DNA from: Pseudofrankia sp. DC12
Lineage (GTDB): Bacteria > Actinomycetota > Actinomycetes > Frankiales > Frankiaceae
DNA: 64,000 nucleotides
NCBI RefSeq assembly: GCF_000966285.1
Contig: NZ_KQ031391.1
Coordinates: 4,884,383-4,948,382 of the forward strand
Direction: 5' to 3'
Under the pieces are notes generated by a model. The model did not search any database. It saw nothing but the letters and a program-made list of their open reading frames with translations, and was not told the DNA's origin. The translations under genes and the position numbers were made by a program. Of this stretch, positions 1-64,000 are shown piece after piece; within the stretch, counting starts at the first letter, position 1, and each line of letters begins with the position of its first letter.

Positions 1-19
1 CCAACTGGTGATCACATGG

Positions 20-1408
20 CTATGCGTTCGCTCCGCTGCCTTCCGCGGTGCCTGTACCTGTGCTCGGTCGCGGCCGGCCGAGCCAAGGGAGGAACAGCCC
101 GTCGGGATCCCATCTCGCGCGCAGGGCGTCGAGGCGACGGAGGTTCTCGTCGGTCACGAACCGGAACGGGCGGTTGATCAGATTCTCGTCGGCCAGCTGG
201 ATTCCGGTGGCGTACGGCTCCCAGGCTCGCATGTGGTCGGTCACCCAGCTCGTGTACCGGTGGTCATCGGCCGCGTCCGTCCAGGCCGCATACAGTCCGT
301 AATACAGCTCGTCTTCGATCGAATACGCCATCGGCGGGCGCTCGGGCTGTCCCTCGTACCCTCCCCAGTTGAACAACACCAGGTGCGACGGCGACGGCGG
401 CCAGGTCTCCAGCATGCTCGCGAAGTTCGGCCACAGGTCGTCGAAGCAGGCGTGCGTCCACATGTTGTCGGCCAAATATCGCTTGGCCTCGTCGTAGCGT
501 GCGTCGGTGCCGACCCGGCTCAACGTGGCGGTATCGGTGACCTCGTATAGCCGTGTCCCGATCAGGTGAGCCCGCGCGGGACAGGACTTGTAGATCGACA
601 GCTGCTCCCGGGCCTCCTCCTCGGTGTCAGTGAAGGCCGTCGCGTTGAGCGATAGGAGGGGCTCGCCGTTCGTCAGCGGATCCCGGTTACAGAGGAGATT
701 GATCTCCGTCGGCGTCGCACGGCTGACCTCGTGCACGAAGCTGTACACCTCTGGTGCGGCCGTGGCCGGCCAGAGATAGCCGCTGTTCATCGTGACCCGC
801 CTGCGCGGGTAGAACCTGACGAAGAACCTGGTCACGACGGCGAAGAAGCCGGGACCCGCGCCGCGGGCCGCCCAGAAAAGGTCCGAGTTCTGTGTCGCGT
901 CGGCGTGAACCCGCTCGCCGCTCGCCGTGACCACGTCGATGCCGGTGACCGACATGCAGGCCGGCCCGTAGTCCCGCCCGGCCCAGGCAAACCCGCCCTG
1001 CAGCAGGTAGCCGCCGAGGGAGACACCCGTACAGTGCCCCGTGGGGAAGAAAAGGCCCTCATCGGCCAGCATCGAGTCGAGTTCTGATCCTCTTATGCCG
1101 GGCTGGGCGGTGCCCGCCATCGCTTCCCTGCTGACCGTCACGTGCCGCAGGTTCGAGAGGTCGATCAGCACGGCACCGTCGCGCAGGTGCGACCCAGACC
1201 AGCTGTGGCCGCCGGAGCGGACCGAGATCCGCCGGCCCTCCCGCCTGGCGAGCCCCACCGCTTTGACGACATCGTCCTCGTTGTTCACCAGGACGATCAC
1301 CTCGGGATAACGGTCGGGCACCCCCGCGTGCCAGCAGGCCTCGCGGCGCCGGCTCTCATAGTGGTAGTCGCCGCGCCGCAGCACTCTGCCCTCGATCCGG
1401 GTCGACAT
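20..1408 (-). CDS. FAD-linked oxidoreductase, berberine-bridge type (VAO/PCMH fold)
   Basis: About 462 aa. The N-terminal half is the FAD-binding domain of the VAO/PCMH fold. It carries 'VRSGGHSWSG', whose His is the usual 8-alpha histidyl anchor of the flavin, and 'PTGHCTGVSLGG', whose Cys matches the second, 6-cysteinyl anchor of bicovalent enzymes. The C-terminus 'LRARWDPDGLF' is the BBE signature. The family oxidises sugars, alkaloids or polyketide intermediates with O2; the substrate here is unknown. I chose the ATG at 1408 because AGGAAGGG lies just upstream; a longer frame from 1453 has no such site. It is the last gene of a minus-strand run after the DAPG-hydrolase-like gene (114 bp gap). 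No signal peptide is evident. Family assignment is firm, substrate is open. Confidence 0.9.
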   Translation of the reverse strand: MSTRIEGRVLRRGDYHYESRRREACWHAGVPDRYPEVIVLVNNEDDVVKAVGLARREGRRISVRSGGHSWSGSHLRDGAVLIDLSNLRHVTVSREAMAGTAQPGIRGSELDSMLADEGLFFPTGHCTGVSLGGYLLQGGFAWAGRDYGPACMSVTGIDVVTASGERVHADATQNSDLFWAARGAGPGFFAVVTRFFVRFYPRRRVTMNSGYLWPATAAPEVYSFVHEVSRATPTEINLLCNRDPLTNGEPLLSLNATAFTDTEEEAREQLSIYKSCPARAHLIGTRLYEVTDTATLSRVGTDARYDEAKRYLADNMWTHACFDDLWPNFASMLETWPPSPSHLVLFNWGGYEGQPERPPMAYSIEDELYYGLYAAWTDAADDHRYTSWVTDHMRAWEPYATGIQLADENLINRPFRFVTDENLRRLDALRARWDPDGLFLPWLGRPRPSTGTGTAEGSGANA

Positions 1409-1522
1409 GTCATTTCCCTTCCTTCCGCCTCCGCGCGCGTCCAGGGCCGGCATCCGTGTCCGGCCCGTGCCCCCGGAGGTGCCCGAGCATGGCGGGTGGG
1501 CTGCCGGGCGCTTCGGCGGCGC

Positions 1523-2443
1523 TCACCGCGGGCCCGGTCCTCTCGGCCGGCCGCGAGTGGGCAGGCATGCCCTGTCGGGCTGGCTGACCTGTCTACGGCG
1601 GCCAAACTCGTCGAATATGTCCGGTAGAAACGTGGCGAGATGGCTCATCTCCTGTGAGCAATGCACGGCCATGGCGCGGGCCTGCACATCTCCGAGACGT
1701 GTCACACCTGCCGCGGCCGTTCTGAACTCGCCGGACGGTGGGGCCTGCCCGCGAGCCGCGACGTTCTGGCCGCCCATCCAGAAACGTGAACGCATCTCGG
1801 CACCTCCATTCACCAGGCGTACATGATGAACAAAATATCCCCAATCCAGGGGGAGCCGCGAGAATCCGACTCTCGCGCAGACCGCGGTCGCCTCATCGGG
1901 ATCGAGCCGGTCATGGGAGAAACCGAACGCCGCGGGCTCGGCGAAGTGGATCGCGAGTTCCCCGAGCGTGCTGCCGACATACTCGTCGACGAACGACGTG
2001 CTCCCGACGTACCTCGCACGGTATGATTCTTCCTCATCTGCCCCGCCTCCAGTGCTTTCCGCATACAGGTGGGCGCGCGGGTGCCACAACTTGTACCTCT
2101 GGGTCTCATTGCTGTGCCACCAGAACCACCAGTCCAGCATGGCTGGGGTCGCGCCGGGCATGCGGGTCAGCGTGGCGATGTGCATAGAGCCGTCGTCGGC
2201 GAGGCTATATCCGTTCTCGAGCTCCTGATAACCCGCGTCGCTCAACGTCCCCACGTTGTCCAAGCTCAGGCACAACGGGGACGCCTGGGGGCCGAGGCCG
2301 AGCGCCGCCCCGACGTCGTCCGGCAGTGACGTCATTACCGGGTTCCAATACTTGGCGTACCATCTGCCGTCGAGTTCGCCGGGTCGCAGCCCAAGGTGCG
2401 GCCGGCGAACGGGATCTGGTCGTTGTCCGGGTCCCTCGGTCAT
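1523..2443 (-). CDS. DAPG hydrolase (PhlG)-like protein
   Basis: 306 aa, resembling the DAPG_hydrolase family (PhlG), zinc enzymes that cleave a carbon-carbon bond to remove an acetyl group from 2,4-diacetylphloroglucinol. Supporting segments are 'WWFWWHSNETQRYKLWHP' near residue 107, 'LAIHFAEPAAFGF' and 'CSQEMSHLATFLPDIFDEF'. Their His and Glu residues could supply the metal ligands, but I assign them by pattern, not alignment. The start ATG at 2443 has a clear GGAGG 8 bases upstream. It begins 15 bp after the lipase stop, so the two are probably co-transcribed, with the FAD oxidase following. The last ~25 residues are Arg/Pro-rich and may be a non-conserved tail. No polyketide synthase is visible in the window, so the natural substrate is unknown. 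Confidence 0.75.
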   Translation of the reverse strand: MTEGPGQRPDPVRRPHLGLRPGELDGRWYAKYWNPVMTSLPDDVGAALGLGPQASPLCLSLDNVGTLSDAGYQELENGYSLADDGSMHIATLTRMPGATPAMLDWWFWWHSNETQRYKLWHPRAHLYAESTGGGADEEESYRARYVGSTSFVDEYVGSTLGELAIHFAEPAAFGFSHDRLDPDEATAVCARVGFSRLPLDWGYFVHHVRLVNGGAEMRSRFWMGGQNVAARGQAPPSGEFRTAAAGVTRLGDVQARAMAVHCSQEMSHLATFLPDIFDEFGRRRQVSQPDRACLPTRGRPRGPGPR

Positions 2444-2458
2444 GCCCGTCCTCCATTT

Positions 2459-3748
2459 TCACCCGAGCGAGAAGAGTGTCTTCAACCGTGCCTCGACCAG
2501 CGGCAGAGCGGCCGTGGGAACGTCGTAGTGACCCGCGCCAGCCAGTACGGCGAGGTTGATGTCGTTCCCGTTGGTCAGCATTTTGTTCACGACGTCGTAG
2601 GTGACGGAGGCGGGGCTGGTGATGTCGTCGGTGCCGAACAGCCAGAGGATCGGGCCGGGCAGCGTCGAGCTCTCCAGCCTGCCCTGGTTGTCCGTGAAGA
2701 ACCGGCTGTTCTCCGGCAGCGAGTTCGGTGCGTCGCCGCGGACGCCCGGATAGGTGCCCAGCCGGTGGGAGGGGGAGGCCCTCAGATAGTCGACGATATC
2801 CTTCCGCACCATCGCGTTCAGGTCATCCAGGCACGTCTGACTATTCTGCTGGTAGAACTTGAGCATGTTCGGGCCGTAGACCTGGACAGGGTCGACGCCG
2901 TAGCCCGCGTGACGTTCGGTCTCCGTGAAGTAGATGGTCTCCGCGTTGGCGAACACGAGCTGGTCGATCTCGTGTTCCGTCGGTGTGCTGCCGGGCCGAG
3001 AGGCGTCTGCGATGTCACGCCACAGGACTTTGTTCATCGCCGGGATGTCCGGCACCGGGGCGAACGTGACGGTGCCGCGATAGTCCAGCGCCGGATCGGC
3101 CTTCTCGGCCACGCCCGAGTAGTAGGCGGCGGCGAGAGCCGCGAATCCGCCTTCCGACCACCCCGCCGCGACCCACTGCCCGGACAGCCTCGTGCCAGGA
3201 TCCCGCTGGGCGGCGACCACCGCGAAGACCATGGAGCTGCCTTCGCTGGACAGGTCGTAGTAGCCGTGCCCCGGCCGGACGCCGGCGGACACAGGGCCAA
3301 GGCCCTCGTAGTCCGGCGCGATGACGGCGACACCCATCCTCAGGACGGCGGCGAGCAGGGTGTCGGTGTGCCCGTCCACCCAGGTGCCGTTCTCCTGGAG
3401 CCGCACGCTCGGCGCGCACTTGGGCGCCCAGCCCACGGTCCCGTGGCCCCAGACGAGGACCGGCCAGCCGCCCGCCGGCGGCGGTCCCTTGGGAGTGAAC
3501 AGCATGGCCGTCGCATTGATCTCGCTGCCGCGGATACCCGGCATGCGATAGATGAGAAGATTTCCGTCGGCCACGGCGGACAGCTGTGTGGGAACCATCC
3601 GCAGGGGGCTGGGAACGCCGACCAGATCCCCGTAGCCGGGCGGGGATCCAGGCCCGTCGGACCTCGCCGGAGAAGCGAGGAGGACGCCCGAGAAGAATGC
3701 CAACAGCAGGAATACCGGGGCCGAACGGCGCGGCACTGCGTCGATCAT
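2459..3748 (-). CDS. Secreted lipase-family alpha/beta hydrolase
   Basis: 429 aa from the ATG at 3748. The start is decided by AGGAGAAGG about 12 bases upstream and by the signal peptide that follows: basic 'PRR', hydrophobic 'APVFLLLAFFSGVLLA', then 'SPARS'. The mature part looks like the secretory lipase (LIP) family: oxyanion region 'LVWGHGTVG', nucleophile elbow 'AGWSEGG' (catalytic Ser), and a C-terminal 'GAGHYD' that should hold the catalytic His. The Asp is likely in 'LWLFGTDDITSP'. It probably acts outside the cell on esters or lipids. It is first in the operon with the DAPG-hydrolase-like and FAD-oxidase genes. A longer open frame to 4024 exists but encodes a low-complexity Arg/Gln stretch and is not used. 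Confidence 0.88.
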   Translation of the reverse strand: MIDAVPRRSAPVFLLLAFFSGVLLASPARSDGPGSPPGYGDLVGVPSPLRMVPTQLSAVADGNLLIYRMPGIRGSEINATAMLFTPKGPPPAGGWPVLVWGHGTVGWAPKCAPSVRLQENGTWVDGHTDTLLAAVLRMGVAVIAPDYEGLGPVSAGVRPGHGYYDLSSEGSSMVFAVVAAQRDPGTRLSGQWVAAGWSEGGFAALAAAYYSGVAEKADPALDYRGTVTFAPVPDIPAMNKVLWRDIADASRPGSTPTEHEIDQLVFANAETIYFTETERHAGYGVDPVQVYGPNMLKFYQQNSQTCLDDLNAMVRKDIVDYLRASPSHRLGTYPGVRGDAPNSLPENSRFFTDNQGRLESSTLPGPILWLFGTDDITSPASVTYDVVNKMLTNGNDINLAVLAGAGHYDVPTAALPLVEARLKTLFSLG

Positions 3749-3949
3749 GCTCAGAACCCACCTTCTCCTACCTTGGGAAACTCGCCTGGCTGGAAGGGCG
3801 GCGGCTGCCGACCTGACGCTGCCCGGCAACGGTAGGAGATGGGGCTGGCTCGCGCAGAGGGAACGCCGGCCCGGTGGGGAAGGGGGCCGGCGCCCGTGGC
3901 GTTCGCGGATTACCAGATGAGATCTATCTCGACGGGCTGTGCGGTATGC

Positions 3950-3984
<35 letters not shown>

Positions 3985-4019
3985 GAGCTGGGCCGGGCTG
4001 GCCGGCCAGGACGAGTGCC

Positions 4020-4217
4020 CACACTGGTGGCGGCGACCGCGAGCTGTTCGTGGCGCGCGGCTTCGACGCGACGACGATCCAGGCCGTCGCCGCGCACTCC
4101 GGCGTCCACGCCTCCGCGATCTACCGTCGCTGGAGCTCACGGATCGAGCTGGTCGAGGAAGCCACGTTCCCTGGCTTCAGCCCGCTCGTCAGCGATGATC
4201 GCGGTCGCGCCGGGTGA
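4020..4217 (+). pseudogene. TetR-family regulator remnant (HTH only)
   Basis: Translating from 4041 gives 'ELFVARGFDATTIQAVAAHS', then 'GVHASAIYRRWSSRIELVEE', then a stop at 4215. This is the classic TetR helix-turn-helix (GF..TT...A...GV....Y..W). It lacks a start codon and helix 1 at the front and the whole ligand-binding domain at the back. It is therefore a fragment, not a functional regulator. It sits directly upstream of the DGPF/sigma pair. A full TetR gene may once have stood here and been reduced by deletion; the hexanucleotide tract lies about 60 bp before it. Confidence 0.75.
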
Positions 4218-4320
4218 ACAAGCCGGCGGAGTTTGCGACGGCCTTCGCCGCCCGGTCGATTCGCGCGCGCCCCGCTCGTCACTGGGGTGTCAGCATCGAA
4301 CGGACCCGAGAGGACGTCTC

Positions 4321-4701
4321 ATGCGTTACACGATCTTGCTGCACTACCCGGAGCTGATGGCGGCCGGAGAGCTCGACGAGGCCACCCTCCAGGAGGGCAT
4401 GGCGGCCTTCCACCGGTACGCCGACGACCTCGACGCGGCGGGCGTGCTGATCTCCGCCGAGGTGCTCGCGGACTCGTCGGCGACCACCACAGTGCGCAGC
4501 GTCGACGGCGAGTTCCGCATCCAGGACGGCCCCTTCGCCGACACCAAGGAGCAGCTCGCCGGCACGTTCGTGATCGACGTCGCCGACCTGGACGCGGCGC
4601 TGGGGTGGGCGAAGCAGGCGCCCTCGGTCGCGTGGGGGCCGGTCGAGGTACGGCCTGGGATGACCCACTGGCAGGACGGCGCCTGGAAGCGGGGGCAGTG
4701 A
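4321..4701 (+). CDS. YCII/DGPF-domain protein
   Basis: 126 aa single-domain YCII-related protein with the eponymous 'QDGPFADTKEQL' motif, flanked by the usual 'MRYTILLHYPE' start and a C-terminal 'EVRPGM'. DGPF proteins are small dimeric alpha-beta folds whose role is unclear. Genomically they accompany ECF42 sigma factors, which is exactly the arrangement here: the sigma gene starts 12 bp after this stop. ATG at 4321 is preceded by GAGAGGACG. The pair should form one transcript. I infer a role in sigma signalling from context only. Confidence 0.9.
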   Translation: MRYTILLHYPELMAAGELDEATLQEGMAAFHRYADDLDAAGVLISAEVLADSSATTTVRSVDGEFRIQDGPFADTKEQLAGTFVIDVADLDAALGWAKQAPSVAWGPVEVRPGMTHWQDGAWKRGQ

Positions 4702-4713
4702 CAGGTCCCTTCC

Positions 4714-5814
4714 GTGCGCGCCCCTGACGAGGTCCGCGCCGCCGCCGAGAGCGCGGCGCGGACCTCCTACGGGCGGCTGCTCGCGTTGCTCGCCGCGCCG
4801 ACCCGGGACATCGAGCTCGCGCAGGACGCCCTCGCCGACGCGTTCGAGCAGGCGCTGCGCACCTGGCCGGCCGTCGGTATCCCCGCCAATCCCGAAGGGT
4901 GGTTGCTCACCGTGGCCCGCAACCGGCAGCGCGACGTGTTCAAGTCGGCAGCCCACCGCAGGTCCTGGCCGCTGGCAGAGCCGGCCGACGTCGACCGCGC
5001 CGCCGCGGTCGACCCGGTGGCCGCGGTCGATCCGGACGCGATCCCCGACAAGCGCCTGGAACTGCTGTTCGCCTGTGCCCACCCAGCGATCGCGCCCGAG
5101 GCGCGGACCCCGCTGATGCTCCACACCGTGCTCGGCTTTGACGCGGCCGGCATCGCTGCCGCTTTCCGCGTCCGCCCGGCCACGATGGCGCAGCGCCTGG
5201 TCCGGGCGAAGCGCCGCATCCGCGCGGCCGGCATACCGTTCGCCGTGCCGACCCGCGCGGACCTGCCCGAACGGCTGGGCTTCGTCCTGGAGGCGATCTA
5301 CGGCGCCTACACGATCGACTGGGAGTCGCTCGGCGCTCCTGATGCCCAGGGCGAGTCGCTCGCCGCGGAGTCGCTCTATCTCGCCGTCACCGTCGCGGCG
5401 CTGCTGACGGCCGAGCCTGAGGCCTGGGGACTCGCCGCGCTCATCGCGCTTTCCTCGTCCCGCGCCTCCGCGCGCTGGCTGGACGGCGTGTTCGTGCCGT
5501 TCGCCCAACAGGACCCCTGGCGGTGGGACCCGGCCCTCATCCGCGAGGGCGAGGCCTACCTGCGCCGCGCCCATGCGCTCGGGGCCCCGGCTGGCCGGTT
5601 CCAGCTCGAGGCCGCGATCCAGTCGGTCCACACCGACCGCCGCCGTAGCGGCACTACCGACCACGACGCCCTGCTCCGGCTCTACCGGGCGCTCGTGAAC
5701 GTCGCGCCGACCCAGGGCGCCCGCGACGCCCTCGCCGCCGTCGAGAGCGACCTCGCCCGAAAAGGCCCCCGGGCCGTCGGCGAGGCGCCTGGTGCCAGCA
5801 GCTTCGAAGGCTGA
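4714..5814 (+). CDS. ECF42-type RNA polymerase sigma factor with C-terminal helical extension
   Basis: 366 aa from a GTG start. The sigma2 region runs to about residue 85 ('AQDALADAFEQALRTWPA', 'PEGWLLTVARNRQRDVFKS'). The sigma4 region lies at about 120-175 ('RVRPATMAQRLVRAKRRIRA'). A ~190-residue C-terminal extension (DUF6596/TPR-like) follows, with 'LPERLGFVLEAIYGAYT' and 'REGEAYLRRAHALGAPAGRF'. ECF42 factors have no classic membrane anti-sigma factor; the C-terminal domain is thought to control them. This fits the neighbouring DGPF gene and the absence of an anti-sigma gene. Length and motif order are normal, so the gene looks intact. Confidence 0.92.
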   Translation: MRAPDEVRAAAESAARTSYGRLLALLAAPTRDIELAQDALADAFEQALRTWPAVGIPANPEGWLLTVARNRQRDVFKSAAHRRSWPLAEPADVDRAAAVDPVAAVDPDAIPDKRLELLFACAHPAIAPEARTPLMLHTVLGFDAAGIAAAFRVRPATMAQRLVRAKRRIRAAGIPFAVPTRADLPERLGFVLEAIYGAYTIDWESLGAPDAQGESLAAESLYLAVTVAALLTAEPEAWGLAALIALSSSRASARWLDGVFVPFAQQDPWRWDPALIREGEAYLRRAHALGAPAGRFQLEAAIQSVHTDRRRSGTTDHDALLRLYRALVNVAPTQGARDALAAVESDLARKGPRAVGEAPGASSFEG

Positions 5815-6162
5815 CCACCGGTCGCCGAAGCGACACTGCTCTACAGCCGGGGCACAGGGTTCTCATAGAGAACGCTCAGGCCGTTCCGCCAGGCTCCAGG
5901 CAACAGAATCTGAGCGGCAGAGGAGAGCAGATGGCTGGCTGGTGGCGGACCGGGGCCACGAGGGCGGCGCGGCCCGCCACGACGATCAACGGCCGGCGGC
6001 CGGCGGACCCACGCCACGACGGCCGCCGCTCTGGCCGAACCGCGCCAACCTGTGCCAAAGGCCCGCAAACGGCTGTAAAGCGCGTTGCGGCCCGGTCACG
6101 ATGCACACGGCACGGACTATTAAGACCTACGCCGAGAGCCCGCTCAGGAGGCCCCGCCGGCC
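5815..6162. other. Intergenic, no gene supported
   Basis: 348 bp after the sigma gene. Open frames exist on both strands but are Arg/Pro/Gly-rich with no recognisable domain. I see no hairpin terminator directly after 5814. Confidence 0.6.
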
Positions 6163-6747
6163 ATGACGACGACCCCCGCCCGACCCACCCCGCCCGCGAT
6201 CCCGCCCACCTTCTACGACCGCATCAAACGCGACATCCGCGCACTCATGCGCGCGGGAGACCCCACTCCCGCCGGTCTCCTGCGCGTCGCGCCGTGCCTA
6301 TTGGCCGCGCTCACGAGCCGGGCCACCCGCGCGACCGCGCCCGCCGGGATCGCGATCATCGAGTCGGCCATTGGCGGGCTCCCCGAGGCCCCCGCTACCG
6401 CCATGCGGGTCCTGCTCGGTTCGGCCAGCCGATCCGCACCACCACGCTGACCGACCGGCGCATTCTCGCCGCCGACGCCTACAACGTCGGCTACGAGCGC
6501 TTCCGGGAAGCTCGAAGCGTGGGAGGACCAGGCCGTGGAAGCGCTCGTGTTCGCGCTCGCGGATCGGGCCGACCCCAACGCGACCATGCCCACACCCCCC
6601 GAACGGCTCAAGGCCCGGCTACGGACACCCCCGCCACCCATCAGCGCCTACAAGCCCATCAGCGTCTACAGGACCCGCACCCGCCGCCCGACCCAACCCA
6701 GCTCGACCGACCACGCCCGTCCTGACCAGCGCTTGCGCGACCGCTAA
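6163..6747 (+). pseudogene. Unrecognised gene broken by two apparent frameshifts
   Basis: Three consecutive reading frames read like one soluble protein. From ATG 6163, 'TFYDRIKRDIRALMRAGDPT' runs to about 6420 and ends in 'MRVLLGS'. A second frame continues 'QPIRTTTLTDRRILAADAYN' and 'VGYERFRE' to about 6510. A third frame resumes 'KLEAWEDQAVEALVFALADR' and ends at the TAA before 6748. Residue composition is protein-like in each segment only in the chosen frame, and a strong terminator follows 32 bp later. The start is preceded by CAGGAGG. I do not recognise the family. It could be a decayed gene or contain sequencing errors. Confidence 0.45.
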
Positions 6748-6779
6748 CTCAAGCAAGCACCCACCGCACAACGACCGAC

Positions 6780-6807
6780 AGCCCCCCGGGACGAAACCCG
6801 GGGGGCT
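6780..6807. terminator. Rho-independent-type hairpin
   Basis: Perfect 11-bp stem (AGCCCCCCGGG / CCCGGGGGGCT) with a 6-nt loop. No long T-run follows, as is usual in actinomycetes. It lies between the end of the frameshifted gene and the end of the convergent minus-strand gene, so it can serve both. Confidence 0.85.
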
Positions 6808-6908
6808 GATCCGCGGTGCAAGGACCCAACCGCGCCAGCTACGGCGGTCGGGCCACGCTCCCCCGGGGACGGTCGCCGATCGGTGGGCCGCGCGGCGGGG
6901 TGAGGGTG

Positions 6909-7367
6909 CTATGCCGGGCGCGTCCGCGAGCGGGGACGCTCGCTGCCCCAGCGGCGCGACGCGACATGGGCGGACACCCCGACACGTGCGCCTATCTGTG
7001 TCCAGGTCGCTCCGGCCGCGCGCCATCCGGCGACCGTGGCGGCTGGCACGTCCTGGGGCCGTATGGCGGCGGGTTGCTGGCTCAGGAAGTCGATCAGTAG
7101 AACGGCGGCGCCGTGCCGGTTCGCGTGCCGGCCCCGCGCCGTAAGCGATCCCGCGCCGAATGCCTCCCACCCCGCCCGGCTACACAGCCCGTAGGCAGGG
7201 CGCAGCCGCCCGATCAGAGTCCCGTGCAACCAGACCGTCCAGCCGCCGCCGTCGGTCCGGATGAACTCCGGGACCGCGCCGGCCGGAGCCGTGCGTACCG
7301 CGTTCACGGCCGCCGCGAACGCGCGTCGGTCCCCCCGGACAGCATCCACGACACTTGCGGTCGCCAC
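6909..7367 (-). CDS. Hypothetical protein with C-terminal HTH-like segment
   Basis: About 150 aa; start uncertain (GTG at 7367 or 7349). Readable segments are 'EFIRTDGGGWTVWLHGTLIG', 'RPAYGLCSRAGWEAFG' and a C-terminal 'TVAGWRAAGATWTQIGARVG' followed by 'VSAHVASRRWG'. The last has the spacing of a helix-turn-helix ('W.QIG..VGVS...A'). The open frame continues upstream under the kinase-like gene, but that part is Arg-rich shadow. No family recognised. Its expected upstream region coincides with repeat copy A (7506-7574), which on this strand contains TTGACA. Confidence 0.45.
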   Translation of the reverse strand: MATASVVDAVRGDRRAFAAAVNAVRTAPAGAVPEFIRTDGGGWTVWLHGTLIGRLRPAYGLCSRAGWEAFGAGSLTARGRHANRHGAAVLLIDFLSQQPAAIRPQDVPAATVAGWRAAGATWTQIGARVGVSAHVASRRWGSERPRSRTRPA

Positions 7368-7505
7368 GTTACGATCATCCACCGTCGCGGCCCCGTCGCC
7401 GCAGGCATCAACGGCGGTCGTCTCGTTACGATCGCCCGTTGCCCTGCCCGCCTCGCGCGAGCCGCCCCGACGCGCCGGCGCCCCACGGCCCGCGTCGATC
7501 GATGC

Positions 7506-7574
7506 TCCTATGGATGTCAAGCAGCCAAAGGAAGATCCTTTGGTGGGATGGGGGCAGAGAGGATCGTGTAGATC
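7506..7574. repeat. 69-bp direct repeat, copy A
   Basis: 69 bp matching copy B at 8261-8329 without gaps, 56 of 69 positions identical by my count. It contains the inverted repeat CCAAAGGA-AGA-TCCTTTGG at 7521-7539. It ends 12 bp before the start of the kinase-like gene and is followed by the palindrome GTAGATCTAC. The two copies bracket that single gene. Confidence 0.8.
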
Positions 7575-7586
7575 TACGCTTGTCGG

Positions 7587-8225
7587 GTGCGACACCGGCC
7601 GATCATTGCTCTGCTCGGGGTGGACGGGTCGGGCAAGACGACCCAGGCCAGACGACTCGCGGCCTGGTTGAACGGGCAGGGCGCGCCGGCCCGCTACTTC
7701 GAGAACGCCGGCGGTCGCCCGATCTGGGATGCGCTGGCGAGACTGCTCGGCCGCACGGATGGGCGGGCGCTGTTCGGCTGCCGCGCCTACGTCGTGGTCG
7801 AGGCATCCATGCGCTGGGTGGCGGTCAGCCGGGCGCTCACGCTGTCCCGGCTGACCGGCCGCGTCGCGGTGATGGACCGCTATGCCTACTGCCAGTATGC
7901 GATCATGCGTGCCCGCGGCGATCGCGGCGAACGTCGAGTGCGTGCCGCGTTCCGCCGGTTCCCTGCGCCTGACCTGGTCTGCTATCTGTCCGTCCCGGCC
8001 GGGCTCGCACAGCGACGGGTGGAGCAACGCGGACGCGACCGTGAGGAACTCGATTACCTCGTCGCCTTCGACGAGGCGTACCGCTCCATGCCGGAGGCAT
8101 CGTCGTTCGTCGTGGTCTCGGCCGAGGGGTCATGCGAGGAGGTCCAAACGGCCTTGCGGGCGACCGTCCTACCGGCGCTCGCCCAGTTCCGGGTGGACGG
8201 CGGGCCGCGGTCCAGGCTCGACTGA
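7587..8225 (+). CDS. Thymidylate-kinase-like P-loop kinase
   Basis: 212 aa from GTG. Walker A is 'IALLGVDGSGKTTQARRL' at residues 6-23, exactly the dTMP kinase form. The 'DRY' motif is in 'GRVAVMDRYAYCQYAIM', and the lid-like region is 'AQRRVEQRGRDREELDY'. The length (about 210 aa) is normal for dTMP kinases. The family transfers phosphate from ATP to dTMP; many actinobacterial paralogues in accessory regions act on unknown nucleotides or sugars. A housekeeping Tmk elsewhere is likely, so I read this as an accessory copy. It stands alone between two 69-bp direct repeats and was perhaps acquired as a unit. Confidence 0.85.
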   Translation: MRHRPIIALLGVDGSGKTTQARRLAAWLNGQGAPARYFENAGGRPIWDALARLLGRTDGRALFGCRAYVVVEASMRWVAVSRALTLSRLTGRVAVMDRYAYCQYAIMRARGDRGERRVRAAFRRFPAPDLVCYLSVPAGLAQRRVEQRGRDREELDYLVAFDEAYRSMPEASSFVVVSAEGSCEEVQTALRATVLPALAQFRVDGGPRSRLD

Positions 8226-8260
8226 GCGGGCACCGACCTCGCCACCGCACGGTGTTCAGT

Positions 8261-8329
8261 CCTGTGGATATCAAGCAGCCAAAGGGAGATCCTCTGCCGG
8301 GGCAGGGGTGGTGAGGATTGTGTAGATCG
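8261..8329. repeat. 69-bp direct repeat, copy B
   Basis: Second copy of the element at 7506-7574, in the same orientation and of the same length, 36 bp after the kinase-like gene's stop. The inner inverted repeat is imperfect here. Followed at 8337-8353 by a perfect dyad CCGTAG-ATCGA-CTACGG. Confidence 0.8.
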
Positions 8330-8652
8330 TTTGATCCGTAGATCGACTACGGTGTGTGTTGCTTACCGGGTCGTTCGCGTCGGGCTCTCTGACCAGGTGT
8401 TTTCGCTGTTCAGAGGGACAAGTGGTCGTCAGCCGGTGCCTCGGCCGGCGCGGGGTTGGCTACGGAGGGTGTCCGGAATGGTCCGGCTGTCTTCGGTGGT
8501 GTCCGGGTGTCTGTCGACGCGGCGTCGATGCGATCACGGCCTGCGGGCTCATGTCCGGGCTCTGGGACCGTCCAGCGATGGGCCGCCCGAACCGAGGCGT
8601 CAGCGCCGGCCAGAGAGGTCGTAGCGGTAATCTTCCAGAGTCGTACGACGAG
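8330..8652. other. Intergenic, no gene supported
   Basis: Between repeat copy B and the Imm26-like gene. Apart from the small dyad at 8337-8353 I see no gene or promoter I can defend. Confidence 0.5.
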
Positions 8653-9141
8653 ATGGTGAAGACCAGCTATCGAGAGGGCGACTGGTTCGCCGTGCCGCTC
8701 CGTGAGGGCGGCTACGCGATCGGTATAGTGGCTCGCGCGAACCGGGACGGTGTCCTGTTGGGGTACTTCTTTGGTCCCCGCCGTGACGCAGTTCCGACGC
8801 TCGCTGACGTCCAGGGACTTCTGCCTGGGGACGCGGCGTTGGTCGGCAAGTTCGGCCACCTTGGTTTGAAGCAGGGAAAGTGGCTTGTCCTCGGTCGGCT
8901 TGACGGATGGCACCGGGACCTCTGGCCGATGCCAGCGTTGGTCCGTTACGAAGAATTGAGCGGCCGATCGTTCAAGGTATTCTACGACGACGACGACCCG
9001 AACCGGCTGATCCGTGAAGAGGAGATCCTCCCCGGTGCGGCCGAGCAGGGCCCCAAGGATGGCTTGATGGGCGGTAACTGGTCAGGTGGGTTGGGGTGTC
9101 CAGGGGTTTCCGTTGGCGAGTTGGGTGAGGGCGTCGAGTAG
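8653..9141 (+). CDS. Imm26-family immunity protein, 3' end replaced by IS66
   Basis: The family is Imm26 (polymorphic-toxin immunity), judged from 'REGDWFAVPLREGGYAIGIV', 'GVLLGYFFGPRRDAVP' and 'LIREEEILP'. From ATG 8653 the native part runs about 140 residues to the IS66 boundary at 9074. The frame then reads ~22 codons of IS sequence before stopping at 9141. Imm26 proteins normally extend a short way further, so the true C-terminus is lost. Without the ATG, the open frame extends back to 8356, but that stretch is Arg-rich. The cognate toxin is not visible next to it, so it is an orphan immunity gene. The fold may still form, as only the tail is missing. Confidence 0.7.
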   Translation: MVKTSYREGDWFAVPLREGGYAIGIVARANRDGVLLGYFFGPRRDAVPTLADVQGLLPGDAALVGKFGHLGLKQGKWLVLGRLDGWHRDLWPMPALVRYEELSGRSFKVFYDDDDPNRLIREEEILPGAAEQGPKDGLMGGNWSGGLGCPGVSVGELGEGVE

Positions 9142-10599
9142 GCCGATGCCGTGTTTGCGGGTGGTTGCTGTGTAGGATCGGATGAGGCAGAAGTTCTGGG
9201 CGCCGGTGAGTGTTCTCATGCAGCCGGAGATTTTCTGCCGGGTTTTCACCATGCGGATCTCGCGTTCGGCGGCGTTGTTATCGAAGGGCACGGCCGGGTT
9301 GGTGGTGAAGCGGAGGTAGTCGTCGATCCGGTCGCGGAGACGGCGGGCGAGCGCGCGGTGTTTGTTGCCGAGCGCGCCGGTGACGGTCTGGTCGTCGGCG
9401 GCGATCTTCGCTGCGTCGCGGATGCGACGGGTGTGCTGGTCGAGGACGTCCGTGTCCAGGGTGATGCCTGTGGTGCGGGCATGGTCGATGTGCTTTTTAA
9501 GCGCGAGGAGGCCGTCGGTCACCTGACGTGCCCAACACCATTTGGTGTCGTCGCCGGCTGCGTCGATCACGGCTTGGAGTTCCCGGAGAACATGCGCGTT
9601 GCACAGCGCGTGGGTCGCGTCGGTGAACGTGTCGTAGGGTGCCCAGGCGTCATGGACCGCGACTCCGGTGAAACCGGGAAGCACACCGGCGGTGAGTATC
9701 GCCTCCCGGCCGCGGCGGCGGTGCGCGGTCAGTAGCGAGTAGCGGTCGGTCGACGCGGAGTGCACCCAGTGGGTGGTGCCGTTCACTCGGAAGCCGGTCT
9801 CGTCGAAGTGGACCACGCTGGCACGGCCGATCAGTGCGCGGACCTGGCCGCTGAAACCCTTGAGGGATTTCGCGGCCTTGGTGGTTGCCGCGGCGACGGT
9901 CGCGTCACTGATCGGGGTGCCGAACAGCTCGCCGAGGGCCTGCGCTGTCCGCTGTTTCGACAGGAACTGGCCGGCATACAGATAGACGATGACCGCAGTG
10001 ATCATCGGACCGTACTGAACCGGTGCTCGCACTCCGTCGGGACTGTCCGCGGTGGTCACCATGCCGCACCCGCACCGCTTCGCGACCAGCTGATGCTCGA
10101 CGACACCGACTCGGATCGCGGGGATGTCGAAGACCTGGCGCCGTGTCATCCCGGCGACCGGGGCGCGGCCGAGTCCTCGGCCGCAGCCGCAGCACCGCGC
10201 CGGCTCATGGCGCACGATCTCATCCGGATCGGCCACCTGGCACAACGTCCGCCCGGGATGACCGCCCTGCCCACCGGGTTTACGGCCCGATCTTCCTCGC
10301 AACGACTTCGGCGCTGGCTTCGCCAGCCCGTCCGATGACGGCGGCTTCGACGAGTTCCGTGAATTCGCCGCCAGCCGCGCCTCCAACTCCGCGACCCGCG
10401 CTTTCAACCGCTCGATCTCAGCGGCCTGTTCTTTGATAATCGCGGCCTGGGCAACGACAAGCGCGGCAAGCTCGTCATACGTCGGCCGCGTCATACCCTC
10501 ATTATTGGACACGCACCGAGACACGCCAAGCAATTACACGCCAGGAGATGCCAACTCATTAACAAATCACGCGGGAACATGACGGACCTGACCAGTTAC
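9074..10599 (-). mobile_element. IS66-family insertion sequence, complete
   Basis: 1526 bp bounded by the inverted repeats GTAACTGGTCAGGT (9074-9087) and ACCTGACCAGTTAC (10586-10599), 14 of 14 matching. It contains one transposase gene on the minus strand and no IS66 accessory orfs. I find no 8-bp target duplication: flanks read GATGGGCG and CTGTGCGC. It may have recombined after insertion. The same terminal repeat recurs at 20992. Confidence 0.88.
9082..10494 (-). CDS. IS66-family transposase
   Basis: 470 aa from ATG 10494, with GAGGG just upstream. Order: N-terminal leucine-zipper-like coiled coil ('AAIIKEQAAEIERLKARVAE'), the 'NSSKPPSSDG' motif, a Cys-rich zinc-finger segment ('EPARCCGCGRGLG'), then the DDE core: 'VVHFDETGFRVNG' (D), 'GVAVHDAWAPYDTF' (D) and 'NNAAEREIRMVK' (E). 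All catalytic residues are present, so it may be active. It ends only 8 bp inside the left terminus of the element. Confidence 0.95.
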   Translation of the reverse strand: MTRPTYDELAALVVAQAAIIKEQAAEIERLKARVAELEARLAANSRNSSKPPSSDGLAKPAPKSLRGRSGRKPGGQGGHPGRTLCQVADPDEIVRHEPARCCGCGRGLGRAPVAGMTRRQVFDIPAIRVGVVEHQLVAKRCGCGMVTTADSPDGVRAPVQYGPMITAVIVYLYAGQFLSKQRTAQALGELFGTPISDATVAAATTKAAKSLKGFSGQVRALIGRASVVHFDETGFRVNGTTHWVHSASTDRYSLLTAHRRRGREAILTAGVLPGFTGVAVHDAWAPYDTFTDATHALCNAHVLRELQAVIDAAGDDTKWCWARQVTDGLLALKKHIDHARTTGITLDTDVLDQHTRRIRDAAKIAADDQTVTGALGNKHRALARRLRDRIDDYLRFTTNPAVPFDNNAAEREIRMVKTRQKISGCMRTLTGAQNFCLIRSYTATTRKHGIGLLDALTQLANGNPWTPQPT

Positions 10600-10700
10600 C
10601 TGTGCGCTATCTACGGAGTTGCCTGTGTCGCATCTCGTTGCTCACATGCAAGCAGGAGGTCCCGAGGAGCTGGTCTCTCGGGCTGACGCGGGGGCGGCTT

Positions 10701-11264
10701 GTGGCGATCAGTGATTCGGATATATCGAGTGTGCTTTCCGCATACATCGAGTGCTATCCAGACGAGGCCACGTTGCTGGCCGAGCCGTTGCGACTGCTTT
10801 CTCAAGGACGGGATCTCGCCTCGCGGCGGACCTTTCCGATGCACGTGACCGCGGGTGCGCTCCTCGTCCGCCCTGATGTCCAGGGTGACGCCGAGATCCT
10901 GCTGGTCGAGCATCGTGCGTACGGGATCATTCTGCAGCCCGGCGGCCACCTGGAACCGACCGACACCACCCTCATCTGCGCGGCCGTACGTGAGTTGACG
11001 GAGGAGACCGGTGTGGATCCCGGCACGGTCTTCCCCGCGTCGCAGGTCCCCGTCTACATCGAGTACGGCCAGGTTCCGGCACGACCGACGAAGGACGAGC
11101 CGGAGCACTGGCACCTCGACGTTGGGTACGCCTTCACCACGGCACATGCGGACGTGGGGCGCATCCAGGAGTCCGAGGTACACGGTGCTGCCTGGTATCC
11201 ACTCGCGTTGGCCGAGCGCCTTGTCGGCCAACGCATCGCGCGGGCGGTCAGCGCGCCGGCGTAG
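10701..11264 (+). CDS. NUDIX hydrolase
   Basis: 187 aa from GTG 10701, chosen because G-rich GGGGGCGG precedes it and because the upstream extension (to 10602) is Cys/Arg-rich. The Nudix box is 'GGHLEPTD' followed by 'AAVRELTEETGVD', with the RE..EE metal-binding core intact and Asp in place of the first Glu. The N-terminal ~40 residues are helical and extra to the fold. Substrate unknown; the family hydrolyses nucleoside diphosphates linked to another group. A second NUDIX gene follows 84 bp later and looks co-transcribed. Confidence 0.88.
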   Translation: MAISDSDISSVLSAYIECYPDEATLLAEPLRLLSQGRDLASRRTFPMHVTAGALLVRPDVQGDAEILLVEHRAYGIILQPGGHLEPTDTTLICAAVRELTEETGVDPGTVFPASQVPVYIEYGQVPARPTKDEPEHWHLDVGYAFTTAHADVGRIQESEVHGAAWYPLALAERLVGQRIARAVSAPA

Positions 11265-11348
11265 ATCGACGCGCCCCGAGCACGTCGGCGGGTCACCGCG
11301 AGAGCGTGGATTCGGACGCAGTGTATTCATCGTGGAGGGCTTCGGAAG

Positions 11349-11948
11349 ATGGCGGTGGCAGGTCGGGACTCACGCACTGTTGTGGAGGATCTGGTGGTTG
11401 GTGTCACCCCTCTCGACGAGCACGAGGCTCTGGACCGGGCCGCCACGTTGCGCTGGGTCAGGTCGGGAGCGCCGTTATTCCGAGTCGCTCGGCCCGCGAC
11501 GCCAGACAAACATCTGTGTGTCTATTCTGCCTTGTTCGACGAGGCGCGCCGTTCCGTGCTTCTGGTGGACCACGTGAAGGCAGGTCTTTGGTTGTTCCCT
11601 GGGGGCCATGTCGACGACGGTGAGGACCCGCGGGCGGCGGTGCTGCGGGAGGCGGCGGAGGAATTGCGGATCAGTGGCACGTTCCATCCGCGGTTCGGGG
11701 ACGAGCCGCTGTTCCTGACGGTGACGCGAACCCGCGGGGAGCACAGCCACACAGATGTATCGTTCTGGTTTGTCCTCGCGGCGGACCAGGATATGCGGAT
11801 CGAGGCTGACCCCCGAGAGGCGAACGGGGTCCGCTGGTTGCACCTGGACGACCCGTCGCAATGGGCCAACGACTGGTTCGACCCCCACATGGACCGCTTT
11901 CGCGCGAAACTCCTGGCGCGCCTGGTCACCCCCGCGCCCCTGGGATAG
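11349..11948 (+). CDS. NUDIX hydrolase
   Basis: 199 aa from ATG 11349. Nudix box 'GGHVDDGEDP' and 'AAVLREAAEELRISG' are complete (GX5EX7REUXEE). The N-terminal 45 residues form an acidic helical segment seen in many actinobacterial NUDIX proteins. 'HSHTDVSFWFVLAAD' continues the fold. It follows the previous NUDIX gene in the same direction. The paired arrangement suggests two successive or parallel hydrolytic steps, but no shared substrate can be inferred. Shared identity of the two proteins looks low. Confidence 0.9.
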   Translation: MAVAGRDSRTVVEDLVVGVTPLDEHEALDRAATLRWVRSGAPLFRVARPATPDKHLCVYSALFDEARRSVLLVDHVKAGLWLFPGGHVDDGEDPRAAVLREAAEELRISGTFHPRFGDEPLFLTVTRTRGEHSHTDVSFWFVLAADQDMRIEADPREANGVRWLHLDDPSQWANDWFDPHMDRFRAKLLARLVTPAPLG

Positions 11949-12649
11949 TCGCTCGGCGCGGCCACTGCCACCGCCTTGTCGCCGACAGCACCGGGCTATG
12001 TCAACGGCCTCTGAACCTTGGATCTGACGCCTATCTTGTAATCGATCCGACTCAGGCTTGTTGATCTACTGTGTGCTGCGAGCTCGATCATGACGCTGAC
12101 GCGGCCTTTTGATCCCGCCAGGCCGGTCGGCCAGTTCCGTGCCGACGAGCCTGTGGGCGGCTGGCTTGGCTGTAGCGACGGGTGGGGGCCAGGGCTGCGG
12201 CGAGATCGCTCTCGGTAGCGTATGGCAACTCAAGGTAGTCGGATTCGGTCGGCACGGATAGGCCGGCAGCGACGTGAACCGCCTGTGGTTACTGGGTTTC
12301 CGGATCAACTCAAAGTACTTCTCCAGGCCCGACCAGACTGGAAGCGTAGTTTGATCAATCCGGACTGTTATCTTGCCGCAGCCCTGGGTGGGGGCTGAGG
12401 CTTTCGAGCTGCGGCTGGCGGGCCGAACACTGAGTTAGCCAGGGTTAGGGGCACCGACTCATCCTGTCGCGCGGGGAAAGCACCCCTTCGACGGCACGGA
12501 CCTCAGCGTCAACGCCCGGCACGCCCGTCACCACGCCAGCCAGATGTGACCGGTATACGCGCGGCGCATAGACGCTGCTACAGCGGGTGTTAGCGTCATA
12601 CGTTGACCTTGGTCGTGAACGCCCGCGCCGAACGGGAGGCCGTCCAGCT
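11949..12649. other. Intergenic, no gene supported
   Basis: About 700 bp between the NUDIX gene and the XRE regulator. Several short frames are present on both strands; none has a domain or start signal. GC content drops locally, which may mark old mobile-element boundaries. Confidence 0.5.
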
Positions 12650-14185
12650 ATGACCGCGGCTCGGCACCGGTCCTGCTCACGCTGCGGGCACCGGCTGGCG
12701 GCCGACAACCCGCGGAAGCTGTGCAGCCCGTGTCAGGGCGCGGTGTTGGAGGCTCAGACCCGGCCGCCGGTCGTGCCGCCGGACTTCTGGCGGCTCGACA
12801 GGATTCGTGATGCCCTGGCTACCTGGCACATGGGCCGGGTGTTCTTCGCTTACCGCACTCATCCGTTCCACGGCCAGGCATTGACGCAGGAGCAACTCGG
12901 CACCTGGCTGGGCATGACCCAGGCCCAGCTCAGCCGCATCGAGAACGGCCGGGCGCCCGAGGAGCTCTCCAAGCTGATCCGCTACAGCCAGGTCCTCGGT
13001 ATCCCGGCCGAGTTGTTGTGGTTCGATCTGCCCGGCGAACCTCGTGGGCGGCCGGGTGCTGACGCCCGGCGGACCATCCTGGTGCCGCTTCTCCTCGCTG
13101 GCCGAGAGGTGCTGCTGCCGGTCGACGCCGACGCGGCCAAGGCTCGCGACCTGGTCAGCGAACTCGGCGAAGCGGAAGTCACCGGCCATTGCGCCGGAAC
13201 GCACCGGCCCGCGGGTAGCGTCAGCGAACGGCGGGCTGCACGGCTGCTGCCGTACGCGGGTTTGGACGAGCTGCGACATATGGCCGCCGCGCTCGAGAAC
13301 GCGGGCCGGTATCTGGATGGCTCGGTGGTCGGCTTCTTCTCCCAGCAGTTCGAGCGTTGCAAGACCGACGACGGCCAGCTCGGGCCGCTGCGCGCCTTAC
13401 CGCTGGTGCTCGGCGTGCTTGGCGCGATCCAGCAATACGCGGGCGACGTTCAGCCCGCTGTTCGTCGCGCGCTGCTGGCGGTCGGCGCCGACGGCGCGGA
13501 GTTCGCCGGGTGGCTGTACAGGGATCTGCACGACCTCAGCTCGGCGGCGTACTGGTACGACCGCGCTATGGAATGGGCGCAGGAAGCCCAGGACTCCCCG
13601 ATGCAGGCATATGTGCTGGTCAAGAAGTCACAGATGGCCTACGACGGCCGCGAGCTGGCGCGCATGCTGAATCTAGCCGAGGCCGCCGGCAGGATCTGTC
13701 CGGCAGCGCCGTCAGCTCTGCGGGCCGAGCAGGTGCAACAGGAGGCACTGGCGCTGGCGACGCACGGCGAACCGCTGGCGGCGATTGAGCGGAAGCTGGA
13801 CGCTGCTCGACGAACCCTGGAGGCGAGCGAGCCTTCTGTCTCTGCGCTCACGGCCGTCACGCTCCAGTTGCGGGATGCCGCCGTCTATACCGAGGCCGGG
13901 ATGCCTGACAGGGCGGCCGGAATCTTCGCGGAGATCCTGAGCGGGAACGCCTTGTCGCGACGGGACACTGGTCTGTTTGGGGCGCGACGGGCGGCGGCGC
14001 TCGCGCTGAGCGGGCATCCGGACGAGGCTGCCGCCGTGGCACTGGACGCCTTGCACATCGCGCGGGACACCAACTCCAGCCGGACCTCAGCCATCCTGGG
14101 AGTCGTGGCGCAGACGTTGACGCCGTGGCGATCGAGGCCGGGACCACGGGAACTCCGGGAAGCAGTGGGGAGCAGGCAGGTCTGA
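12650..14185 (+). CDS. XRE-family regulator with zinc ribbon and TPR-like C-terminal domain
   Basis: 511 aa. ATG 12650 is fixed by GGGAGG 12 bases upstream. Residues 1-45 hold a CxxC...CxxC ribbon ('CSRCGHRLAAD', 'LCSPC'). Residues ~75-130 are a helix-turn-helix ('LTQEQLGTWLGMTQAQLSRI'). The remainder is alpha-helical with TPR-like pairs ('LSSAAYWYDRAMEWAQEAQD', 'ALSGHPDEAAAVALDALHIA'). Such proteins are common in Streptomyces and Frankia and sit near small metabolic clusters they are presumed to control. It stands between two NUDIX genes and an alpha/beta hydrolase, all on the plus strand. Target genes are unknown. Confidence 0.9.
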   Translation: MTAARHRSCSRCGHRLAADNPRKLCSPCQGAVLEAQTRPPVVPPDFWRLDRIRDALATWHMGRVFFAYRTHPFHGQALTQEQLGTWLGMTQAQLSRIENGRAPEELSKLIRYSQVLGIPAELLWFDLPGEPRGRPGADARRTILVPLLLAGREVLLPVDADAAKARDLVSELGEAEVTGHCAGTHRPAGSVSERRAARLLPYAGLDELRHMAAALENAGRYLDGSVVGFFSQQFERCKTDDGQLGPLRALPLVLGVLGAIQQYAGDVQPAVRRALLAVGADGAEFAGWLYRDLHDLSSAAYWYDRAMEWAQEAQDSPMQAYVLVKKSQMAYDGRELARMLNLAEAAGRICPAAPSALRAEQVQQEALALATHGEPLAAIERKLDAARRTLEASEPSVSALTAVTLQLRDAAVYTEAGMPDRAAGIFAEILSGNALSRRDTGLFGARRAAALALSGHPDEAAAVALDALHIARDTNSSRTSAILGVVAQTLTPWRSRPGPRELREAVGSRQV

Positions 14186-14359
14186 CCTCGCGCGGACCGC
14201 GAGGGATACCCGTTTTCAGTCCATCGTCGCCCTCAACACCGTCATATGGACTCAGCGCACGGTCGGTGGATCGCTTGCTTTCGGCCGGCGCCTTCAGCTT
14301 GCCAGCCTCCCTCCGCCAGAGGACGGAGGCAGTCACGAGACAACCTCCAAAGGAGCGTC

Positions 14360-15184
14360 ATGCCCGTGCACGAGACCGTGACCTCGCTGCGCACGCTCGA
14401 CGGCCTGCGCCTGGCGGCCACGCTGACCGAGCAGGACACGCCAGCCGGCCGAGCGATCGTCCTGGTTCACGGCGGCGGCGTCACGCGCGAGGAAGGCGGA
14501 TTCTTCACCCGCCTGGCCGCCGGGCTGGCCGAGGCCGGCGTGGCATCGCTGCGCTTCGACCACCGCGGCCACGGCGACAGCGAGGGCCGACAGGAAGAGC
14601 TGACTCTCTCATCGATCCTCAACGACATCCGGGTCGCCCTAGCCGCGACGCGCGAGGCTACCGGCATCCAGCACGTGAGCCTGCTCGGTGCGAGCTTCGG
14701 CGGGGGTATCTGCGGCTACTACGCAGCCAAGAAGCCCACAGACGTCGCGCGGCTGGTGCTGCTCAACCCGCAGTTCAACTACAAGTGGCGGACGATCGAC
14801 AGCCGGCCGTACTGGCATGACGACCACATCGACGACCAGGCCGCCCGGACGCTGAACGAGCAGGGTGCGATCACCTTCACGCCGACGCTCAAGCACGGAC
14901 GACCGATGCTGAACGAGGTCTTCTGGCTCAGGCCCGACGAGGCCATCAAAGAGATCGCCGCGCCCACGTTGGTGGTGCACGGCACCAAGGACACGTTGGT
15001 ACCCATCGAGTCCTCGCGCGCCGCGATGGCACGGTTCACGGCCGAGCACCGGCTCGTGGAGGTGGAGGGCTCGCAGCACGGCTTCGCCGTCCATGACGAC
15101 CCGCAGTACCTCCAGCCGCAGAGCCAGGCGTGGCAGGCGTTCGTGATCCGGACCGTGGCCGAGTGGGTGACGGCTGGGGCGTAA
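14360..15184 (+). CDS. Alpha/beta hydrolase
   Basis: 274 aa from ATG 14360 with AAAGGAG upstream. Hydrolase motifs: oxyanion 'VLVHGGGVTREEGGFF', nucleophile elbow 'LLGASFGGG' (Ser), 'VVHGTKDTLVP' (Asp) and 'VEGSQHGFAVHD' (His). The family includes serine aminopeptidase- and acyl-peptide-hydrolase-like enzymes; the substrate cannot be read from the sequence. It is convergent with the MazG-like gene, with 15 bp between stops and no obvious hairpin. Confidence 0.92.
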   Translation: MPVHETVTSLRTLDGLRLAATLTEQDTPAGRAIVLVHGGGVTREEGGFFTRLAAGLAEAGVASLRFDHRGHGDSEGRQEELTLSSILNDIRVALAATREATGIQHVSLLGASFGGGICGYYAAKKPTDVARLVLLNPQFNYKWRTIDSRPYWHDDHIDDQAARTLNEQGAITFTPTLKHGRPMLNEVFWLRPDEAIKEIAAPTLVVHGTKDTLVPIESSRAAMARFTAEHRLVEVEGSQHGFAVHDDPQYLQPQSQAWQAFVIRTVAEWVTAGA

Positions 15185-15199
15185 AGCGTCACATCGGCC

Positions 15200-15535
15200 T
15201 TAGGCGTCGCGGCGTTGCTCGGGCCAGGTGCGGGTTTCGTTCAGGGCTTCCTTGGCGCGGATCGCGTCGGCGAGGTCGATACCAAGTCGGTTGGCGATGG
15301 AGTTCGTGAAGATCAGGATGTCGACGAGTTCCTCGTCGATGCTGCCGGTCACTTGTCCTGTTTCGGAGCGTTGTCCGTTGTTTTTGCGGACGGCGCGGGC
15401 GAGTTCGCCGGCTTCTTCCAGGAGGCGCCAGGTCTGGTCGTGGACGGTGCGGTCGGTGAAGCCGCGTTCGCCTTCCATTTTCGCGACGTAGCGCTGGAGG
15501 TCTTCGAGTGTGGCGCCGGGGGCGAGGGGCTGCAT
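15200..15535 (-). CDS. MazG-like nucleotide pyrophosphohydrolase
   Basis: 111 aa, all-alpha NTP-PPase. Metal ligands match the MazG pattern: 'LLEEAGELARAV' (EEXXE-like) and 'DEELVDILIFTNSIANRLGI' (EXXD). The family hydrolyses (d)NTPs or modified NTPs to monophosphate and pyrophosphate. It is the last of a four-gene minus operon, 31 bp after the glycosylase-like gene's stop. With the kinase at the head of the operon this points to nucleotide chemistry. Confidence 0.9.
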   Translation of the reverse strand: MQPLAPGATLEDLQRYVAKMEGERGFTDRTVHDQTWRLLEEAGELARAVRKNNGQRSETGQVTGSIDEELVDILIFTNSIANRLGIDLADAIRAKEALNETRTWPEQRRDA

Positions 15536-15566
15536 CGTCGCAGGTCCTTTCGTCGGGCTGGCGGTT

Positions 15567-16795
15567 CTAGACGGCGAGGGCGAGCTGGCCCGGGTGGGTG
15601 TCGGTCTTGAGAGCGGAGCGCCAGCCGGTGCGTAGCGCCGCGGTGTGCTCCTCGGCGGCGTGCGCGGTCTGGCGGGTCAGGCCCGGGTTGCTCCGGCCGG
15701 GGAGGAGCGTTGGTACGACGGTTCGGATCGCGGGGTTCCAGGTCCAGGTGCCGTGGACCTGTCCGTCGACGAGGACGGTGGGGAGGGCCTCGCCGATCTG
15801 GTTGAAGGCGTGTCGCGGGTTGAGGTCTGCGAGGTAGCGGGCGCGGGTCTCGGAGTACGCCTTGAGCGCGACGTCCTCGTGGGCGAGCAGATGCAGCCCG
15901 CTGCTGTGGATGTCGGGGTCGGCCGTGGTGAACTGCTCGTACCGCTCGGCGGGCATGTAGGCGGGTGACGGGCTCCACGGGGTGGCGATTTCGAGGAGCG
16001 CGAGGGCCGGGTCGTCGAGGGCATCGACGACGGCGGCGCGGGAGAGCGCCGACCACCAGGTCGCGTCGGCGAGCGTGACCGGACCGTAGCGGTCCACGTA
16101 GGCCCGCATCAGGATCCGGGTCGCCGTCCGCGGGTCGAGGTCGAGGGCGAGGTCGGGGTGGAGCTGGCTGGTCAGACCGAACAGGCGGCGTTCGGCGTTC
16201 CAACAGCCGGAGGCGTTGCGATATGTGAGGCTGCCGCCCTCCCAGGCGGTCTTGACCGTGGCGCGGACCACGGCCGTTCCCGCCGCCGCGAGCTCGGCCT
16301 CGATCTGCCGGTAGGGCATCGGCCCGTCGGCGAGCAGGCTGTGCAGCTCCGCGTTGATCTGGTCGATCAGATGTGCTGTGACGCCGACGTTGTGGGCGCG
16401 GCGGGCGGCGTCGCGCAGCCGGTAGTGGATCGTGGCGCGGTGTGCGACGGCGGCGAGGTCGACCGGCAGGGCGTGCAGCGTGCGTCGCATGCAGCGCAGC
16501 GTGATCAGCCCGGAGTGTTGGTCCAGCAGCGCGAGCGCGGCGTCAGCGTGCGCGGCGCGTGGGAGCACGGTCGCGAACGGTGATGGCAGGCGCGCGGCGT
16601 GCAGCCGAGCGCCGCGTGGCTGATCTCAGCCGCCGAGGTGAGGCGGCGGTCGGGGTGCAGGCCCTGGCGGGACAGGGTCCAGTTCCAGACCTGGCGGGCT
16701 TGGTCGGCGGCGAGGGTGACCGTTCCGACGGTCCGCGGACGCCGGTTGATCACGTGGGCACGGTACCAGCGGCTGGGGGCCTGGTTTGCGGTCAC
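15567..16795 (-). pseudogene. AlkZ-like (HTH_42) winged-helix DNA-glycosylase-family gene with frameshift
   Basis: The GTG at 16795 overlaps the radical SAM stop by four bases (GTGA), so this is the native start. Frame 1 reads 'LAADQARQVWNWTLSRQGLH' to 'SAAEISHAALG' and then becomes nonsense near 16607. The next frame continues 'LHAARLPSPFATVLPRAAHA' and runs to 15567, including 'AVVRATVKTAWEGGSLTYRN' and 'LDPRTATRILMRAYVDRYGP'. Joined, the product is ~408 aa, normal for the HTH_42/AlkZ family. These proteins excise alkylated or cross-linked bases and often protect producers of DNA-damaging metabolites. The break falls at the position of the catalytic QxQ/HxQ loop. Reinitiation at GTG 16568 could give an N-terminally truncated protein. 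Confidence 0.75.
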
Positions 16796-18105
16796 CCCTG
16801 GGCGCCCCAGTGGTCTTCGATGAAGTCGCGCAGCCGCTGGTAGGAGTCGTCGAGCTCAGCCCAGTCCTGGGGGCTACCCCACCAGTGCCGGTCGTTGTGG
16901 TGGATGTGGAACTTTGACCAGTCCCCGTCCCAGTCGGGCTGGGTGTGCAGGCCGCGAAGCCCGTGACGGTCGGGATCGGCGTAGACCTGGGTGCCGGGCA
17001 GCGGCGTGAATCTGAACAGTGAGACGCGGGTCAGCGACGGGCCAAGCTCGCCGAGCAGGCTGATCGTCTCGTCGGTCGTCTGCCGGTTCTCGCCCGGGTA
17101 GCCATGGATGATAAACGCCTTCGCGCCGATCCCGGCGTCCGCGGTCGCGGCGAACGCGGCCTTGATCTGGTCGCGGGTGGTGTTCTTGCGCATCGCCCCC
17201 AGGAGCTGCTCGCTCCCGGACTCGACGCCGTACTTGATCTCGATGCAGCCTGAGCCGGCCATCGTCTTCAGCAGAGCAGCGTCGACGGTGTCGACACGGG
17301 ACAGCGCGGACCAGGCCAGGTCGAGGTCCGCGACCGCGTCGCAGATGTCGGCGACCTTCCGCTTGTGCATGACGAAGTTGTGGTCCACGATCGCGAACCC
17401 GCCGACGCCGTACCGGTCGATGAGGTCGGTCAGTTCCGCGCGGGCGCTGGCGCCGGACCGGTACTGGACGCGGGTCTGGCCGGCCGCACAGAACGAGCAG
17501 GGGAACGGGCAGCCGCGGCTGAACATCACGTGGGCCATGTCCACGTCGCGGCCGGCGAGCCGGTCGGCCATCACGACGTCCTCGACCGGCAGCAGGTGGC
17601 GCGCGGGTAGCGGAAGCTGGTCGATGTCCCGCATCAGCACCCGCGGGGCGCCATGCTGAGTCTCGCCGTCCTCGATCCAGCGGGTGCCAGCGACGCCTCG
17701 CACCGGCCGGCCGGCGGCGGCCCCGTCGAGGACCTCAAGGATCGTCTCCTCCGATTCGCCCTCGCAGACAACGTCGGCGCCGAAGTCGCGCAGCGCGTCG
17801 TCAGGGTAGAAGTTCGCGTGCACTCCCCCGACCATCACCAGCGTGCCGTCGGTGATCTGGCTGTGTGCTCGGGCGGCGGTCATGAACCCGTAGGTCGCCG
17901 ACGACGCGACACTGAACCCGACCGCGTCGTAGCCGCGCAGGTCGAGGGTCAGCTGGTCGGGCCGGACCTGGAGGACCGCGGCCTCGTGACCGGCGCCTTC
18001 GAGCACCGCGGCCAGGTAGAGGACCCCGAACGGCGGGAACTCGCGCCGGCGCTCCCGAAACCGCGCCATGTCGTAGACCTCGGGATACAGCAAGGCAACA
18101 CGCAT
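16792..18105 (-). CDS. Cobalamin-binding-type radical SAM protein
   Basis: 437 aa from ATG 18105 with GGAGG 11 bases upstream. The N-terminal ~135 residues are the B12-binding-like Rossmann domain ('RVALLYPEVYDMARF', 'VMVGGVHANFYPDDALRDFG') without a DxHxxG motif. The radical SAM core starts at 'RGCPFPCSFCAAG', a CX3CX2C cluster motif, with 'KYGVESGSEQLLGAMRKNTT' and 'IIHGYPGENRQTTDETI' after it. A C-terminal His/Trp-rich tail follows ('HIHHNDRHWWG'). Members perform methylations or other radical rearrangements; the substrate is unknown. It lies 52 bp after the kinase gene and overlaps the glycosylase-like gene, so it belongs to one operon. Confidence 0.9.
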   Translation of the reverse strand: MRVALLYPEVYDMARFRERRREFPPFGVLYLAAVLEGAGHEAAVLQVRPDQLTLDLRGYDAVGFSVASSATYGFMTAARAHSQITDGTLVMVGGVHANFYPDDALRDFGADVVCEGESEETILEVLDGAAAGRPVRGVAGTRWIEDGETQHGAPRVLMRDIDQLPLPARHLLPVEDVVMADRLAGRDVDMAHVMFSRGCPFPCSFCAAGQTRVQYRSGASARAELTDLIDRYGVGGFAIVDHNFVMHKRKVADICDAVADLDLAWSALSRVDTVDAALLKTMAGSGCIEIKYGVESGSEQLLGAMRKNTTRDQIKAAFAATADAGIGAKAFIIHGYPGENRQTTDETISLLGELGPSLTRVSLFRFTPLPGTQVYADPDRHGLRGLHTQPDWDGDWSKFHIHHNDRHWWGSPQDWAELDDSYQRLRDFIEDHWGAQG

Positions 18106-18157
18106 ACTGGTACGCCTCCGTGCAGTTGAGGGCTGGCCGGGGTGAGAGACGGCTAGA

Positions 18158-18940
18158 TCAAGGCATCGCGCGACCGCCGCCGTCGGAGGGCTCACAGGAG
18201 ACGCGTCGGCCGATGCGGATGATCTCGGCCAGATAGACCTCCGTCAGCCGGTCAAGTTCGTCAGGGTGTGGGCGCTCCAGTAGCGCGATCACGGCCTGGT
18301 GCACGACGGGCGCGAACGTGGCGATGCCCCGCTGGGCGCAGGCGCGGTCCGCGGTCGCAATCAGATGCGAGTTGCACAGCACCAGGTCGTAGCGGTCCCG
18401 GTCGGTGAACAGGTCGAATCCGCGGCGGCGGTGCAACGAGTCGCGCGTGTGCTCGTCCTTCTCCCGGCACAGCGCCGCGCAAGCAGGCAACGACAGACGG
18501 GTGCGGGTTTGGGACACCAGGCACTTACGCGCCCGCGACGCAGGATCCGACTCGATCCAAAGCCGGACGATCGGATCAGGAGCGATCCAGGCCAGCGCCC
18601 ACGTGTCGAACACCGTGCGCTGCCGGCTGGCCGCGAGTTCCAGCAGGCGCCGGTCCAGCTCGTCGTCCGCGGCGCCGTCCTCCCGGGCCGCCTGGATCTC
18701 GTCGTACCGCTGAAACCACGCGTCGCCGGCGGCGACGTCCAGCCGAAGAATCTCCAGCATCACCTCGGTCGCCGACACATAGTCATAGCCCAGCTCGCGG
18801 GCTAACAGCCGCGCGTGCGTCGTCTTGCCTGCCGCTGTCAGACCTGCGAACGCCACATTCACGCCGGAGACCTGAGCCCCATTGGGCGTAGCGCCTGACT
18901 CGACCGGGTGCGCGTTGCCCAGGTCGGCCCGGCCAGTCAC
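18158..18940 (-). CDS. P-loop nucleoside/nucleotide kinase-like protein
   Basis: Up to 260 aa. Walker A is 'AFAGLTAAGKTTHARLLARE' near residue 30, followed by 'GYDYVSATEVM', which has the layout of cytidylate/adenylate kinase-like enzymes. 'RTVFDTWALAWIAPDPIVRL' occupies the Walker B/DR position, and an Arg-rich lid ('ESDPASRARKCLVSQTRTRL') follows. GTG 18940 is the longest start; GTG codons near 18862 just before the P-loop are possible alternatives. First gene of the operon kinase, radical SAM, glycosylase-like, MazG-like. Its substrate is unknown. Confidence 0.8.
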   Translation of the reverse strand: MTGRADLGNAHPVESGATPNGAQVSGVNVAFAGLTAAGKTTHARLLARELGYDYVSATEVMLEILRLDVAAGDAWFQRYDEIQAAREDGAADDELDRRLLELAASRQRTVFDTWALAWIAPDPIVRLWIESDPASRARKCLVSQTRTRLSLPACAALCREKDEHTRDSLHRRRGFDLFTDRDRYDLVLCNSHLIATADRACAQRGIATFAPVVHQAVIALLERPHPDELDRLTEVYLAEIIRIGRRVSCEPSDGGGRAMP

Positions 18941-19308
18941 AGCGAGACCCCGTACCTCGACGGAGGCAGAGAGCGTCGTCGACCGCCGACCTCCTGTCGA
19001 GGCAACGCCGATCCACCGAGGTGGCCAGGCAAAGTCGAGAACGACACGGAACCCTCCCTTTCAGACGGTGGGCCGCGTTTCTCGATGGTTGCCCTGCGCG
19101 AGAGAAGGGTCTATGCCGAAAACGAGTGGTCGATATGCAAGACATGTATTGACCGCCGAACTGCCGTTCAGGTCAGATGCCCGAAGACACATCCGCGCAT
19201 TTCCACTGAGAAGGGTGGCCCGCATGGGCGAGTACCGTCCCGCCGCCCGGCGCGACGCCGTGCCTTGCTGGCCGGGCCCGACGATCGAACGGCCGCCAGG
19301 ACCAGGGC
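18941..19308. other. Intergenic, nothing certain
   Basis: Upstream region of the kinase operon. A plus-strand frame from 19113 (start 'MPKTSGRYARHVLTAELPF') is possible but has no family, and two other frames overlap it. Probably contains the operon promoter, which I cannot pinpoint. Confidence 0.4.
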
Positions 19309-19346
19309 ATGGACGCGGCGCTGGACCGGCCACTAATCGGGCCACT

Positions 19347-20387
19347 GAGCCTTTCCCTGCAACCGACCGTCACCCTGGGTGAGTATCAATAGTGTGATCG
19401 TGTGTTGGTCGTCAGGTGGTCCTCTGGTACTCGGTGTGGAGGATGACGAGGGACGCTTTCGCGACCAGCCCGATCTTCCAGGGGTCGATCGTGACGTTGC
19501 GGAGCAGGCGGAAGGTGACCTTGAGCAGCGCGTTCGCGCGCTCCCCGACCGCCCGCAGGGCGTAGTGGATGCGGTTGTGCAGTTTCTGTTCGGCGGTCAG
19601 CTCCCCGCCCTTCGGCTTCTTGAACGGGACCGCGAACTGCCCCTCCTGGGTTCCGAACGCTTCGTAGCCGCCGTCGCCGAGCACCTGCCCGCCGTCGGCG
19701 AACCACTCCTCGAAGACCTCCGGGGCGCCGGAGGCGCGCAGGGCGGTGGTGTCGTGCTCCCGGCCGGGACGGACGTCGGACACCCACAGCGGCCAGCCGT
19801 CCTCGGGACCCGAGACGACTTGCACGTTCGCGCCGTGGTTCTTGATTTTTCCTGACCACCACAGGTCCACGCCCTTCGTCGGGCCGGGGACGGTCACCCG
19901 GTCGGTCTCGATCACCGTCCCGTCGACGATCACGTGGTCGTAGCCGGCGAACTTCGCGGCGATCAGTGCGTTGCGCAGGTCAGGGGCCTGCCAGGCCAGG
20001 ACTGCGAGGCCCTCGTGCAGGTAGCGGTAGCCCACCGACTTGCCGATGTTGTTGTCCCGACACAGCCGGATGACCGGGGTTCCGTCACAGAACCAGCGCA
20101 GGACGAACACGGCCTGCTCCCATGGAGACAGGGCGCGGGTCCCGCTCCGCGTACCGATCCGCCTACGTTCCGCAATCAGGAGCGTGGCAAGGCGGACGAC
20201 CGTGTGATCGCTCAGGGGCAGGACGCTCGTGTATGTGACACTCATGAGGACGCGGGGCTCCGGCGGAAGTGATCTGTGAGAGGACTACTTCCTACCGGTT
20301 GCCCCGCGTTTCGTCGTCGGCGACCCAGCCGTCGATCACGACCCGTGATGATTACCTAGCGTGACGGGTCGTTGCAGGGAAAGGCTC
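19347..20387 (-). mobile_element. IS5-family insertion sequence, complete
   Basis: 1041 bp. The termini are imperfect inverted repeats starting GAGCCTTTCCCTGCAAC at both ends; similarity extends about 42 bp. The 3-bp target duplication ACT flanks it at 19344-19346 and 20388-20390. Removing the element and one ACT restores an open reading frame through the junction (see the small gene at 20416). Confidence 0.92.
19412..20245 (-). CDS. IS5-family DDE transposase
   Basis: 277 aa. N-terminal HTH-like region ('ALSPWEQAVFVLRWFCDGTP'), then the DDE core: 'HVIVDGTVIETDRV' (D), 'GQVLGDGGYEAFG' (D) and 'HYALRAVGERANALLKVTFR' (E). Full length with all catalytic residues. The gene spans most of the element between intact ends, so recent transposition is plausible. 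Confidence 0.93.
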   Translation of the reverse strand: MSVTYTSVLPLSDHTVVRLATLLIAERRRIGTRSGTRALSPWEQAVFVLRWFCDGTPVIRLCRDNNIGKSVGYRYLHEGLAVLAWQAPDLRNALIAAKFAGYDHVIVDGTVIETDRVTVPGPTKGVDLWWSGKIKNHGANVQVVSGPEDGWPLWVSDVRPGREHDTTALRASGAPEVFEEWFADGGQVLGDGGYEAFGTQEGQFAVPFKKPKGGELTAEQKLHNRIHYALRAVGERANALLKVTFRLLRNVTIDPWKIGLVAKASLVILHTEYQRTT

Positions 20388-20415
20388 ACTGACCGCTGGG
20401 CGCCGAACGGCGACG

Positions 20416-20733
20416 ATGAAGATGCCTGAGGACGTGACGGGCGTTGACCCACAGATCGGGTCGTTCAAGCGACTGCGGGCCACCGCGCTTCGCGCCCTCA
20501 ACACCCATCTCGATGCCGATGGCAGATGCGCCGACTGCGGCGGCACCTGGCCCTGCACGATCGTGCTCCTCGCAGACAACTGCCTCGACCTCGTCGACGA
20601 CATTCCGCCTGTCGAGGCGTTTGCAGCTAGCCCGAAGGGTCTGCTTGCCACGCCGCGACTGCCCGCCCTCGCAGGGCCCAGCCGGAGCGCCGCGGCAGCC
20701 TACGACTTCGCGACTACCTCACCCGGACGGTGA
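20416..20733 (+). CDS. Small hypothetical protein with CxxC, 5' end displaced by IS5
   Basis: 105 aa from ATG 20416; 'LNTHLDADGRCADCGGTWPC' contains a Cys-x-x-Cys pair plus a third Cys. This is typical of small actinobacterial proteins found beside XRE regulators. No further domain. If the IS5 element and one ACT are removed, the frame is open back to an ATG at 19309, adding 21 residues ('MDAALDRPLIGPLTAGRRTA'). The original protein was therefore probably longer and the present start is a fallback. No clear ribosome-binding site precedes 20416. Confidence 0.5.
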   Translation: MKMPEDVTGVDPQIGSFKRLRATALRALNTHLDADGRCADCGGTWPCTIVLLADNCLDLVDDIPPVEAFAASPKGLLATPRLPALAGPSRSAAAAYDFATTSPGR

Positions 20734-20991
20734 CCGTCGCCCCGCAGGGAGAACACCACACCACGACGGCGATCTCACCGAGCCGACCATAACGCCGCCA
20801 AGACCAACACCTATTTGATCCACGTCTGTTCACCGCGAGCCTAAACGTCAATATAAAATCGATGTTCAGGCTCTTGTGATCATTTAATATCAGGGATATC
20901 GGACGGTGGATTGACGCTGAGCCGTCGGGGCCGGGCTGTTTCAACACGTCGCCGCAGTGAGCACCTTCTCAACGAATCCAGCGCCCATCGT

Positions 20992-21250
20992 AACTGGTCA
21001 GGTATGAATGGTCGGCGTGTCGGCCCGGTGGTGATGGCGTTTAGCCCATAATAGGGGTATGGGGCGGCCGAGTTACGACGAGCTTGCGGCTTTGGTTGTC
21101 GCGCAGGCAACGATTATCGCCGATCAGGCCGCCCGGATTGAAGTGTTGAAATCGCAGGTTGAGGCGTTAACCGGGCGGATCGCTGAACTGGAAGCCCGGT
21201 TGGCCGCGACGTCGAAGAACTGGTCGAGGACTCCGTCATCGGATGGGTCG
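20992..21250 (+). mobile_element. IS66-family remnant (transposase N-terminus only)
   Basis: Begins with the same terminal repeat GTAACTGGTCAGGT (20992-21005) as the complete IS66 element at 9074-10599. A transposase start at 21059 follows: 'MGRPSYDELAALVVAQATII', then the coiled coil and a degraded 'NWSRTPSSDG' where the intact copy has NSSKPPSSDG. After about residue 60 similarity ends, and the frame stops at 21370. No right end is visible. Not a recent copy of the 9-kb element: many residues differ. Confidence 0.8.
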
Positions 21251-21752
21251 CGGTGCGGAGCCGGGAGCGGCTGCATCGGTCGTCGCTCGGGCGATGGCCG
21301 CGCTTCAGGAGGCCGGAGTGGCTGGGCCGACACGCATCCCTTGGGGTGGCTGATGGCTGATGGCCGGTGATCGGGCGCTTGAGATGTTCGCGCGTCGGCT
21401 GATGGAGTTTGTCCGAGATCCTGCGATTGCGTCGTGTGATGCGCTGACGCAGAGTTCTGTCCTGCGATAACGGCGACAACTCGAACGACAGCTGCTCCAC
21501 CGGCGACTCTGACACCGGCGCGCTACTCGCCATGGTCGCTTTCATCCCCGGCGGTACCCCCATCGGCGACGCCATATGCGCCGCGGAAGACGCCGAGTCG
21601 CCGGCACTTGGCCGGGCAGTTAGAAACGGTCACCTGGCTGGGCAAACGCACCCACGAACCGGTGTTCCGTTGACGAGAATGGCTTCCCGGACTTCTCCGC
21701 GTGGCGTCACCCTGAGGTCCCAGACGTACGAATAGGGCTCACCGGCGACCGC

Positions 21753-21761
21753 GGTAAGAAC
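21753..21761. repeat. ISAs1 target-site duplication, left
   Basis: GGTAAGAAC, identical to 23298-23306 on the other side of the element. It is in frame as Gly-Lys-Asn of the toxin gene. Confidence 0.95.
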
Positions 21762-23297
21762 CAGGGCCAAGGGAAGATCACTCCAGGTAGCGAACTATCG
21801 CTCTGAGTAATCGTCACGATCAAGCTCTCGGTCCAGGTTTCGACGGGTCTCGCGGGTGCAGTTCCTTCCGGCCGGAATCTCGCCGCCCGCGCTTCCGAGC
21901 TATCGGAAATGACGCCATCGGCAGCTACGAATGCCTACCCGAAAATCCGCCGCTGTGCGCCCAGTCGCCATGGCCGTTGAATTGACGAAAACAAGAGCCG
22001 CCGTTGCGAAACGACGGCCTCCTGATCGGGACAATGAGAGTGCGAACAAACAATCCCCCGAGACAGAAGGCCGCCAAGTGTCATCATGCCAGACCGGCGC
22101 CGCTTTGTCGAGCGGCCTTGACAACGCCGGCAAAGAAAAAATCGGTCGACTTCTTGCCATGCTGCGTCTTGTGAAGGATTTCCGCGACGCCCGGGGCCGG
22201 GTTTACGACCTCGAGTTCGTGCTTGCCACGGCGACCGTCGCGACGCTCGCTGGCGCCACGTGTTACCGCGAGATCGGAAGCGAGGCGGCCGACCTCTCCC
22301 AAGGGCTCCTCGCCGCACTCGGCGCGCCCTACGGCTATTTTCGGGGCTGCTACACCGTTCCCTGCGAATCCACCATCCGCGAGACCCTCAAAGGAGTCAA
22401 CTCGCATGTGCTGGACCTGGTCGTCGGCACCTGGCTGCACGAACAAGCGACCCGCGATCACAACGGCGATCTGGTGATCGCCCTGGACGGTAAGGTCTTG
22501 CGCGGCGCTTGGAGCACGGAGAACCAGCAGTTCACGCTGTTCTCTGCCATGACTCACAACCAGGGGGTCGTCATCGCCCAGACCAAGGTCCCCGCGGATA
22601 CCAACGAGATCACCCAGGTCGCGAACCTACTCAAAAACATCAAACACGAGCGCGGCCGAACCGTCATCACCGCAGACGCCGCGCACACGCAGGTCAAAAC
22701 CGCGATCCTACTCTGGAAAAAACGAATCGACTACGTGTTCACTGTCAAGGGGAACCAGCCGAAGCTCTTCCAGCAAATCTTCGATCGCCTCCTGCCGGTT
22801 ATTCAGAAAACACCGGGGCATGAGGTCGAGGAATGCTCCCGCGGAAGTATCAAGCGCTGGACGACTTGGACGCGACCCGTGGATGACATCCGTTTCCCAC
22901 GGGCCCGAACAATAGCCGTCATCTGCCGCGAAGAATTCGATCTCACCGGCGCCCGTCTCAGCAAGGAATACGCCTTCATTGTCACCAGCCTGCGCGGTGA
23001 GCGCGCCGCTCCGGACGCTATCCACACCCACGTCCGAATGCACTGGGGCATAGAGAACCGTGTCCATTACGTCCGCGACACCACCTGGCGGGAAGATGCC
23101 TGCCAAGCCCACCAAGAAAACGGCCCGCACAATCTCGCGATCCTCCGCAATCTCGCGCTCGGCCTACTACGCCTCCACGGCGTCACCAAGATCAAGGAAA
23201 CTGTGCAGGAGATTGGCCGCGACCGTAATAGAGCCGTCCAGTACCTCGCTACCTAGCGTAGCCGATCAACACGCAGTGCGATCTTCGCGAGGCCCTG
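21762..23297 (+). mobile_element. ISAs1-family insertion sequence, complete
   Basis: 1536 bp. Ends: CAGGGCCAAGGGAAGATCAC on the left, and CAGGGCCTCGCGAAGATCGC as the complement of the right end (16 of 20 match). A 9-bp target duplication GGTAAGAAC lies on both sides. It carries one intact transposase gene and interrupts the WHH toxin gene in the middle of its nuclease domain. Confidence 0.95.
21931..23256 (+). CDS. ISAs1-family transposase
   Basis: 441 aa at most; the first ~70 residues are variable and an internal start is possible. Core features: 'LRLVKDFRDARGRVYDLEFV' (DDE_Tnp_1-associated N-terminal domain), 'LVIALDGKVLRGAW' (first D), 'TVITADAAHTQVKTA' (second D), 'DYVFTVKGNQPKLFQ', 'HWGIENRVHYVRDTTWREDA' (E) and 'NLAILRNLALGLLRLHG' at the end. 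Complete and apparently functional. Confidence 0.95.
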   Translation: MPTRKSAAVRPVAMAVELTKTRAAVAKRRPPDRDNESANKQSPETEGRQVSSCQTGAALSSGLDNAGKEKIGRLLAMLRLVKDFRDARGRVYDLEFVLATATVATLAGATCYREIGSEAADLSQGLLAALGAPYGYFRGCYTVPCESTIRETLKGVNSHVLDLVVGTWLHEQATRDHNGDLVIALDGKVLRGAWSTENQQFTLFSAMTHNQGVVIAQTKVPADTNEITQVANLLKNIKHERGRTVITADAAHTQVKTAILLWKKRIDYVFTVKGNQPKLFQQIFDRLLPVIQKTPGHEVEECSRGSIKRWTTWTRPVDDIRFPRARTIAVICREEFDLTGARLSKEYAFIVTSLRGERAAPDAIHTHVRMHWGIENRVHYVRDTTWREDACQAHQENGPHNLAILRNLALGLLRLHGVTKIKETVQEIGRDRNRAVQYLAT

Positions 23298-23455
23298 GGT
23301 AAGAACTTTGCCCTGGCGAACCAGACTGGTCTGCAGCGGACACCGCAAGGCTATCCTTGGCATCACCATCAGGATCCGGGACTGATGCAGCTCGTCGAGA
23401 GCGGTGTCCACAGCCGGACTGGTCACACTGGGGGCTTCTCGCGTGGGGGTTCGTG

Positions 23456-23941
23456 ATGGAGGATTTCTTCCAGGACGATGACTACTACACGGGACCACCA
23501 CTTTGCGATGACCTGATCGCAGCAGCTCAGTCGGCCGTAGGTTTTGTCCTTCCTCGGGTGTACGTCGATGCCCTGCGGCTTCGGAATGGCGGTATACCGA
23601 AGCGCAGATGTTTTCGGACGAGTTTCAAGACATCCTGGGCCCCGGATCACTTTGAGATTTCTGCGATTCTTGGACTCGGCGGAGAGCTAGGGATTGATTC
23701 GGTCGACTCCGGGAGCCGTGTGCTTATTGAAGAGTGGGGATACCCTGATATTGGGGTCGTAATTTGTGCCATGCCCTCGGGTGGTCATGATGCGGTGATG
23801 TTGGACTACTCTGAGTGTGGCCCGATGGGCGTACCGGGCGTGGCCTACGTCGATGAAGACCGCGCCCCCCAGCGCATCTCGAAATCATTCGAAGAATTTA
23901 TCGAGAGGCTCGATTTCTGCGCATTGCCAGGCGATCCGTGA
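23456..23941 (+). CDS. SMI1/KNR4 (SUKH) family immunity protein
   Basis: 161 aa from ATG 23456, whose A is the last base of the toxin stop (TGATG), indicating translational coupling. SUKH features: 'CDDLIAAAQSAVGFVLPRVY' (helix 1 to strand 1), 'LRLRNGGIPKRRCF', 'LIEEWGYPDIGVVICAMPSG', 'MLDYSECGPMGVPGVAYVDE' and 'SFEEFIERL' at the end. SUKH proteins neutralise diverse toxins, often WHH/HNH nucleases, by binding them in the cytoplasm. Full length and intact, although its partner toxin is destroyed. It could still protect against kin or rival toxins delivered from outside. Confidence 0.92.
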   Translation: MEDFFQDDDYYTGPPLCDDLIAAAQSAVGFVLPRVYVDALRLRNGGIPKRRCFRTSFKTSWAPDHFEISAILGLGGELGIDSVDSGSRVLIEEWGYPDIGVVICAMPSGGHDAVMLDYSECGPMGVPGVAYVDEDRAPQRISKSFEEFIERLDFCALPGDP

Positions 23942-24452
23942 CGGTTCGTAACGCAGTCGAAGGCGGCCTGCTCGGGATGACGCCGCTTGGAGAGCCGTAA
24001 CCAGCCGGCAGGCCGCCCGGGTTGAGCGACGGCATCGAGTAGCTGGTGACCGCGGTGGGCGGGGTGGTCCGGCCGGTGGCGGAGGTGTCGCCGTCGGGGG
24101 TTGGTGACTGGCAGACGATGAGCAGCAAGATGGCGGCTGGCAGGCCGATGGTCGGCAGGCCGAACACCTGCGCCAGGCGGACGGCGCGGGCATGGGGGCG
24201 TCGCCTGCGGTGACGGCCGGGTCGCCTCCGTGCCTCCGAGGCGCGCTCGGCTGGGTCGGCGTCCGCGGCTGGGTCGACGACCGCGCCGGGGCTGCTCCGG
24301 GCGTCAGGACTGGTGGGAACGAGAACCGGTTCGCTGTCTGGGCGGATACCGACCGTAGGGTCGGCCGGCCGTGCGGGCGGGTCGCCCGCCGCGGCGGATG
24401 TCAGTTCCGTCGCTGCTGGCGGCCCGGCCGTCGGGCGATTCTTCCGGCTCAC
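23898..24452 (-). CDS. Hypothetical single-pass membrane protein
   Basis: 184 aa from GTG 24452. The N-terminal ~95 residues are Pro/Ala/Asp-rich and probably disordered, ending in a basic patch ('ARRRPGRHRRRRPH'). One membrane segment follows ('VFGLPTIGLPAAILLLIV'), then a Thr/Ser/Pro-rich outer segment with 'SYSMPSLNPGGLPAGYGSPS'. The last ~15 codons overlap the 3' end of the SUKH gene on the other strand and read as Arg-rich shadow. The original C-terminal domain was therefore probably lost. Family unrecognised. Confidence 0.45.
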   Translation of the reverse strand: MSRKNRPTAGPPAATELTSAAAGDPPARPADPTVGIRPDSEPVLVPTSPDARSSPGAVVDPAADADPAERASEARRRPGRHRRRRPHARAVRLAQVFGLPTIGLPAAILLLIVCQSPTPDGDTSATGRTTPPTAVTSYSMPSLNPGGLPAGYGSPSGVIPSRPPSTALRTVTDRLAMRRNRASR

Positions 24453-25384
24453 GTTCGGTGTTCCTTCGGGGTTTCTCGAGAGGCGTCGCCTCGAGGTGCG
24501 CCCAGGCCCAGGACCGGTTGGGAGCAGGCCGGCAGGCCGGCGCGCGGCGGGCCATGACCGGCCGGTGGGTAATGGTTCGATCTGTCCGCGGAGGGCCTTC
24601 CAGCGGAGCTGCGCTACATCGGATGATCACCTCCATCGGACTCTAACGACGAGAGTCATGCCCGCGCTTCTGTCACACACAGCTACTAGTAACGATCCGG
24701 GCTGGCCGTGATCTGAATTCCAAGAGGTGAGCGGTGCGCGGGGCTTCTGCTGGAGCGGTGAAGCGCGTGGGAGAGGTCTGTGGGCGCCCATGGTGCCAGC
24801 TTGGCGGCCAATAGGCACGCGAATCCCACAGTGGATCTTCAGGTCGGATCAAATGTGCTGGTCAGCGCATCGTAGGAGATCAAGAAATGCCGACGGGCCT
24901 GGGCTGAGGCCGAGGCGGGGCCCCTGACCCAAGGCGTCAGCCCAGCCCGGCGTCCTCGCGTGGATACGTGACTGTCTGTGTTGTGAGCCTCCTGCCTTTG
25001 GCGATCTCGTCCTTCTAAATGGTTGTGCCTCGGAGGACTTGGTGCCATGCTGTCGCTCGCCGCTCCCCAGCGGCAGTCCGTCAGCCTGGGCGCCCGCTTT
25101 CTGTGTGGCGCTGCGGGCCGATGTAGTGCGTGTACAGAGCTGTACGCGGCGCCCCTCGTCATTCCTTTTCATCGCCTCTTTGTGCTGCCCTCGACTTTCG
25201 CGTTCTTCTTGATCGGGAATGTTGGTTTGTCTTCGCGTGATGAGGTTTCTATTCGATCGTGGTGAGCTGTTTGTGTGGTGCGGGTGTTTGGGGTGGTTTG
25301 TCGCCTCGGGTCGGTGCCTGTTTTGGGCTGTTCCGGGGGCTGTGGGCCGGTCAGGGGCCGGTCTGGGTGGCTGGTGGGGCGGGT
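24453..25384. other. Intergenic, no gene supported
   Basis: Over 900 bp with only short, overlapping, low-complexity frames on both strands. It is flanked by a truncated membrane gene and a broken transposase and is probably debris. Confidence 0.5.
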
Positions 25385-26715
25385 TCAGGCCGCGAGGCCG
25401 TGCTCGGTGGTGTCCCAGGCCAGGTGGAGGGTGTGGATTTCCGCGGCGGTGGGCGTGACGGGGTCAGCTGGGCGAAAACGCGCGGTGATCAGGACGCGGC
25501 GTAGCTTGCCGAGGGCGTCGGCGGTCGAGACGGTCGTCTTGGTCGTGTACCAGGGTGCGCGGGCGGTGGCGTCGGCGACGTCGGAGTCGTGGTGGCCGGC
25601 GGTGAGGTACCAGGTCAGGGTGAGGGTCTGGGCGAGCAGGGCGAACGGGACCGCGTGCCGCACGGCCTGCGCGGTGCGGGTGTGGGTCTGTCCGACGCCG
25701 AAGAGCTGCTTGGCGTCGGCGATCGCGACCTCGACCGCCCAGCGGGCGGCGTACCGCTCGGCGATCGTGGCGGGGCGGCTGAACAGGTCCGTGCTGATCA
25801 GGGCGAGCAGCGGGCGGCCGGGTTCGCGGACGAGCACGAGCTGGACGAGGCGGGGGCCGAACACCGAGTACCACAGGCAGACGGTCACCGCGACGTCGAC
25901 GGTGTGGACGCGGCCGTAGCGGGTGACGGTGGTCGGGCGGAAGTCGGCGGTGGCGGCGAGCTGGGTGATCGTGGCGAGCCGGTCGCCCTTGACGCGGGGG
26001 CGGCCTCGGCGGCCGGTGCGCGGCGGGGCCGGCGCGAACAGGGCGGCGTCGGCACGCGGTCGAGTCGTCCAGGTCACGTTGCGTGGCAGGGACTTCAGCT
26101 CGCCGCCGGCGTAGGCGGAGTCCGCCACGACGTGGACCTGGCGGTCCGGGAACAGGCGGGCGAGCCGGGCCGCGGCGCGGGCGGCGAGCCACAGCCGGGA
26201 GCCGGACATGGTGCCCTTGACAACCAGGCACGCGTAGACCGGCAGGCAGATCGGCCGCGCGAAGACCGTGCCGCGCAGGACGACACCGACGATGACCCAG
26301 TTGTTGCCGAAGCCGACCGGCGTCTCGCCCTTCGCGGCGCCGTCGTGGAACCAGCCCGCGGCGAAGACCTTCCGCCCGGCGCGGTGGAAAAGGGTGGGCG
26401 GAATCAAGCGGTCATGGCGACGACGGTTATCGGCCCGGGGCCGGTGAGCAGACCGACGACGAGACGGGCCAGCGTGTCGCCGACCTCGTCGAGCGTCCAG
26501 GCGGCCTTCGCGAAGAAGTAGTGGGCCCGGTGGTGCGGGGTGTCCCGATGGCGGCCGGCGCCGACGAGCATCCCGACGACGGTGCGCCGCCCGGGCGCGG
26601 CGACCAGCCCGGTCGCCAGCATCCGGAACGCGGCGAAGCTCGGCGCGGTGAAACACGGCCGGAAGTACTCCAGCAGGACGGCGAACGACGGCGGTATCGT
26701 GACGTGCGGGAGCAT
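25385..26715 (-). pseudogene. DDE transposase gene with a frameshift (IS701/IS4-like)
   Basis: From ATG 26715 the frame reads 'MLPHVTIPPSFAVLLEYFRP' and 'TAPSFAAFRMLATGLVAAPG', and ends at a TGA near 26404 just after 'GPGPITVVAM'. The neighbouring frame continues from about 26425 with 'LFHRAGRKVFAAGWFHDGAA', 'NNWVIVGVVLRGTVFARPIC', 'VHVVADSAYAGGELKSLP' (D) and 'YAARWAVEVAIADAKQLFGV' (E) to 25385. The first catalytic Asp would lie at the break (expected VVxDDTLF). It is inactivated unless rescued by frameshifting; I see no slippery sequence. Terminal repeats were not identified. Confidence 0.7.
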
Positions 26716-27051
26716 CGGCGACCCACTCTTCGGAGTGTTGGTGTGGAAACGCCGATGCTCCCGCCACCAGCCCCGTGAGCTGGACCTTCCCCTCATCAAC
26801 ACTCCGCGTGAAGCCACGCGCGGAAACAGCCGGCGAACATGCCCACACTGAACCAGTCAAATCATCAACCTCCTTGACGACCCACAAAACCGATCATGAA
26901 AAGTGCGAAACTCGAGTGCTGCCTGAAAAGCACCCGATACTTCCCGCGGGGTCGGCTGTCAGCGCAGGTCACCGGTAACGGGCGCAGTGTCCTGGTCCGG
27001 CTCGTGGTTGCTCGGCTTTTTCGTGTTCACGTCTTGTTCGGGAGCCTTTTG
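26716..27051. other. Intergenic, leader of the RHS gene
   Basis: Nothing beyond the upstream region of the RHS-type gene. The open frame of that gene starts at 26896 but the useful ATG is 27052. Confidence 0.4.
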
Positions 27052-30000
27052 ATGACCGGCCGGCACAGCTCTGCCTCCAGCCGTCCAACCTCCTTTGGCC
27101 GTCGGATGTGGCTGCGCCACGCCCGGGTACGTCGGGTGGCGCCGCTGCTGGCGGTGCTGCTCGTGCTGGGCGGCATGGTCGTGCTGGACTCCGCCCGGCC
27201 GCGGAAGATCGTGCCGATCGCGGACCAGAACCCGTTCAAGGACCTGAAGCTGCCGCAGTCGTCGTCGGGCAGCGCGGCTGGGCAGCCACATGACGTCCCG
27301 ACGAGCGTGACGCAGGTGGGGACAGGGCAGGCGCCGAGCGCCGACACGCTGCGTGCTGGCGGCGGGCAGGTCGCCGGGGCGGTGCCCGTCACCGCGGACG
27401 CGGCGCCGACCAAGGTCGACTTCTCGGGCATGACGCCGGAGCAGGAGAGAGCGGCGGCGCAGCCGCTGCCAGCTGGCATGGCGATGCCGGCCAAGCTGGC
27501 CCCCGGGGTGCGTGACCCCCGGACGGTGCAGCAGGGCCGGGTCGAGGTGCCCGGTGCTCGCACCGCCTCGTCCACCGCGTTCAAGAACCCGGACGGAACC
27601 CTGACGTCCGAGACGACGATGGGCCCGGAGCGGTTCAAGAACCCTCAGGGTGACTGGGTCGGCATCGACACCACGTTGACCGGCGACGGCAAGGGCCGGT
27701 TCCACAGTAAGGCGACTGAGCTGGCGTTGGATGTCGCCGGCGCGGCGAACGATACGCAGCTGGCCCGGGTCGACCTCGGCGCCGGGATGTCGGCGGGGTT
27801 CGGGTTGGACGGCGCCGCGGCGGCGAAGGCCGATGTCAAGGGATTCACGGCGTCGTTCGCCGGGGTGCGGCCGTCATCAGACCTGAAGCTGTACTCGACG
27901 GCCGCCGGGCTGGTTGAGGTCGTGGTCCTGAAGTCGGTGGACGCGCCGACGAGCTGGACGTTCCCGCTGAACCTGCAGGGCCTGACCGCGTCGATGGACA
28001 AGTACGGCCAGGTCAACCTGCTCGACAAGGACGGCAAGCGGCGTGGGCTGATCCCGCAGGGCTGGATGCAGGACTCGGGCACGTCCGGCGCCGCGGGCGG
28101 ACCGGCGACCTCGACCGGAGTCACCTACAGCCTGGTCGACGGGCCCGCGAAGGGCCAGGTCTCGCTGCGGGTCGACCTCGACAAGGACTGGCTGGCCGCG
28201 CCGGAGCGGGTCTACCCGGTGCAGATGGACCCGCCGGTGACCTGGCTGAATCCGGGCTCTGACGACACCTACGTGTCGTCGGCGAACTCGTCCACGACGT
28301 TCAGCTCGGAATGGGTGCTGAAGAACGGCGTCTACAACGGCGACGTCAACCGCAGCTATGTGCATTTTGACGGCCAGGCGCAGCTGACGAACGCGAACGT
28401 CCTCGGGGTGGACGTCTGGCTGTACAACTGGCTGTCCGCGGTGTCGTGTACCGGGAACCCGGTGTCGCTGTCGGAGGTGACACAGTCCTGGGACGGCACG
28501 ACGATGACGTGGCCGGGCGCCTCGATCGGCTCGGTGGTGGCGCAGAAGTCGTTCGGGCACAGCTACAACACGCCCTGTGGCTCGGACTGGGAGGACCTCT
28601 CCGATCCACGGCTGACCGCGCTGGTCGGCGACTGGGCGGACGGGGTCAAGCAGAACACGGGCCTCGCGATCCAGACGTCGAACACCGACGGAGCGGCGTT
28701 CAAGGCCTTCTACTCTGCGAGCTGTCTGTGTAACCCGGCGGATCCGTCGACTGACTACCGGCCGCACATGGCGGTCACCTGGTCGCCGTACGGCGCGCAG
28801 TACTCGTGGCCATCGGGCTCGCCCCAGTGGTCGACGAACGTGATGGCCAACTCGCCGGGGCAGATCACCGTCCGGGTCAAGAACACCGGGCAGTCCACCT
28901 GGCCGGCGAACGGCAACTACAAGCTGTCGTACCACGTGTACGACACGTCGAACAACGAGCTCGTGCACCAGGGCCACGTGACCAACGTCCCGGTCGCGGT
29001 GAGCCGGGGCCAGACGGTCGACATCGCGGCGACGGTCGACCCGCTGCCCGCGGGCAACTACGTGATCTACTTCGACATGGAGGACGCGGGTACCGCCTGG
29101 TTCTCCGACCACGGCATCACGACCCTCGGGTTCCAGGCGCAGTCGTATCCGGCGGTCGCGCCGCAGGTGACGGGCTCGACCCCGCTCAGCGGTCAGCACG
29201 TGCCGACGCTGCGGCCGGTGCTGGGGCTGACCGGATCCGCCGGTGGCCTGCAGTACGAGTTCCAGATCTGCGACCAGCCGGACGCGGCGTCCGGTAACTG
29301 CTGGGGCTCGGGTGGCCTGATCAGCGCGGCGAGCTGGAAGGTCCCGGCCTACGCGCTGCAGTGGGGCAAGCCGTACTACTGGCGGGGCCGGGTCAGCGAC
29401 GGCACGACCTCCAGCGGCTGGACGCCGCCGATCATGGTGTTCCCGGACGTGGCCGCCCCGCTGACCGGCCAGCATTTCGGCGCCGACCCCTACGTGCCGT
29501 CGGTCGCCTCGGTGACGCCGCTGATCGGGAACTACACGGCGTCCACCACGGACGTGTCCGTGGCCGGTGTCGGGCCGGCGCTGACACTGTCGCGGACCTA
29601 CAACAGCCGCAACCCGACGGTGGGCATGTTCGGCCAGGGCTGGTCCTCGCCCTGGGACATGAACGTGGCCGCGGACGACTCCGGCGAGGGCAACCTTGTC
29701 GTGCGTTACCCGGATGGCCGCCAGGGCCGGTTCGGGCGCAACTGGGACGGCACCTACGCCTCCCAGGACGGCTACTACTCGGTCGTCCAGGCGCCGTCTC
29801 CGCAGGTCGCGTCGTTCACGGCCCCGGACTCGGCCTCCTCGCTGGGCGACGCCGACACTGGGCAGAACTGGCAGGTCCTGTCCGGCACCTGGGGAGTGTC
29901 GGCCAACAACGCCTACCTGGCCGCTGCCGGCTCCGGTTCGCGCAGCGTCGCGGTGATGAACGCCCCGGCCGACGGCCTGATCCGGTTCACCGCCCCGACC

Positions 30001-33000
30001 GCCCAGGACAAGATCGGCGTCGCCTTCCGGGTCCAGGACGCCGACAACATGTGGATGCTCTACGTCAAACCCTCGACGAGCTCGCTGGTGCTGGCGAAAC
30101 GCGTCGTCGGGATCGAGAGCACGGTCGCGACGTTCAGCGGCGCCTGCTGCGCGGGGTCGGACACGTACGCGGTCGGGATGTCCGGCCCGGTGCTGACGGT
30201 GTACCGCAACGACCGCGTCGTCGGGACCGCCAGTGACGCCCAGTTCGCGACCAAGACCCTCGCCGGGCTGTACGCGTCGTCGACCGGCGCCGGGCGCCTC
30301 GGGTCGGTCGTCATGGTCGCCGACGCCGACCGCGACAGCTTCACCCGGGCGAACTCGACGAGCGGGCTCGGCGTCACCGACACCGGCGAGCAGTGGCAGT
30401 CCGGGCCCGCCTACGGGGCCGGCACCTGGGGCATCAGCGGCAACAGCGCCTACCTCGCGGCCGCGTCCGGCAACCGCGACCTGGCCACCGCGCCGGCCGC
30501 GGCCGATGGCACGTTCAGCTTCACCGAGCCGACCGCGCAGGCCGGGATGGGTCTTGCGTTCCGCTACGGCGACGCCAGCAACTACTGGCGGCTGGTCGCC
30601 CAGCCCGCCGCTGGCACCTGGCAGCTGGTCAAGCGGGTCGGCGGCGTCGAGACGACGGTCGCGACGTCCGCGGCCGGGACCTGCTGCACCGGCACCGACA
30701 CCCTCGTCGTCACGGCGAACGGCCCGTCGATCGCGGTGCTGCGCAACGGCACCCAGATCCTGTCCGCGAACGACACCGACGTGCTGCACGGCACCCGCGC
30801 CGGCCCGTACGCGGAGGCCACCGGCACCGGGCGCATCGACAACGTCATCATGACCGCGGCGACGGTGCTCACCGACAAGACCGGGAGCGGCTACCAGTTC
30901 CGCTCCGACGGCCGGCTCGCCCAGGTCGTCGACGTCGCCGGCCGCACCGAGACCCTCAACTACGACGGCAACGCCCAGCTGAACACGGTGGCCAGTGCCA
31001 CCACGGGCCGGATGCTGTCGCTGACCTGGTCAGGTACCCACGTCGCGACCGTCTCGACGCCGAGCGTCGCCGCCTACTCCGGCCCGCTGACCTGGACCTA
31101 CGCGTACTCCGGGGACCAGCTGACCTCGGTGACCGGCCCGCAGAGCACCAGCCCGACGACGTATGACTACGCGTACAACGGCAAACTCGGGAAGAGCACG
31201 CTGCCCAACGGCAACGTCGACACGATCATCGGCTACAACACCGACGGCACCGTGGCCTGGCGTGAGGACGGCCTGACCAACCGGACGACGTTCGCGGTGC
31301 TGCAGACCACCCCGACCACTGTCGTACGCGTCACCGACCCTCGCGGCCACGCCGAAGACTGGGAGTACTCGACCGGCGGCCAGCTGATCCGGCACAGCGA
31401 CGCCACCGGTACCCGCACGTTCACCTACAACACGCGCGGATTCCTGGCCCAGGTGACCGACGAGAACGGCAACACCGTTCAGACCGACACCGACGACCGG
31501 GGCAACGTCATCGCCCGGCGCACGGCCCGGATGAACCTGTTCGGCACCCTCTGGGTGAACTCCGAGTACTACGGGTACTACGCCGGCCCGCCGGGTGACC
31601 CGCGCGCGGACAAGGTCACCACCTACCGGGACGCCCGCTCCTCCGGGCCCACTGACAACACCTACCTGACCAGCTACCGTCGTCGTAGCACCGGGCGAGA
31701 CCGTGCTCCTCGACGAGCTCGCCGTGTACAGCATCGCGCTCGACGGTTTCGTGCAGGGACCGGCGATCGACACCACCGGCCGTCGGCTCAGTTTCGACCA
31801 CCATGGCGGCTGTCTCCGGCTCGCCACCTCCGCCACCTGCCGGCAGGTCGCCGACGCGCTGTTGCTCGGCCTCGACCCCGACCGGTACACCGTGTACGTC
31901 AACGACGTCGACGCCGACACGGTCCTCGCGACCGCGCTGCTGGCCTACCCGGACCTGCTCACACCCGGCAGCGCGACGGCGACGGCCGCACGGGCGCTGG
32001 TCGACGTCGTCGCCAGCCGGGACGCACACGGCCCGGCCTACCCGGTGACCGACCCGGACCTGCTCGCGGCCTTCGCGAGCCGGGTCGCGCTGCCGAACCA
32101 GCCTGGGCGACCCGGCGGCGACGAAACCGCTGCCCAGATGGCCGCCGACCTCGCGGTAGCCGTGAGGGCCGTCGTCGACCTGATCGCGGACCTGGCCGTC
32201 GGGCGACGGCCAGCCCCGGCCACTGTGCCTGCCCCGTTCCACCCGGTCGAGGTCACCCATCGCGGCACCGGCTGGGTGATGGTGCGAGACGCCAAGCTGG
32301 GCGGCTTCGAACCCGCCTACGCCAGCGGACACACCCGAGTCGTGCTCTGGCACGAACAGCTCGACGGATCCACCGCCTACACCGTCGCCAGGCGCAGCGA
32401 CCTCGTCGACGACTTCCCCGTGGGTCCGGCGGAGCAACCGGGCACGATCCTCGCCGCCCTCGCCGCCCGCGAACCCGGCTGGGGCGGCGGAAGCTCCATC
32501 GGCGGCGCACCTCGCCACCACGATCGCTCCCGCAGCGCACTGCACCCCGACGAAGTCTTCACCATCGTCGAGGCGGCTGTCACGCCCGCATTCCACGCCG
32601 GCTGATCTCTGGCGGCCGAGCGGTTCGATCGGCTGAGACCGCGGGGTCTCTGACCGGGCCGCGACCGCAGAGGAGCCAGGTGCGGCCACGACTGCGGGAC
32701 GCCTCCCAGCCTGACAGAGCCGCTAACTTGACAGGCCCGGGCCGGGACCTACACGACCTGGTACTACGACGAGCACGGCCACCACTACCATCAGGCCGAC
32801 CGGGAACCATACGAGGTCCTGTATGCGGGCGGCCTCGCCGACGACGCCGCCGTCCTCGACGAGCCGTGGACGGCGACCGTCGGGCACTGGGCGGCCGACA
32901 ACCCCTTCGGCTACCGGCGGATCGACGCGATCCGTGTGACCACCGCGGTGATGCCCGCGCTGCGCGGCGTCGAGGTGACCGCCACCGAGCTGGCGATCAG

Positions 33001-33252
33001 CGGCTGGTCACCGTCACCTACGAAACAGCATCCCCCGCAGGCTTAGCAACACCAGACGAGGTCCGGGCCACAAACCCGGACCCCACCCGCACCCGGGCCA
33101 GGTGTGCACACCGGACCGAGGCAAGCGGCCGGCCCCGGGTACGACACCGACCCGGGCGGGGGCCCGTCAACGCGCCCCTCGGCCCGGAGGACCTGCACGG
33201 GGCCGAGGGGCGCGTTGACGGCCTGACCGCCGGGCCGACGCGTCGCTGGTAG
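27052..33252 (+). CDS. RHS/DUF6531 surface protein, native part ending near 31680
   Basis: Start ATG 27052 follows GGGAGCC. Domains of the native ~1540 residues: basic N-terminus, signal anchor ('VAPLLAVLLVLGGMVVLD'), a DNRLRE-type segment near residue 400 ('SDDTYVSSANSSTTFSSE'), an Ig-like/CARDB-like segment ('QITVRVKNTGQSTWPANGNY'), the DUF6531 start of an RHS core ('VAGVGPALTLSRTYNSRNPT'), two tandem jelly-roll-like repeats beginning 'QNWQVLSGTWGVSANNAYLA' and 'EQWQSGPAYGAGTWGISGNS', then RHS/YD repeats ('YNTDGTVAWREDG', 'YNTRGFLAQVTDENGNTVQT'). After about 31680 the frame is only a GC-driven read-through over two unrelated gene fragments to 33252. The normal RHS C-terminal core and toxin are missing. 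Probably exported. Confidence 0.8.
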   Translation: MTGRHSSASSRPTSFGRRMWLRHARVRRVAPLLAVLLVLGGMVVLDSARPRKIVPIADQNPFKDLKLPQSSSGSAAGQPHDVPTSVTQVGTGQAPSADTLRAGGGQVAGAVPVTADAAPTKVDFSGMTPEQERAAAQPLPAGMAMPAKLAPGVRDPRTVQQGRVEVPGARTASSTAFKNPDGTLTSETTMGPERFKNPQGDWVGIDTTLTGDGKGRFHSKATELALDVAGAANDTQLARVDLGAGMSAGFGLDGAAAAKADVKGFTASFAGVRPSSDLKLYSTAAGLVEVVVLKSVDAPTSWTFPLNLQGLTASMDKYGQVNLLDKDGKRRGLIPQGWMQDSGTSGAAGGPATSTGVTYSLVDGPAKGQVSLRVDLDKDWLAAPERVYPVQMDPPVTWLNPGSDDTYVSSANSSTTFSSEWVLKNGVYNGDVNRSYVHFDGQAQLTNANVLGVDVWLYNWLSAVSCTGNPVSLSEVTQSWDGTTMTWPGASIGSVVAQKSFGHSYNTPCGSDWEDLSDPRLTALVGDWADGVKQNTGLAIQTSNTDGAAFKAFYSASCLCNPADPSTDYRPHMAVTWSPYGAQYSWPSGSPQWSTNVMANSPGQITVRVKNTGQSTWPANGNYKLSYHVYDTSNNELVHQGHVTNVPVAVSRGQTVDIAATVDPLPAGNYVIYFDMEDAGTAWFSDHGITTLGFQAQSYPAVAPQVTGSTPLSGQHVPTLRPVLGLTGSAGGLQYEFQICDQPDAASGNCWGSGGLISAASWKVPAYALQWGKPYYWRGRVSDGTTSSGWTPPIMVFPDVAAPLTGQHFGADPYVPSVASVTPLIGNYTASTTDVSVAGVGPALTLSRTYNSRNPTVGMFGQGWSSPWDMNVAADDSGEGNLVVRYPDGRQGRFGRNWDGTYASQDGYYSVVQAPSPQVASFTAPDSASSLGDADTGQNWQVLSGTWGVSANNAYLAAAGSGSRSVAVMNAPADGLIRFTAPTAQDKIGVAFRVQDADNMWMLYVKPSTSSLVLAKRVVGIESTVATFSGACCAGSDTYAVGMSGPVLTVYRNDRVVGTASDAQFATKTLAGLYASSTGAGRLGSVVMVADADRDSFTRANSTSGLGVTDTGEQWQSGPAYGAGTWGISGNSAYLAAASGNRDLATAPAAADGTFSFTEPTAQAGMGLAFRYGDASNYWRLVAQPAAGTWQLVKRVGGVETTVATSAAGTCCTGTDTLVVTANGPSIAVLRNGTQILSANDTDVLHGTRAGPYAEATGTGRIDNVIMTAATVLTDKTGSGYQFRSDGRLAQVVDVAGRTETLNYDGNAQLNTVASATTGRMLSLTWSGTHVATVSTPSVAAYSGPLTWTYAYSGDQLTSVTGPQSTSPTTYDYAYNGKLGKSTLPNGNVDTIIGYNTDGTVAWREDGLTNRTTFAVLQTTPTTVVRVTDPRGHAEDWEYSTGGQLIRHSDATGTRTFTYNTRGFLAQVTDENGNTVQTDTDDRGNVIARRTARMNLFGTLWVNSEYYGYYAGPPGDPRADKVTTYRDARSSGPTDNTYLTSYRRRSTGRDRAPRRARRVQHRARRFRAGTGDRHHRPSAQFRPPWRLSPARHLRHLPAGRRRAVARPRPRPVHRVRQRRRRRHGPRDRAAGLPGPAHTRQRDGDGRTGAGRRRRQPGRTRPGLPGDRPGPARGLREPGRAAEPAWATRRRRNRCPDGRRPRGSREGRRRPDRGPGRRATASPGHCACPVPPGRGHPSRHRLGDGARRQAGRLRTRLRQRTHPSRALARTARRIHRLHRRQAQRPRRRLPRGSGGATGHDPRRPRRPRTRLGRRKLHRRRTSPPRSLPQRTAPRRSLHHRRGGCHARIPRRLISGGRAVRSAETAGSLTGPRPQRSQVRPRLRDASQPDRAANLTGPGRDLHDLVLRRARPPLPSGRPGTIRGPVCGRPRRRRRRPRRAVDGDRRALGGRQPLRLPADRRDPCDHRGDARAARRRGDRHRAGDQRLVTVTYETASPAGLATPDEVRATNPDPTRTRARCAHRTEASGRPRVRHRPGRGPVNAPLGPEDLHGAEGRVDGLTAGPTRRW
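31703..32605 (+). CDS. DHH-like protein of unknown function, 5' end uncertain
   Basis: 300 aa from a GTG in the +1 frame relative to the RHS gene. 'RRLSFDHHGGCLRLATSATC' and 'YTVYVNDVDADTVLATALLA' hold clustered His/Asp residues that resemble the DHH phosphoesterase pattern. A later 'DVVASRDAHGP' adds another Asp/His. I cannot confirm catalysis. In-frame codons continue upstream to a stop at about 31665 ('PATVVVAPGETVLLDE'), so the start may have been lost when the RHS gene was truncated. C-terminal 'LHPDEVFTIVEAAVTP' looks natural. No partner gene nearby. Confidence 0.6.
   Translation: MLLDELAVYSIALDGFVQGPAIDTTGRRLSFDHHGGCLRLATSATCRQVADALLLGLDPDRYTVYVNDVDADTVLATALLAYPDLLTPGSATATAARALVDVVASRDAHGPAYPVTDPDLLAAFASRVALPNQPGRPGGDETAAQMAADLAVAVRAVVDLIADLAVGRRPAPATVPAPFHPVEVTHRGTGWVMVRDAKLGGFEPAYASGHTRVVLWHEQLDGSTAYTVARRSDLVDDFPVGPAEQPGTILAALAAREPGWGGGSSIGGAPRHHDRSRSALHPDEVFTIVEAAVTPAFHAG
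32732..33046 (+). pseudogene. Gene fragment without a start codon
   Basis: An open stretch of 104 codons begins immediately after a TGA and has strongly protein-like content in this frame only: 'GTYTTWYYDEHGHHYHQADR', 'PYEVLYAGGLADDAAVLDE', 'WTATVGHWAADNPFGYRRID', 'VEVTATELAISGW'. It stops at TAG 33044. No ATG or GTG lies near its beginning, so it is the 3' part of a lost gene. Family unrecognised. Confidence 0.5.
33165..33220. terminator. Very strong hairpin, likely bidirectional terminator
   Basis: Perfect 21-bp inverted repeat: left arm 33165-33185 starting CGTCAACGCGCCCC, right arm 33200-33220 ending GGGGCGCGTTGACG, with a 14-nt loop. It lies downstream of the plus-strand fragment and 87 bp past the end of the convergent lipoprotein gene. 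Confidence 0.75.
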
Positions 33253-33306
33253 GGCCGCCACCGACCGGCCACCGAACGAACGCCAGCAGCATAGATCAGA
33301 TGGATA

Positions 33307-33942
33307 TCAACGCACCGCGACTGTTTCGAGGACGATGTTGCCGTGGCAGCCGTAGACCGTTCGAGAGACGCCTTGGTCGGTCGAGCTGATAGCCGGATCC
33401 TCATTGGGAACGCGCACTGTCAGCCCCCCGATCGAAAGAACGAGTGTCGCTGGCGTCACTTCGTCCTGCGGTTTACACAAACCGTCAGGCTGCTGCGAGT
33501 CATCGCGGTAGAACCCGCTGAGATCGGCGACTAGGTATCCGTGCTGATCTGAGCCTTCGGCCGGCGGTTTCATCTGAGCGGGAAGCGTCAGAGATATCTT
33601 CTGCGTCCGATTGGCCTTTGCGTTTGGCTCCGTGGCGCCGCTCGCGGTCTGTGCGGTGAAGGTGACGGTACCCGAGACTTGACACGGGGTGTCACCGGGA
33701 TTCCAGACCTCGATGATGCCCGTGACAAATCCGCCTCCGAAGGCCCCTCCCTGAAAACGCTTACCTAGGCCGTCTCCCGTGCAGGAGGCTATGCCACTGG
33801 TCGGCCCAGGCGTGGTCGACCCGGGCACAGTGATCTTAGGCACAGTGGACCCGGGCGCGGTCGGTCCGGATCCGCTCTGGCAACCCGTCATTGCCACCGT
33901 GACCACTGCGGCCAACATGCCGAAGGAGAACCGAGTCTTCAT
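33307..33942 (-). CDS. Lipoprotein, DUF4232-like
   Basis: 211 aa with a clear lipoprotein signal: 'MKTRFSFGMLAAVVTVAMTG' and then Cys. A Pro/Thr/Ser-rich linker ('PGSTVPKITVPGSTTPGP') leads to a beta-rich domain beginning 'GIIEVWNPGDTPCQVSGTVT', similar in layout to DUF4232 proteins of actinomycetes. Two Cys pairs in the mature part could form disulphides. Exposed on the outer face of the membrane; role unknown. First in a minus-strand series downstream of two other envelope-type genes but separated from them by about 590 bp. Confidence 0.75.
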   Translation of the reverse strand: MKTRFSFGMLAAVVTVAMTGCQSGSGPTAPGSTVPKITVPGSTTPGPTSGIASCTGDGLGKRFQGGAFGGGFVTGIIEVWNPGDTPCQVSGTVTFTAQTASGATEPNAKANRTQKISLTLPAQMKPPAEGSDQHGYLVADLSGFYRDDSQQPDGLCKPQDEVTPATLVLSIGGLTVRVPNEDPAISSTDQGVSRTVYGCHGNIVLETVAVR

Positions 33943-34471
33943 TATGTACCGCCTCCTGCCTCAATTGGTTGCCGCACGTATGAGCGCATCAGCGGACAGT
34001 TCTGGACGCCAGTTCCCGGCCGGCACCTGCCGCGGGCCGGTCGACGGGAAACACGGTCCGAGATGTTGATCCGATGGGGACCCGGATGTGCGTTTCCACG
34101 TCCGGCATCCAATGAGCGTCGATAGGGATATCGTGTCCAGTCGCGAATGCCGATGTGACTTCGCTACTCTACCCGCTCTTCCTAAGATGTGGGGCTCCGC
34201 CTGAGATGTGTTGCAGTGGCACGATCGGTCAATCTCGATGAGCTTGATGACGACGAGGCGTTGGTCGTGAGCTAGCACCGGCCGCCCCCGGGGAGGTTCC
34301 CGCTGCTGTTGGCCTCGTCAGGCAGGCCAGGTCGCTGTGCAGAGCGCCAAAGCCCAGCGGCTCGCGGCGTCCGCCGAGTCGCGCCAGGACTCCCCGTCAG
34401 TCGAAGGAGCGGTAGGGCGCACACCCACGGCGCTGGATGCGCGGCATGGAGCAGGCCAGGCTCGCGGCTTG
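33943..34471. other. Intergenic, possible gene debris
   Basis: No complete gene. A short plus-strand frame ending at about 34275 ('VARSVNLDELDDDEALVVS') looks protein-like but lacks context. The lipoprotein promoter should lie just upstream of 33942. Confidence 0.4.
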
Positions 34472-34513
34472 CGGCGGCTTGTTGCCGATCCGCGGACCGG
34501 CAACAAGCCGCCG
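34472..34513 (-). terminator. Hairpin terminator after the minus-strand gene
   Basis: Perfect 16-bp inverted repeat CGGCGGCTTGTTGCCG / CGGCAACAAGCCGCCG with a 10-nt loop. It begins 15 bp past the stop of the minus-strand gene ending at 34529. Confidence 0.8.
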
Positions 34514-34528
34514 ATCATCGACGCGCGG

Positions 34529-35170
34529 TCATCCGAACGTGTGAGTGGACAGGTCGAAGGTCACGGACGTCTTACCACCCGCGACTCCGCCTGCTGAGGT
34601 AGCGTCCGCCGCGAGAGTGAGACCGGTTTTGTCGGCGCTGACCACCGACAGTGGCCCGGCGGCAGCGCTGTCCGTATACACGCCGACCTCCTTGAAGTAC
34701 TGGTCGGGTGCGTTGGTGTCTGCCGCCTCCGCGAAGACCAACACCGCGGGACCCTTGTTGGCGTCTGTCGTGGACGCGCCGGCGAAGACAACCAGCCACT
34801 CGCCGGCCACTGGACTCGGGCCATCCCAAATGTTCGAGGTCGCGAATACCCCTCCCCCCAGCGGGCTCTGGTGGGCATCGGAAATCATGGAGACGCGAGA
34901 TGGTTGAGGCGAAGTGGGAGGAACGAAGCTAGGTTCTGGCAGCGGAGTGGCAGCGGCGCTGTCACGGGCAGCCTGCATCCGCGCCAACTCCGCGGATTTC
35001 TCCGGGGGCAGCTTGTCTGTGGACGAGAAAAGACCGAGTGGGCGGGGCGTCGATCCAGCGGCCGCGATCGCGACGGCGCCCCCGGCCACACCGGCCGTGC
35101 AGAGCAGAGCAACCACGATCACGAAAAAGCGTTGAACACCGCGATGGCTCCAGCGGGACGGACGATTCAT
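34529..35170 (-). CDS. Hypothetical secreted or membrane-anchored protein
   Basis: 213 aa from ATG 35170, preferred because GAGGTGA precedes it (a GTG at 35179 is also in frame). N-terminal signal/anchor 'FFVIVVALLCTAGVAGGAVA' follows a basic start. A Pro/Ser/Ala-rich linker leads to 'GVFATSNIWDGPSPVAGEWL' and 'VVFAGASTTDANKGPAVLVF', and it ends in 'SVTFDLSTHTFG', a beta-rich outer domain. Family unrecognised. It starts 13 bp after the truncated secreted-protein gene on the same strand. Confidence 0.65.
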   Translation of the reverse strand: MNRPSRWSHRGVQRFFVIVVALLCTAGVAGGAVAIAAAGSTPRPLGLFSSTDKLPPEKSAELARMQAARDSAAATPLPEPSFVPPTSPQPSRVSMISDAHQSPLGGGVFATSNIWDGPSPVAGEWLVVFAGASTTDANKGPAVLVFAEAADTNAPDQYFKEVGVYTDSAAAGPLSVVSADKTGLTLAADATSAGGVAGGKTSVTFDLSTHTFG

Positions 35171-35183
35171 AGGACTCACCTCA

Positions 35184-35796
35184 CTACTGCCACTTGAAGC
35201 TGGTCTCGAAGGGCGGTGTCTGTGCGCACGAGGTGCCGTTCAGGTCGTTCCAGAGCTGCGACCAGGACGCTGCGGGGGTGTCCGTCGACGAGTCGCTGTA
35301 GTACTCATTCAGCGGACCCTCGAACTGGATCGTCTTACCCTGGGTGACTCCGTAGAGGCAGATCTCTTTCCATTGCGCGGCCTGGGCCCCGTTTGTGGTG
35401 TAGATCTGAGGCTCGACGATGGCGTTGGGGTTTCCCCACGACAGCTTGTAGTAGTCGTACTGGTGGTAGCCATTATTGCAGGCGCCGTTGGTGGCGGTCG
35501 TTTGCGGGCATCCGTCTGCGGACCCGAAGTTCAGGTAATAGCCGGTGGTCGTGGCGTCCCAGCCGTCTGCCCAGGCCTCGGCGGGCGCGGGCGCCCCCCA
35601 GGACTCGATGTCGTTGCCACCGATGAAAGATACTCTCGCGCCGATTGCTCCGGCCGTCGCCGAGACCCAGATGCCATGCAGAACGTCATGCCACGCGCTG
35701 CCTCCGCTGTTAGAGACGTCGTGGTAGGAGTTGTTGGTGCCGACAGTTATTATGACAGTCGGCGGCGAGGTGTAGAGCCTGGTGCAATCCCAGTAC
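35184..35796 (-). pseudogene. Secreted-protein gene, N-terminus deleted and fused to the TIR-WD40 gene
   Basis: Readable from about 35796: 'YWDCTRLYTSPPTVIITVGT', 'NNSYHDVSNSGGSAWHDVLH', 'RVSFIGGNDIESWGAPAPAE', 'WADGWDATTTGYYLNFGSAD', ending 'SCAQTPPFETSFKWQ'. The content resembles an actinobacterial family of secreted proteins with a GNDIE motif and several Cys, of unknown function. No start or signal peptide exists in this frame. Upstream the frame runs into the WD40 coding region. A deletion has apparently joined the two genes. Confidence 0.7.
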
Positions 35797-38700
35797 GGCG
35801 AGGTAGGCGCTCTCCTTAGAGAAGGCGACCGCATTGACACCGCGTTTGTGAGTCGCGTGGAAGATTGAGGAAGCCAGGTTGTTGGTGGGGTGGAGGTAGG
35901 TGCGCCCGGTTCCTGTGCCGACGGCGAGAAACTCGCCGTCGGGTGAGAAAGCGCAGCTGCGGACCTCGGCTCCGTACTGGGTGGAGAAGGTGGACGTCTC
36001 GCTGGTCGGTTCGTATACGAGGACGGTGCCGTCCAGGCTTCCGCTGGCCACAGCGTGCCCATCGGGGGAGAACGCGCAGGCCGATGCTCGATCTTCGTGC
36101 CAGGGGAGCGCGACTACGCTGTGGTCGGTTTCGAGTCCCCATATCAGCGTTCGGTTGTCGCCGCTCGCGGTGGCGAGCTGCCGGCCGTCCGGCGAGTACG
36201 AGCAGTGGTACAACGCGTGTGGACCCTGCCCGAAGCGGGCGACCTCGGCACCGCCGTCGATCCGAAGCACCCGGACCGCGCCGTCGTCGCGAACAACGGA
36301 CACGTAGTCCCCATCGGGTGAGAACGCGCAGCTGCGGAACCATCGCAGGGGATCGTGGCCGCCCCGGCTGTCCAACCGGTCGACCAGCCAGATGCGAACC
36401 TCCTGGTCGGCGCAGGCGGTCGCGAGGAGTTGGCCGTCCGGTGAAAACGCGCAGTCGTACACCGCACTTGCGTGGCCGCCGACGATCGCCTGCAGCGCGC
36501 CGCTTTCCGCATCCCATAGCCGTACGGTCTGGTCCGCGCCGGCGGTCGCAAGTCGTCGACCGTCGGCGGAGAAGACAGCGGCGCGGACTCGGTCCACGTG
36601 GCCGGACAGCTCGAGCCGCGTTTCTGCAGAGATCGACGGCGTGAGCAGAACCTGAGCGTGGTGGATCGTGGCGATCCGGCCGCATCGGCTAAAGCCGCCT
36701 CCGCTGGCCCGCAAGGGGCCTGCCGGGTCGTCGGCGATGACAGCGCCTTGCCCTGCTTCGAGATCCCATCGCGTGACGCCGCGGTCGTCCAACGTGAGTA
36801 GCTGGGTTTGTTCGAGAAACTCAGCCCTTACGACGTTGCCGAGTCCGCGGAGGCTGGTCACGTACTTGCCGTCGGGGAGCCGCCAGAGGCGCGTGGTCTG
36901 GTCGGCGCTGACGGTCGCTAGTAAGCTGCCATCGGGAGAGACAGCGCAGCCGAGGACCGGCGCCGTATGTCCGACCAGCTGAGCCCTTGGGGCACAGGTG
37001 GCCACATCCCACAGGTAGACGGCGACGGTGCCGGCCGCGATCAGAATCTTTCCGTCCGGCGAAAATGCCAACGCTCGCGCGGACATGGGGCGCCCGGAGA
37101 TGAGCGCACGTTCGATGCCGCGACGGACGTCCCAAAGCCGGATGGTGCCGTCCCGACTTGAGGACGCGAGCGTCTCACCGTCTGGCGAAAAGACAACGGC
37201 CAGCACCTTCGAGATGTGACCGACGAGACTTCGGTGCAACGCTGGGTCAGGTCGGTCGTCGAACGGAATCAGCGGCTCGAGTCGTGGTGTAGGAAGGATC
37301 GCCCGGTAGGCCGCCAGCTCGGACTGGAGTTCGGGGAGGTCCAGACGGCTGGCCAGGGTCGCGCCGAGCGCACTCGCCGGGCTGATGGGGGCGAAAACGT
37401 GTGGGGACTGGGAAAGAACGCGGTGCAGCGCGGACGCGGTCGGCGTCTTGATCAGGTCCAGGTCGGCCTCGGCGGCGACAGGGGAGCCAAGGAGCCGCGA
37501 CTTGGCCTCGATCCAGCGGGGGTCGCAGACGGTGGCCGCGAGTTCTGCCTTCTGTCCGGCTTCATGGAGGTGGTAGGGCGCGTACCTCCAGAGGTAGTCA
37601 GCGTCCTCGGGCAAGGTCCACCATGAGGTCAACTCATCGAGTGCGCTGTCCGCGGCGAGGTACCTGCGCCGGGCCGCGGCAAGGAGTCGGCCGTGGATCG
37701 CTGACAGGTGGCCGGTGCGTTCGCCATCCGCGCGAAGGTAAGCGCGGATGATGTCGTGGATCCTGACGCGCGGATACGGCGGGTCGAGCCTGAAGTTCGC
37801 GAGAAGTCCCAGCCGGGCCAGGTCGTCGCACAGCAACTCGACGTCTCTGCCAGGCCACAGGAGCGAGAGCACGGCCAAGGGGATCTCAAGGTCCTCTTGG
37901 AAGATCGCGAAATCGAAGTATCGTCGCTGGTCTTCTTCGTCGAGCACGTCAAGGCTCGCCTGAATCGTCGCGACTACCGTCTTGGAGCGTTCGGTCGCGC
38001 CGCTCGGATCGAAGACGGCGGGTCCGTAGCTCGCGAGCGTGGCGAGGAGCTTTGCTGCTGCTGCTCCCGGAGTGAGCCCCCGCTCGACTCGGCGTCTGAG
38101 GGATCCATTGAGAAGGTTCAGAAGGACGGGCCAACACCCCGCCGCGCGTGCCAACCGGGCTGCCGCGTCCGGTGGGCATCCGACCACGCCGTCGGTGACC
38201 AGAGCGACGGCCTGGTCGGTAGACATGACGTCGACGCGGATCTCGTGGTAGCCAGAGGGAATCAGGGCCTCGATGCGCGTCGTGATGAGCCTTGTGCAGC
38301 TTTGGCCACCGGCGAGGAAGGGCTGCAGCTGGCCTTCGTCCCAGACGTCGTCGATGACGAGAAGGATTCGCCGGTCGTCGGCGTCGAGGAGACGACCCAA
38401 GGCAGCACCCGCGGAGTTGGGTTGGGAACTGCCGGGACGCTGTCTGCTCAGCTCCCAGATCAGATCCTCGACCCGTGCCGCCAAGTCGGCATCGCGAACA
38501 TTTTGCCCGAGGGTCGCCCAGAGCACGCCTCCCGGGAAGTGGTTTCGCACCTCTGGCTGGTTGCACAGCCACGTCGCCAGATGGGTCTTCCCGAAGCCTC
38601 CGGTCCCGCGCAGGGCGGTGGTGAGGCCGACTCCGACCGCATCCGGCGCCGCGATCTGCCGCAGAAGCTGCTCTCCAAGGTCAGGTCGGTCGACCGTCCG

Positions 38701-39225
38701 CTGCAGCGGAGCGACCATCCAGGGCACGCCGGTCGAGGGTGTACCGCCGCCGTCCCGTGTCTCTTGCGAGCCGGGGAATCGGGCGGTGGAGGTGGGTTTC
38801 GCCCGGCCGGTGATCGCGGCGGCTACGCCGGCTAGCAGGAGACGTTCAGCCTCGTCGGGTTCGACTTGGGGGCCGAGCCCCGCGAGGTCGATCGAGGCAC
38901 GTGTGCCGAGGATGCCATCAGGTCGGCAGTTAGCGACGAGGACGGGAATGACGCGACGGCGCTCTGCGGCTGGATCCGTCTCCCAGAAGGCTCGCCATTC
39001 TGCAGTCCCCATCGTCGACGCCTCGTACGCCGGTGAGATCACCGCGATCAGTCGGGCGTCCTCCTGGATAGCGCTGTCCAGCATGCTGGTCCAGATGGAG
39101 CCTGGAACCAGGTCCCAGGCCTTGACCAAGACACGGTAGCCAGCCGTCTCCAAGACAGAGGAGATCCACGTCGCCCACGGCAGATCCGCACGTGTATACG
39201 ACACGATGAAATCCCGCTCATCCAA
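35710..39225 (-). CDS. TIR - NB-ARC - WD40 STAND protein, C-terminally truncated
   Basis: 1171 aa. Residues 1-~140 are a TIR domain ('DFIVSYTRADLPWATWISSV', 'GYRVLVKAWDLVPGS') with a candidate catalytic Glu76 in 'MGTAEWRAFWE'. Residues ~175-500 are NB-ARC: P-loop 'ALRGTGGFGKTHLATWL', Walker B 'RRILLVIDDVWDE', sensor 'CTRLITTRIEALI'. A winged-helix/helical linker follows ('RVRIHDIIRAYLRADGE'), then about a dozen WD40 repeats from residue ~690 ('FSPDGETLASSSRDGTIRLW' and similar). The last repeat breaks off at 'SKESAYLAV' and ~25 residues of unrelated frame follow. The layout matches plant-NLR/Apaf-1-like bacterial STAND ATPases. TIR NADase effectors act in anti-phage defence. Whether it still works without its full propeller is unknown. 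Confidence 0.88.
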   Translation of the reverse strand: MDERDFIVSYTRADLPWATWISSVLETAGYRVLVKAWDLVPGSIWTSMLDSAIQEDARLIAVISPAYEASTMGTAEWRAFWETDPAAERRRVIPVLVANCRPDGILGTRASIDLAGLGPQVEPDEAERLLLAGVAAAITGRAKPTSTARFPGSQETRDGGGTPSTGVPWMVAPLQRTVDRPDLGEQLLRQIAAPDAVGVGLTTALRGTGGFGKTHLATWLCNQPEVRNHFPGGVLWATLGQNVRDADLAARVEDLIWELSRQRPGSSQPNSAGAALGRLLDADDRRILLVIDDVWDEGQLQPFLAGGQSCTRLITTRIEALIPSGYHEIRVDVMSTDQAVALVTDGVVGCPPDAAARLARAAGCWPVLLNLLNGSLRRRVERGLTPGAAAAKLLATLASYGPAVFDPSGATERSKTVVATIQASLDVLDEEDQRRYFDFAIFQEDLEIPLAVLSLLWPGRDVELLCDDLARLGLLANFRLDPPYPRVRIHDIIRAYLRADGERTGHLSAIHGRLLAAARRRYLAADSALDELTSWWTLPEDADYLWRYAPYHLHEAGQKAELAATVCDPRWIEAKSRLLGSPVAAEADLDLIKTPTASALHRVLSQSPHVFAPISPASALGATLASRLDLPELQSELAAYRAILPTPRLEPLIPFDDRPDPALHRSLVGHISKVLAVVFSPDGETLASSSRDGTIRLWDVRRGIERALISGRPMSARALAFSPDGKILIAAGTVAVYLWDVATCAPRAQLVGHTAPVLGCAVSPDGSLLATVSADQTTRLWRLPDGKYVTSLRGLGNVVRAEFLEQTQLLTLDDRGVTRWDLEAGQGAVIADDPAGPLRASGGGFSRCGRIATIHHAQVLLTPSISAETRLELSGHVDRVRAAVFSADGRRLATAGADQTVRLWDAESGALQAIVGGHASAVYDCAFSPDGQLLATACADQEVRIWLVDRLDSRGGHDPLRWFRSCAFSPDGDYVSVVRDDGAVRVLRIDGGAEVARFGQGPHALYHCSYSPDGRQLATASGDNRTLIWGLETDHSVVALPWHEDRASACAFSPDGHAVASGSLDGTVLVYEPTSETSTFSTQYGAEVRSCAFSPDGEFLAVGTGTGRTYLHPTNNLASSIFHATHKRGVNAVAFSKESAYLAVLGLHQALHLAADCHNNCRHQQLLPRRL

Positions 39226-39478
39226 GCCGAAGCCTCGGCCTCCACATGTTTGACCCCCGTCGCGGAACCGCCAGAGCGCGGAACTCTGACAATCTGACGA
39301 TAGCGGTCGCCCCGATGTTCGAGAGCGGCGGCACTCCGCCTGCGGCTTGCACCGTAGCTCAGGCTGTCCGCAGGGCGGCCGGAGTCGTGCGTCCGTTCAT
39401 ATAGCTGCTCCCGCGGACGCCCGTCGACCGGAGGGCGAGGTCGGTGTTCGGTGCGGACCGATCCTTATGATCACGCGG

Positions 39479-39792
39479 TCAGCTTGCCTGGTCGAGGTCT
39501 GGTTGAAGACTCCTGATGGTGTCGTAGAAGGTCGTGGTGGGCCATGGGGGTGTCTCGGCGGCGGCCTTCCAGGTGAGATGCACCCGAGCCCAGCCGCCGC
39601 TTGCCAGCTCGACGACGATGCCATCCGACGCACACGAGCGCGCAGGACCTCGACACTCTGGCCTTGCAGCAGGTGGCCAACGGTGACCTCCAGGTGGAGC
39701 TCTCTGGTCATCGCCTCTCGCTGCTGACGTTCGACAGCTTCGCCTCCCCGAAGATCCCACCACGGATCTACAAAGACGGGTTGGTCGCGCAC
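39479..39792 (-). pseudogene. Small hypothetical gene with a frameshift
   Basis: From GTG 39792 the frame reads 'DQPVFVDPWWDLRGGEAVER' and 'HLEVTVGHLLQGQSVEVLRA'. Near 39635 the sense moves to the next frame: 'SDGIVVELASGGWARVHLTW', then 'PPWPTTTFYDTIRSL', ending at 39479. The joined ~104 aa protein resembles small Streptomyces/Frankia proteins of unknown function ('WA.VHLTW' motif). One base has probably been lost. Confidence 0.5.
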
Positions 39793-40120
39793 GGGGTCCT
39801 CTTCACATTGCCCGATTTGTCTACGTGTCTCGCAGGGTTATAGGCCACGCTGGGCACCCGCAGGTGCCCGACACGCCTGCGGCTTGGCGCTGTTCGGGTG
39901 CCCTTTTGGTTGTCCATGGTGGTGGTCTCTCGCTCGTGGGCCCCACGCCGGGCCTGGGAACCGCGCTCGCAATCATCGATCCGGAGACGGGTCCCATCCG
40001 TGTCCGGGCGACTGGGACGGCGAGAGGCGCGATGGGACGCCCATCAAGATCGACGTGGATGAGGAGTGGATGAGGTCGAGCGACCTCGGTGCCGGGCGGT
40101 GAGTGACCGCTAACCGCCGA
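39793..40120. other. Intergenic, no gene supported
   Basis: Only short frames. It marks the boundary between the decayed accessory block and the intact genes that follow. Confidence 0.45.
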
Positions 40121-41332
40121 TCAGCGAATGTGCACTCCAGAGATGGCGCGGGCGATCACGAGCCGCTGGATCTCGGAGGTGCCTTCGAAGATTGTGTAGA
40201 TCTTGGAATCCCGGTACATGCGTTCGACCGGGTGCTCGCGGCTGTAGCCGGCGCCGCCGAGGATCTGGACGGCCTTCTCGGTGACGGTGACGGCGACCTC
40301 GCCGGCCTTCAGCTTGGACATGGAGCCTTCGCCGGCGCCGAACGACCTGTCCTGCTTGCCCATCCAGGCGGCTCGCCAGATCAGCAGGCGGGCGGCGTCG
40401 ATCTCCATCCTCATGTCGGCCAGGGCGAACGCGATCGCCTGGTTCTCGATGATGGGGCGGCCGAACGTCTCGCGGGTCTTGGCGTAGTCGAGCGCGTACT
40501 CGTAGGCGGCGCGGGCGATGCCGACAGCCTGGGCGCCGACGGTCGGGCGGGTGCGTTCGAAGGTCGCCATCGCGCCCTGGCCGCGGGAGTGGCCGCCCTC
40601 GCGGGCCTTGGCCAGTCGGGCGTCGAGCTTGTCCTTGCCGCCGAGCAGGCAGCTGCCGGGGACGCGGACGTCGTCGAAAAAGAGGTCGGCTGTGTGCGAG
40701 GCGCGCAGGCCGAGCTTCTTGATCTTCTTGGCGGCGACCAGGCCGGGGGTGTTCGGCGGGATGACGAACGTGGCCTGGCCGCGGGACCTGAGCCCCGGGT
40801 CGACGGAGGCGACGACGACGTGGACGTTCGCGATGCCGCCGTTGGTGATCCAGGCCTTCTGGCCGTTGATCACCCATTCGTCCGTGGCCTCGTCGTAGCG
40901 GGCCCGGGTGCGCAGCGAGGAGACGTCGGAGCCGGCGCCGGGCTCGGAGACGCAGAACGCGCCCAGCTTCGGGTCGGCCGCGTCGCCGTAGCACTGCGGC
41001 GCCCACTCGACGAGCTGGTCGAGGGTGCCGGCCGACGAGATCCCGGCCGCGGCGAGGCTGCTGCCCATGATGGCCAGGCCGATGCCGGCATCGCCCCAGA
41101 ACAGCTCCTCGGAGGCGATCGGCAGCGACAGGCCGGTCTCGTCGCCGAACATGGTCGCGAGCGAGTCGAAGCCGTAGAGGCCGATCTTGGCGGCCTCCTG
41201 GATGACGGGCCAGGGCGTCTCTTCCCGCTCGTCCCATTCGGAGGCCGCCGGGCGGACGACCTCGGCGGCGAAGCCGTGCACCCAGTCGCGCAGCTCGCTC
41301 TGCTCGTCGGTCAGATCGAGGCTGAAACCCAT
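40121..41332 (-). CDS. Acyl-CoA dehydrogenase
   Basis: 403 aa from ATG 41332, with GGAGGGG upstream. N-domain 'DEQSELRDWVHGFAAEVVRP'; FAD/substrate region 'GAFCVSEPGAGSDVSSL' and 'WVINGQKAWITNGG'; C-terminal catalytic region 'ERMYRDSKIYTIFEGTSEIQ' followed by 'RLVIARAI'. The usual catalytic base of short/medium-chain enzymes is the Glu of the 'IFEGTSE' segment. It oxidises an acyl-CoA to the 2-enoyl-CoA in the cytoplasm. Neighbours are divergent flavoproteins, so the substrate is not given by context. Confidence 0.93.
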   Translation of the reverse strand: MGFSLDLTDEQSELRDWVHGFAAEVVRPAASEWDEREETPWPVIQEAAKIGLYGFDSLATMFGDETGLSLPIASEELFWGDAGIGLAIMGSSLAAAGISSAGTLDQLVEWAPQCYGDAADPKLGAFCVSEPGAGSDVSSLRTRARYDEATDEWVINGQKAWITNGGIANVHVVVASVDPGLRSRGQATFVIPPNTPGLVAAKKIKKLGLRASHTADLFFDDVRVPGSCLLGGKDKLDARLAKAREGGHSRGQGAMATFERTRPTVGAQAVGIARAAYEYALDYAKTRETFGRPIIENQAIAFALADMRMEIDAARLLIWRAAWMGKQDRSFGAGEGSMSKLKAGEVAVTVTEKAVQILGGAGYSREHPVERMYRDSKIYTIFEGTSEIQRLVIARAISGVHIR

Positions 41333-41416
41333 CGCGGTTCGTTCCCCTCCGCTGTGCTCGCGTGGCGCAGACTGGTACCGAACGGTGAGCATACCGACGG
41401 GTAACTTTGGGCGGAA

Positions 41417-41884
41417 GTGGGTGACGGCGAGGTCGAGATGTCGCCGCACGAGGCACGTGCCCGATTCGCCGCCGCCCGGGTCGCGCGGCTCGCGACCGTC
41501 ACGGCCGGGGGAGCGCCCCGGCTCGTACCGATCACCTTCGCGGTGCTGGCCGGTCCGGAGCCCGCCGGCCCGGGCAGCCTGGGGACCGTCGTGACGGCCG
41601 TCGACCACAAGCCGAAACGAACGCAGCGGCTGCGCCGCCTCGACGACATCCGGCGCGAGCCGCGGGTCACCCTGCTCGCGGACGACTACGACGACGACTG
41701 GACCGGCCTGTGGTGGGCGCGGGCCGACGGCCTCGCCCGGGTCGTCGAGCCCACGCATCCAGACCACGCGGTGGCGGTCCGCGCGCTCGCCAGCCGCTAT
41801 CCCCAGTACCGCGAGCGGCCACCGGCCGGGCCCGCGATCTTGATCGTCGTGACCCGGTGGTCCGGCTGGTCCTACGCCCCCTGA
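41417..41884 (+). CDS. PPOX-class F420-dependent oxidoreductase (TIGR03668-like)
   Basis: 155 aa from GTG 41417, split-barrel flavin/F420 fold. Features: 'VARLATVTAGGAPRLVPITF', 'TVVTAVDHKPKRTQRLRRLD', 'DDIRREPRVTLLADDYDDDW', and 'ILIVVTRWSGWSY' at the end, typical of the TIGR03668 group that binds coenzyme F420. Divergent from the acyl-CoA dehydrogenase (84 bp between starts) and convergent with the Acg-type gene (9 bp between stops). Substrate unknown. Confidence 0.9.
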   Translation: MGDGEVEMSPHEARARFAAARVARLATVTAGGAPRLVPITFAVLAGPEPAGPGSLGTVVTAVDHKPKRTQRLRRLDDIRREPRVTLLADDYDDDWTGLWWARADGLARVVEPTHPDHAVAVRALASRYPQYRERPPAGPAILIVVTRWSGWSYAP

Positions 41885-41893
41885 CCTGGACGG

Positions 41894-42925
41894 TCAGGTC
41901 ATGCTGACCTGCTCCAGGACCTCGGAGACCGGACGGCGCTTCGTCGGGGCCATCGGCGCGACGGAGCGGTCCGGGTAGCCGGCGCGCAGGATCATCTGGG
42001 CGTGGCCGGCGCCGCCCGTCGCCGCGCGGACCAGTGCGCGGGTCGCCTCGATGTCGACCGCCTGGCCCAGCGGGGAGGTCGCGACCCCGGCGCTGGTTGC
42101 CGCCAGCAGCACCCGGCCGAGCGCGCGGCCGGCGCGCAGCCGGTCCGCCGGCCCGTCCGCGTCGGTGCCGAGCACGAGCGCCTCCGGGCGCTCGACCCGC
42201 TCGTCGTGCGCCGGGCCCGCGGCGGAGCCGGCCGACGCGGCGCCGGCGCCACCGGTGAAGTCGCGCAGCGGGAACTCGGCGTACTGGGGCTTCCCGCCCG
42301 CGTCGGCCGTCGCCCAGGTGATGCCGTCGACAGCGTCGGGGCCGGTACGGGTCCAGGCGGCGAGCTCGGCCAGGTAGTCCGGGTCGTGGTGCTCGAACCA
42401 GTCGGCCCTCGCTAGCAGTACCGCGAGCTCCACCCTGGCGTCCTCGCCGGTCAGCACCGACAGCCAGCAGCCCTCGGCCTCGGCTGCCTGGCGCAGCTCG
42501 CGGATCTTGTCCGCGGGCACCGCGCCGGGCCCGAATGGGCGGCGGTCGGTATGGCGCTCGGTGATCGCCGAGGCCAGCCGGGTCTCGTCCTCGGTCGGCG
42601 GCCGGTAGCCCAGGACCTCCAGCGTGGCCAGCCGCCCGGTGCCGAGATCCGGCCCGTCGGGCAGCTCGCCGACCTCGACGTCGAGCCCGGCCGCGCGCAG
42701 CGACAGCCAGCCGTTGAGCAGCGCGGCACCGCAGCTGACCAGCAGCTGGCGATGGTCCGGGTCGACGACGGGAAGGGCACGGCTCAAATCGGCGGACAGC
42801 TCCAGCGTGTCGCCGCGCAGCCGCCACTTCCACGGCTGGCTGTTGTGGATCGACGGCGCCAGGCCGGCGGCCTCGACCGCGGCCTGGACCTGCGCCGCGG
42901 AGATCGTCGTTCCTGCCATGGACAT
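41894..42925 (-). CDS. Acg-family FMN-binding nitroreductase-like protein
   Basis: 343 aa. The nitroreductase fold appears as two halves. The N-terminal 'AAGLAPSIHNSQPWKWRLRG' is the Acg hallmark (S.HN.QPW). 'ERHTDRRPFGPGAVPADKIR' and 'ATSAGVATSPLGQAVDIEAT' follow, and 'MILRAGYPDRSVAPMAPTKR' closes the second half. Acg proteins bind FMN, are dormancy- or hypoxia-linked in mycobacteria, and may sequester flavin. ATG 42925 has GAGGGG upstream; a second ATG two codons later is possible. Confidence 0.9.
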   Translation of the reverse strand: MSMAGTTISAAQVQAAVEAAGLAPSIHNSQPWKWRLRGDTLELSADLSRALPVVDPDHRQLLVSCGAALLNGWLSLRAAGLDVEVGELPDGPDLGTGRLATLEVLGYRPPTEDETRLASAITERHTDRRPFGPGAVPADKIRELRQAAEAEGCWLSVLTGEDARVELAVLLARADWFEHHDPDYLAELAAWTRTGPDAVDGITWATADAGGKPQYAEFPLRDFTGGAGAASAGSAAGPAHDERVERPEALVLGTDADGPADRLRAGRALGRVLLAATSAGVATSPLGQAVDIEATRALVRAATGGAGHAQMILRAGYPDRSVAPMAPTKRRPVSEVLEQVSMT

Positions 42926-43100
42926 GGTCAGTCCCCTCGCTTCGCGGCCGGCCAGGGCGAGACGTGCCGCGCCGGGCCCGGCGCGGCAGCAGCCCCGGCA
43001 GCCGATGCCATCGTTACCGACTTCCTTCCCCGCGAAGCGCCGTCGTCCCGGACAAGTGCCGAAGTCCGGCCGGAGGCAGGCCGTCCCGCCCCGACGGAGC

Positions 43101-43137
43101 GGGTCAGACGGGACGGGTCAGACGGGACGGGTCAGCA
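43101..43137. repeat. 14-bp tandem repeat at the kinase 3' end
   Basis: GGGTCAGACGGGAC twice, then GGGTCAGCA, spanning the stop codon of the Ser/Thr kinase gene. Short slippage repeat. Confidence 0.7.
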
Positions 43138-45522
43138 GGACGGGGCGGGCGAGCCGTTCGTGCCGCTGTAGATGTAGGAGTGCTGGACCCAGCCACCGGA
43201 GAGCAGCTGGTCCCAGACGGTGTTGTTCCCGTCCGTCTGCTGGCAGCGCAGCACGACCAGCGAGCCGCCGAGCAGCTGGCCCACCGGGTCCGCGCCGAGC
43301 AGCGCGCTCGTCAGCGCGCCGACGACACCGCCGACGATCTGGAGGATGGACACGGTCTGGGTGACGGGGAACGGCCCGGTGTCCGGCCGGGGTGCGCTGG
43401 AACCGAGCTGGGGCCGGCTGACCGTGCCGACGCAGGCCGGCGCGCCGGTCGGCGCCGAGGTGCCGGACTCGACGTACCCGGCTGGAACCCAGCCTGAGCT
43501 GGTGTACAGCCACAGCCGGGTCGTCGTGTCGCCGGCCGTGACCTGCTGGGCGTACACCCCGCAGTAGACGTCCACCGGCGTGCCACTGGGAACCGTGCCG
43601 CGCGCGCCGCCGAACAGGCTGAGGGTCGTCGGGCCCAGGTAGACCGTCACAGGCCCGCCGTTCGAGCTGACGATGGTTGTGCGCGGGGGCGGGGCGGCGT
43701 CGGCCGGGAGGCCGGAGGCGCTCGGCTGGGCCAGCGGCGCCGTGGCCGGGCCGCTCGGCGGCGTCGCGACACTGATCACGTCCGCCGTGCCCAGGCTCGT
43801 GCCGTTGGCCGCCAGCTGGCTGGGGCCGGCCGTGTTGCCGGGTGCGCCGTTCACCCGGCCTGGCCCACCGCCTGGGCCGCCCAGGCCGGCCGGCCCGGGC
43901 GCGCCGGCCATCGGCTGGCCGTCGAGCCCGTTCGCGGCGGCGGTCGGGCCGCGTCCGGGGCCGTCGGCGTCGATCAGCGGCCTGGCGACCAGGGCCGCGA
44001 TCAGGAGCATGGCCGCCACCAGCGCGAGCAGCAGCAGCCGCTGCCGGCGGCGATGCCGGCGCCGCAGCGCCCGAGTCCCCAGCTCCCGGGGTGCCGCCAC
44101 GGTGGCTACGGCCTTGCCCGGCGCCGGGACCGGTTGCGCCGCCGGCGTGGCCGCAGGTACCGGCACCGGCGAAGCGGCGGCCTGTTCGCGCTGGGCCGGC
44201 CGGCCGTCGGCGCCAGACACCGCGACCGACCCGGCTGCGTCCACTGGCTGGGAGAACAGTGCGAACGCCGACCCGTCGATGACATCGACCCGCTCGGACC
44301 CCGCGCGCGGCGCCGCGGCGCGCGCACCGGCGGCGCGCGCACCGGCGGCGCGCGCACCGGCGGCGGCAGGCGGGCGGATCAGCGGTGAGGTGGTCTCGTT
44401 CGGGTCGTCGACCGGGTTGACCACCGCCGGCGCGGCCGGGTTGGCCAGCGCCCTGACCAGGCCGGCCAAGGCGGCGCCGACGCCATCGGCGGGCGTCGAG
44501 GCACCCCCCGCCAGCGGGACCGGCCCGCCGGCCCGCGCGGCGGTACTGGCCGGCTCGAGGACGGTCCCGGCGCGGCCGGCCGGGATCGGGGCGTCGACGT
44601 CCGAGCGGCCGCCGTTGACCAAGGCGAGACCGGCCGCGTTCCCGGGTGTCGTGCCCGGCGGCACCCAGTCGGCCAGCAGCCGCTGGGCGGCGGGCCCAGC
44701 CTCGACCGGGTCCACGACCGGCTGGCCGGTGAGAATCGCGACCAGAGCGGCGGCATCGGGCCGCTGGGCCGGGTCGCGACGCAGCGCGGCGGTGACGGCG
44801 GGCAGCACGTCCTCGGGCACGTCGTCCAGCGCCGGCTCGGTGGACAGGATGCGCATCGCGGTCGCGGCGGCGGTCTGGGCGTCGAACGGGTGGCGGCCGC
44901 GGGCGGCGAAGGCGACGCACATGCCCCAGGTGAAGACGTCGGTCGCCCGGGTCGCCGGGTCGCCGTTGAGCTGCTCGGGCGCCATCCAGGCGACCGTGCC
45001 GATGACGTCGCCGGTGCTGGTGTTGCTGGTGAGGTCCTCGGCCCGGGCGAGCCCGAAGTCGATGATCTTCGGGCCTTCCCAGGAGAGCAGGATGTTCGCG
45101 GGCTTGAGGTCGCGGTGCATCACGTTTGCGGCATGCACCGCGACAAGGCCCTCGGCGAGCCCGACGGCGAGAGTGACCAGGTTCGCGTCGCGCAGCGGCC
45201 CGCCGCGGGTCACCGCCGCCATCAGGTTGGCGCCCTCGACGTACTCGGTCACCATCCACGGTTCGTCGGCGTCCAGGTCGGCGTCCAGGACCTGGGCGAC
45301 GCAGCTGCCGCGGACCCGGGCCGCGGCGCTGACCTCGCGGCGGAACCGGCCTCGGAACTCGGGCTCGTCCAGCAGGTCCGCCCGGATGACCTTCACGGCG
45401 ACCGGCTGGCCGTCCGGGCTCACCCCGAGGTAGACGGTGCCCATACCGCCGGAGCCGAGCCGGCCGCGCAGCCGGTAGGGGCCGACGGAGCGCCGGTCGG
45501 TGGGGCCGAGGGGAGTCAACAT
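43132..45522 (-). CDS. Transmembrane Ser/Thr protein kinase (PknB-like) with extracellular SH3-like region
   Basis: 796 aa from ATG 45522; the frame continues to 46440 but that part opposes the endonuclease gene. Kinase domain residues ~15-275: 'GRLGSGGMGTVYLG' (glycine loop), 'AVKVIRAD' (Lys), 'VMHRDLKPANILL' (catalytic loop), 'IIDFGLARA' (DFG), 'VAWMAPEQL'. A long disordered linker contains three 'AAGAR' repeats from a GC-rich tandem. One membrane segment is 'LLLLALVAAMLLIAALVA', then an outer region of ~270 residues with two Cys-containing SH3-like units ('PVDVYCGVYAQQVTAGDTTT', 'LLSGGWVQHSYIYSGTNGS'). No PASTA repeats. Likely senses something outside the cell. Confidence 0.9.
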   Translation of the reverse strand: MLTPLGPTDRRSVGPYRLRGRLGSGGMGTVYLGVSPDGQPVAVKVIRADLLDEPEFRGRFRREVSAAARVRGSCVAQVLDADLDADEPWMVTEYVEGANLMAAVTRGGPLRDANLVTLAVGLAEGLVAVHAANVMHRDLKPANILLSWEGPKIIDFGLARAEDLTSNTSTGDVIGTVAWMAPEQLNGDPATRATDVFTWGMCVAFAARGRHPFDAQTAAATAMRILSTEPALDDVPEDVLPAVTAALRRDPAQRPDAAALVAILTGQPVVDPVEAGPAAQRLLADWVPPGTTPGNAAGLALVNGGRSDVDAPIPAGRAGTVLEPASTAARAGGPVPLAGGASTPADGVGAALAGLVRALANPAAPAVVNPVDDPNETTSPLIRPPAAAGARAAGARAAGARAAAPRAGSERVDVIDGSAFALFSQPVDAAGSVAVSGADGRPAQREQAAASPVPVPAATPAAQPVPAPGKAVATVAAPRELGTRALRRRHRRRQRLLLLALVAAMLLIAALVARPLIDADGPGRGPTAAANGLDGQPMAGAPGPAGLGGPGGGPGRVNGAPGNTAGPSQLAANGTSLGTADVISVATPPSGPATAPLAQPSASGLPADAAPPPRTTIVSSNGGPVTVYLGPTTLSLFGGARGTVPSGTPVDVYCGVYAQQVTAGDTTTRLWLYTSSGWVPAGYVESGTSAPTGAPACVGTVSRPQLGSSAPRPDTGPFPVTQTVSILQIVGGVVGALTSALLGADPVGQLLGGSLVVLRCQQTDGNNTVWDQLLSGGWVQHSYIYSGTNGSPAPSC

Positions 45523-45813
45523 GCCCGGGCCACTCCGAGGACTCGGGGCGCCGTCGGCCGGGCGCCACCGCGTCCCGTACCGGGCCGCCGGCGGCCCGCC
45601 AGGCATGGGAACCGGCGGAAGACCCCGTGGAGCAGCACAGCCGCGCTCCCCCCTCGCTGGTCGCGCCCGCGCCCGCCGGAACCGGTCGCTGACGTTCGCG
45701 GGCCACGGTAGGGCATATCGTCCCGAGAAATCCTCGCAGAGTGTTCTAGGAGTGTTGACAAGGGCTTTGTGTAGTCCGAGCCCTGAGTGACCGCGTGCGA
45801 TCGTGGGTAAACG

Positions 45814-46479
45814 GTGGGAATGGCTGTAGCCGATCCCGAGGCTGTCGTGGCCGAGCTCTTCTCCCGGCATGGCCGGACGTTCGCCGAGGACTTCGCCGCC
45901 GACGTCCCCGCCGACACCGCCGAGGCCATGTTCCGGCTGCTGGTGTTCGCGACGCTCGCAAGCGCGCGAATCCGGTCCTCGGCGGCCCTGGAAGCGTCGA
46001 ACGCGCTGTTCGACCAGGGCTGGACCAGCCCTCGCGTCATGGCCGAGACCACCTGGGAGCAGCGGGTCCAGGTGCTCAACAAGCACGGCTACGCGCGGTA
46101 TGACGAGAGCACCGCCCGCATCCTCGGCGAGTCCTGCCACTACCTGCTGGAGACCTACGACGGCGACATCCGCGCGGTGCGTGAGGCTGCCGACCACCAC
46201 CGCGACCGCGAGCACGACCTGTTGATGCAGGTCAAGGGCATCGGGCCGGTCGGTGCCGACATCTTCCTGCGCGAGGCCCAGGCCGGCTGGGACGAGCTGA
46301 TCCCGTTCGTCGACGCCCGCACCCGCCAGACCGCCCGCGAGCTGGGCCTGCCCGCCGACCCGCGACGGCTGCTCACCCTGGTCGAACGGGACCAGTTCCC
46401 CAAGCTGGTGGCCGCGCTGGTGCGCAGCCGGCTGGAGCACGACACCGAGGATGTCCTCGACGCGGCGTCCGCTCGCTAG
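45814..46479 (+). CDS. Endonuclease-III-like (HhH-GPD superfamily) protein
   Basis: About 220 aa from GTG 45814 or ATG 45820. The helix-hairpin-helix is 'LLMQVKGIGPVGADIFLREA', with a candidate catalytic Asp in 'LIPFVDARTRQTAREL'. There is no 4Fe-4S cysteine cluster at the C-terminus, and the usual catalytic Lys of EndoIII is not recognisable in the hairpin. Actinobacterial members of this small family are called endonuclease but are poorly studied. Divergent from the kinase gene, 292 bp between starts. Confidence 0.8.
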   Translation: MGMAVADPEAVVAELFSRHGRTFAEDFAADVPADTAEAMFRLLVFATLASARIRSSAALEASNALFDQGWTSPRVMAETTWEQRVQVLNKHGYARYDESTARILGESCHYLLETYDGDIRAVREAADHHRDREHDLLMQVKGIGPVGADIFLREAQAGWDELIPFVDARTRQTARELGLPADPRRLLTLVERDQFPKLVAALVRSRLEHDTEDVLDAASAR

Positions 46480-46649
46480 CCTGCGTCGGCTCCGCGCGCG
46501 GGGCTGGGAAGATAGCTGATGGCTCGGCTGCTACGGTGCAGGCTTCGCGCCTGTCGCCGATGCGGCCGCCGAACGAGCCAGACACACCAGCCGAGCCCGT
46601 CCGCCCCCGCCGGCCGCGGAGCGTGGGCTCCCAGCCGCGGAGGAGCGCC

Positions 46650-49241
46650 GTGTCGTCGACCCGTGACCCGCGGCTCGCCCGCGAACAGGCCTACCTGGAC
46701 CTGCTCTACTCCCGGCTCGACGAGGTCAGCGACCTCACCCGGCGCCAGCTGCGCCAGGTACTCCTCGAGGTCGGCACCGGGACCCCGCAGTCGGTGGTCG
46801 AACGCGACGTCTTCGCGGCCACCCACGCCGAACGGCTGGCCAGGCTCGAGGCGGCCGAGGGCCGGCTGTGCTTCGGAGCGATGGACCGTTTCGACGGCGC
46901 GCGCACCTACATCGGCCGGATCGGGCTTTCCGACGCCGAGCAGGAGCCGATCCTCGTCGACTGGCGCGCACCGGTCGCCACGGCCTTCTACCAGGCGACG
47001 CTCGCCGACCCGCGCGGGCTGACCCGCCGCCGCCACCTGCGCACCAAGGGCCGCGAGGTAACCGGCGTCGCCGACGACCTGCTCTCCGTCGGCCCTGGCG
47101 AGGCCGGCCGGCCGGCCCCGGACGCCGACGGCCCCGCCCCGGCCGTCGACGCGCCCACCGGCGACACGATGCTGCTGGACGCGCTGTCCGCGCCGCGCAC
47201 CGGCCGGATGGGCGACATCATCGCCACGCTCCAGGCCGAACAGGACCGCATCATCCGGGCCGACGCCCGGTCGGTGCTGGTCGTCGACGGTGGGCCGGGG
47301 ACCGGCAAGACCGCGGTCGCCCTGCACCGGGCCGCCTACCTGCTCTACACCGAGCGGGCCCGCCTGGAGCGCTCCGGCGTCCTCATCGTCGGCCCCAGCC
47401 CGGTCTTCCTGCGTTACATCGACCAGGTGCTGCCGTCCCTCGGCGAGACCGGCGTGGTGTTCGCGACCCCCGGGCGGCTCTACCCTGGCGTCGCGGCGAC
47501 CGCCACCGACCCGGTCGCGGTGGCGGTCCTCAAGGGCGACGAACGGATGGCCGCCGTGCTCGCGGCCGCGGTGCGCGACCACCAGCGGCTGCCGCGCCGG
47601 ACGATCGAGATCCTCCATGACGATGACCGGGTGCTGCGGCTCGACCGGGACACCGTCGCCCGGGCCCGGACCCGGGCCCGGCGCAGCCGCCGGCCGCACA
47701 ACGGCGCCAGGCTGGTGTTCCTGCGCGAGCTGCTGGACGAGCTCACCAGCCAGGTCGTGAAGCAGATCTCCGGCGGGCTGCTCGACGACGACGAGCGCGC
47801 CGACGTCCGCGAGGGCCTCTGGAGCGACCCGGTGGTCCGCCGCGAGCTAGACGCGCTGTGGCCGCGGGTCACGCCGGCGCAGCTGCTGGACCGGCTCTAC
47901 ACCGACCCGAACCTGCTCGCCCGGGCGGTCGCCAGGACCCTGACCCCGGCCGAGCAGGCTTTGCTGCGCCGCGGCGGGCCGGCCAGCTCCGGCGGGCCGG
48001 GGGACCCGGGCACCGCGCCGGCCGGCACCGGCGGTGCGGACCTGTTCAGCGCGCTGGAGGCCGCCGAACGGCCGGCACCGGCGCGCGCTGGCCGGGTCAG
48101 CCGGGTGTGGACGGTGGCGGACGTGCCGTTGCTGGACGAGGCGGCCGAGCTGCTCGGTGACCCGGACGAGGGCAGCCGGGCGGCGGCCGAGGCACGGGCC
48201 GCCCGCGAGCGCGCCGCCGAGATGCGTTACGCCGAGGACGTCCTGGAGATGCTGGGCCTCGCCGGCCAGCTCGACGCCGAAACCGTCGCCGACCGCTGGC
48301 GCGGCCCGCGCCGGCGGGCGAGCGCGGCCGAGCACGGCGCGACCGACCGCGAGTGGGCGTTCGGCCATCTGATCGTCGACGAGGCGCAGGAGGTCTCGCC
48401 GATGCTGTGGCGCCTGCTGTGGCGGCGCTGCCCGGCGCGCAGCGCCACCCTCGTCGGCGACCTCGCCCAGGCGGCCCGCCCGGGTGCCCCCACGAGCTGG
48501 GCGAAGGTCCTCGCCCCGCATGTCGGGGACCGGTTCCGGGTGGAGCGGCTCACCGTCAACTACCGCACGCCCCGGGAGATCATGGACGTCGCCGCCGACG
48601 TGCTGGCGGTGGCCGTGCCCGGCGCGACGCCGCCGGAGTCGGTCCGCTCGGTCGGCGAGAAGCCGCTGGCGATCCGGGCCGGCCTGCCCGGCGGCCAGCC
48701 TGACCAGCGGCAGTTCGGCGGCGGTCCGGCTGACCGGGCCTGGGCCGACCGGGGCCAGGCCGACCGGGGCCAGGCCGACCGGGCTCGGGCCGAGGCGGCT
48801 CTCGTCGACGCGGTCGTCGCGGAGACGATCCGGACGGCCGGGATGATCGGCGAGGGCCGGATCGCCGTGATCACAGCGCCGCCGTCGCTGCCGGCGGTGC
48901 GCGCCGCGCTGTGGCGGGTCGCCCCTGAGCTGCTCGGCGCCGCCGGGAACCCCGACGCCGCCGCCCGGAACGGCGCGAGCTCCCGGACCGGCGCCGCCGC
49001 CAGGAGCGTGGACGGGACGGCCGCGGACGTGCTGGACGCGCGGGTGGCCGTGCTGAGCGTCGCCGACAGCAAGGGCCTGGAGTTCGACGCCGTCCTGCTG
49101 GTCGAGCCGGCGGAGCTGCTCGCCGGGCCGACCCGCGGCCTCGCCGACCTCTACGTCGCGCTGACCCGCGCCACCCGGTCCCTGACCGTCGTGCACACCG
49201 GCGAGCTTCCAGCCGTCCTCGGCCAGCTCGCCGCGGCCTGA
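46650..49241 (+). CDS. HelD/HelR-like RNA polymerase recycling motor (UvrD-type ATPase)
   Basis: 863 aa from GTG 46650, chosen because GGAGGAG lies 5 bases before it; the frame is open to 46536. N-terminal coiled coil ('REQAYLDLLYSRLDEVSDLT'), 1A domain with P-loop 'VVDGGPGTGKTAVALHRAAY', Walker B 'HLIVDEAQEVSPMLWRLLWR', 'RLTVNYRTPREIMDVA', and C-terminal 'SVADSKGLEFDAVLLVEP' and 'DLYVALTRATRSLTVVH'. HelD proteins remove stalled RNA polymerase; HelR members confer rifamycin tolerance. An insertion with three 'ADRGQ'-type repeats near 48730 comes from a 15-bp tandem. I found no rifamycin-associated element upstream. Confidence 0.9.
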   Translation: MSSTRDPRLAREQAYLDLLYSRLDEVSDLTRRQLRQVLLEVGTGTPQSVVERDVFAATHAERLARLEAAEGRLCFGAMDRFDGARTYIGRIGLSDAEQEPILVDWRAPVATAFYQATLADPRGLTRRRHLRTKGREVTGVADDLLSVGPGEAGRPAPDADGPAPAVDAPTGDTMLLDALSAPRTGRMGDIIATLQAEQDRIIRADARSVLVVDGGPGTGKTAVALHRAAYLLYTERARLERSGVLIVGPSPVFLRYIDQVLPSLGETGVVFATPGRLYPGVAATATDPVAVAVLKGDERMAAVLAAAVRDHQRLPRRTIEILHDDDRVLRLDRDTVARARTRARRSRRPHNGARLVFLRELLDELTSQVVKQISGGLLDDDERADVREGLWSDPVVRRELDALWPRVTPAQLLDRLYTDPNLLARAVARTLTPAEQALLRRGGPASSGGPGDPGTAPAGTGGADLFSALEAAERPAPARAGRVSRVWTVADVPLLDEAAELLGDPDEGSRAAAEARAARERAAEMRYAEDVLEMLGLAGQLDAETVADRWRGPRRRASAAEHGATDREWAFGHLIVDEAQEVSPMLWRLLWRRCPARSATLVGDLAQAARPGAPTSWAKVLAPHVGDRFRVERLTVNYRTPREIMDVAADVLAVAVPGATPPESVRSVGEKPLAIRAGLPGGQPDQRQFGGGPADRAWADRGQADRGQADRARAEAALVDAVVAETIRTAGMIGEGRIAVITAPPSLPAVRAALWRVAPELLGAAGNPDAAARNGASSRTGAAARSVDGTAADVLDARVAVLSVADSKGLEFDAVLLVEPAELLAGPTRGLADLYVALTRATRSLTVVHTGELPAVLGQLAAA

Positions 49242-49320
49242 CCAAGGGCCGAAAACTGTCACATACCCGAGTTAGGTTCTCCGGTTGTCAGGTGGACCTA
49301 GCACGGGGGTGGTGGTTCCT

Positions 49321-51432
49321 GTGGCGGAAGACTTCAAAGACTCGCGGGCGGAGGTGTCGGACCCGACAGGGGTGTCGGCGGCGCGGCCGCGGGCGGCGGC
49401 CGGCCCGCGGGTGCCCGCGATCCCAAGGGCGACGGCCTGGCTGCTGGGCCGGCTCACCGGGAGCACGACCGCGCGCCGCAGCGTGCGGTTCTTCGACGAC
49501 GCGGGGCCGCGGCTCGTCGCGATCATCGTGCTGGACCTCGCCGGCGCGCTCTCCTTCGCCGCCGCGCCGTTCATCCTGCGGCACCTTATCGACACCGGCC
49601 TCGCGGCGCCGCACGGGAACTTCGCGCTGATCATCTCGATCGCGGCGCTGCTCGTCGTCGCGCTGTTGCAGGCCGTCGCCAGCGCGATCTCCACGGTGCT
49701 CAGCTCGGGGCTCGGCGAGCTGGTCGGGCAGCGCGCCGGGCAGGCGGTGCACGACCAGCTGTTGCGGGTGCCGTTCGCCTTCTTCCCTGGGCAGCGCCAG
49801 GGCGACCTGTTCACCCTGTTCGGCCAGGACGCCGGCGAGATCGAGACCGCGGTCGCGATGGTGCTGCCGCGCGCGGTGACGACCGCGATCAGCGCGGTCG
49901 TCGGCGTCGCCACGATCGCCGTCCTCGACTGGCGGCTCGCCGCCGTCTCCCTGCTGCTCGCGCCCGGGGTCTTCGCCCTGCTGGCGGTCGGGCGCCGGGA
50001 GGGCCGCAGCCTGTCCGTCGAGCTGATCAAGCTGCGGGTGAAGCACTTCGCCCAGATCAGCGACACGACCGGCGTCTCCGGCGCGCTGCACATCCGGCTG
50101 TTCGGCCGGACCGAGCACGAGTCGAGCCGCTACGCCGAGATCGCCGAAGGCATGCGCCGGACCGCGCAGCGGCGCAACCGGGTGAACGCCCGTGCCGGGC
50201 TCATGTCGTCGGCCGGCTCCGCCGTCGCGGTCGTCATCGTCGTCGGCTTCGGCTCCTGGCTGGTCAGCACCGACCGGGCCACGATCGGGACGCTGCTCGC
50301 CTTCGCGAGCGCTCTCGTGTACGCCTACCGGCCGGTGACCGGGCTGGCCGAGAGCCGGTCGGATCTGCTGGATGCCGGGGTCGCCTTCGAGCGGGTCTTC
50401 GGGCTGCTCGACGTCGACCCGGACGTGCGTGACCTGCCGGTCGTCGGGACCGGGCGGCTCGCCCCCGCGGGGAGGCCGGCGCGACCACCACTGGTGCCCG
50501 AGCAGCCGGGCCAGGCCGGTACCGGCTACACGCGGGCCTGGCGGTCGGCGCCGGAGATCCGGATCGAGAACCTCTGGTTCCGCTACGAACGCGACCCGAA
50601 GTCCGACTGGACCGCGGCCGGCCGTGAGCTCGGCCGGCGCTGGTGGGACGTCCAGGGCGCCGAGGCTGCCGAGAACCAGCGCGAGGAGGCCGAGCTCGCC
50701 GCCGCGGCCAAGGCCGCCGCGGGCGCCGAGCAGGAGTGGGCCCTGCGCGACCTGAACCTCATCGCCGCCGCCGGCGCGAAGACCGCGATCGTCGGGGCGA
50801 GCGGTGCCGGCAAGAGCACGCTCGGCGGTCTGCTCGCCGGTCTCTATCTGGCCACCCGCGGCCAGATCCGCTGCGACGGCGAGGACCTCGCGACGATGGA
50901 CTGGCGGCGGCTGCGCTCGATCGTCGGCGTCGTCCCGCAGGACCCGTACATGTTCCACGACACGATCGCCGCGAACATCCGCTACGGCCGGATCGCCGCC
51001 ACCGACGCGGAGCTGGAGGCGGCCGCGCTCGACGCCGGTCTCGGCTCGTTGCTGGAGAAGCTGCCGAAGCGACTGGCGACGGTCGTCGGCGCGCGGGGCT
51101 ACCAGCTCTCCGGCGGCGAGCGCCAGCGGGTGGCCCTGGCCCGGGTGCTGCTCGCGGACCCGCCGATGCTCGTCCTCGACGAGGCGACCTCCCAGCTCGA
51201 CTCGGTCACCGAGCAGATCGTGCAGGAGGCGCTCGCACGCCTGGGCGTCGGCCGCACCCGGGTGGTGATCGCGCACCGGCTGTCGACCATCGTCGACGCC
51301 GACGTCATCCACGTGATGGCGGACGGACGGGTCGTCGAGTCCGGCAGCCACGACGACCTGCTCGCCCGCGACGGCGCCTACGCCCACCTCTACGCCCGCC
51401 AGCTGGGCGACGACGACCCCGCCCGATCCTGA
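49321..51432 (+). CDS. ABC exporter, fused permease and ATPase
   Basis: 703 aa from GTG 49321 (TTG 49285 also possible). Residues ~40-330: six-helix ABC_membrane domain ('ALIISIAALLVVALLQAVAS', 'VAVVIVVGFGSWLVSTDRA'). NBD: 'IRIENLWFRYERDP', Walker A 'IVGASGAGKSTLGGLL', Q-loop 'GVVPQDPYMF', signature 'YQLSGGERQRVALARVLL', Walker B 'PMLVLDEATSQLDS', switch 'VVIAHRLSTI'. Between 'WFRYERDP' and 'WALRDLNL' is an unusual charged insertion of about 50 residues with an Ala/Glu-rich helix. It would act as a dimer at the membrane. Substrate unknown. Confidence 0.93.
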   Translation: MAEDFKDSRAEVSDPTGVSAARPRAAAGPRVPAIPRATAWLLGRLTGSTTARRSVRFFDDAGPRLVAIIVLDLAGALSFAAAPFILRHLIDTGLAAPHGNFALIISIAALLVVALLQAVASAISTVLSSGLGELVGQRAGQAVHDQLLRVPFAFFPGQRQGDLFTLFGQDAGEIETAVAMVLPRAVTTAISAVVGVATIAVLDWRLAAVSLLLAPGVFALLAVGRREGRSLSVELIKLRVKHFAQISDTTGVSGALHIRLFGRTEHESSRYAEIAEGMRRTAQRRNRVNARAGLMSSAGSAVAVVIVVGFGSWLVSTDRATIGTLLAFASALVYAYRPVTGLAESRSDLLDAGVAFERVFGLLDVDPDVRDLPVVGTGRLAPAGRPARPPLVPEQPGQAGTGYTRAWRSAPEIRIENLWFRYERDPKSDWTAAGRELGRRWWDVQGAEAAENQREEAELAAAAKAAAGAEQEWALRDLNLIAAAGAKTAIVGASGAGKSTLGGLLAGLYLATRGQIRCDGEDLATMDWRRLRSIVGVVPQDPYMFHDTIAANIRYGRIAATDAELEAAALDAGLGSLLEKLPKRLATVVGARGYQLSGGERQRVALARVLLADPPMLVLDEATSQLDSVTEQIVQEALARLGVGRTRVVIAHRLSTIVDADVIHVMADGRVVESGSHDDLLARDGAYAHLYARQLGDDDPARS

Positions 51433-51663
51433 CCAGGCTGGGTGCGGGCCGCGCCCGTCGTCAGCCCGAGACGACGGTTGCGCGCAGCTGACCGCGCAGC
51501 TCGATGATCGCCGCGCCTCCGACGGTCCAGGACCTTTCTGGCCCCCGGCGGCGTCCAGCCGTCGTCGAAGGGTCAGGCACCCAGGTGGTGCCGGGAGGCC
51601 GAGGCTTGGACTCCGTCGCTGCTCTGGGGGAACGGGAGCTGGCTGGTCATCCTCGCGATCGCG

Positions 51664-51991
51664 GTGATCGGCTTCGCGATCAGCATTGACAACCTGTCGC
51701 GAGAACACAGCCAGTTCAGATCGGAGCGGCTGGTCGCCGACCTCGCCTACGCGCTTGTCGCGGTCCAGCTCCTCGTGGCCGTGGCCGTGGTCGTGGTCGC
51801 TTTCGCGCGGGGCTCGGCGCCGGCACCGCGGGCCGTGGGCCGTGGGCGGGTTTGTCCTCGGCGTTGCCGCGCTGGCCAGCATCGCTGCCGGCGGGGGCAC
51901 GACGTGCTCGCGCAGTCGGGAACAACGCTGGTCGCGGGCTCCTACGTGTGGGCGCAGGCCAGGCGGGTCGCTGTCTCGCGCGGCAAAGTAG
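51664..51991 (+). pseudogene. Small membrane protein with a possible frameshift
   Basis: Frame 1: 'ILAIAVIGFAISIDNLSREH' (membrane segment starting before 51664) and 'ALVAVQLLVAVAVVVVAFAR'. Near 51838 the adjacent frame gives another hydrophobic segment, 'WAVGGFVLGVAALASIAAGG', ending at 51991. Together they look like a three-helix protein, but no clear start exists. Alternatively frame 1 alone runs to 52206 as a two-helix protein with a basic tail. Confidence 0.35.
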
Positions 51992-52081
51992 CATCAAAAG
52001 GACACGTACAGATTTCAACCGATTGCACGGCGGCTGCGTTGATAAGGGTGGAAGAGCCTTCCTTCGGTACGAGGAGCGCCA

Positions 52082-53041
52082 TTGCCCGCCGCGCAGTACA
52101 AGCGGTCGCCGCGCGCCGACCGTCCGGCGCCCGAGGACCGCTCCGACCGGCCGGGATGCCCGGACGGCCCCGGCCAGGCCCCGGAGCCCGGCGATCAGGG
52201 CCGTGACAGTGCCAGCCGGTCGGCTGGCACTCGCTCGGCGACCCACCAGGGCCGGACCGGGATCGACCTGCTCGCGCTGCTCGGTGCGCTCTCGGGGCTG
52301 CGGGCTCGCCGTCGCGCCGAGCTGACCCGGTGGTCGCGCCGGGCCGTTGCGATGCTGGTGGTGATCGTCGCTGTGATCGCGTCCGCGGTCGTGCTGCGCG
52401 GCTATCTGCCGGCGGACCCACGGCTGCTGGTGTACGGGGACTCGCTGATGGTCGAGTCGCAGGTGCCCTTCAAGCAGGCGGCCCTGGACGCGGGCGTGCA
52501 CGCGATCGACCTGCGCGCCTGGAGCGGTACCGCCCCCTGCGACTGGGTCGACGACGTGCCGAGCCAGATCCGCGACTTCCGGCCGACCATCGCCATCCTC
52601 GCCTTCTCCGGCAACGAGCCGGCCTGCATGGCCGGCCGTGACCTGCTCACCGGCTACCGCGCGGACGTGACCACGATGGTCGATGAGCTGGTGTCCGCCG
52701 GGGTCCCGGTCCGGTTGGTCGAGGAACCGGCCCGCAAGGTCGAAACGGTCGACGCCTCCGGGCGGACCGAGCTCGGCCGGCTGTGGGCCGCGATCGCCGC
52801 CGCGACGCCGAACACCCGGGTGGTGCGGGCCGACCTCGCGGTGACCGCGGCCGGCCGGTTCGTCCCGTCCCTGCCGTGTGGCCCGGGGGAGCCGTGTGGC
52901 CCGGACGGCCAGATCACCGTCCGGGCCCCCGACGGCGTGCACTTCTGCCCGCATCCCGTCGTGCCGGCCGGGATCTGCGCGGTGTACTCCAGCGGCGCTC
53001 GCCGCTACGGCCTCGCGGTCGCCCGGGGCGCCCTCGGGTGA
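52082..53041 (+). CDS. Membrane-anchored SGNH/GDSL-like protein
   Basis: 319 aa from TTG 52082, supported by GAGGAG 6 bases upstream. Disordered N-terminus (1-~70), one membrane segment ('AVAMLVVIVAVIASAVVL', ~95-113), then an outer SGNH domain: block I 'LLVYGDSLMVESQ' (Ser nucleophile), a block III-like 'ILAFSGNEPAC', and block V 'APDGVHFCP' (Asp-x-x-His). Such domains act as O-acetyl esterases or transferases on cell-surface glycans. The partner acyltransferase is not adjacent. Cys residues in the domain suggest disulphides. Confidence 0.8.
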   Translation: MPAAQYKRSPRADRPAPEDRSDRPGCPDGPGQAPEPGDQGRDSASRSAGTRSATHQGRTGIDLLALLGALSGLRARRRAELTRWSRRAVAMLVVIVAVIASAVVLRGYLPADPRLLVYGDSLMVESQVPFKQAALDAGVHAIDLRAWSGTAPCDWVDDVPSQIRDFRPTIAILAFSGNEPACMAGRDLLTGYRADVTTMVDELVSAGVPVRLVEEPARKVETVDASGRTELGRLWAAIAAATPNTRVVRADLAVTAAGRFVPSLPCGPGEPCGPDGQITVRAPDGVHFCPHPVVPAGICAVYSSGARRYGLAVARGALG

Positions 53042-53609
53042 TCCCCGGTCGGGTCCGCCGTCTCGACTCGGGGCTTTAACGTTTCACCGAGGTTTCGCGG
53101 AAGTATCGCCAAGATCTCTGCCGCGACGAGGCTCGTTGACTTTCTTCACTAGACTGGTGAGCATTGCTGTATGCCCTCCGCCACCGTCCGACCGCCGTTC
53201 GGCCGCGTGCCGGCCGCCGTCGTGCGGTCGCGCTCCTGTCCACCGTCGGCGACCTGTTGGATGTCCTGCCCCGACACCCGTTGACGTCCTGACACGCCGC
53301 CCTGCGCCGCCTGGTAGCCCTGTCGGGTCGCTCGGATGCAGGGCGTTCTCTTCGTCAGGAGTTCGCCCTGGCGCTACCCCGTGGTGTCGGCGGCCAGGTT
53401 TCCCGGGCGCACCGTCGAGACGTGCCCCCGTGTCATCCGCCCCGAGCGGTCGGGGTACCGTCGCCCGTCGCACTGTGTGTCTGGCCACTTCGGCGTGCAC
53501 GCGCCGCGTTCTCGTCCCACTGGTTCGGACGAGGCCGCGGCCCGCGTACGCCGCCGCGACCGGCATGGGTCGCCTCCGCCGCGGGACTACCAGAAACCAG
53601 GAGTGTTCG
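53042..53609. other. Long intergenic/leader region
   Basis: 568 bp before the next alpha/beta hydrolase. No domain-bearing frame. A 37-codon frame at 53170 rich in Cys and Pro is not supported by a ribosome-binding site. Could include a long 5' leader; I see no defined riboswitch fold. Confidence 0.4.
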
Positions 53610-54281
53610 ATGACCCCAACGCTCATTCCGGCCGTGCCGGCCGTGCCGGCCGCCCGGTCCGCCCAGGAGCCGGCGTTCGCGCCGGCGCAGGCCGGCCAGG
53701 CCGAGGCCCGCGACCGGCATGCCCGGCTCTGGCGCAGCGCCGAGCCGACCGGCCAGCCGCGCGGCTCGGTCGTCGTGCTGCCCGGCCGGGGCGAGTCGGC
53801 GGAGATGTTCGAGCAGCTCGCCTTCCGCCTCTCGCTCGACGGCTACGAGGTGGCCTACCTCGGGCCGGGCGAGGACAGCACGCTCGCCCTCGGCGAGTGC
53901 CGGGTCCCCGGCCGGCCGTTCGCGCTGGTCGGCTCGGACACCGGCGCGCTGCGCGCGCTCACCGCCGCCGGCTCGCCGGCGCTGCGCCCCGACGCGCTGG
54001 TGCTGCTCGGACTGCCGCTGCTCTACCGTCCCGTCGCCGGCGAGGTCCCGACCGAGCCGCCGCCGCGGGCGCTGCCCGACCTGCCGATCCTGCTCGTGCA
54101 CGGCGTCGACGACGAGGTCAGCCCGCTGCCCGTCGTGCGGATGACGACCCGCACCGCGCCGCGCGCCCAGCTGGTGACCGTCCCCGGTGGCCACCAGGTG
54201 CTTTCCGACCCGAGCTGGCGCGCCGCCGCGGCCCACACGATCGCGTTCCTCGAGGACGTGGCCAACAGTGCGGCCGTGTAG
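53610..54281 (+). CDS. Alpha/beta hydrolase, compact
   Basis: 223 aa from ATG 53610 with CCAGGAG 5 bases upstream. 'SVVVLPGRGESAEMFEQLAF' holds the oxyanion strand, 'ALVGSDTGALRALTAAG' sits where the nucleophile elbow should be (GSDTG, Ser present but the GxSxG pattern is altered), 'ILLVHGVDDEVSP' has the Asp and 'VPGGHQVLSD' the His. The N-terminal 40 residues are Ala/Pro-rich. Activity plausible but the elbow should be checked. No operon partner. Confidence 0.8.
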   Translation: MTPTLIPAVPAVPAARSAQEPAFAPAQAGQAEARDRHARLWRSAEPTGQPRGSVVVLPGRGESAEMFEQLAFRLSLDGYEVAYLGPGEDSTLALGECRVPGRPFALVGSDTGALRALTAAGSPALRPDALVLLGLPLLYRPVAGEVPTEPPPRALPDLPILLVHGVDDEVSPLPVVRMTTRTAPRAQLVTVPGGHQVLSDPSWRAAAAHTIAFLEDVANSAAV

Positions 54282-54350
54282 CCCCAGCCGTCGCTGGCCT
54301 CAGGTGTCCCGGCCGGCTGTTGGCTCCGGGTCACACGAAGCGCTGGCTCT

Positions 54351-54402
54351 GGGTGACCCGGCCCGTTGTTGGCCTTGGGTGACCCGGCCCGTTGTTGGCC
54401 TT
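54351..54402. repeat. 26-bp tandem repeat
   Basis: Two identical units (GGGTGACCCGGCCCG...) with a degenerate unit before (from 54303) and a partial one after (to about 54410). It lies between the hydrolase stop and the thiolase-like gene. Confidence 0.85.
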
Positions 54403-54452
54403 GGGTGACACAGGCGGACGGTGGGTGGTGGCGGGGCGGTACCGTCGCGGTC

Positions 54453-55712
54453 ATGTCCACGACCGGTGCCGCCGAGGCGGTCGTCTACGCCGCGGTCCGT
54501 ACACCCTGCGGGCGCGGCCGGTCCGGCGGGGCGCTGTACGGCGTCAAGCCGGTGTCCCTGGTCGCGGGCCTGGTCGGCGAGATCCGCGAGCGCAACCCGA
54601 CGCTCGACCTCGACCGGCTCGACGACCTGGTCCTCGGGGTCGCCACCCCGCTCGGTGACCAGGGCGGCGACCTCGCCCGCGCTGCCGCGCTCGTCGCGGG
54701 CCTGCCCGACGATGTCGGCGGCCTCGTCGTCAACCGGATCGGCGCGTCCGGCCTGGAGGCCGTCAACCTGGCCGCCGCCCGGGTCCGCGCCGGCGGCGAC
54801 GCGCTGCTGCTCGCCGGCGGGGTCGAGTCGATGTCCCGGCTGCCGGCAGGCGTCGACGGCGGCCCCTGGGCGAACGACCCGGCGACGAACTACCTGACCC
54901 ACTACGTCCCCCCGGGCGTGGCCGCCGACCTGCTGGCGACCGTCACGGGCCTCACCCGGACGGATCTGGACACCTACGCCGCCCGCTCGCGCCAGCGGGC
55001 CACCGCCGCCTGGGCCGACGGCCGGTTCGACCAGGCCGTCGTCCCGGTGCGTGACCACGGCCTGCCCGTGCTTGACCACGACGAACGGGTCGGTCCCGTC
55101 GGCCCGGGGGAACAGGTGGCGCCCGAGAGGCTCGACGCCGTCGCCGGCTTCCTCGCCCGGCTCGCGCCGGCGTTCACCCAGGCCGGCGAACAGGCCGGCT
55201 TCGACGCGGTCGCGCTGCGGCGCTACCACTGGTTGGAGCGGGTCGAGCACGTCCACACGGCCGGGAACGCGGCCGGCGCGGCCGATGGGGCCGCGCTCGT
55301 CCTGATCGGCGACGCCGAGGTCGGCGCCGAGCTGGGGCTGCGGCCACTGGCCCGGGTGGTCGGGTCCGCGTCGGCGGGGGCGGAGCCGACGCTCGCGCTC
55401 ACCGGCGCCGGGGCCGCGACCCGCAAGCTTCTCGCCCGCACCGGCCTGAGCGTCGCCGACGTCGACCTTTTCGAGGTCGACGAGTCCTACGCCGCCGTCC
55501 CGCTCGCCTACCAGCGCGACCTCGACGTCCCGGACGATCGGCTCAACGTCAACGGCGGCGGGATCGCGCTGGGCCACCCGCTGGGCGCGACCGGCGCGAT
55601 GCTGGTCGCCACCGCCGTGGCCGAGCTGTCCCGCCGCGGCGCCCGCCGGGCCGTCGTCGCGCTGTCCGCGGCCGCGGGCATGGGCGTGGCGACGCTGCTC
55701 GAACGGATCTGA
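54453..55712 (+). CDS. Thiolase-superfamily protein lacking both catalytic cysteines
   Basis: 419 aa from ATG 54453. The fold is clearly thiolase: 'VYAAVRTPCGRGRSGGALYG', 'LLAGGVESMSRLPAG', 'VDLFEVDESYAAVPLAY', and 'NGGGIALGHPLGATGAML' with the conserved His. But the nucleophile motif NRxCxSG reads 'VNRIGASGLEA' (Gly97 in place of Cys), and the C-terminal CxGGG reads 'VALSAAAGMGVA' (Ser405 in place of Cys). Normal thiolysis or Claisen chemistry needs both. It starts a run with the FadJ-like gene 35 bp downstream. Codon use and length are normal, so this is not simple decay. It may bind acyl-CoA, form a complex, or catalyse another reaction. Confidence 0.9.
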   Translation: MSTTGAAEAVVYAAVRTPCGRGRSGGALYGVKPVSLVAGLVGEIRERNPTLDLDRLDDLVLGVATPLGDQGGDLARAAALVAGLPDDVGGLVVNRIGASGLEAVNLAAARVRAGGDALLLAGGVESMSRLPAGVDGGPWANDPATNYLTHYVPPGVAADLLATVTGLTRTDLDTYAARSRQRATAAWADGRFDQAVVPVRDHGLPVLDHDERVGPVGPGEQVAPERLDAVAGFLARLAPAFTQAGEQAGFDAVALRRYHWLERVEHVHTAGNAAGAADGAALVLIGDAEVGAELGLRPLARVVGSASAGAEPTLALTGAGAATRKLLARTGLSVADVDLFEVDESYAAVPLAYQRDLDVPDDRLNVNGGGIALGHPLGATGAMLVATAVAELSRRGARRAVVALSAAAGMGVATLLERI

Positions 55713-55747
55713 CCGACCCAAGCCCCTCGCGATCCGGAGACGAGACG

Positions 55748-57967
55748 ATGCCCGAGCCGATGTCAGCGCCCGTGCGGCCGACGGTCCCGCCGCCGATGGA
55801 GTGGCCCGACCCGGACGGCCCCGCGGCGGCTGCCGACCGGATCGGCGTGATCGGCTGGGAGCGGGACGCCGACGGGATCGTCGTGCTCACCGTCGACGAC
55901 CCGGATCACGCGGCGAACACCACCAACGCGGCGTTCCGCGCGTCGATGGGCGACGTCGTCGGCCGCCTCGAACGGCACCGGGACTCGATCACCGGGGTCG
56001 TCGTGACGTCGGCGAAGAAGACGTTCGTCACCGGGGCCGATCTGCGGGAGCTGGTCCAGCTCGGCCCGGCGGACCGGCTCGCCGCGTTCGAGACGGCCAC
56101 CGCCGTGAAGGACCAGCTTCGCCGGTTGGAGACGCTCGGGCGCCCGGTGGTCGCGGCATTGGGCGGCGCCGCGCTCGGCGGGGGGCTGGAGATCGCCCTC
56201 GCCTGTCACTACCGGATCGCGGCGGACGTGCCCGGCTCCCAGCTCGGCCTGCCCGAGGTCACGCTCGGGCTCGCGCCGTCAGGCGGCGGGATCGTCCGGT
56301 CGGTGCGGCTGCTCGGGGTGCGCAGCGCGCTGGTCAACGTGCTGCTGCACGGCCAGCGGTACAGCCCGGCGCAGGCCCGCGCGCTCGGGCTCGTCGACGA
56401 GCTCGTCGGTTCCGTGGACGAGCTGCTGCCCGCCGCGCGGGCCTGGATTCAGGCGAACCCGGACGCGGCCGCCCGCTGGGACGTGCCGGGCTATCAGGTT
56501 CCCGGCGGCGGGGCGGCACTGGCCGCCGCGCTGCCGGCGCTGCCGGCCGGGCTGCGCCGCCAGGCCGCCGCCGAGGGCGCGCCGGCGGGGCCGGCGATCC
56601 TGGCCGCGGCGGTCGAGGGCGCCCAGGTCGACGTCGAGACGGCCTCGGTCATCGAGTCGCGGTACTACGCCGAGCTGGTGACCGGCCCGGTGGCGACGAA
56701 CATGATCAAGGCCTTCTACTTCGACCTCGGGCGGATCGGGACGGCCGTCCGGCCGGCCGGGCAGCCGCCGGTCGTCGCGCGGACGGCCGCTGTCCTCGGA
56801 GCCGGGCCTACCGGCGCCGCGCTCGCGTACGCGCTCGCCAAGGCCGGGGTCGACGTCGTCCTCACCGACGCGACGGCCGAGGCGGCCGCGCTGGGCAAGG
56901 GCTACGCCGAGCGGATCGTCGCCGACGCGGTGCGCCGGGGCAGCATCCGGCCACCGGCCGGCGAGGCACTGCTCGCCCGCATCACGCCGAGCGCGGACCA
57001 GGCCGCGCTGGCCGGCGCGGACGTCGTCATCGAGGCGACCGACCCGGCCGGTCCCGCCGCGGCCGTCACGCTGACCGCGGCGCGGGCCGCCGTGCCGGGC
57101 GCGCTGCTGTGCGTCGCCTCGGCCGCACCGCTGGCGGACCAGCACCCGGCCGGCGCCGACGAGGCGTCCGATGTCGTCGGCCTGTGGCTGGGCGGCCCGG
57201 CGGACCGGACTTCACTCGTCGAGATCGTCGTCGGCGGGCGGACCGGCGACGCCGCACTGGCCCGGGCGATCGACCTGGTCACCCAGCTGCGCAAGACCCC
57301 GATCGTCGTGCATGAGGCCGCCGCCGGGGGCTTCGGCGGCTCGTTCGTCGGCCGGCTGCTCGGGGCGTTCGCCGCCGAGGGAGCCGCGATGGTCGGGGCC
57401 GGGATACCAGCCGCGTCGGTCGAGCAGGCCGGCGCGCAGGCCGGCTTCCCGTCATCCCCGCTGCGGCTGCTCGACGAGCTGACCGGGCCGGCCGTCCGAG
57501 CCGCGCTGCCCGACGAGGACGCGGGCGGCGCGGCGGCGGTGCTCGACCGGATGGCCGAGCTCGGCCGGCCGGGACGCCCCGGTGGCGCCGGTTTCTACGA
57601 CTATGCCGACGGGCGCCCGACCGGCCTGTGGCCAGGCCTGCGGGACCGGTTCGGCGGCAAGCTCGACCCGGCGCGGATCGCGTTCGACGAGCTGGTCGAA
57701 CGGCTGCTGGTCGCGGTGGCGCTGGCCGGGGCCCGGGCGCTGGCGGACGGCGTGGTGCGCACGGTGGCGGAGACCAACATCGGCTCGCTCACCGGCGCCG
57801 GGTTCCCGGCCTGGACCGGCGGCGTGCTCGGCTACGTCAACGGCTTCGCCGGCGGCCCGGCCGGCTTCGTCGCCCGCGCCGGCGAGCTGGCGACCAGGTA
57901 CGGCGAGCGGTTCGCGCCGCCGGCCTCCCTCGTCGAGCGCGCCGACCGCGGCGAGCTGTACGACTGA
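55748..57967 (+). CDS. FadJ/FadB-like protein: intact hydratase half, dehydrogenase half lacking catalytic residues
   Basis: 739 aa. Residues ~40-250 are enoyl-CoA hydratase: oxyanion 'KTFVTGADLREL', Glu in 'GGGLEIALACHYRIA', Glu in 'LGLPEVTLGLAPSGGG'. Residues ~345-640 are the 3-hydroxyacyl-CoA dehydrogenase: NAD motif 'AVLGAGPTGAALAYALAKAG' kept (GxGxxG). But the HFFNP motif reads 'VVGLWLGGPADRTSLVEIVV' (catalytic His replaced by Trp480) and the FxxNR motif reads 'GSFVGRLLG' (Asn replaced by Gly535). So crotonase activity is expected, hydroxyacyl oxidation is not. Stands 35 bp after the thiolase homologue, as in fadBA-type operons. ATG 55748 has GGAG upstream. Confidence 0.9.
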   Translation: MPEPMSAPVRPTVPPPMEWPDPDGPAAAADRIGVIGWERDADGIVVLTVDDPDHAANTTNAAFRASMGDVVGRLERHRDSITGVVVTSAKKTFVTGADLRELVQLGPADRLAAFETATAVKDQLRRLETLGRPVVAALGGAALGGGLEIALACHYRIAADVPGSQLGLPEVTLGLAPSGGGIVRSVRLLGVRSALVNVLLHGQRYSPAQARALGLVDELVGSVDELLPAARAWIQANPDAAARWDVPGYQVPGGGAALAAALPALPAGLRRQAAAEGAPAGPAILAAAVEGAQVDVETASVIESRYYAELVTGPVATNMIKAFYFDLGRIGTAVRPAGQPPVVARTAAVLGAGPTGAALAYALAKAGVDVVLTDATAEAAALGKGYAERIVADAVRRGSIRPPAGEALLARITPSADQAALAGADVVIEATDPAGPAAAVTLTAARAAVPGALLCVASAAPLADQHPAGADEASDVVGLWLGGPADRTSLVEIVVGGRTGDAALARAIDLVTQLRKTPIVVHEAAAGGFGGSFVGRLLGAFAAEGAAMVGAGIPAASVEQAGAQAGFPSSPLRLLDELTGPAVRAALPDEDAGGAAAVLDRMAELGRPGRPGGAGFYDYADGRPTGLWPGLRDRFGGKLDPARIAFDELVERLLVAVALAGARALADGVVRTVAETNIGSLTGAGFPAWTGGVLGYVNGFAGGPAGFVARAGELATRYGERFAPPASLVERADRGELYD

Positions 57968-58128
57968 GCCCGCGGCGCCGGTCGAACAGTGGACGCGGGT
58001 GCGGGCGGGCGGGTAGACCGTTGAGCGGCCGGTGAAACAGCTTGCCGTGGGCCTGATCCGACACCGGGCGGGACCGGGCCGCCCACCGGGGCCGCCACGA
58101 GCGTGGTGTGGAGAAGGAGTGACGGCCG

Positions 58129-59301
58129 ATGACGTCTGCCGCCGCACACCCGACGGGTCCGCTCGCCGGGCTGCGGGTGGTCGAGCTCGCCGGGATCGGG
58201 CCGGGCCCGCATGCCGCGATGGTGCTCGCCGACCTCGGCGCCGACGTGGTCCGGGTGGAGCGGCCGGCGACCGGCGGCGCGATCCCCGGCGCCCCGGCCA
58301 CCGGTGACCACCTGCTGCGCGGCCGGCGCTCCGTGGCCCTCGACCTCAAGGACGCCGCCGGCAAGGAACGGCTGCTCGCCCTGGTCGAGCGGGCCGACGT
58401 GCTGATCGAGGGCTACCGCCCCGGAGTGGCCGAACGGCTCGGCGTCGGGCCCGACGTGTGCCTGGGCCGTAACCCGCGCCTGGTCTACGGCCGGATGACC
58501 GGCTGGGGCCAGGACGGCCCGTGGGCGCACACGGCCGGCCACGACCTGAACTACATCTCCGTCACGGGCGTGCTGCACGCGATCGGGCCGAAGGACGGCA
58601 AGCCGGTCGTCCCGCTCAACCTCGTCGGCGACTTCGGCGGCGGCTCGATGTTCCTGCTCACCGGCATCCTCGCGGCGCTGTGGGAGCGGGAGCGTTCGGG
58701 CGCGGGCCAGGTCGTCGACGCGGCGATGGTCGACGGCGCCAGCGTGCTCGCGCAGATGATGTGGGCCTGGCGGGCCACCGGCTTCTGGTCCGACGAGCGC
58801 GGCACCAACGTCCTGGACGGTGGCGCGCCCTACTACGACACCTACGTGTGCGCCGACGGCCGGCACGTCGCGGTCGGCGCGATCGAGCCGCAGTTCTACG
58901 CCGCGCTGCTCGCGGGCCTCGGCCTCGCCGGCGACGCCGGGCTGCCGGGGCAGAACGACCGCGCGGGCTGGCCCGCACTGCGCGCCCGGCTCGCGGCGAC
59001 GTTCCTGACCAGGACCAGGGACGAATGGGCAGCCGTGTTCGACGGCACCGACGCCTGCGTCACCCCGGTGCTGACGTTCGCCGAGGCCACGACGCATCCG
59101 CACCTGGTCGCGCGGGGCACGCTGATGACGCTCGACGGCGTCCGGCAGCCGGCGCCCGCGCCCCGGTTCTCCCGGACCGTGGCGGCCGTGCCGTCTTCGC
59201 CGCCGGTGACGGGTGGCGACACCGAGGCGGTCCTCGCCGACTGGCTCGGCGCTTCGGCGGTTTCCGCTGGTTCGGCGGAGGTGCCCGGGTTGTCCTCCTG
59301 A
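58129..59301 (+). CDS. CaiB/BaiF family III CoA-transferase or acyl-CoA racemase
   Basis: 390 aa from ATG 58129 with GAAGGAG upstream. '[20 protein letters not shown]' opens the family III fold, '[15 protein letters not shown]' follows, and '[20 protein letters not shown]' carries the His/Asp pair that acts in alpha-methylacyl-CoA racemases (GHDxNY). '[20 protein letters not shown]' supports the racemase branch over transferases. It would interconvert 2R/2S-methylacyl-CoA. It follows the FadJ-like gene by 161 bp in the same direction, fitting branched-chain or steroid-side-chain acyl-CoA degradation. Confidence 0.9.
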
Positions 59302-59487
59302 CCCGACCTGGCTGAACTGGGTTGGACTGGTCGCCGGGCGGCGCCCTGCGGGTGGCCTTCGCGGCTGGTGACGGGCGAGGTCGGCGCTGGTTGGCGACGT
59401 CCCCAAGCTTTGCGAGTGAGTGCTTATCAGAATGGTCGAGGCTCGTGGCGACGCACGAGGCCATCGGAGGCACGGAAGGCGGAGCAC

Positions 59488-60252
59488 GTGGAGATAGCGG
59501 GCGCGACAGCGGTCGTCACCGGCGGCGCGTCGGGGCTGGGCCTGGCGACGGCCAAGCGGTTGCACAAGGCTGGCGCGAGCGTCGTCCTGCTCGACCTGCC
59601 GGCCAGCGCGGGCGAGAAGGCCGCGACCGAGATCGGCGAGCGGGCCCGGTTCGCCCCGGCGGACGTCACCGACGCCGCCGCGGTCACTGCGGCCCTCGAC
59701 CTGGCCGAGGAACTGGGCGCGCTGCGGGTGGTGGTCAACTGCGCGGGCATCGGGCCGCCGACCCGGGTGCTCGGGCGTAGTGGCGTGCACCCGCTGGAGG
59801 CCTTCGCCAAGGTGATCAACGTCAACCTGGTCGGGTCGTTCAACGTGCTGCGCCTGGGCGCGGAGCGGATCGCCCGAGCTGAGCCGCTTCCGGGCAACGA
59901 GCGCGGAGTCATCGTCAACACGGCGTCGGTCGCCGCGTTCGACGGTCAGATCGGTCAGGCCGCCTACTCGGCGTCCAAGGGCGGAATCGTCGGCATGACG
60001 CTGCCGATCGCCCGCGACCTCGCTGACAAGCTGATCCGGGTGGTGACCATCGCTCCCGGCCTGTTCAAGACGCCGCTGCTGGCGAGCCTGCCGGAGGCCG
60101 CTCAGGAGTCGCTGGGCAGCCAGACCCCGCATCCCAGCCGGCTGGGCGACCCGGACGAGTACGCCGCCCTGGTTGAGCACATCGTCGCCAACCCGATGCT
60201 CAACGGCGAGGTCATCCGCCTCGACGGCGCCATCCGGATGGCCCCGCGTTAG
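59488..60252 (+). CDS. SDR, HSD10-like 3-hydroxyacyl-CoA dehydrogenase
   Basis: 254 aa from GTG 59488 (GGCGGAG upstream; the open frame to 59368 is not protein-like). NAD site '[17 protein letters not shown]', '[11 protein letters not shown]' (NAG), Ser in '[14 protein letters not shown]', '[13 protein letters not shown]' (YxxxK), '[14 protein letters not shown]'. The pattern is that of HSD17B10-type enzymes that oxidise 3-hydroxy-2-methylacyl-CoA. It is last in the acyl-CoA run and could supply the dehydrogenase activity that the FadJ-like protein seems to lack. Confidence 0.92.
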
Positions 60253-60273
60253 GTCGGCTTGGCCCGGAACCCT

Positions 60274-60307
60274 GGTGGGGCGGCCGACAGCCGTCGGCCG
60301 CCCCACC
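60274..60307. terminator. Bidirectional hairpin terminator
   Basis: Perfect 15-bp stem GGTGGGGCGGCCGAC / GTCGGCCGCCCCACC with a 4-nt loop (AGCC). Placed between the converging SDR and MFS genes. Confidence 0.9.
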
Positions 60308-60330
60308 GCTTCGGTTCCTCGCTGGGGCCA

Positions 60331-61950
60331 TTAGTCCGCGAGGACGGCGGGGTATGCAGTGTCCTCGGACGGGCGTGGCGCGGGCGTCGCACCGGCTTCG
60401 GCGGCGGCTGCGGGCTGACCGTCGCCCTCGGCTCCGGCGAGCCGCTTCGGGATCAGGAACGCCAGCGGAACCGAAAGCACCGAGAAGATCACCGGCAGCC
60501 AGAAGGTCGTGCCGAAGGCGGTGGCCAGCCAGGCAGGCCCATCCCCGCCGCCGGAGGCCGCCGTTGCCACTCCGCCCGCGCCCGAATGGGAGCGGATCTG
60601 GGTGGCGAGGACGACCGCGAGAACGGCCGTGCCGATCGAGCCGCCGATCTGCTGCAGGATGCGCGAGGTGGTCGTCGCCCGCGGGATCTGGTCGTGGCGC
60701 AGACCGTGGTAGGTCGCTGTCATCGTCGGAATCATCGCGAGCGCCATGCCGACGCCCCGCACCGCCAGGGAGGCGCCGAGCAGCCACTCGCTCGGGTTGT
60801 GCCCCGCCTGGGTGTAGGCCACCGAGCCCAGCGCGGTGAGCACCAGCCCGACGGTCACCATCCCGCGGGCCGACAGCCGGTTCGCCCTGGGTGCGACAAG
60901 GATCAGCCCGATCCCCATCCCGAGGCCCTGCGGGGCGAGCAGCAGGCCGGCCCCGGTCGCGTCCCGGCCGCGAACGACCTGTTCGAACAGCGGCGTCAGG
61001 AACATGGCGCCGTACAACGACATGCCGAACAGGAACATCAGCCCGGTCGAGCCGAGGAAGGCATGGTTGCGCAACAGGCGAAGGTCGATGATCGGCTCCG
61101 CTCGGGTGTGCAGAGCGTGCAGGACGAACAGGGCGAGCAGCGCGACGCCGATGAGCAGCGGGACGAGAACCTGGGTGTGCGCGAAGTTGCCCTTGCTGCC
61201 GGCCTCCGAGAATCCGTACACGGCGATGGCGAGACCGGGGGAGAGCAGCGTCAGTCCCAGGACGTCGAGTGGATGTCGTTCCTCCTGCCGGCTGTCTGGC
61301 AGTACCCGGAACGCCAGGATGATCGCGACGATGCACACCGGAATGTTGATCAGGAAGATCCACTGCCAGCTGATGCTGTCGATGATCACGCCACCGATGA
61401 CCGGGCCGAGAATCGGGGTCAGGATCGCGGGAACGGAGATCGCCGCCATCAGCTTGGGCAGCTGAGACGGTCCCGCGGCCTGCGCGAGGATCGTCTGCAT
61501 CAGCGGCAACAACAGGCCGCCACCCAGGCCCTGCAGAATGCGGAACCCGATCAGGCTTCCTGCCGACCAGGCCAGTCCGCACAGCGTCGAACCGACCAGG
61601 AACAGCGCCAGCGACAGGATCCACATCCGCTTGCCGCCGAACCGCTCCACCGACCAGCCGGTCAGCGGGATCACCATCGCCAGCGCCAGCAAGTACCCCG
61701 TCGAGACCCACTGGATCGTCGAGACGCCGACGTTGAACTTGCGTCCCAGCGTGTCGATGGCGACCGAGGTGATCGTCGCGTCAAGCTGCACAGCCACGAC
61801 GCCGACCAGGATGACGAGAGCCAGCCGGACAAGCGCCGGGTCGAGCTTGTCTGACTTCGGGGGGGACCCGGCCACGGCGGCTACGGCGGCCGGATCCTCG
61901 GTTGCCACGCTCTGGGCTGGCACTGGTGTCTCGGGTGGTGGCGAGCTCAT
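60331..61950 (-). CDS. MFS multidrug exporter, DHA2 (EmrB/QacA) family
   Basis: 539 aa; ATG 61950 preceded by GGAGAGG. About 14 hydrophobic segments. DHA2 hallmarks: 'VVAVQLDATITSVAIDTLGR' with the conserved Asp in TM1, 'STIQWVSTGYLLALAMVIPL', and 'TPILGPVIGGVIIDSISWQW' (motif C, antiporter signature). A disordered 40-residue N-terminus and ~50-residue C-terminal tail flank the core. Exports drugs or metabolites by proton antiport. Divergent from a TetR regulator with two shared operator sites at 62238-62270, so it is probably repressed by it. Confidence 0.94.
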   Translation of the reverse strand: MSSPPPETPVPAQSVATEDPAAVAAVAGSPPKSDKLDPALVRLALVILVGVVAVQLDATITSVAIDTLGRKFNVGVSTIQWVSTGYLLALAMVIPLTGWSVERFGGKRMWILSLALFLVGSTLCGLAWSAGSLIGFRILQGLGGGLLLPLMQTILAQAAGPSQLPKLMAAISVPAILTPILGPVIGGVIIDSISWQWIFLINIPVCIVAIILAFRVLPDSRQEERHPLDVLGLTLLSPGLAIAVYGFSEAGSKGNFAHTQVLVPLLIGVALLALFVLHALHTRAEPIIDLRLLRNHAFLGSTGLMFLFGMSLYGAMFLTPLFEQVVRGRDATGAGLLLAPQGLGMGIGLILVAPRANRLSARGMVTVGLVLTALGSVAYTQAGHNPSEWLLGASLAVRGVGMALAMIPTMTATYHGLRHDQIPRATTTSRILQQIGGSIGTAVLAVVLATQIRSHSGAGGVATAASGGGDGPAWLATAFGTTFWLPVIFSVLSVPLAFLIPKRLAGAEGDGQPAAAAEAGATPAPRPSEDTAYPAVLAD

Positions 61951-62237
61951 CGGGCCTCTCCGTGGGGCGGGGCGCCTCTGCCGTCGCTGTCGGCGGGCCG
62001 GGCGGTGTTGGAACCTGATCGGTGCCGGGCGGTCTCAGGCCGGTGCTCTGCTGAGCCGGTTGCCAATGTCCGCCCGCGCCACAGCTGCCGGATAGCGGAT
62101 TCTGCCCGCCGGTGGCCTGCTGACCGGGCAGGCTCTGCTGCCTGTGAGGGTGTGCTGCCACGCGGGTTTGCTGCCGTGCGCGTTCTGCGGTGCGAGTTGC
62201 TGGCGAGCGGGGAGGGCCGGCCCTGGCCGAGCGGACC
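61951..62237. other. MFS/TetR intergenic region
   Basis: Divergent control region between exporter and regulator. Apart from the operator pair that follows I cannot place promoters with confidence. Confidence 0.5.
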
Positions 62238-62270
62238 GATACAGCGTATCGCTAGCCGATACGGTGTATC
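62238..62270. promoter_or_regulatory. Two TetR-type operator dyads
   Basis: GATACAGCGTATC at 62238-62250 and GATACGGTGTATC at 62258-62270. Both are perfect GATAC-N3-GTATC palindromes, with centres 20 bp apart, about two helical turns. They lie between the divergent exporter and TetR genes. The spacing suits cooperative binding of two dimers and autoregulation. Confidence 0.8.
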
Positions 62271-62380
62271 AACTGTGGCTCGCCGGGTGGGCCGGTGGGC
62301 CATCCGGCGGGTGGCCCGAGCTGGGCCACGCGGACCGACGGAAGCCGGACGCCGGCGAGCCGGCTCCGTATCCTTGGAGG

Positions 62381-63547
62381 ATGCGAGGCCACGCGGACCA
62401 GCCCCGCACGCCGCCTGCCGCCACGGCCGGGTCAGACCCGGTCGCCGGCATGGTCGGTTCCCACCCGCTCGACCAGCCTGGACAGCCGAGTGGACCGGTG
62501 TCGTTCGGCCGCTCCGCCGACCTGACCGGGCCAGTAGGCGGCCCACCCGACCCGGACCTGCCTACCGCGGCGGGGACCGGCGGGAACAGGGCCGGCCGGC
62601 CGCGGGGGACGGGCACCGCCGGCCGGCCGGCGGCCAGCCGGCGCGCGGGCGACGACGCGCGGGCGCTGTTGGACTGGCATGGCCGGCGCCGTCGGCGCGG
62701 TGTCCCGTCGGGCTCGCCCACGTCCGCGCCGGGCGCGCTCGACCCCTCCGGCGACGAGGCGCTCGGTTCATTGTGGTTCCGGCCGGAGCCCGCAGGACGG
62801 CCGGCGTCGCTGACGCGGGAGGCGATCGTCGCCACGGCGTTGGAGCTCGCCGACGCCGAGGGCATCGACGCGGTCTCGATCCGACGGGTCGCCGGGGTGC
62901 TCGGTGCGCGGCCTATGAGTCTGTACTCCCATATCGGCCGCAAGCAGGACCTGATCGACCTCATGGTCAACGAGGCGATCGGCGAATGCCTGGTCCCGGG
63001 CCAGCTGCCGACGGACTGGCGGGATGCGCTTCGCCTCATTTCGATCCATGTCCGGGCCGGAGCCCGCCGTCACCCGTGGATGCTTTCGGTGGCCGCCACC
63101 CGCGCCGCCCTCAGCCCGAACGCACTGCGCAACTTCGAACAGTCCCTCGCGGCCCTCTCCAGCCTGGATATCGACCGAGAGCGCAAGATCGCAATCTTGT
63201 TCGCTGTCGACACCTACACGGTTGGCCAGGTCGTCCGGGAGATTGCCAGCCGACGTCCCGCGTTCGACGAGATTCCCGCGTCGGGTGCCGCTTCGACCGC
63301 TGACCAGGCCGATGTGACGGGGCCGGCGGGGATGAAACCGGCTGGTCACTCGAAGCTGCGCGGGGCCGAGGGCTACCTGCGCCGGCTGGTCGAGACGGGC
63401 GAGTATCCGCACATCGCCGAGTTCGGCATCGACTCGGTGATCCGCGTCCATGAGTTCGAGACCGACGCCGCCGAGCGCCGCTTCTTCGACGGCCTCACCT
63501 GGCTCCTCGACGGCATCGCCGCCACGCTGAGCGCCGACGACTGCTGA
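62381..63547 (+). CDS. TetR-family regulator with long disordered N-terminus
   Basis: Up to 388 aa from ATG 62381; starts at 62450 or later are also possible. The first ~140 residues are Pro/Gly/Arg-rich and unlikely to fold. DNA-binding domain: 'LTREAIVATALELADAEGID', then 'AVSIRRVAGVLGARPMSLYS' and 'HIGRKQDLIDLMVNEAIGEC'. The C-terminal TetR_C-like ligand domain includes 'RHPWMLSVAATRAALSPNAL' and 'RFFDGLTWLLDGIAATLS'. Likely repressor of the divergent DHA2 exporter through the dyads at 62238-62270. The ligand is presumably an exported compound. Confidence 0.9.
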   Translation: MRGHADQPRTPPAATAGSDPVAGMVGSHPLDQPGQPSGPVSFGRSADLTGPVGGPPDPDLPTAAGTGGNRAGRPRGTGTAGRPAASRRAGDDARALLDWHGRRRRRGVPSGSPTSAPGALDPSGDEALGSLWFRPEPAGRPASLTREAIVATALELADAEGIDAVSIRRVAGVLGARPMSLYSHIGRKQDLIDLMVNEAIGECLVPGQLPTDWRDALRLISIHVRAGARRHPWMLSVAATRAALSPNALRNFEQSLAALSSLDIDRERKIAILFAVDTYTVGQVVREIASRRPAFDEIPASGAASTADQADVTGPAGMKPAGHSKLRGAEGYLRRLVETGEYPHIAEFGIDSVIRVHEFETDAAERRFFDGLTWLLDGIAATLSADDC

Positions 63548-63670
63548 CGTCGCCGACACGGGACGGTGCGCCAAATCCTGCTCGATCTCCGCCTCACCGG
63601 CACGGATCTGGTCTCGCGGCCAGAAGTCGGCCGGTGGCCGGGGCACTCTCTGCCTCGAATCGCCTCTCGG
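63548..63670. other. Short intergenic stretch
   Basis: No feature seen. Confidence 0.4.
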
Positions 63671-63811
63671 TCAGTGCTTGAAGACGTTCAGCTCTGCCGG
63701 CCGCGTCTCCAGCACGTCACCCTTCGCGCCGCCGACGCCGAAGTAGTCGGGGACCTCCTCGGCGACACCGCGCGAGGTCAGATCGTTGGCCGAGCCGACC
63801 CTCTGTCCCAT
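63671..63811 (-). CDS. Possible 46-aa peptide
   Basis: ATG at 63811 overlaps the TATAAT of the opposite strand. Product 'MGQRVGSANDLTSRGVAEEV' continues with 'PDYFGVGGAKGDVLE' and ends at 63671. Composition is protein-like, but there is no family and no clear ribosome-binding site. It may be a gene remnant. Confidence 0.25.
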   Translation of the reverse strand: MGQRVGSANDLTSRGVAEEVPDYFGVGGAKGDVLETRPAELNVFKH

Positions 63812-63830
63812 ATAATGAGACGACAGTCTC
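63811..63830 (+). promoter_or_regulatory. Promoter -10 with overlapping dyad
   Basis: TATAAT at 63811-63816, unusual in this GC-rich DNA, directly followed by the palindrome GAGAC-GACA-GTCTC (63817-63830), 64 bp before the methyltransferase start. The dyad covers the expected transcription start, so a repressor site is likely. A -35 is weak (TTGGCC at 63786). Confidence 0.65.
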
Positions 63831-63893
63831 GTGATGTAGGATGATTCTCGTCCGGGAGCGGGGTAGTTCGATGGGCACGGGAAGGCGGACGGG

Positions 63894-64000
63894 ATGGTGA
63901 CTCCGGCCAACACCTACACGCACGGCCACCATGAGTCGGTGCTGCGCTCGCACCGCTGGCGGACGGCCGAGAACTCGGCGGCGTACCTGCTGCCGAGGCT
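63894..64000 (+). CDS. SAM-dependent methyltransferase, 5' part only
   Basis: Cut by the window end after 35 codons. 'TYTHGHHESVLRSHRWRTAE' followed by 'NSAAYLLPRL' is the characteristic opening of class I (UbiE/Coq5-like) methyltransferases in actinomycetes, just before the SAM-binding motif that must lie beyond 64000. ATG 63894 chosen for this match. Controlled by the promoter/dyad at 63811. Confidence 0.75.
   Translation, partial: MVTPANTYTHGHHESVLRSHRWRTAENSAAYLLPR

Follow-up and report, generated by a model that had tools for sequence, protein, structure and literature searches.

A Pseudofrankia FadA-FadB pair without thiolase and dehydrogenase catalytic residues: a candidate hydratase-only relative of the trifunctional enzyme

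Introduction

The closest solved relative of the two proteins described here, over nearly their full length, is the trifunctional enzyme of Mycobacterium tuberculosis (MtTFE; FadA Rv0859 and FadB Rv0860). MtTFE mutants without His462 and Cys92 have been crystallized, going by the entry for the alpha-H462A, beta-C92A form (PDB 7o1m), which leaves the hydratase, and the structure of the alpha subunit alone is also deposited (PDB 7o4u, as its entry describes it). A hydratase joined to a thiolase-fold partner without the thiolase cysteine pair is described for the steroid systems Shy-Sal and ChsH1-ChsH2-Ltp2 (PMC12329534).

We describe here a FadA/FadB-like pair in the window (the whole 64,000-nucleotide stretch of Pseudofrankia sp. 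DC12 DNA that was analyzed). The pair shares its domain order and hydratase glutamates with MtTFE and differs from it in that Cys92, the second Cys and His462 are replaced, and in that the NAD domain is absent in three sister genomes. The two sites inactivated are identical to those of the 7o1m mutant; unlike that engineered protein, however, the Frankia-type loss is natural, involves more residues and is common to a clade, in a pair that would form a complex. The steroid systems differ in that their hydratase is of the MaoC type with DUF35 (PMC11321319). No report of such a pair was found in searches of the open-licence PMC literature, as represented by titles and the starts of abstracts and with subscription papers mostly outside it, and these searches likewise yielded nothing on an inactive thiolase or thiolase pseudoenzyme.

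Results

The features of the locus are collected in Table 1.

Table 1. Annotated features of the locus, by position in the window
Feature	Position	Strand	Basis
Upstream gene for a small alpha/beta-hydrolase-like protein, within the conserved locus; inferred start codon	53610..54281	+	In 8/8 genus genomes; Pfam Hydrolase_4
fadA-like gene, 419 aa, with a thiolase fold lacking the catalytic cysteines (putative non-catalytic beta subunit)	54453..55712	+	Pfam Thiolase_N and Thiolase_C; 53% identity in structure to MtTFE beta; Cys columns replaced
Gly97 codon, replaces nucleophilic Cys	54741..54743	+	Alignments
Codons 343-346, DESY replaces NEAF	55479..55490	+	Alignments
Ser405 codon, replaces acid/base Cys	55665..55667	+	Alignments
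fadB-like gene, 739 aa, with the hydratase retained and the dehydrogenase site lost (putative alpha subunit)	55748..57967	+	Pfam ECH_1, 3HCDH_N, 3HCDH; ~50% identity with MtTFE alpha
Enoyl-CoA hydratase domain, residues 34-235, including Glu148 and Glu170	55847..56452	+	3/46 family-invariant positions changed; glutamates kept
Degenerate NAD-binding (Rossmann) domain, residues 346-525, Trp480 for catalytic His	56783..57322	+	27/65 family-invariant positions changed; matching region absent in G004-G006
C-terminal dehydrogenase domains, present also in genomes without the NAD domain	57323..57964	+	Sequence comparison
Alpha-methylacyl-CoA racemase (Mcr/AMACR type)	58129..59301	+	Best solved relatives alpha-methylacyl-CoA racemases, E 1e-155 to 1e-153
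HSD10-like short-chain 3-hydroxyacyl-CoA dehydrogenase	59488..60252	+	Rv1144 and type II 3-hydroxyacyl-CoA dehydrogenases are the best-matching solved proteins

HMMER alignment of the FadA-like protein to MtTFE places Gly97 on beta-Cys92, the nucleophile of the CxS loop, and Ser405 on the second Cys, the acid/base residue of the CxG loop. All 50 canonical FadA rows have Cys in both columns, confirming the replacements reported in the first-pass annotation. The NEAF-loop Asn, also found in all 50 rows, is Asp343 in this protein; among the seven altered FadA proteins of the genus the loop reads DESY in five, DEAY in one and NEPF, with N and F kept, in G007. The GHP-loop His (H375) is invariant and present in all seven. 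The canonical rows (50 FadA, 53 FadB) are those left after the altered loci and nine others (L092 and eight partial loci) had been removed beforehand, and the motifs of these nine are canonical wherever displayed. Alignment error hiding the cysteines was rejected, the pairwise alignments being ungapped through the motifs. The FadA-like protein scores 325.6 bits against TIGR01930 (cut-off 240.55) and 508.1 against NF006090, slightly below 514.

Both hydratase glutamates are retained in the FadB-like protein, as first proposed, Glu148 within GGGLE and Glu170 within GLPE. The catalytic His of the 3-hydroxyacyl-CoA dehydrogenase is absent: Trp480, correctly singled out at the outset, aligns on alpha-His462 of MtTFE in a column (480) where all 53 canonical FadB rows have His. 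The C92A and H462A mutant chains of MtTFE carry Ala in the aligned Cys92 and His462 columns. The accompanying suggestion that Gly535 replaces a catalytic Asn did not survive comparison, because the 'Asn' columns of canonical actinobacterial FadB are already Ser (HFFSP, column 483, Ser in 53 of 53); around 535 these proteins mostly read GFFTSRVI. The NAD-binding GxGxxG is present as GAGPTG and the SNTS motif of the dehydrogenase is lost. Changes at family-invariant positions are concentrated in the NAD domain (27 of 65, versus 3 of 46 in the hydratase domain; Fisher p = 3e-5). The NEAF to DESY change, the loss of SNTS and the in-frame loss of the NAD domain in three sister genomes had not been recorded in the first-pass annotation.

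Structure prediction for the single chains gives intact folds for both FadA (pLDDT 89) and FadB (pLDDT 84), each with MtTFE as best PDB match (TM 0.93 for FadA), in keeping with the initial view that both folds are kept.

The altered pair is found at the same locus in seven of the eight genomes of the genus compared. The eighth, G003, has lost the pair altogether, which is therefore dispensable there. Both thiolase cysteines are absent from all seven altered FadA proteins, which form one clade with support 100/100, and the hydratase parts of the altered FadB proteins also form one clade (SH-aLRT 99). The dehydrogenase domain is full-length but broken in three of the seven, lacks the NAD domain in three (G004-G006), and in the remaining one keeps the His but not SNTS. 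The in-frame loss in G004-G006 removes ~180 residues spanning the NAD domain, leaving the hydratase and C-terminal domains, and its ends can be placed only approximately within residues 331-532, since ~20 linker residues are scattered by the aligner. The genomes can be arranged as a graded series: in G007 the pair is partly altered, further genomes have it altered at full length or with the domain deleted, and G003 has no pair. A recent point mutation in this genome only was rejected, since the changes are common to sister genomes; normal residues were sought in close homologues and not found. Loss of the thiolase site together with the dehydrogenase site, proposed at the outset as coordinated, is thus old and common to the clade, with the hydratase site kept. 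Beyond the genus, no altered pair was seen among 63 further FadA loci examined from a class search, all of which have the thiolase tetrad C-N-H-C; these are 23 best-scoring and 40 hand-picked loci among the matches listed (150 of 393 genomes were positive), and at least six of them also belong to the first homologue set.

Purifying selection acts on the dead thiolase within each lineage, with fadA dN/dS of 0.13-0.22 (upper confidence limits 0.21-0.32), similar to the racemase and SDR genes, the values being rough because the Nei-Gojobori method was applied to very GC-rich genes. A DUF459 gene gives up to 0.9, so the method is not low everywhere. Among G004-G006 the hydratase domain (0.31-0.34) exceeds the dead thiolase (0.16-0.22); fadA is higher, at 0.34-0.44, when distant lineages are compared, and the value for the NAD domain goes up to 0.78 (G000-G007). 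Both frames are long and clean, and open in all seven altered pairs. Together with the within-lineage fadA values, which are not near-neutral, this disfavors an ordinary pseudogene and agrees with the original judgment that this is not ordinary decay.

Compared between lineages, the hydratase core is conserved and the thiolase and dehydrogenase cores are released, on lists of core positions chosen after the changes had been seen. Hydratase core identity to G007 is 0.85 for G000 and 0.82 for G005, values that few canonical pairs share (3 of 60 are as low for G000-G007, and 2 of 67 for G005-G007). Between altered lineages the former thiolase pocket shows no extra conservation (0.68-0.71, against 0.72-0.74 elsewhere in the protein), which speaks for a scaffold.

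Gene order with the racemase and SDR is conserved, and the HSD10-like SDR, already noted as a neighbor, adjoins the pair in 7/7 genomes whose contig extends that far. The solved proteins that best match these two downstream neighbors are Mcr (Rv1143) and Rv1144/HSD10, whose genes we take to be adjacent; unlike those, the Frankia-type neighbors come after a reduced FadA-FadB pair. For the small alpha/beta hydrolase, the PDB yielded only weak matches. A Pfam scan of the nine neighboring proteins found no DUF35 domain.

Discussion

On the aligned sequences, the pair is descended from an actinobacterial (Mycobacterium-type) trifunctional enzyme. The alignments place the loss of the thiolase active site before the split of the sampled genus members, and the breakage of the dehydrogenase site or loss of the NAD domain afterwards, along separate branches; the hydratase site and what is left of the scaffold remained under constraint. 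The reading we prefer, with a probability of about 0.6, is that of a natural reduced trifunctional enzyme, in which a non-catalytic thiolase scaffold carries a hydratase as the only active enzyme. The pair would still assemble as alpha2beta2 around a structural core formed by the cysteine-less thiolase dimer, and would catalyze only 2-enoyl-CoA hydration. The HSD10-like dehydrogenase next door could take the step after hydration, oxidizing the 3-hydroxyacyl-CoA product; cleavage might then fall to another thiolase of the genome, and the racemase neighbor hints at alpha-methyl-branched acyl-CoAs as possible substrates. Crystallization of the His462/Cys92 mutants of MtTFE indicates that a complex can still fold after a double loss of this kind. 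The structure of the alpha subunit alone counts against a scaffold role, since alpha may not need beta. Also weighing against the preferred reading are the hydratase domain changing faster than the thiolase in G004-G006, the low hydratase core identities of G000 and G005 to G007, the raised dN/dS between distant lineages and the loss of the pair from G003. Of the two forms of re-purposed complex first envisaged, a hydratase on a thiolase-like scaffold is thus supported, and a new CoA-ester reaction is not favored by a pocket no better conserved than its surroundings.

That same pocket weighs against the idea of a hydratase/retro-aldolase complex, in which the thiolase-fold subunit, with Asp343 for the NEAF Asn, would cleave the hydratase-made 3-hydroxyacyl-CoA directly. 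Dehydrogenase and cysteines would then be superfluous, so such chemistry predicts the double loss, and the GHP His is in place throughout. We take the HDCF position of SCP-2 thiolases to be the NEAF position of other thiolases, and six of the seven altered proteins are remodeled there, to DESY or DEAY. The known aldolases Ltp2 and Sal are remodeled at the HDCF motif, to YDHF or YDCY (PMC12329534), but the window FadA has DESY, without Tyr at the first position, and G007 retains N and F. The DUF35 partner of those aldolases was not found among the nine neighboring proteins scanned, and the adjoining SDR dehydrogenase would be unnecessary. We therefore regard direct cleavage as quite unlikely; if true, Shy-Sal-like chemistry would have arisen a second time, independently and from another thiolase family, along a path from thiolase to aldolase that would be new.

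A functionless pair undergoing slow, stepwise decay would account for the graded series and for the low-complexity insertions in the FadB of G004-G006. Such a relic is unlikely, however, given seven sets of open frames, the upper limits on fadA dN/dS within lineages, a hydratase core that is still conserved and a maintained gene order. The conserved order with racemase and SDR, and the retained thiolase fold, would also suit a complex that binds acyl-CoA or organizes these neighbors without catalysis. Such a role would not need the two catalytic hydratase glutamates, which are kept, and the invariant Ser273/Ser274 of the GNSSG loop, presumably CoA-binding, are partly lost; we consider a purely non-enzymatic or regulatory function very improbable.

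For annotation, the score above the TIGR01930 cut-off is a warning that an acetyl-CoA acyltransferase label is possible even with both catalytic cysteines gone. A reduced trifunctional enzyme of the kind we favor would represent a natural graded series in which a multienzyme complex loses two of its three activities, and in three genomes an entire catalytic domain has gone in frame. It would make testable whether the structural role of the trifunctional-enzyme thiolase dimer is separable from catalysis.

Replacement of catalytic residues

The FadA and FadB proteins of the locus are ~53% and 50% identical to those of the M. tuberculosis trifunctional enzyme, and alignment to that enzyme places Gly97 and Ser405 of FadA at both thiolase cysteine positions and Trp480 of FadB at the dehydrogenase histidine position. 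Canonical relatives, those with normal catalytic motifs, have Cys in columns 97 and 405 (50/50 each) and His in column 480 (53/53), and the replacements reported in the first-pass annotation are thus real. A lost dehydrogenase asparagine (Gly535) had also been claimed, but since the 'Asn' columns are Ser in canonical relatives we drop this part. The hydratase glutamates, Glu148 and Glu170, are intact and align to Glu119 and Glu141 of the M. tuberculosis enzyme, named as catalytic in a passage of PMC11301753. Changes at family-invariant FadB positions affect 3/46 in the hydratase domain, 2/18 in the linker, 27/65 in the NAD domain and 12/53 in the C-terminal part (hydratase versus NAD domain, Fisher p 3e-5).

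Organization of the locus

Features of the fadA-fadB locus and its surroundings
Feature	Position	Remark
Open frame, 2118 aa	26896-33252	DUF6531, presumably an Rhs-type domain, is the sole domain recognised by Pfam
Acyl-CoA dehydrogenase gene	40121-41767	minus strand; ~13 kb from the fadA-fadB pair
AAA-domain gene to DUF459 gene	46536-53041	content variable between genomes; ABC exporter in the window
DUF459 protein	52316-53041	first in gene order of locus
Small alpha/beta hydrolase	53610-54281	between DUF459 gene and fadA
fadA	54453-55712	after small hydrolase
fadB	55748-57967	after fadA
Methylacyl-CoA racemase	58129-59301	after fadB
HSD10-like SDR	59488-60252	after racemase
MFS efflux pump (convergent) and TetR regulator		beyond SDR

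The genome containing the window is a single contig of 6.88 Mb. The DUF459 gene is fast-evolving (dN/dS up to 0.9, G004 versus G005), yet its neighbours are conserved. The variable interval beside it has different or extra genes in G003-G007, with a putative DUF262-like product. The small hydrolase-like protein carries GSDTG at the usual GxSxG nucleophile-elbow site in 8/8 genus genomes, perhaps with an Asp nucleophile as in dehalogenases.

Distribution and selection

The locus is present in all eight genus genomes examined (G000-G007), several of the sister genomes being drafts. Of the named relatives found, Frankia sp. AgB1.9 is closest (locus L056; FadB identity 87%). Full-length altered pairs occur in G000, G001 and G002. 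In G004, G005 and G006 FadA lacks the cysteines and FadB has lost ~180 residues in frame, corresponding to the NAD domain, with the hydratase and C-terminal domains still continuous. These domain-deleted proteins (loci L103, L104 and L105) bear low-complexity extensions and insertions, the N-terminus being Ser/Glu/Ala-rich and the inserts after residues 585 and 640 Ala/Glu-rich and Gly/Asp/Asn-rich. G007, readable only to the end of fadB, where its contig stops, has Asp and Gly at the FadA cysteine positions; its FadB retains the dehydrogenase His, with SNTST changed to SGTAG. By tblastn, G003 has no fadA or fadB between hydrolase and racemase, which directly adjoin; it has two canonical FadB genes. 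Canonical FadA of the pair's type is found elsewhere in the genome in two of the eight (G003, G004).

The seven altered FadA proteins form a single clade (100/100) whose sister is a canonical protein from another genome (G021), and a quick-method tree of the FadB hydratase part is concordant (SH-aLRT 99). Beyond the genus, the tetrad is normal in all 63 further class-level loci examined, at least 6 of which were already in the earlier set. Judged from sequence, the altered pair is old and shared by seven of the eight genus genomes.

It is also, on substitution ratios, under selection. Within G000-G002 and G004-G006 respectively, dN/dS is 0.13-0.17 and 0.16-0.22 for fadA, 0.10-0.16 and 0.16-0.21 for the racemase, 0.06-0.13 and 0.15-0.19 for the SDR, 0.15-0.17 and 0.31-0.34 for the fadB hydratase domain, and 0.16-0.35 and 0.37-0.42 for the fadB C-terminal part; the NAD domain gives 0.21-0.43, and fadA reaches 0.34-0.44 between distant lineages. 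For active-site cores, whose position lists were picked after the changes had been seen, G000 and G004-G006 share 0.68-0.71 identity in the thiolase core and 0.72-0.74 in the remainder of the protein, a core value to which no canonical pair of equal background falls (0/292, 0/405, 0/483; minimum 0.84). Their hydratase core identity of 0.91 lies within the canonical range (7/44, 9/47 and 5/38 as low); comparison with G007 gives 0.82-0.85, close to the bottom of that range. The dehydrogenase core of G000 and G007 is 0.55 identical, against a canonical minimum of 0.78 (72 pairs).

Possible function

The simplest reading, and the most likely, is that the pair would form a hydratase-only complex, in which the cysteine-less thiolase subunit may be kept for assembly. 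Known enzymes have a tetramer with the thiolase dimer as its core (PMC11301753), and a mutant without His462 and Cys92 has, by its title, been crystallised (PDB 7o1m); a dead thiolase could therefore be retained for assembly. The alpha subunit has been solved without its partner (PDB 7o4u), which would count against the thiolase subunit being necessary. Single-chain models have pLDDT 89.2 for FadA and 83.8 for FadB, lower around residues 431-480.

A hydratase/retro-aldolase complex is a bolder alternative. Thiolase-fold aldolases of steroid catabolism pair with a hydratase and, as PMC12329534 describes them, require neither the cysteine pair nor the dehydrogenase; room for such an activity is left by the remodelled NEAF motif of the seven altered FadA proteins (DESY in five, DEAY in one, NEPF in G007). 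However, the aldolase motif given there is YDHF or YDCY (HDCF in SCP-2 thiolase), which is absent here, and conservation of the thiolase pocket is lost, making this alternative improbable.

The acyl-CoA dehydrogenase encoded in the window is a possible source of enoyl-CoA. The window's genome has a second FadA/FadB pair at 5.82 Mb, with every catalytic motif present by eye, and further thiolases. Of the 37 named canonical loci, 16 also have a racemase-like match (55-60% identity) upstream of canonical fadA, irrespective of strand. From the names of their best solved relatives, the SDR falls in a 3-hydroxyacyl-CoA dehydrogenase family and the racemase in a family whose substrate is alpha-methylacyl-CoA; it is thus a fair guess that the locus may serve an alpha-methyl-branched acyl-CoA pathway.
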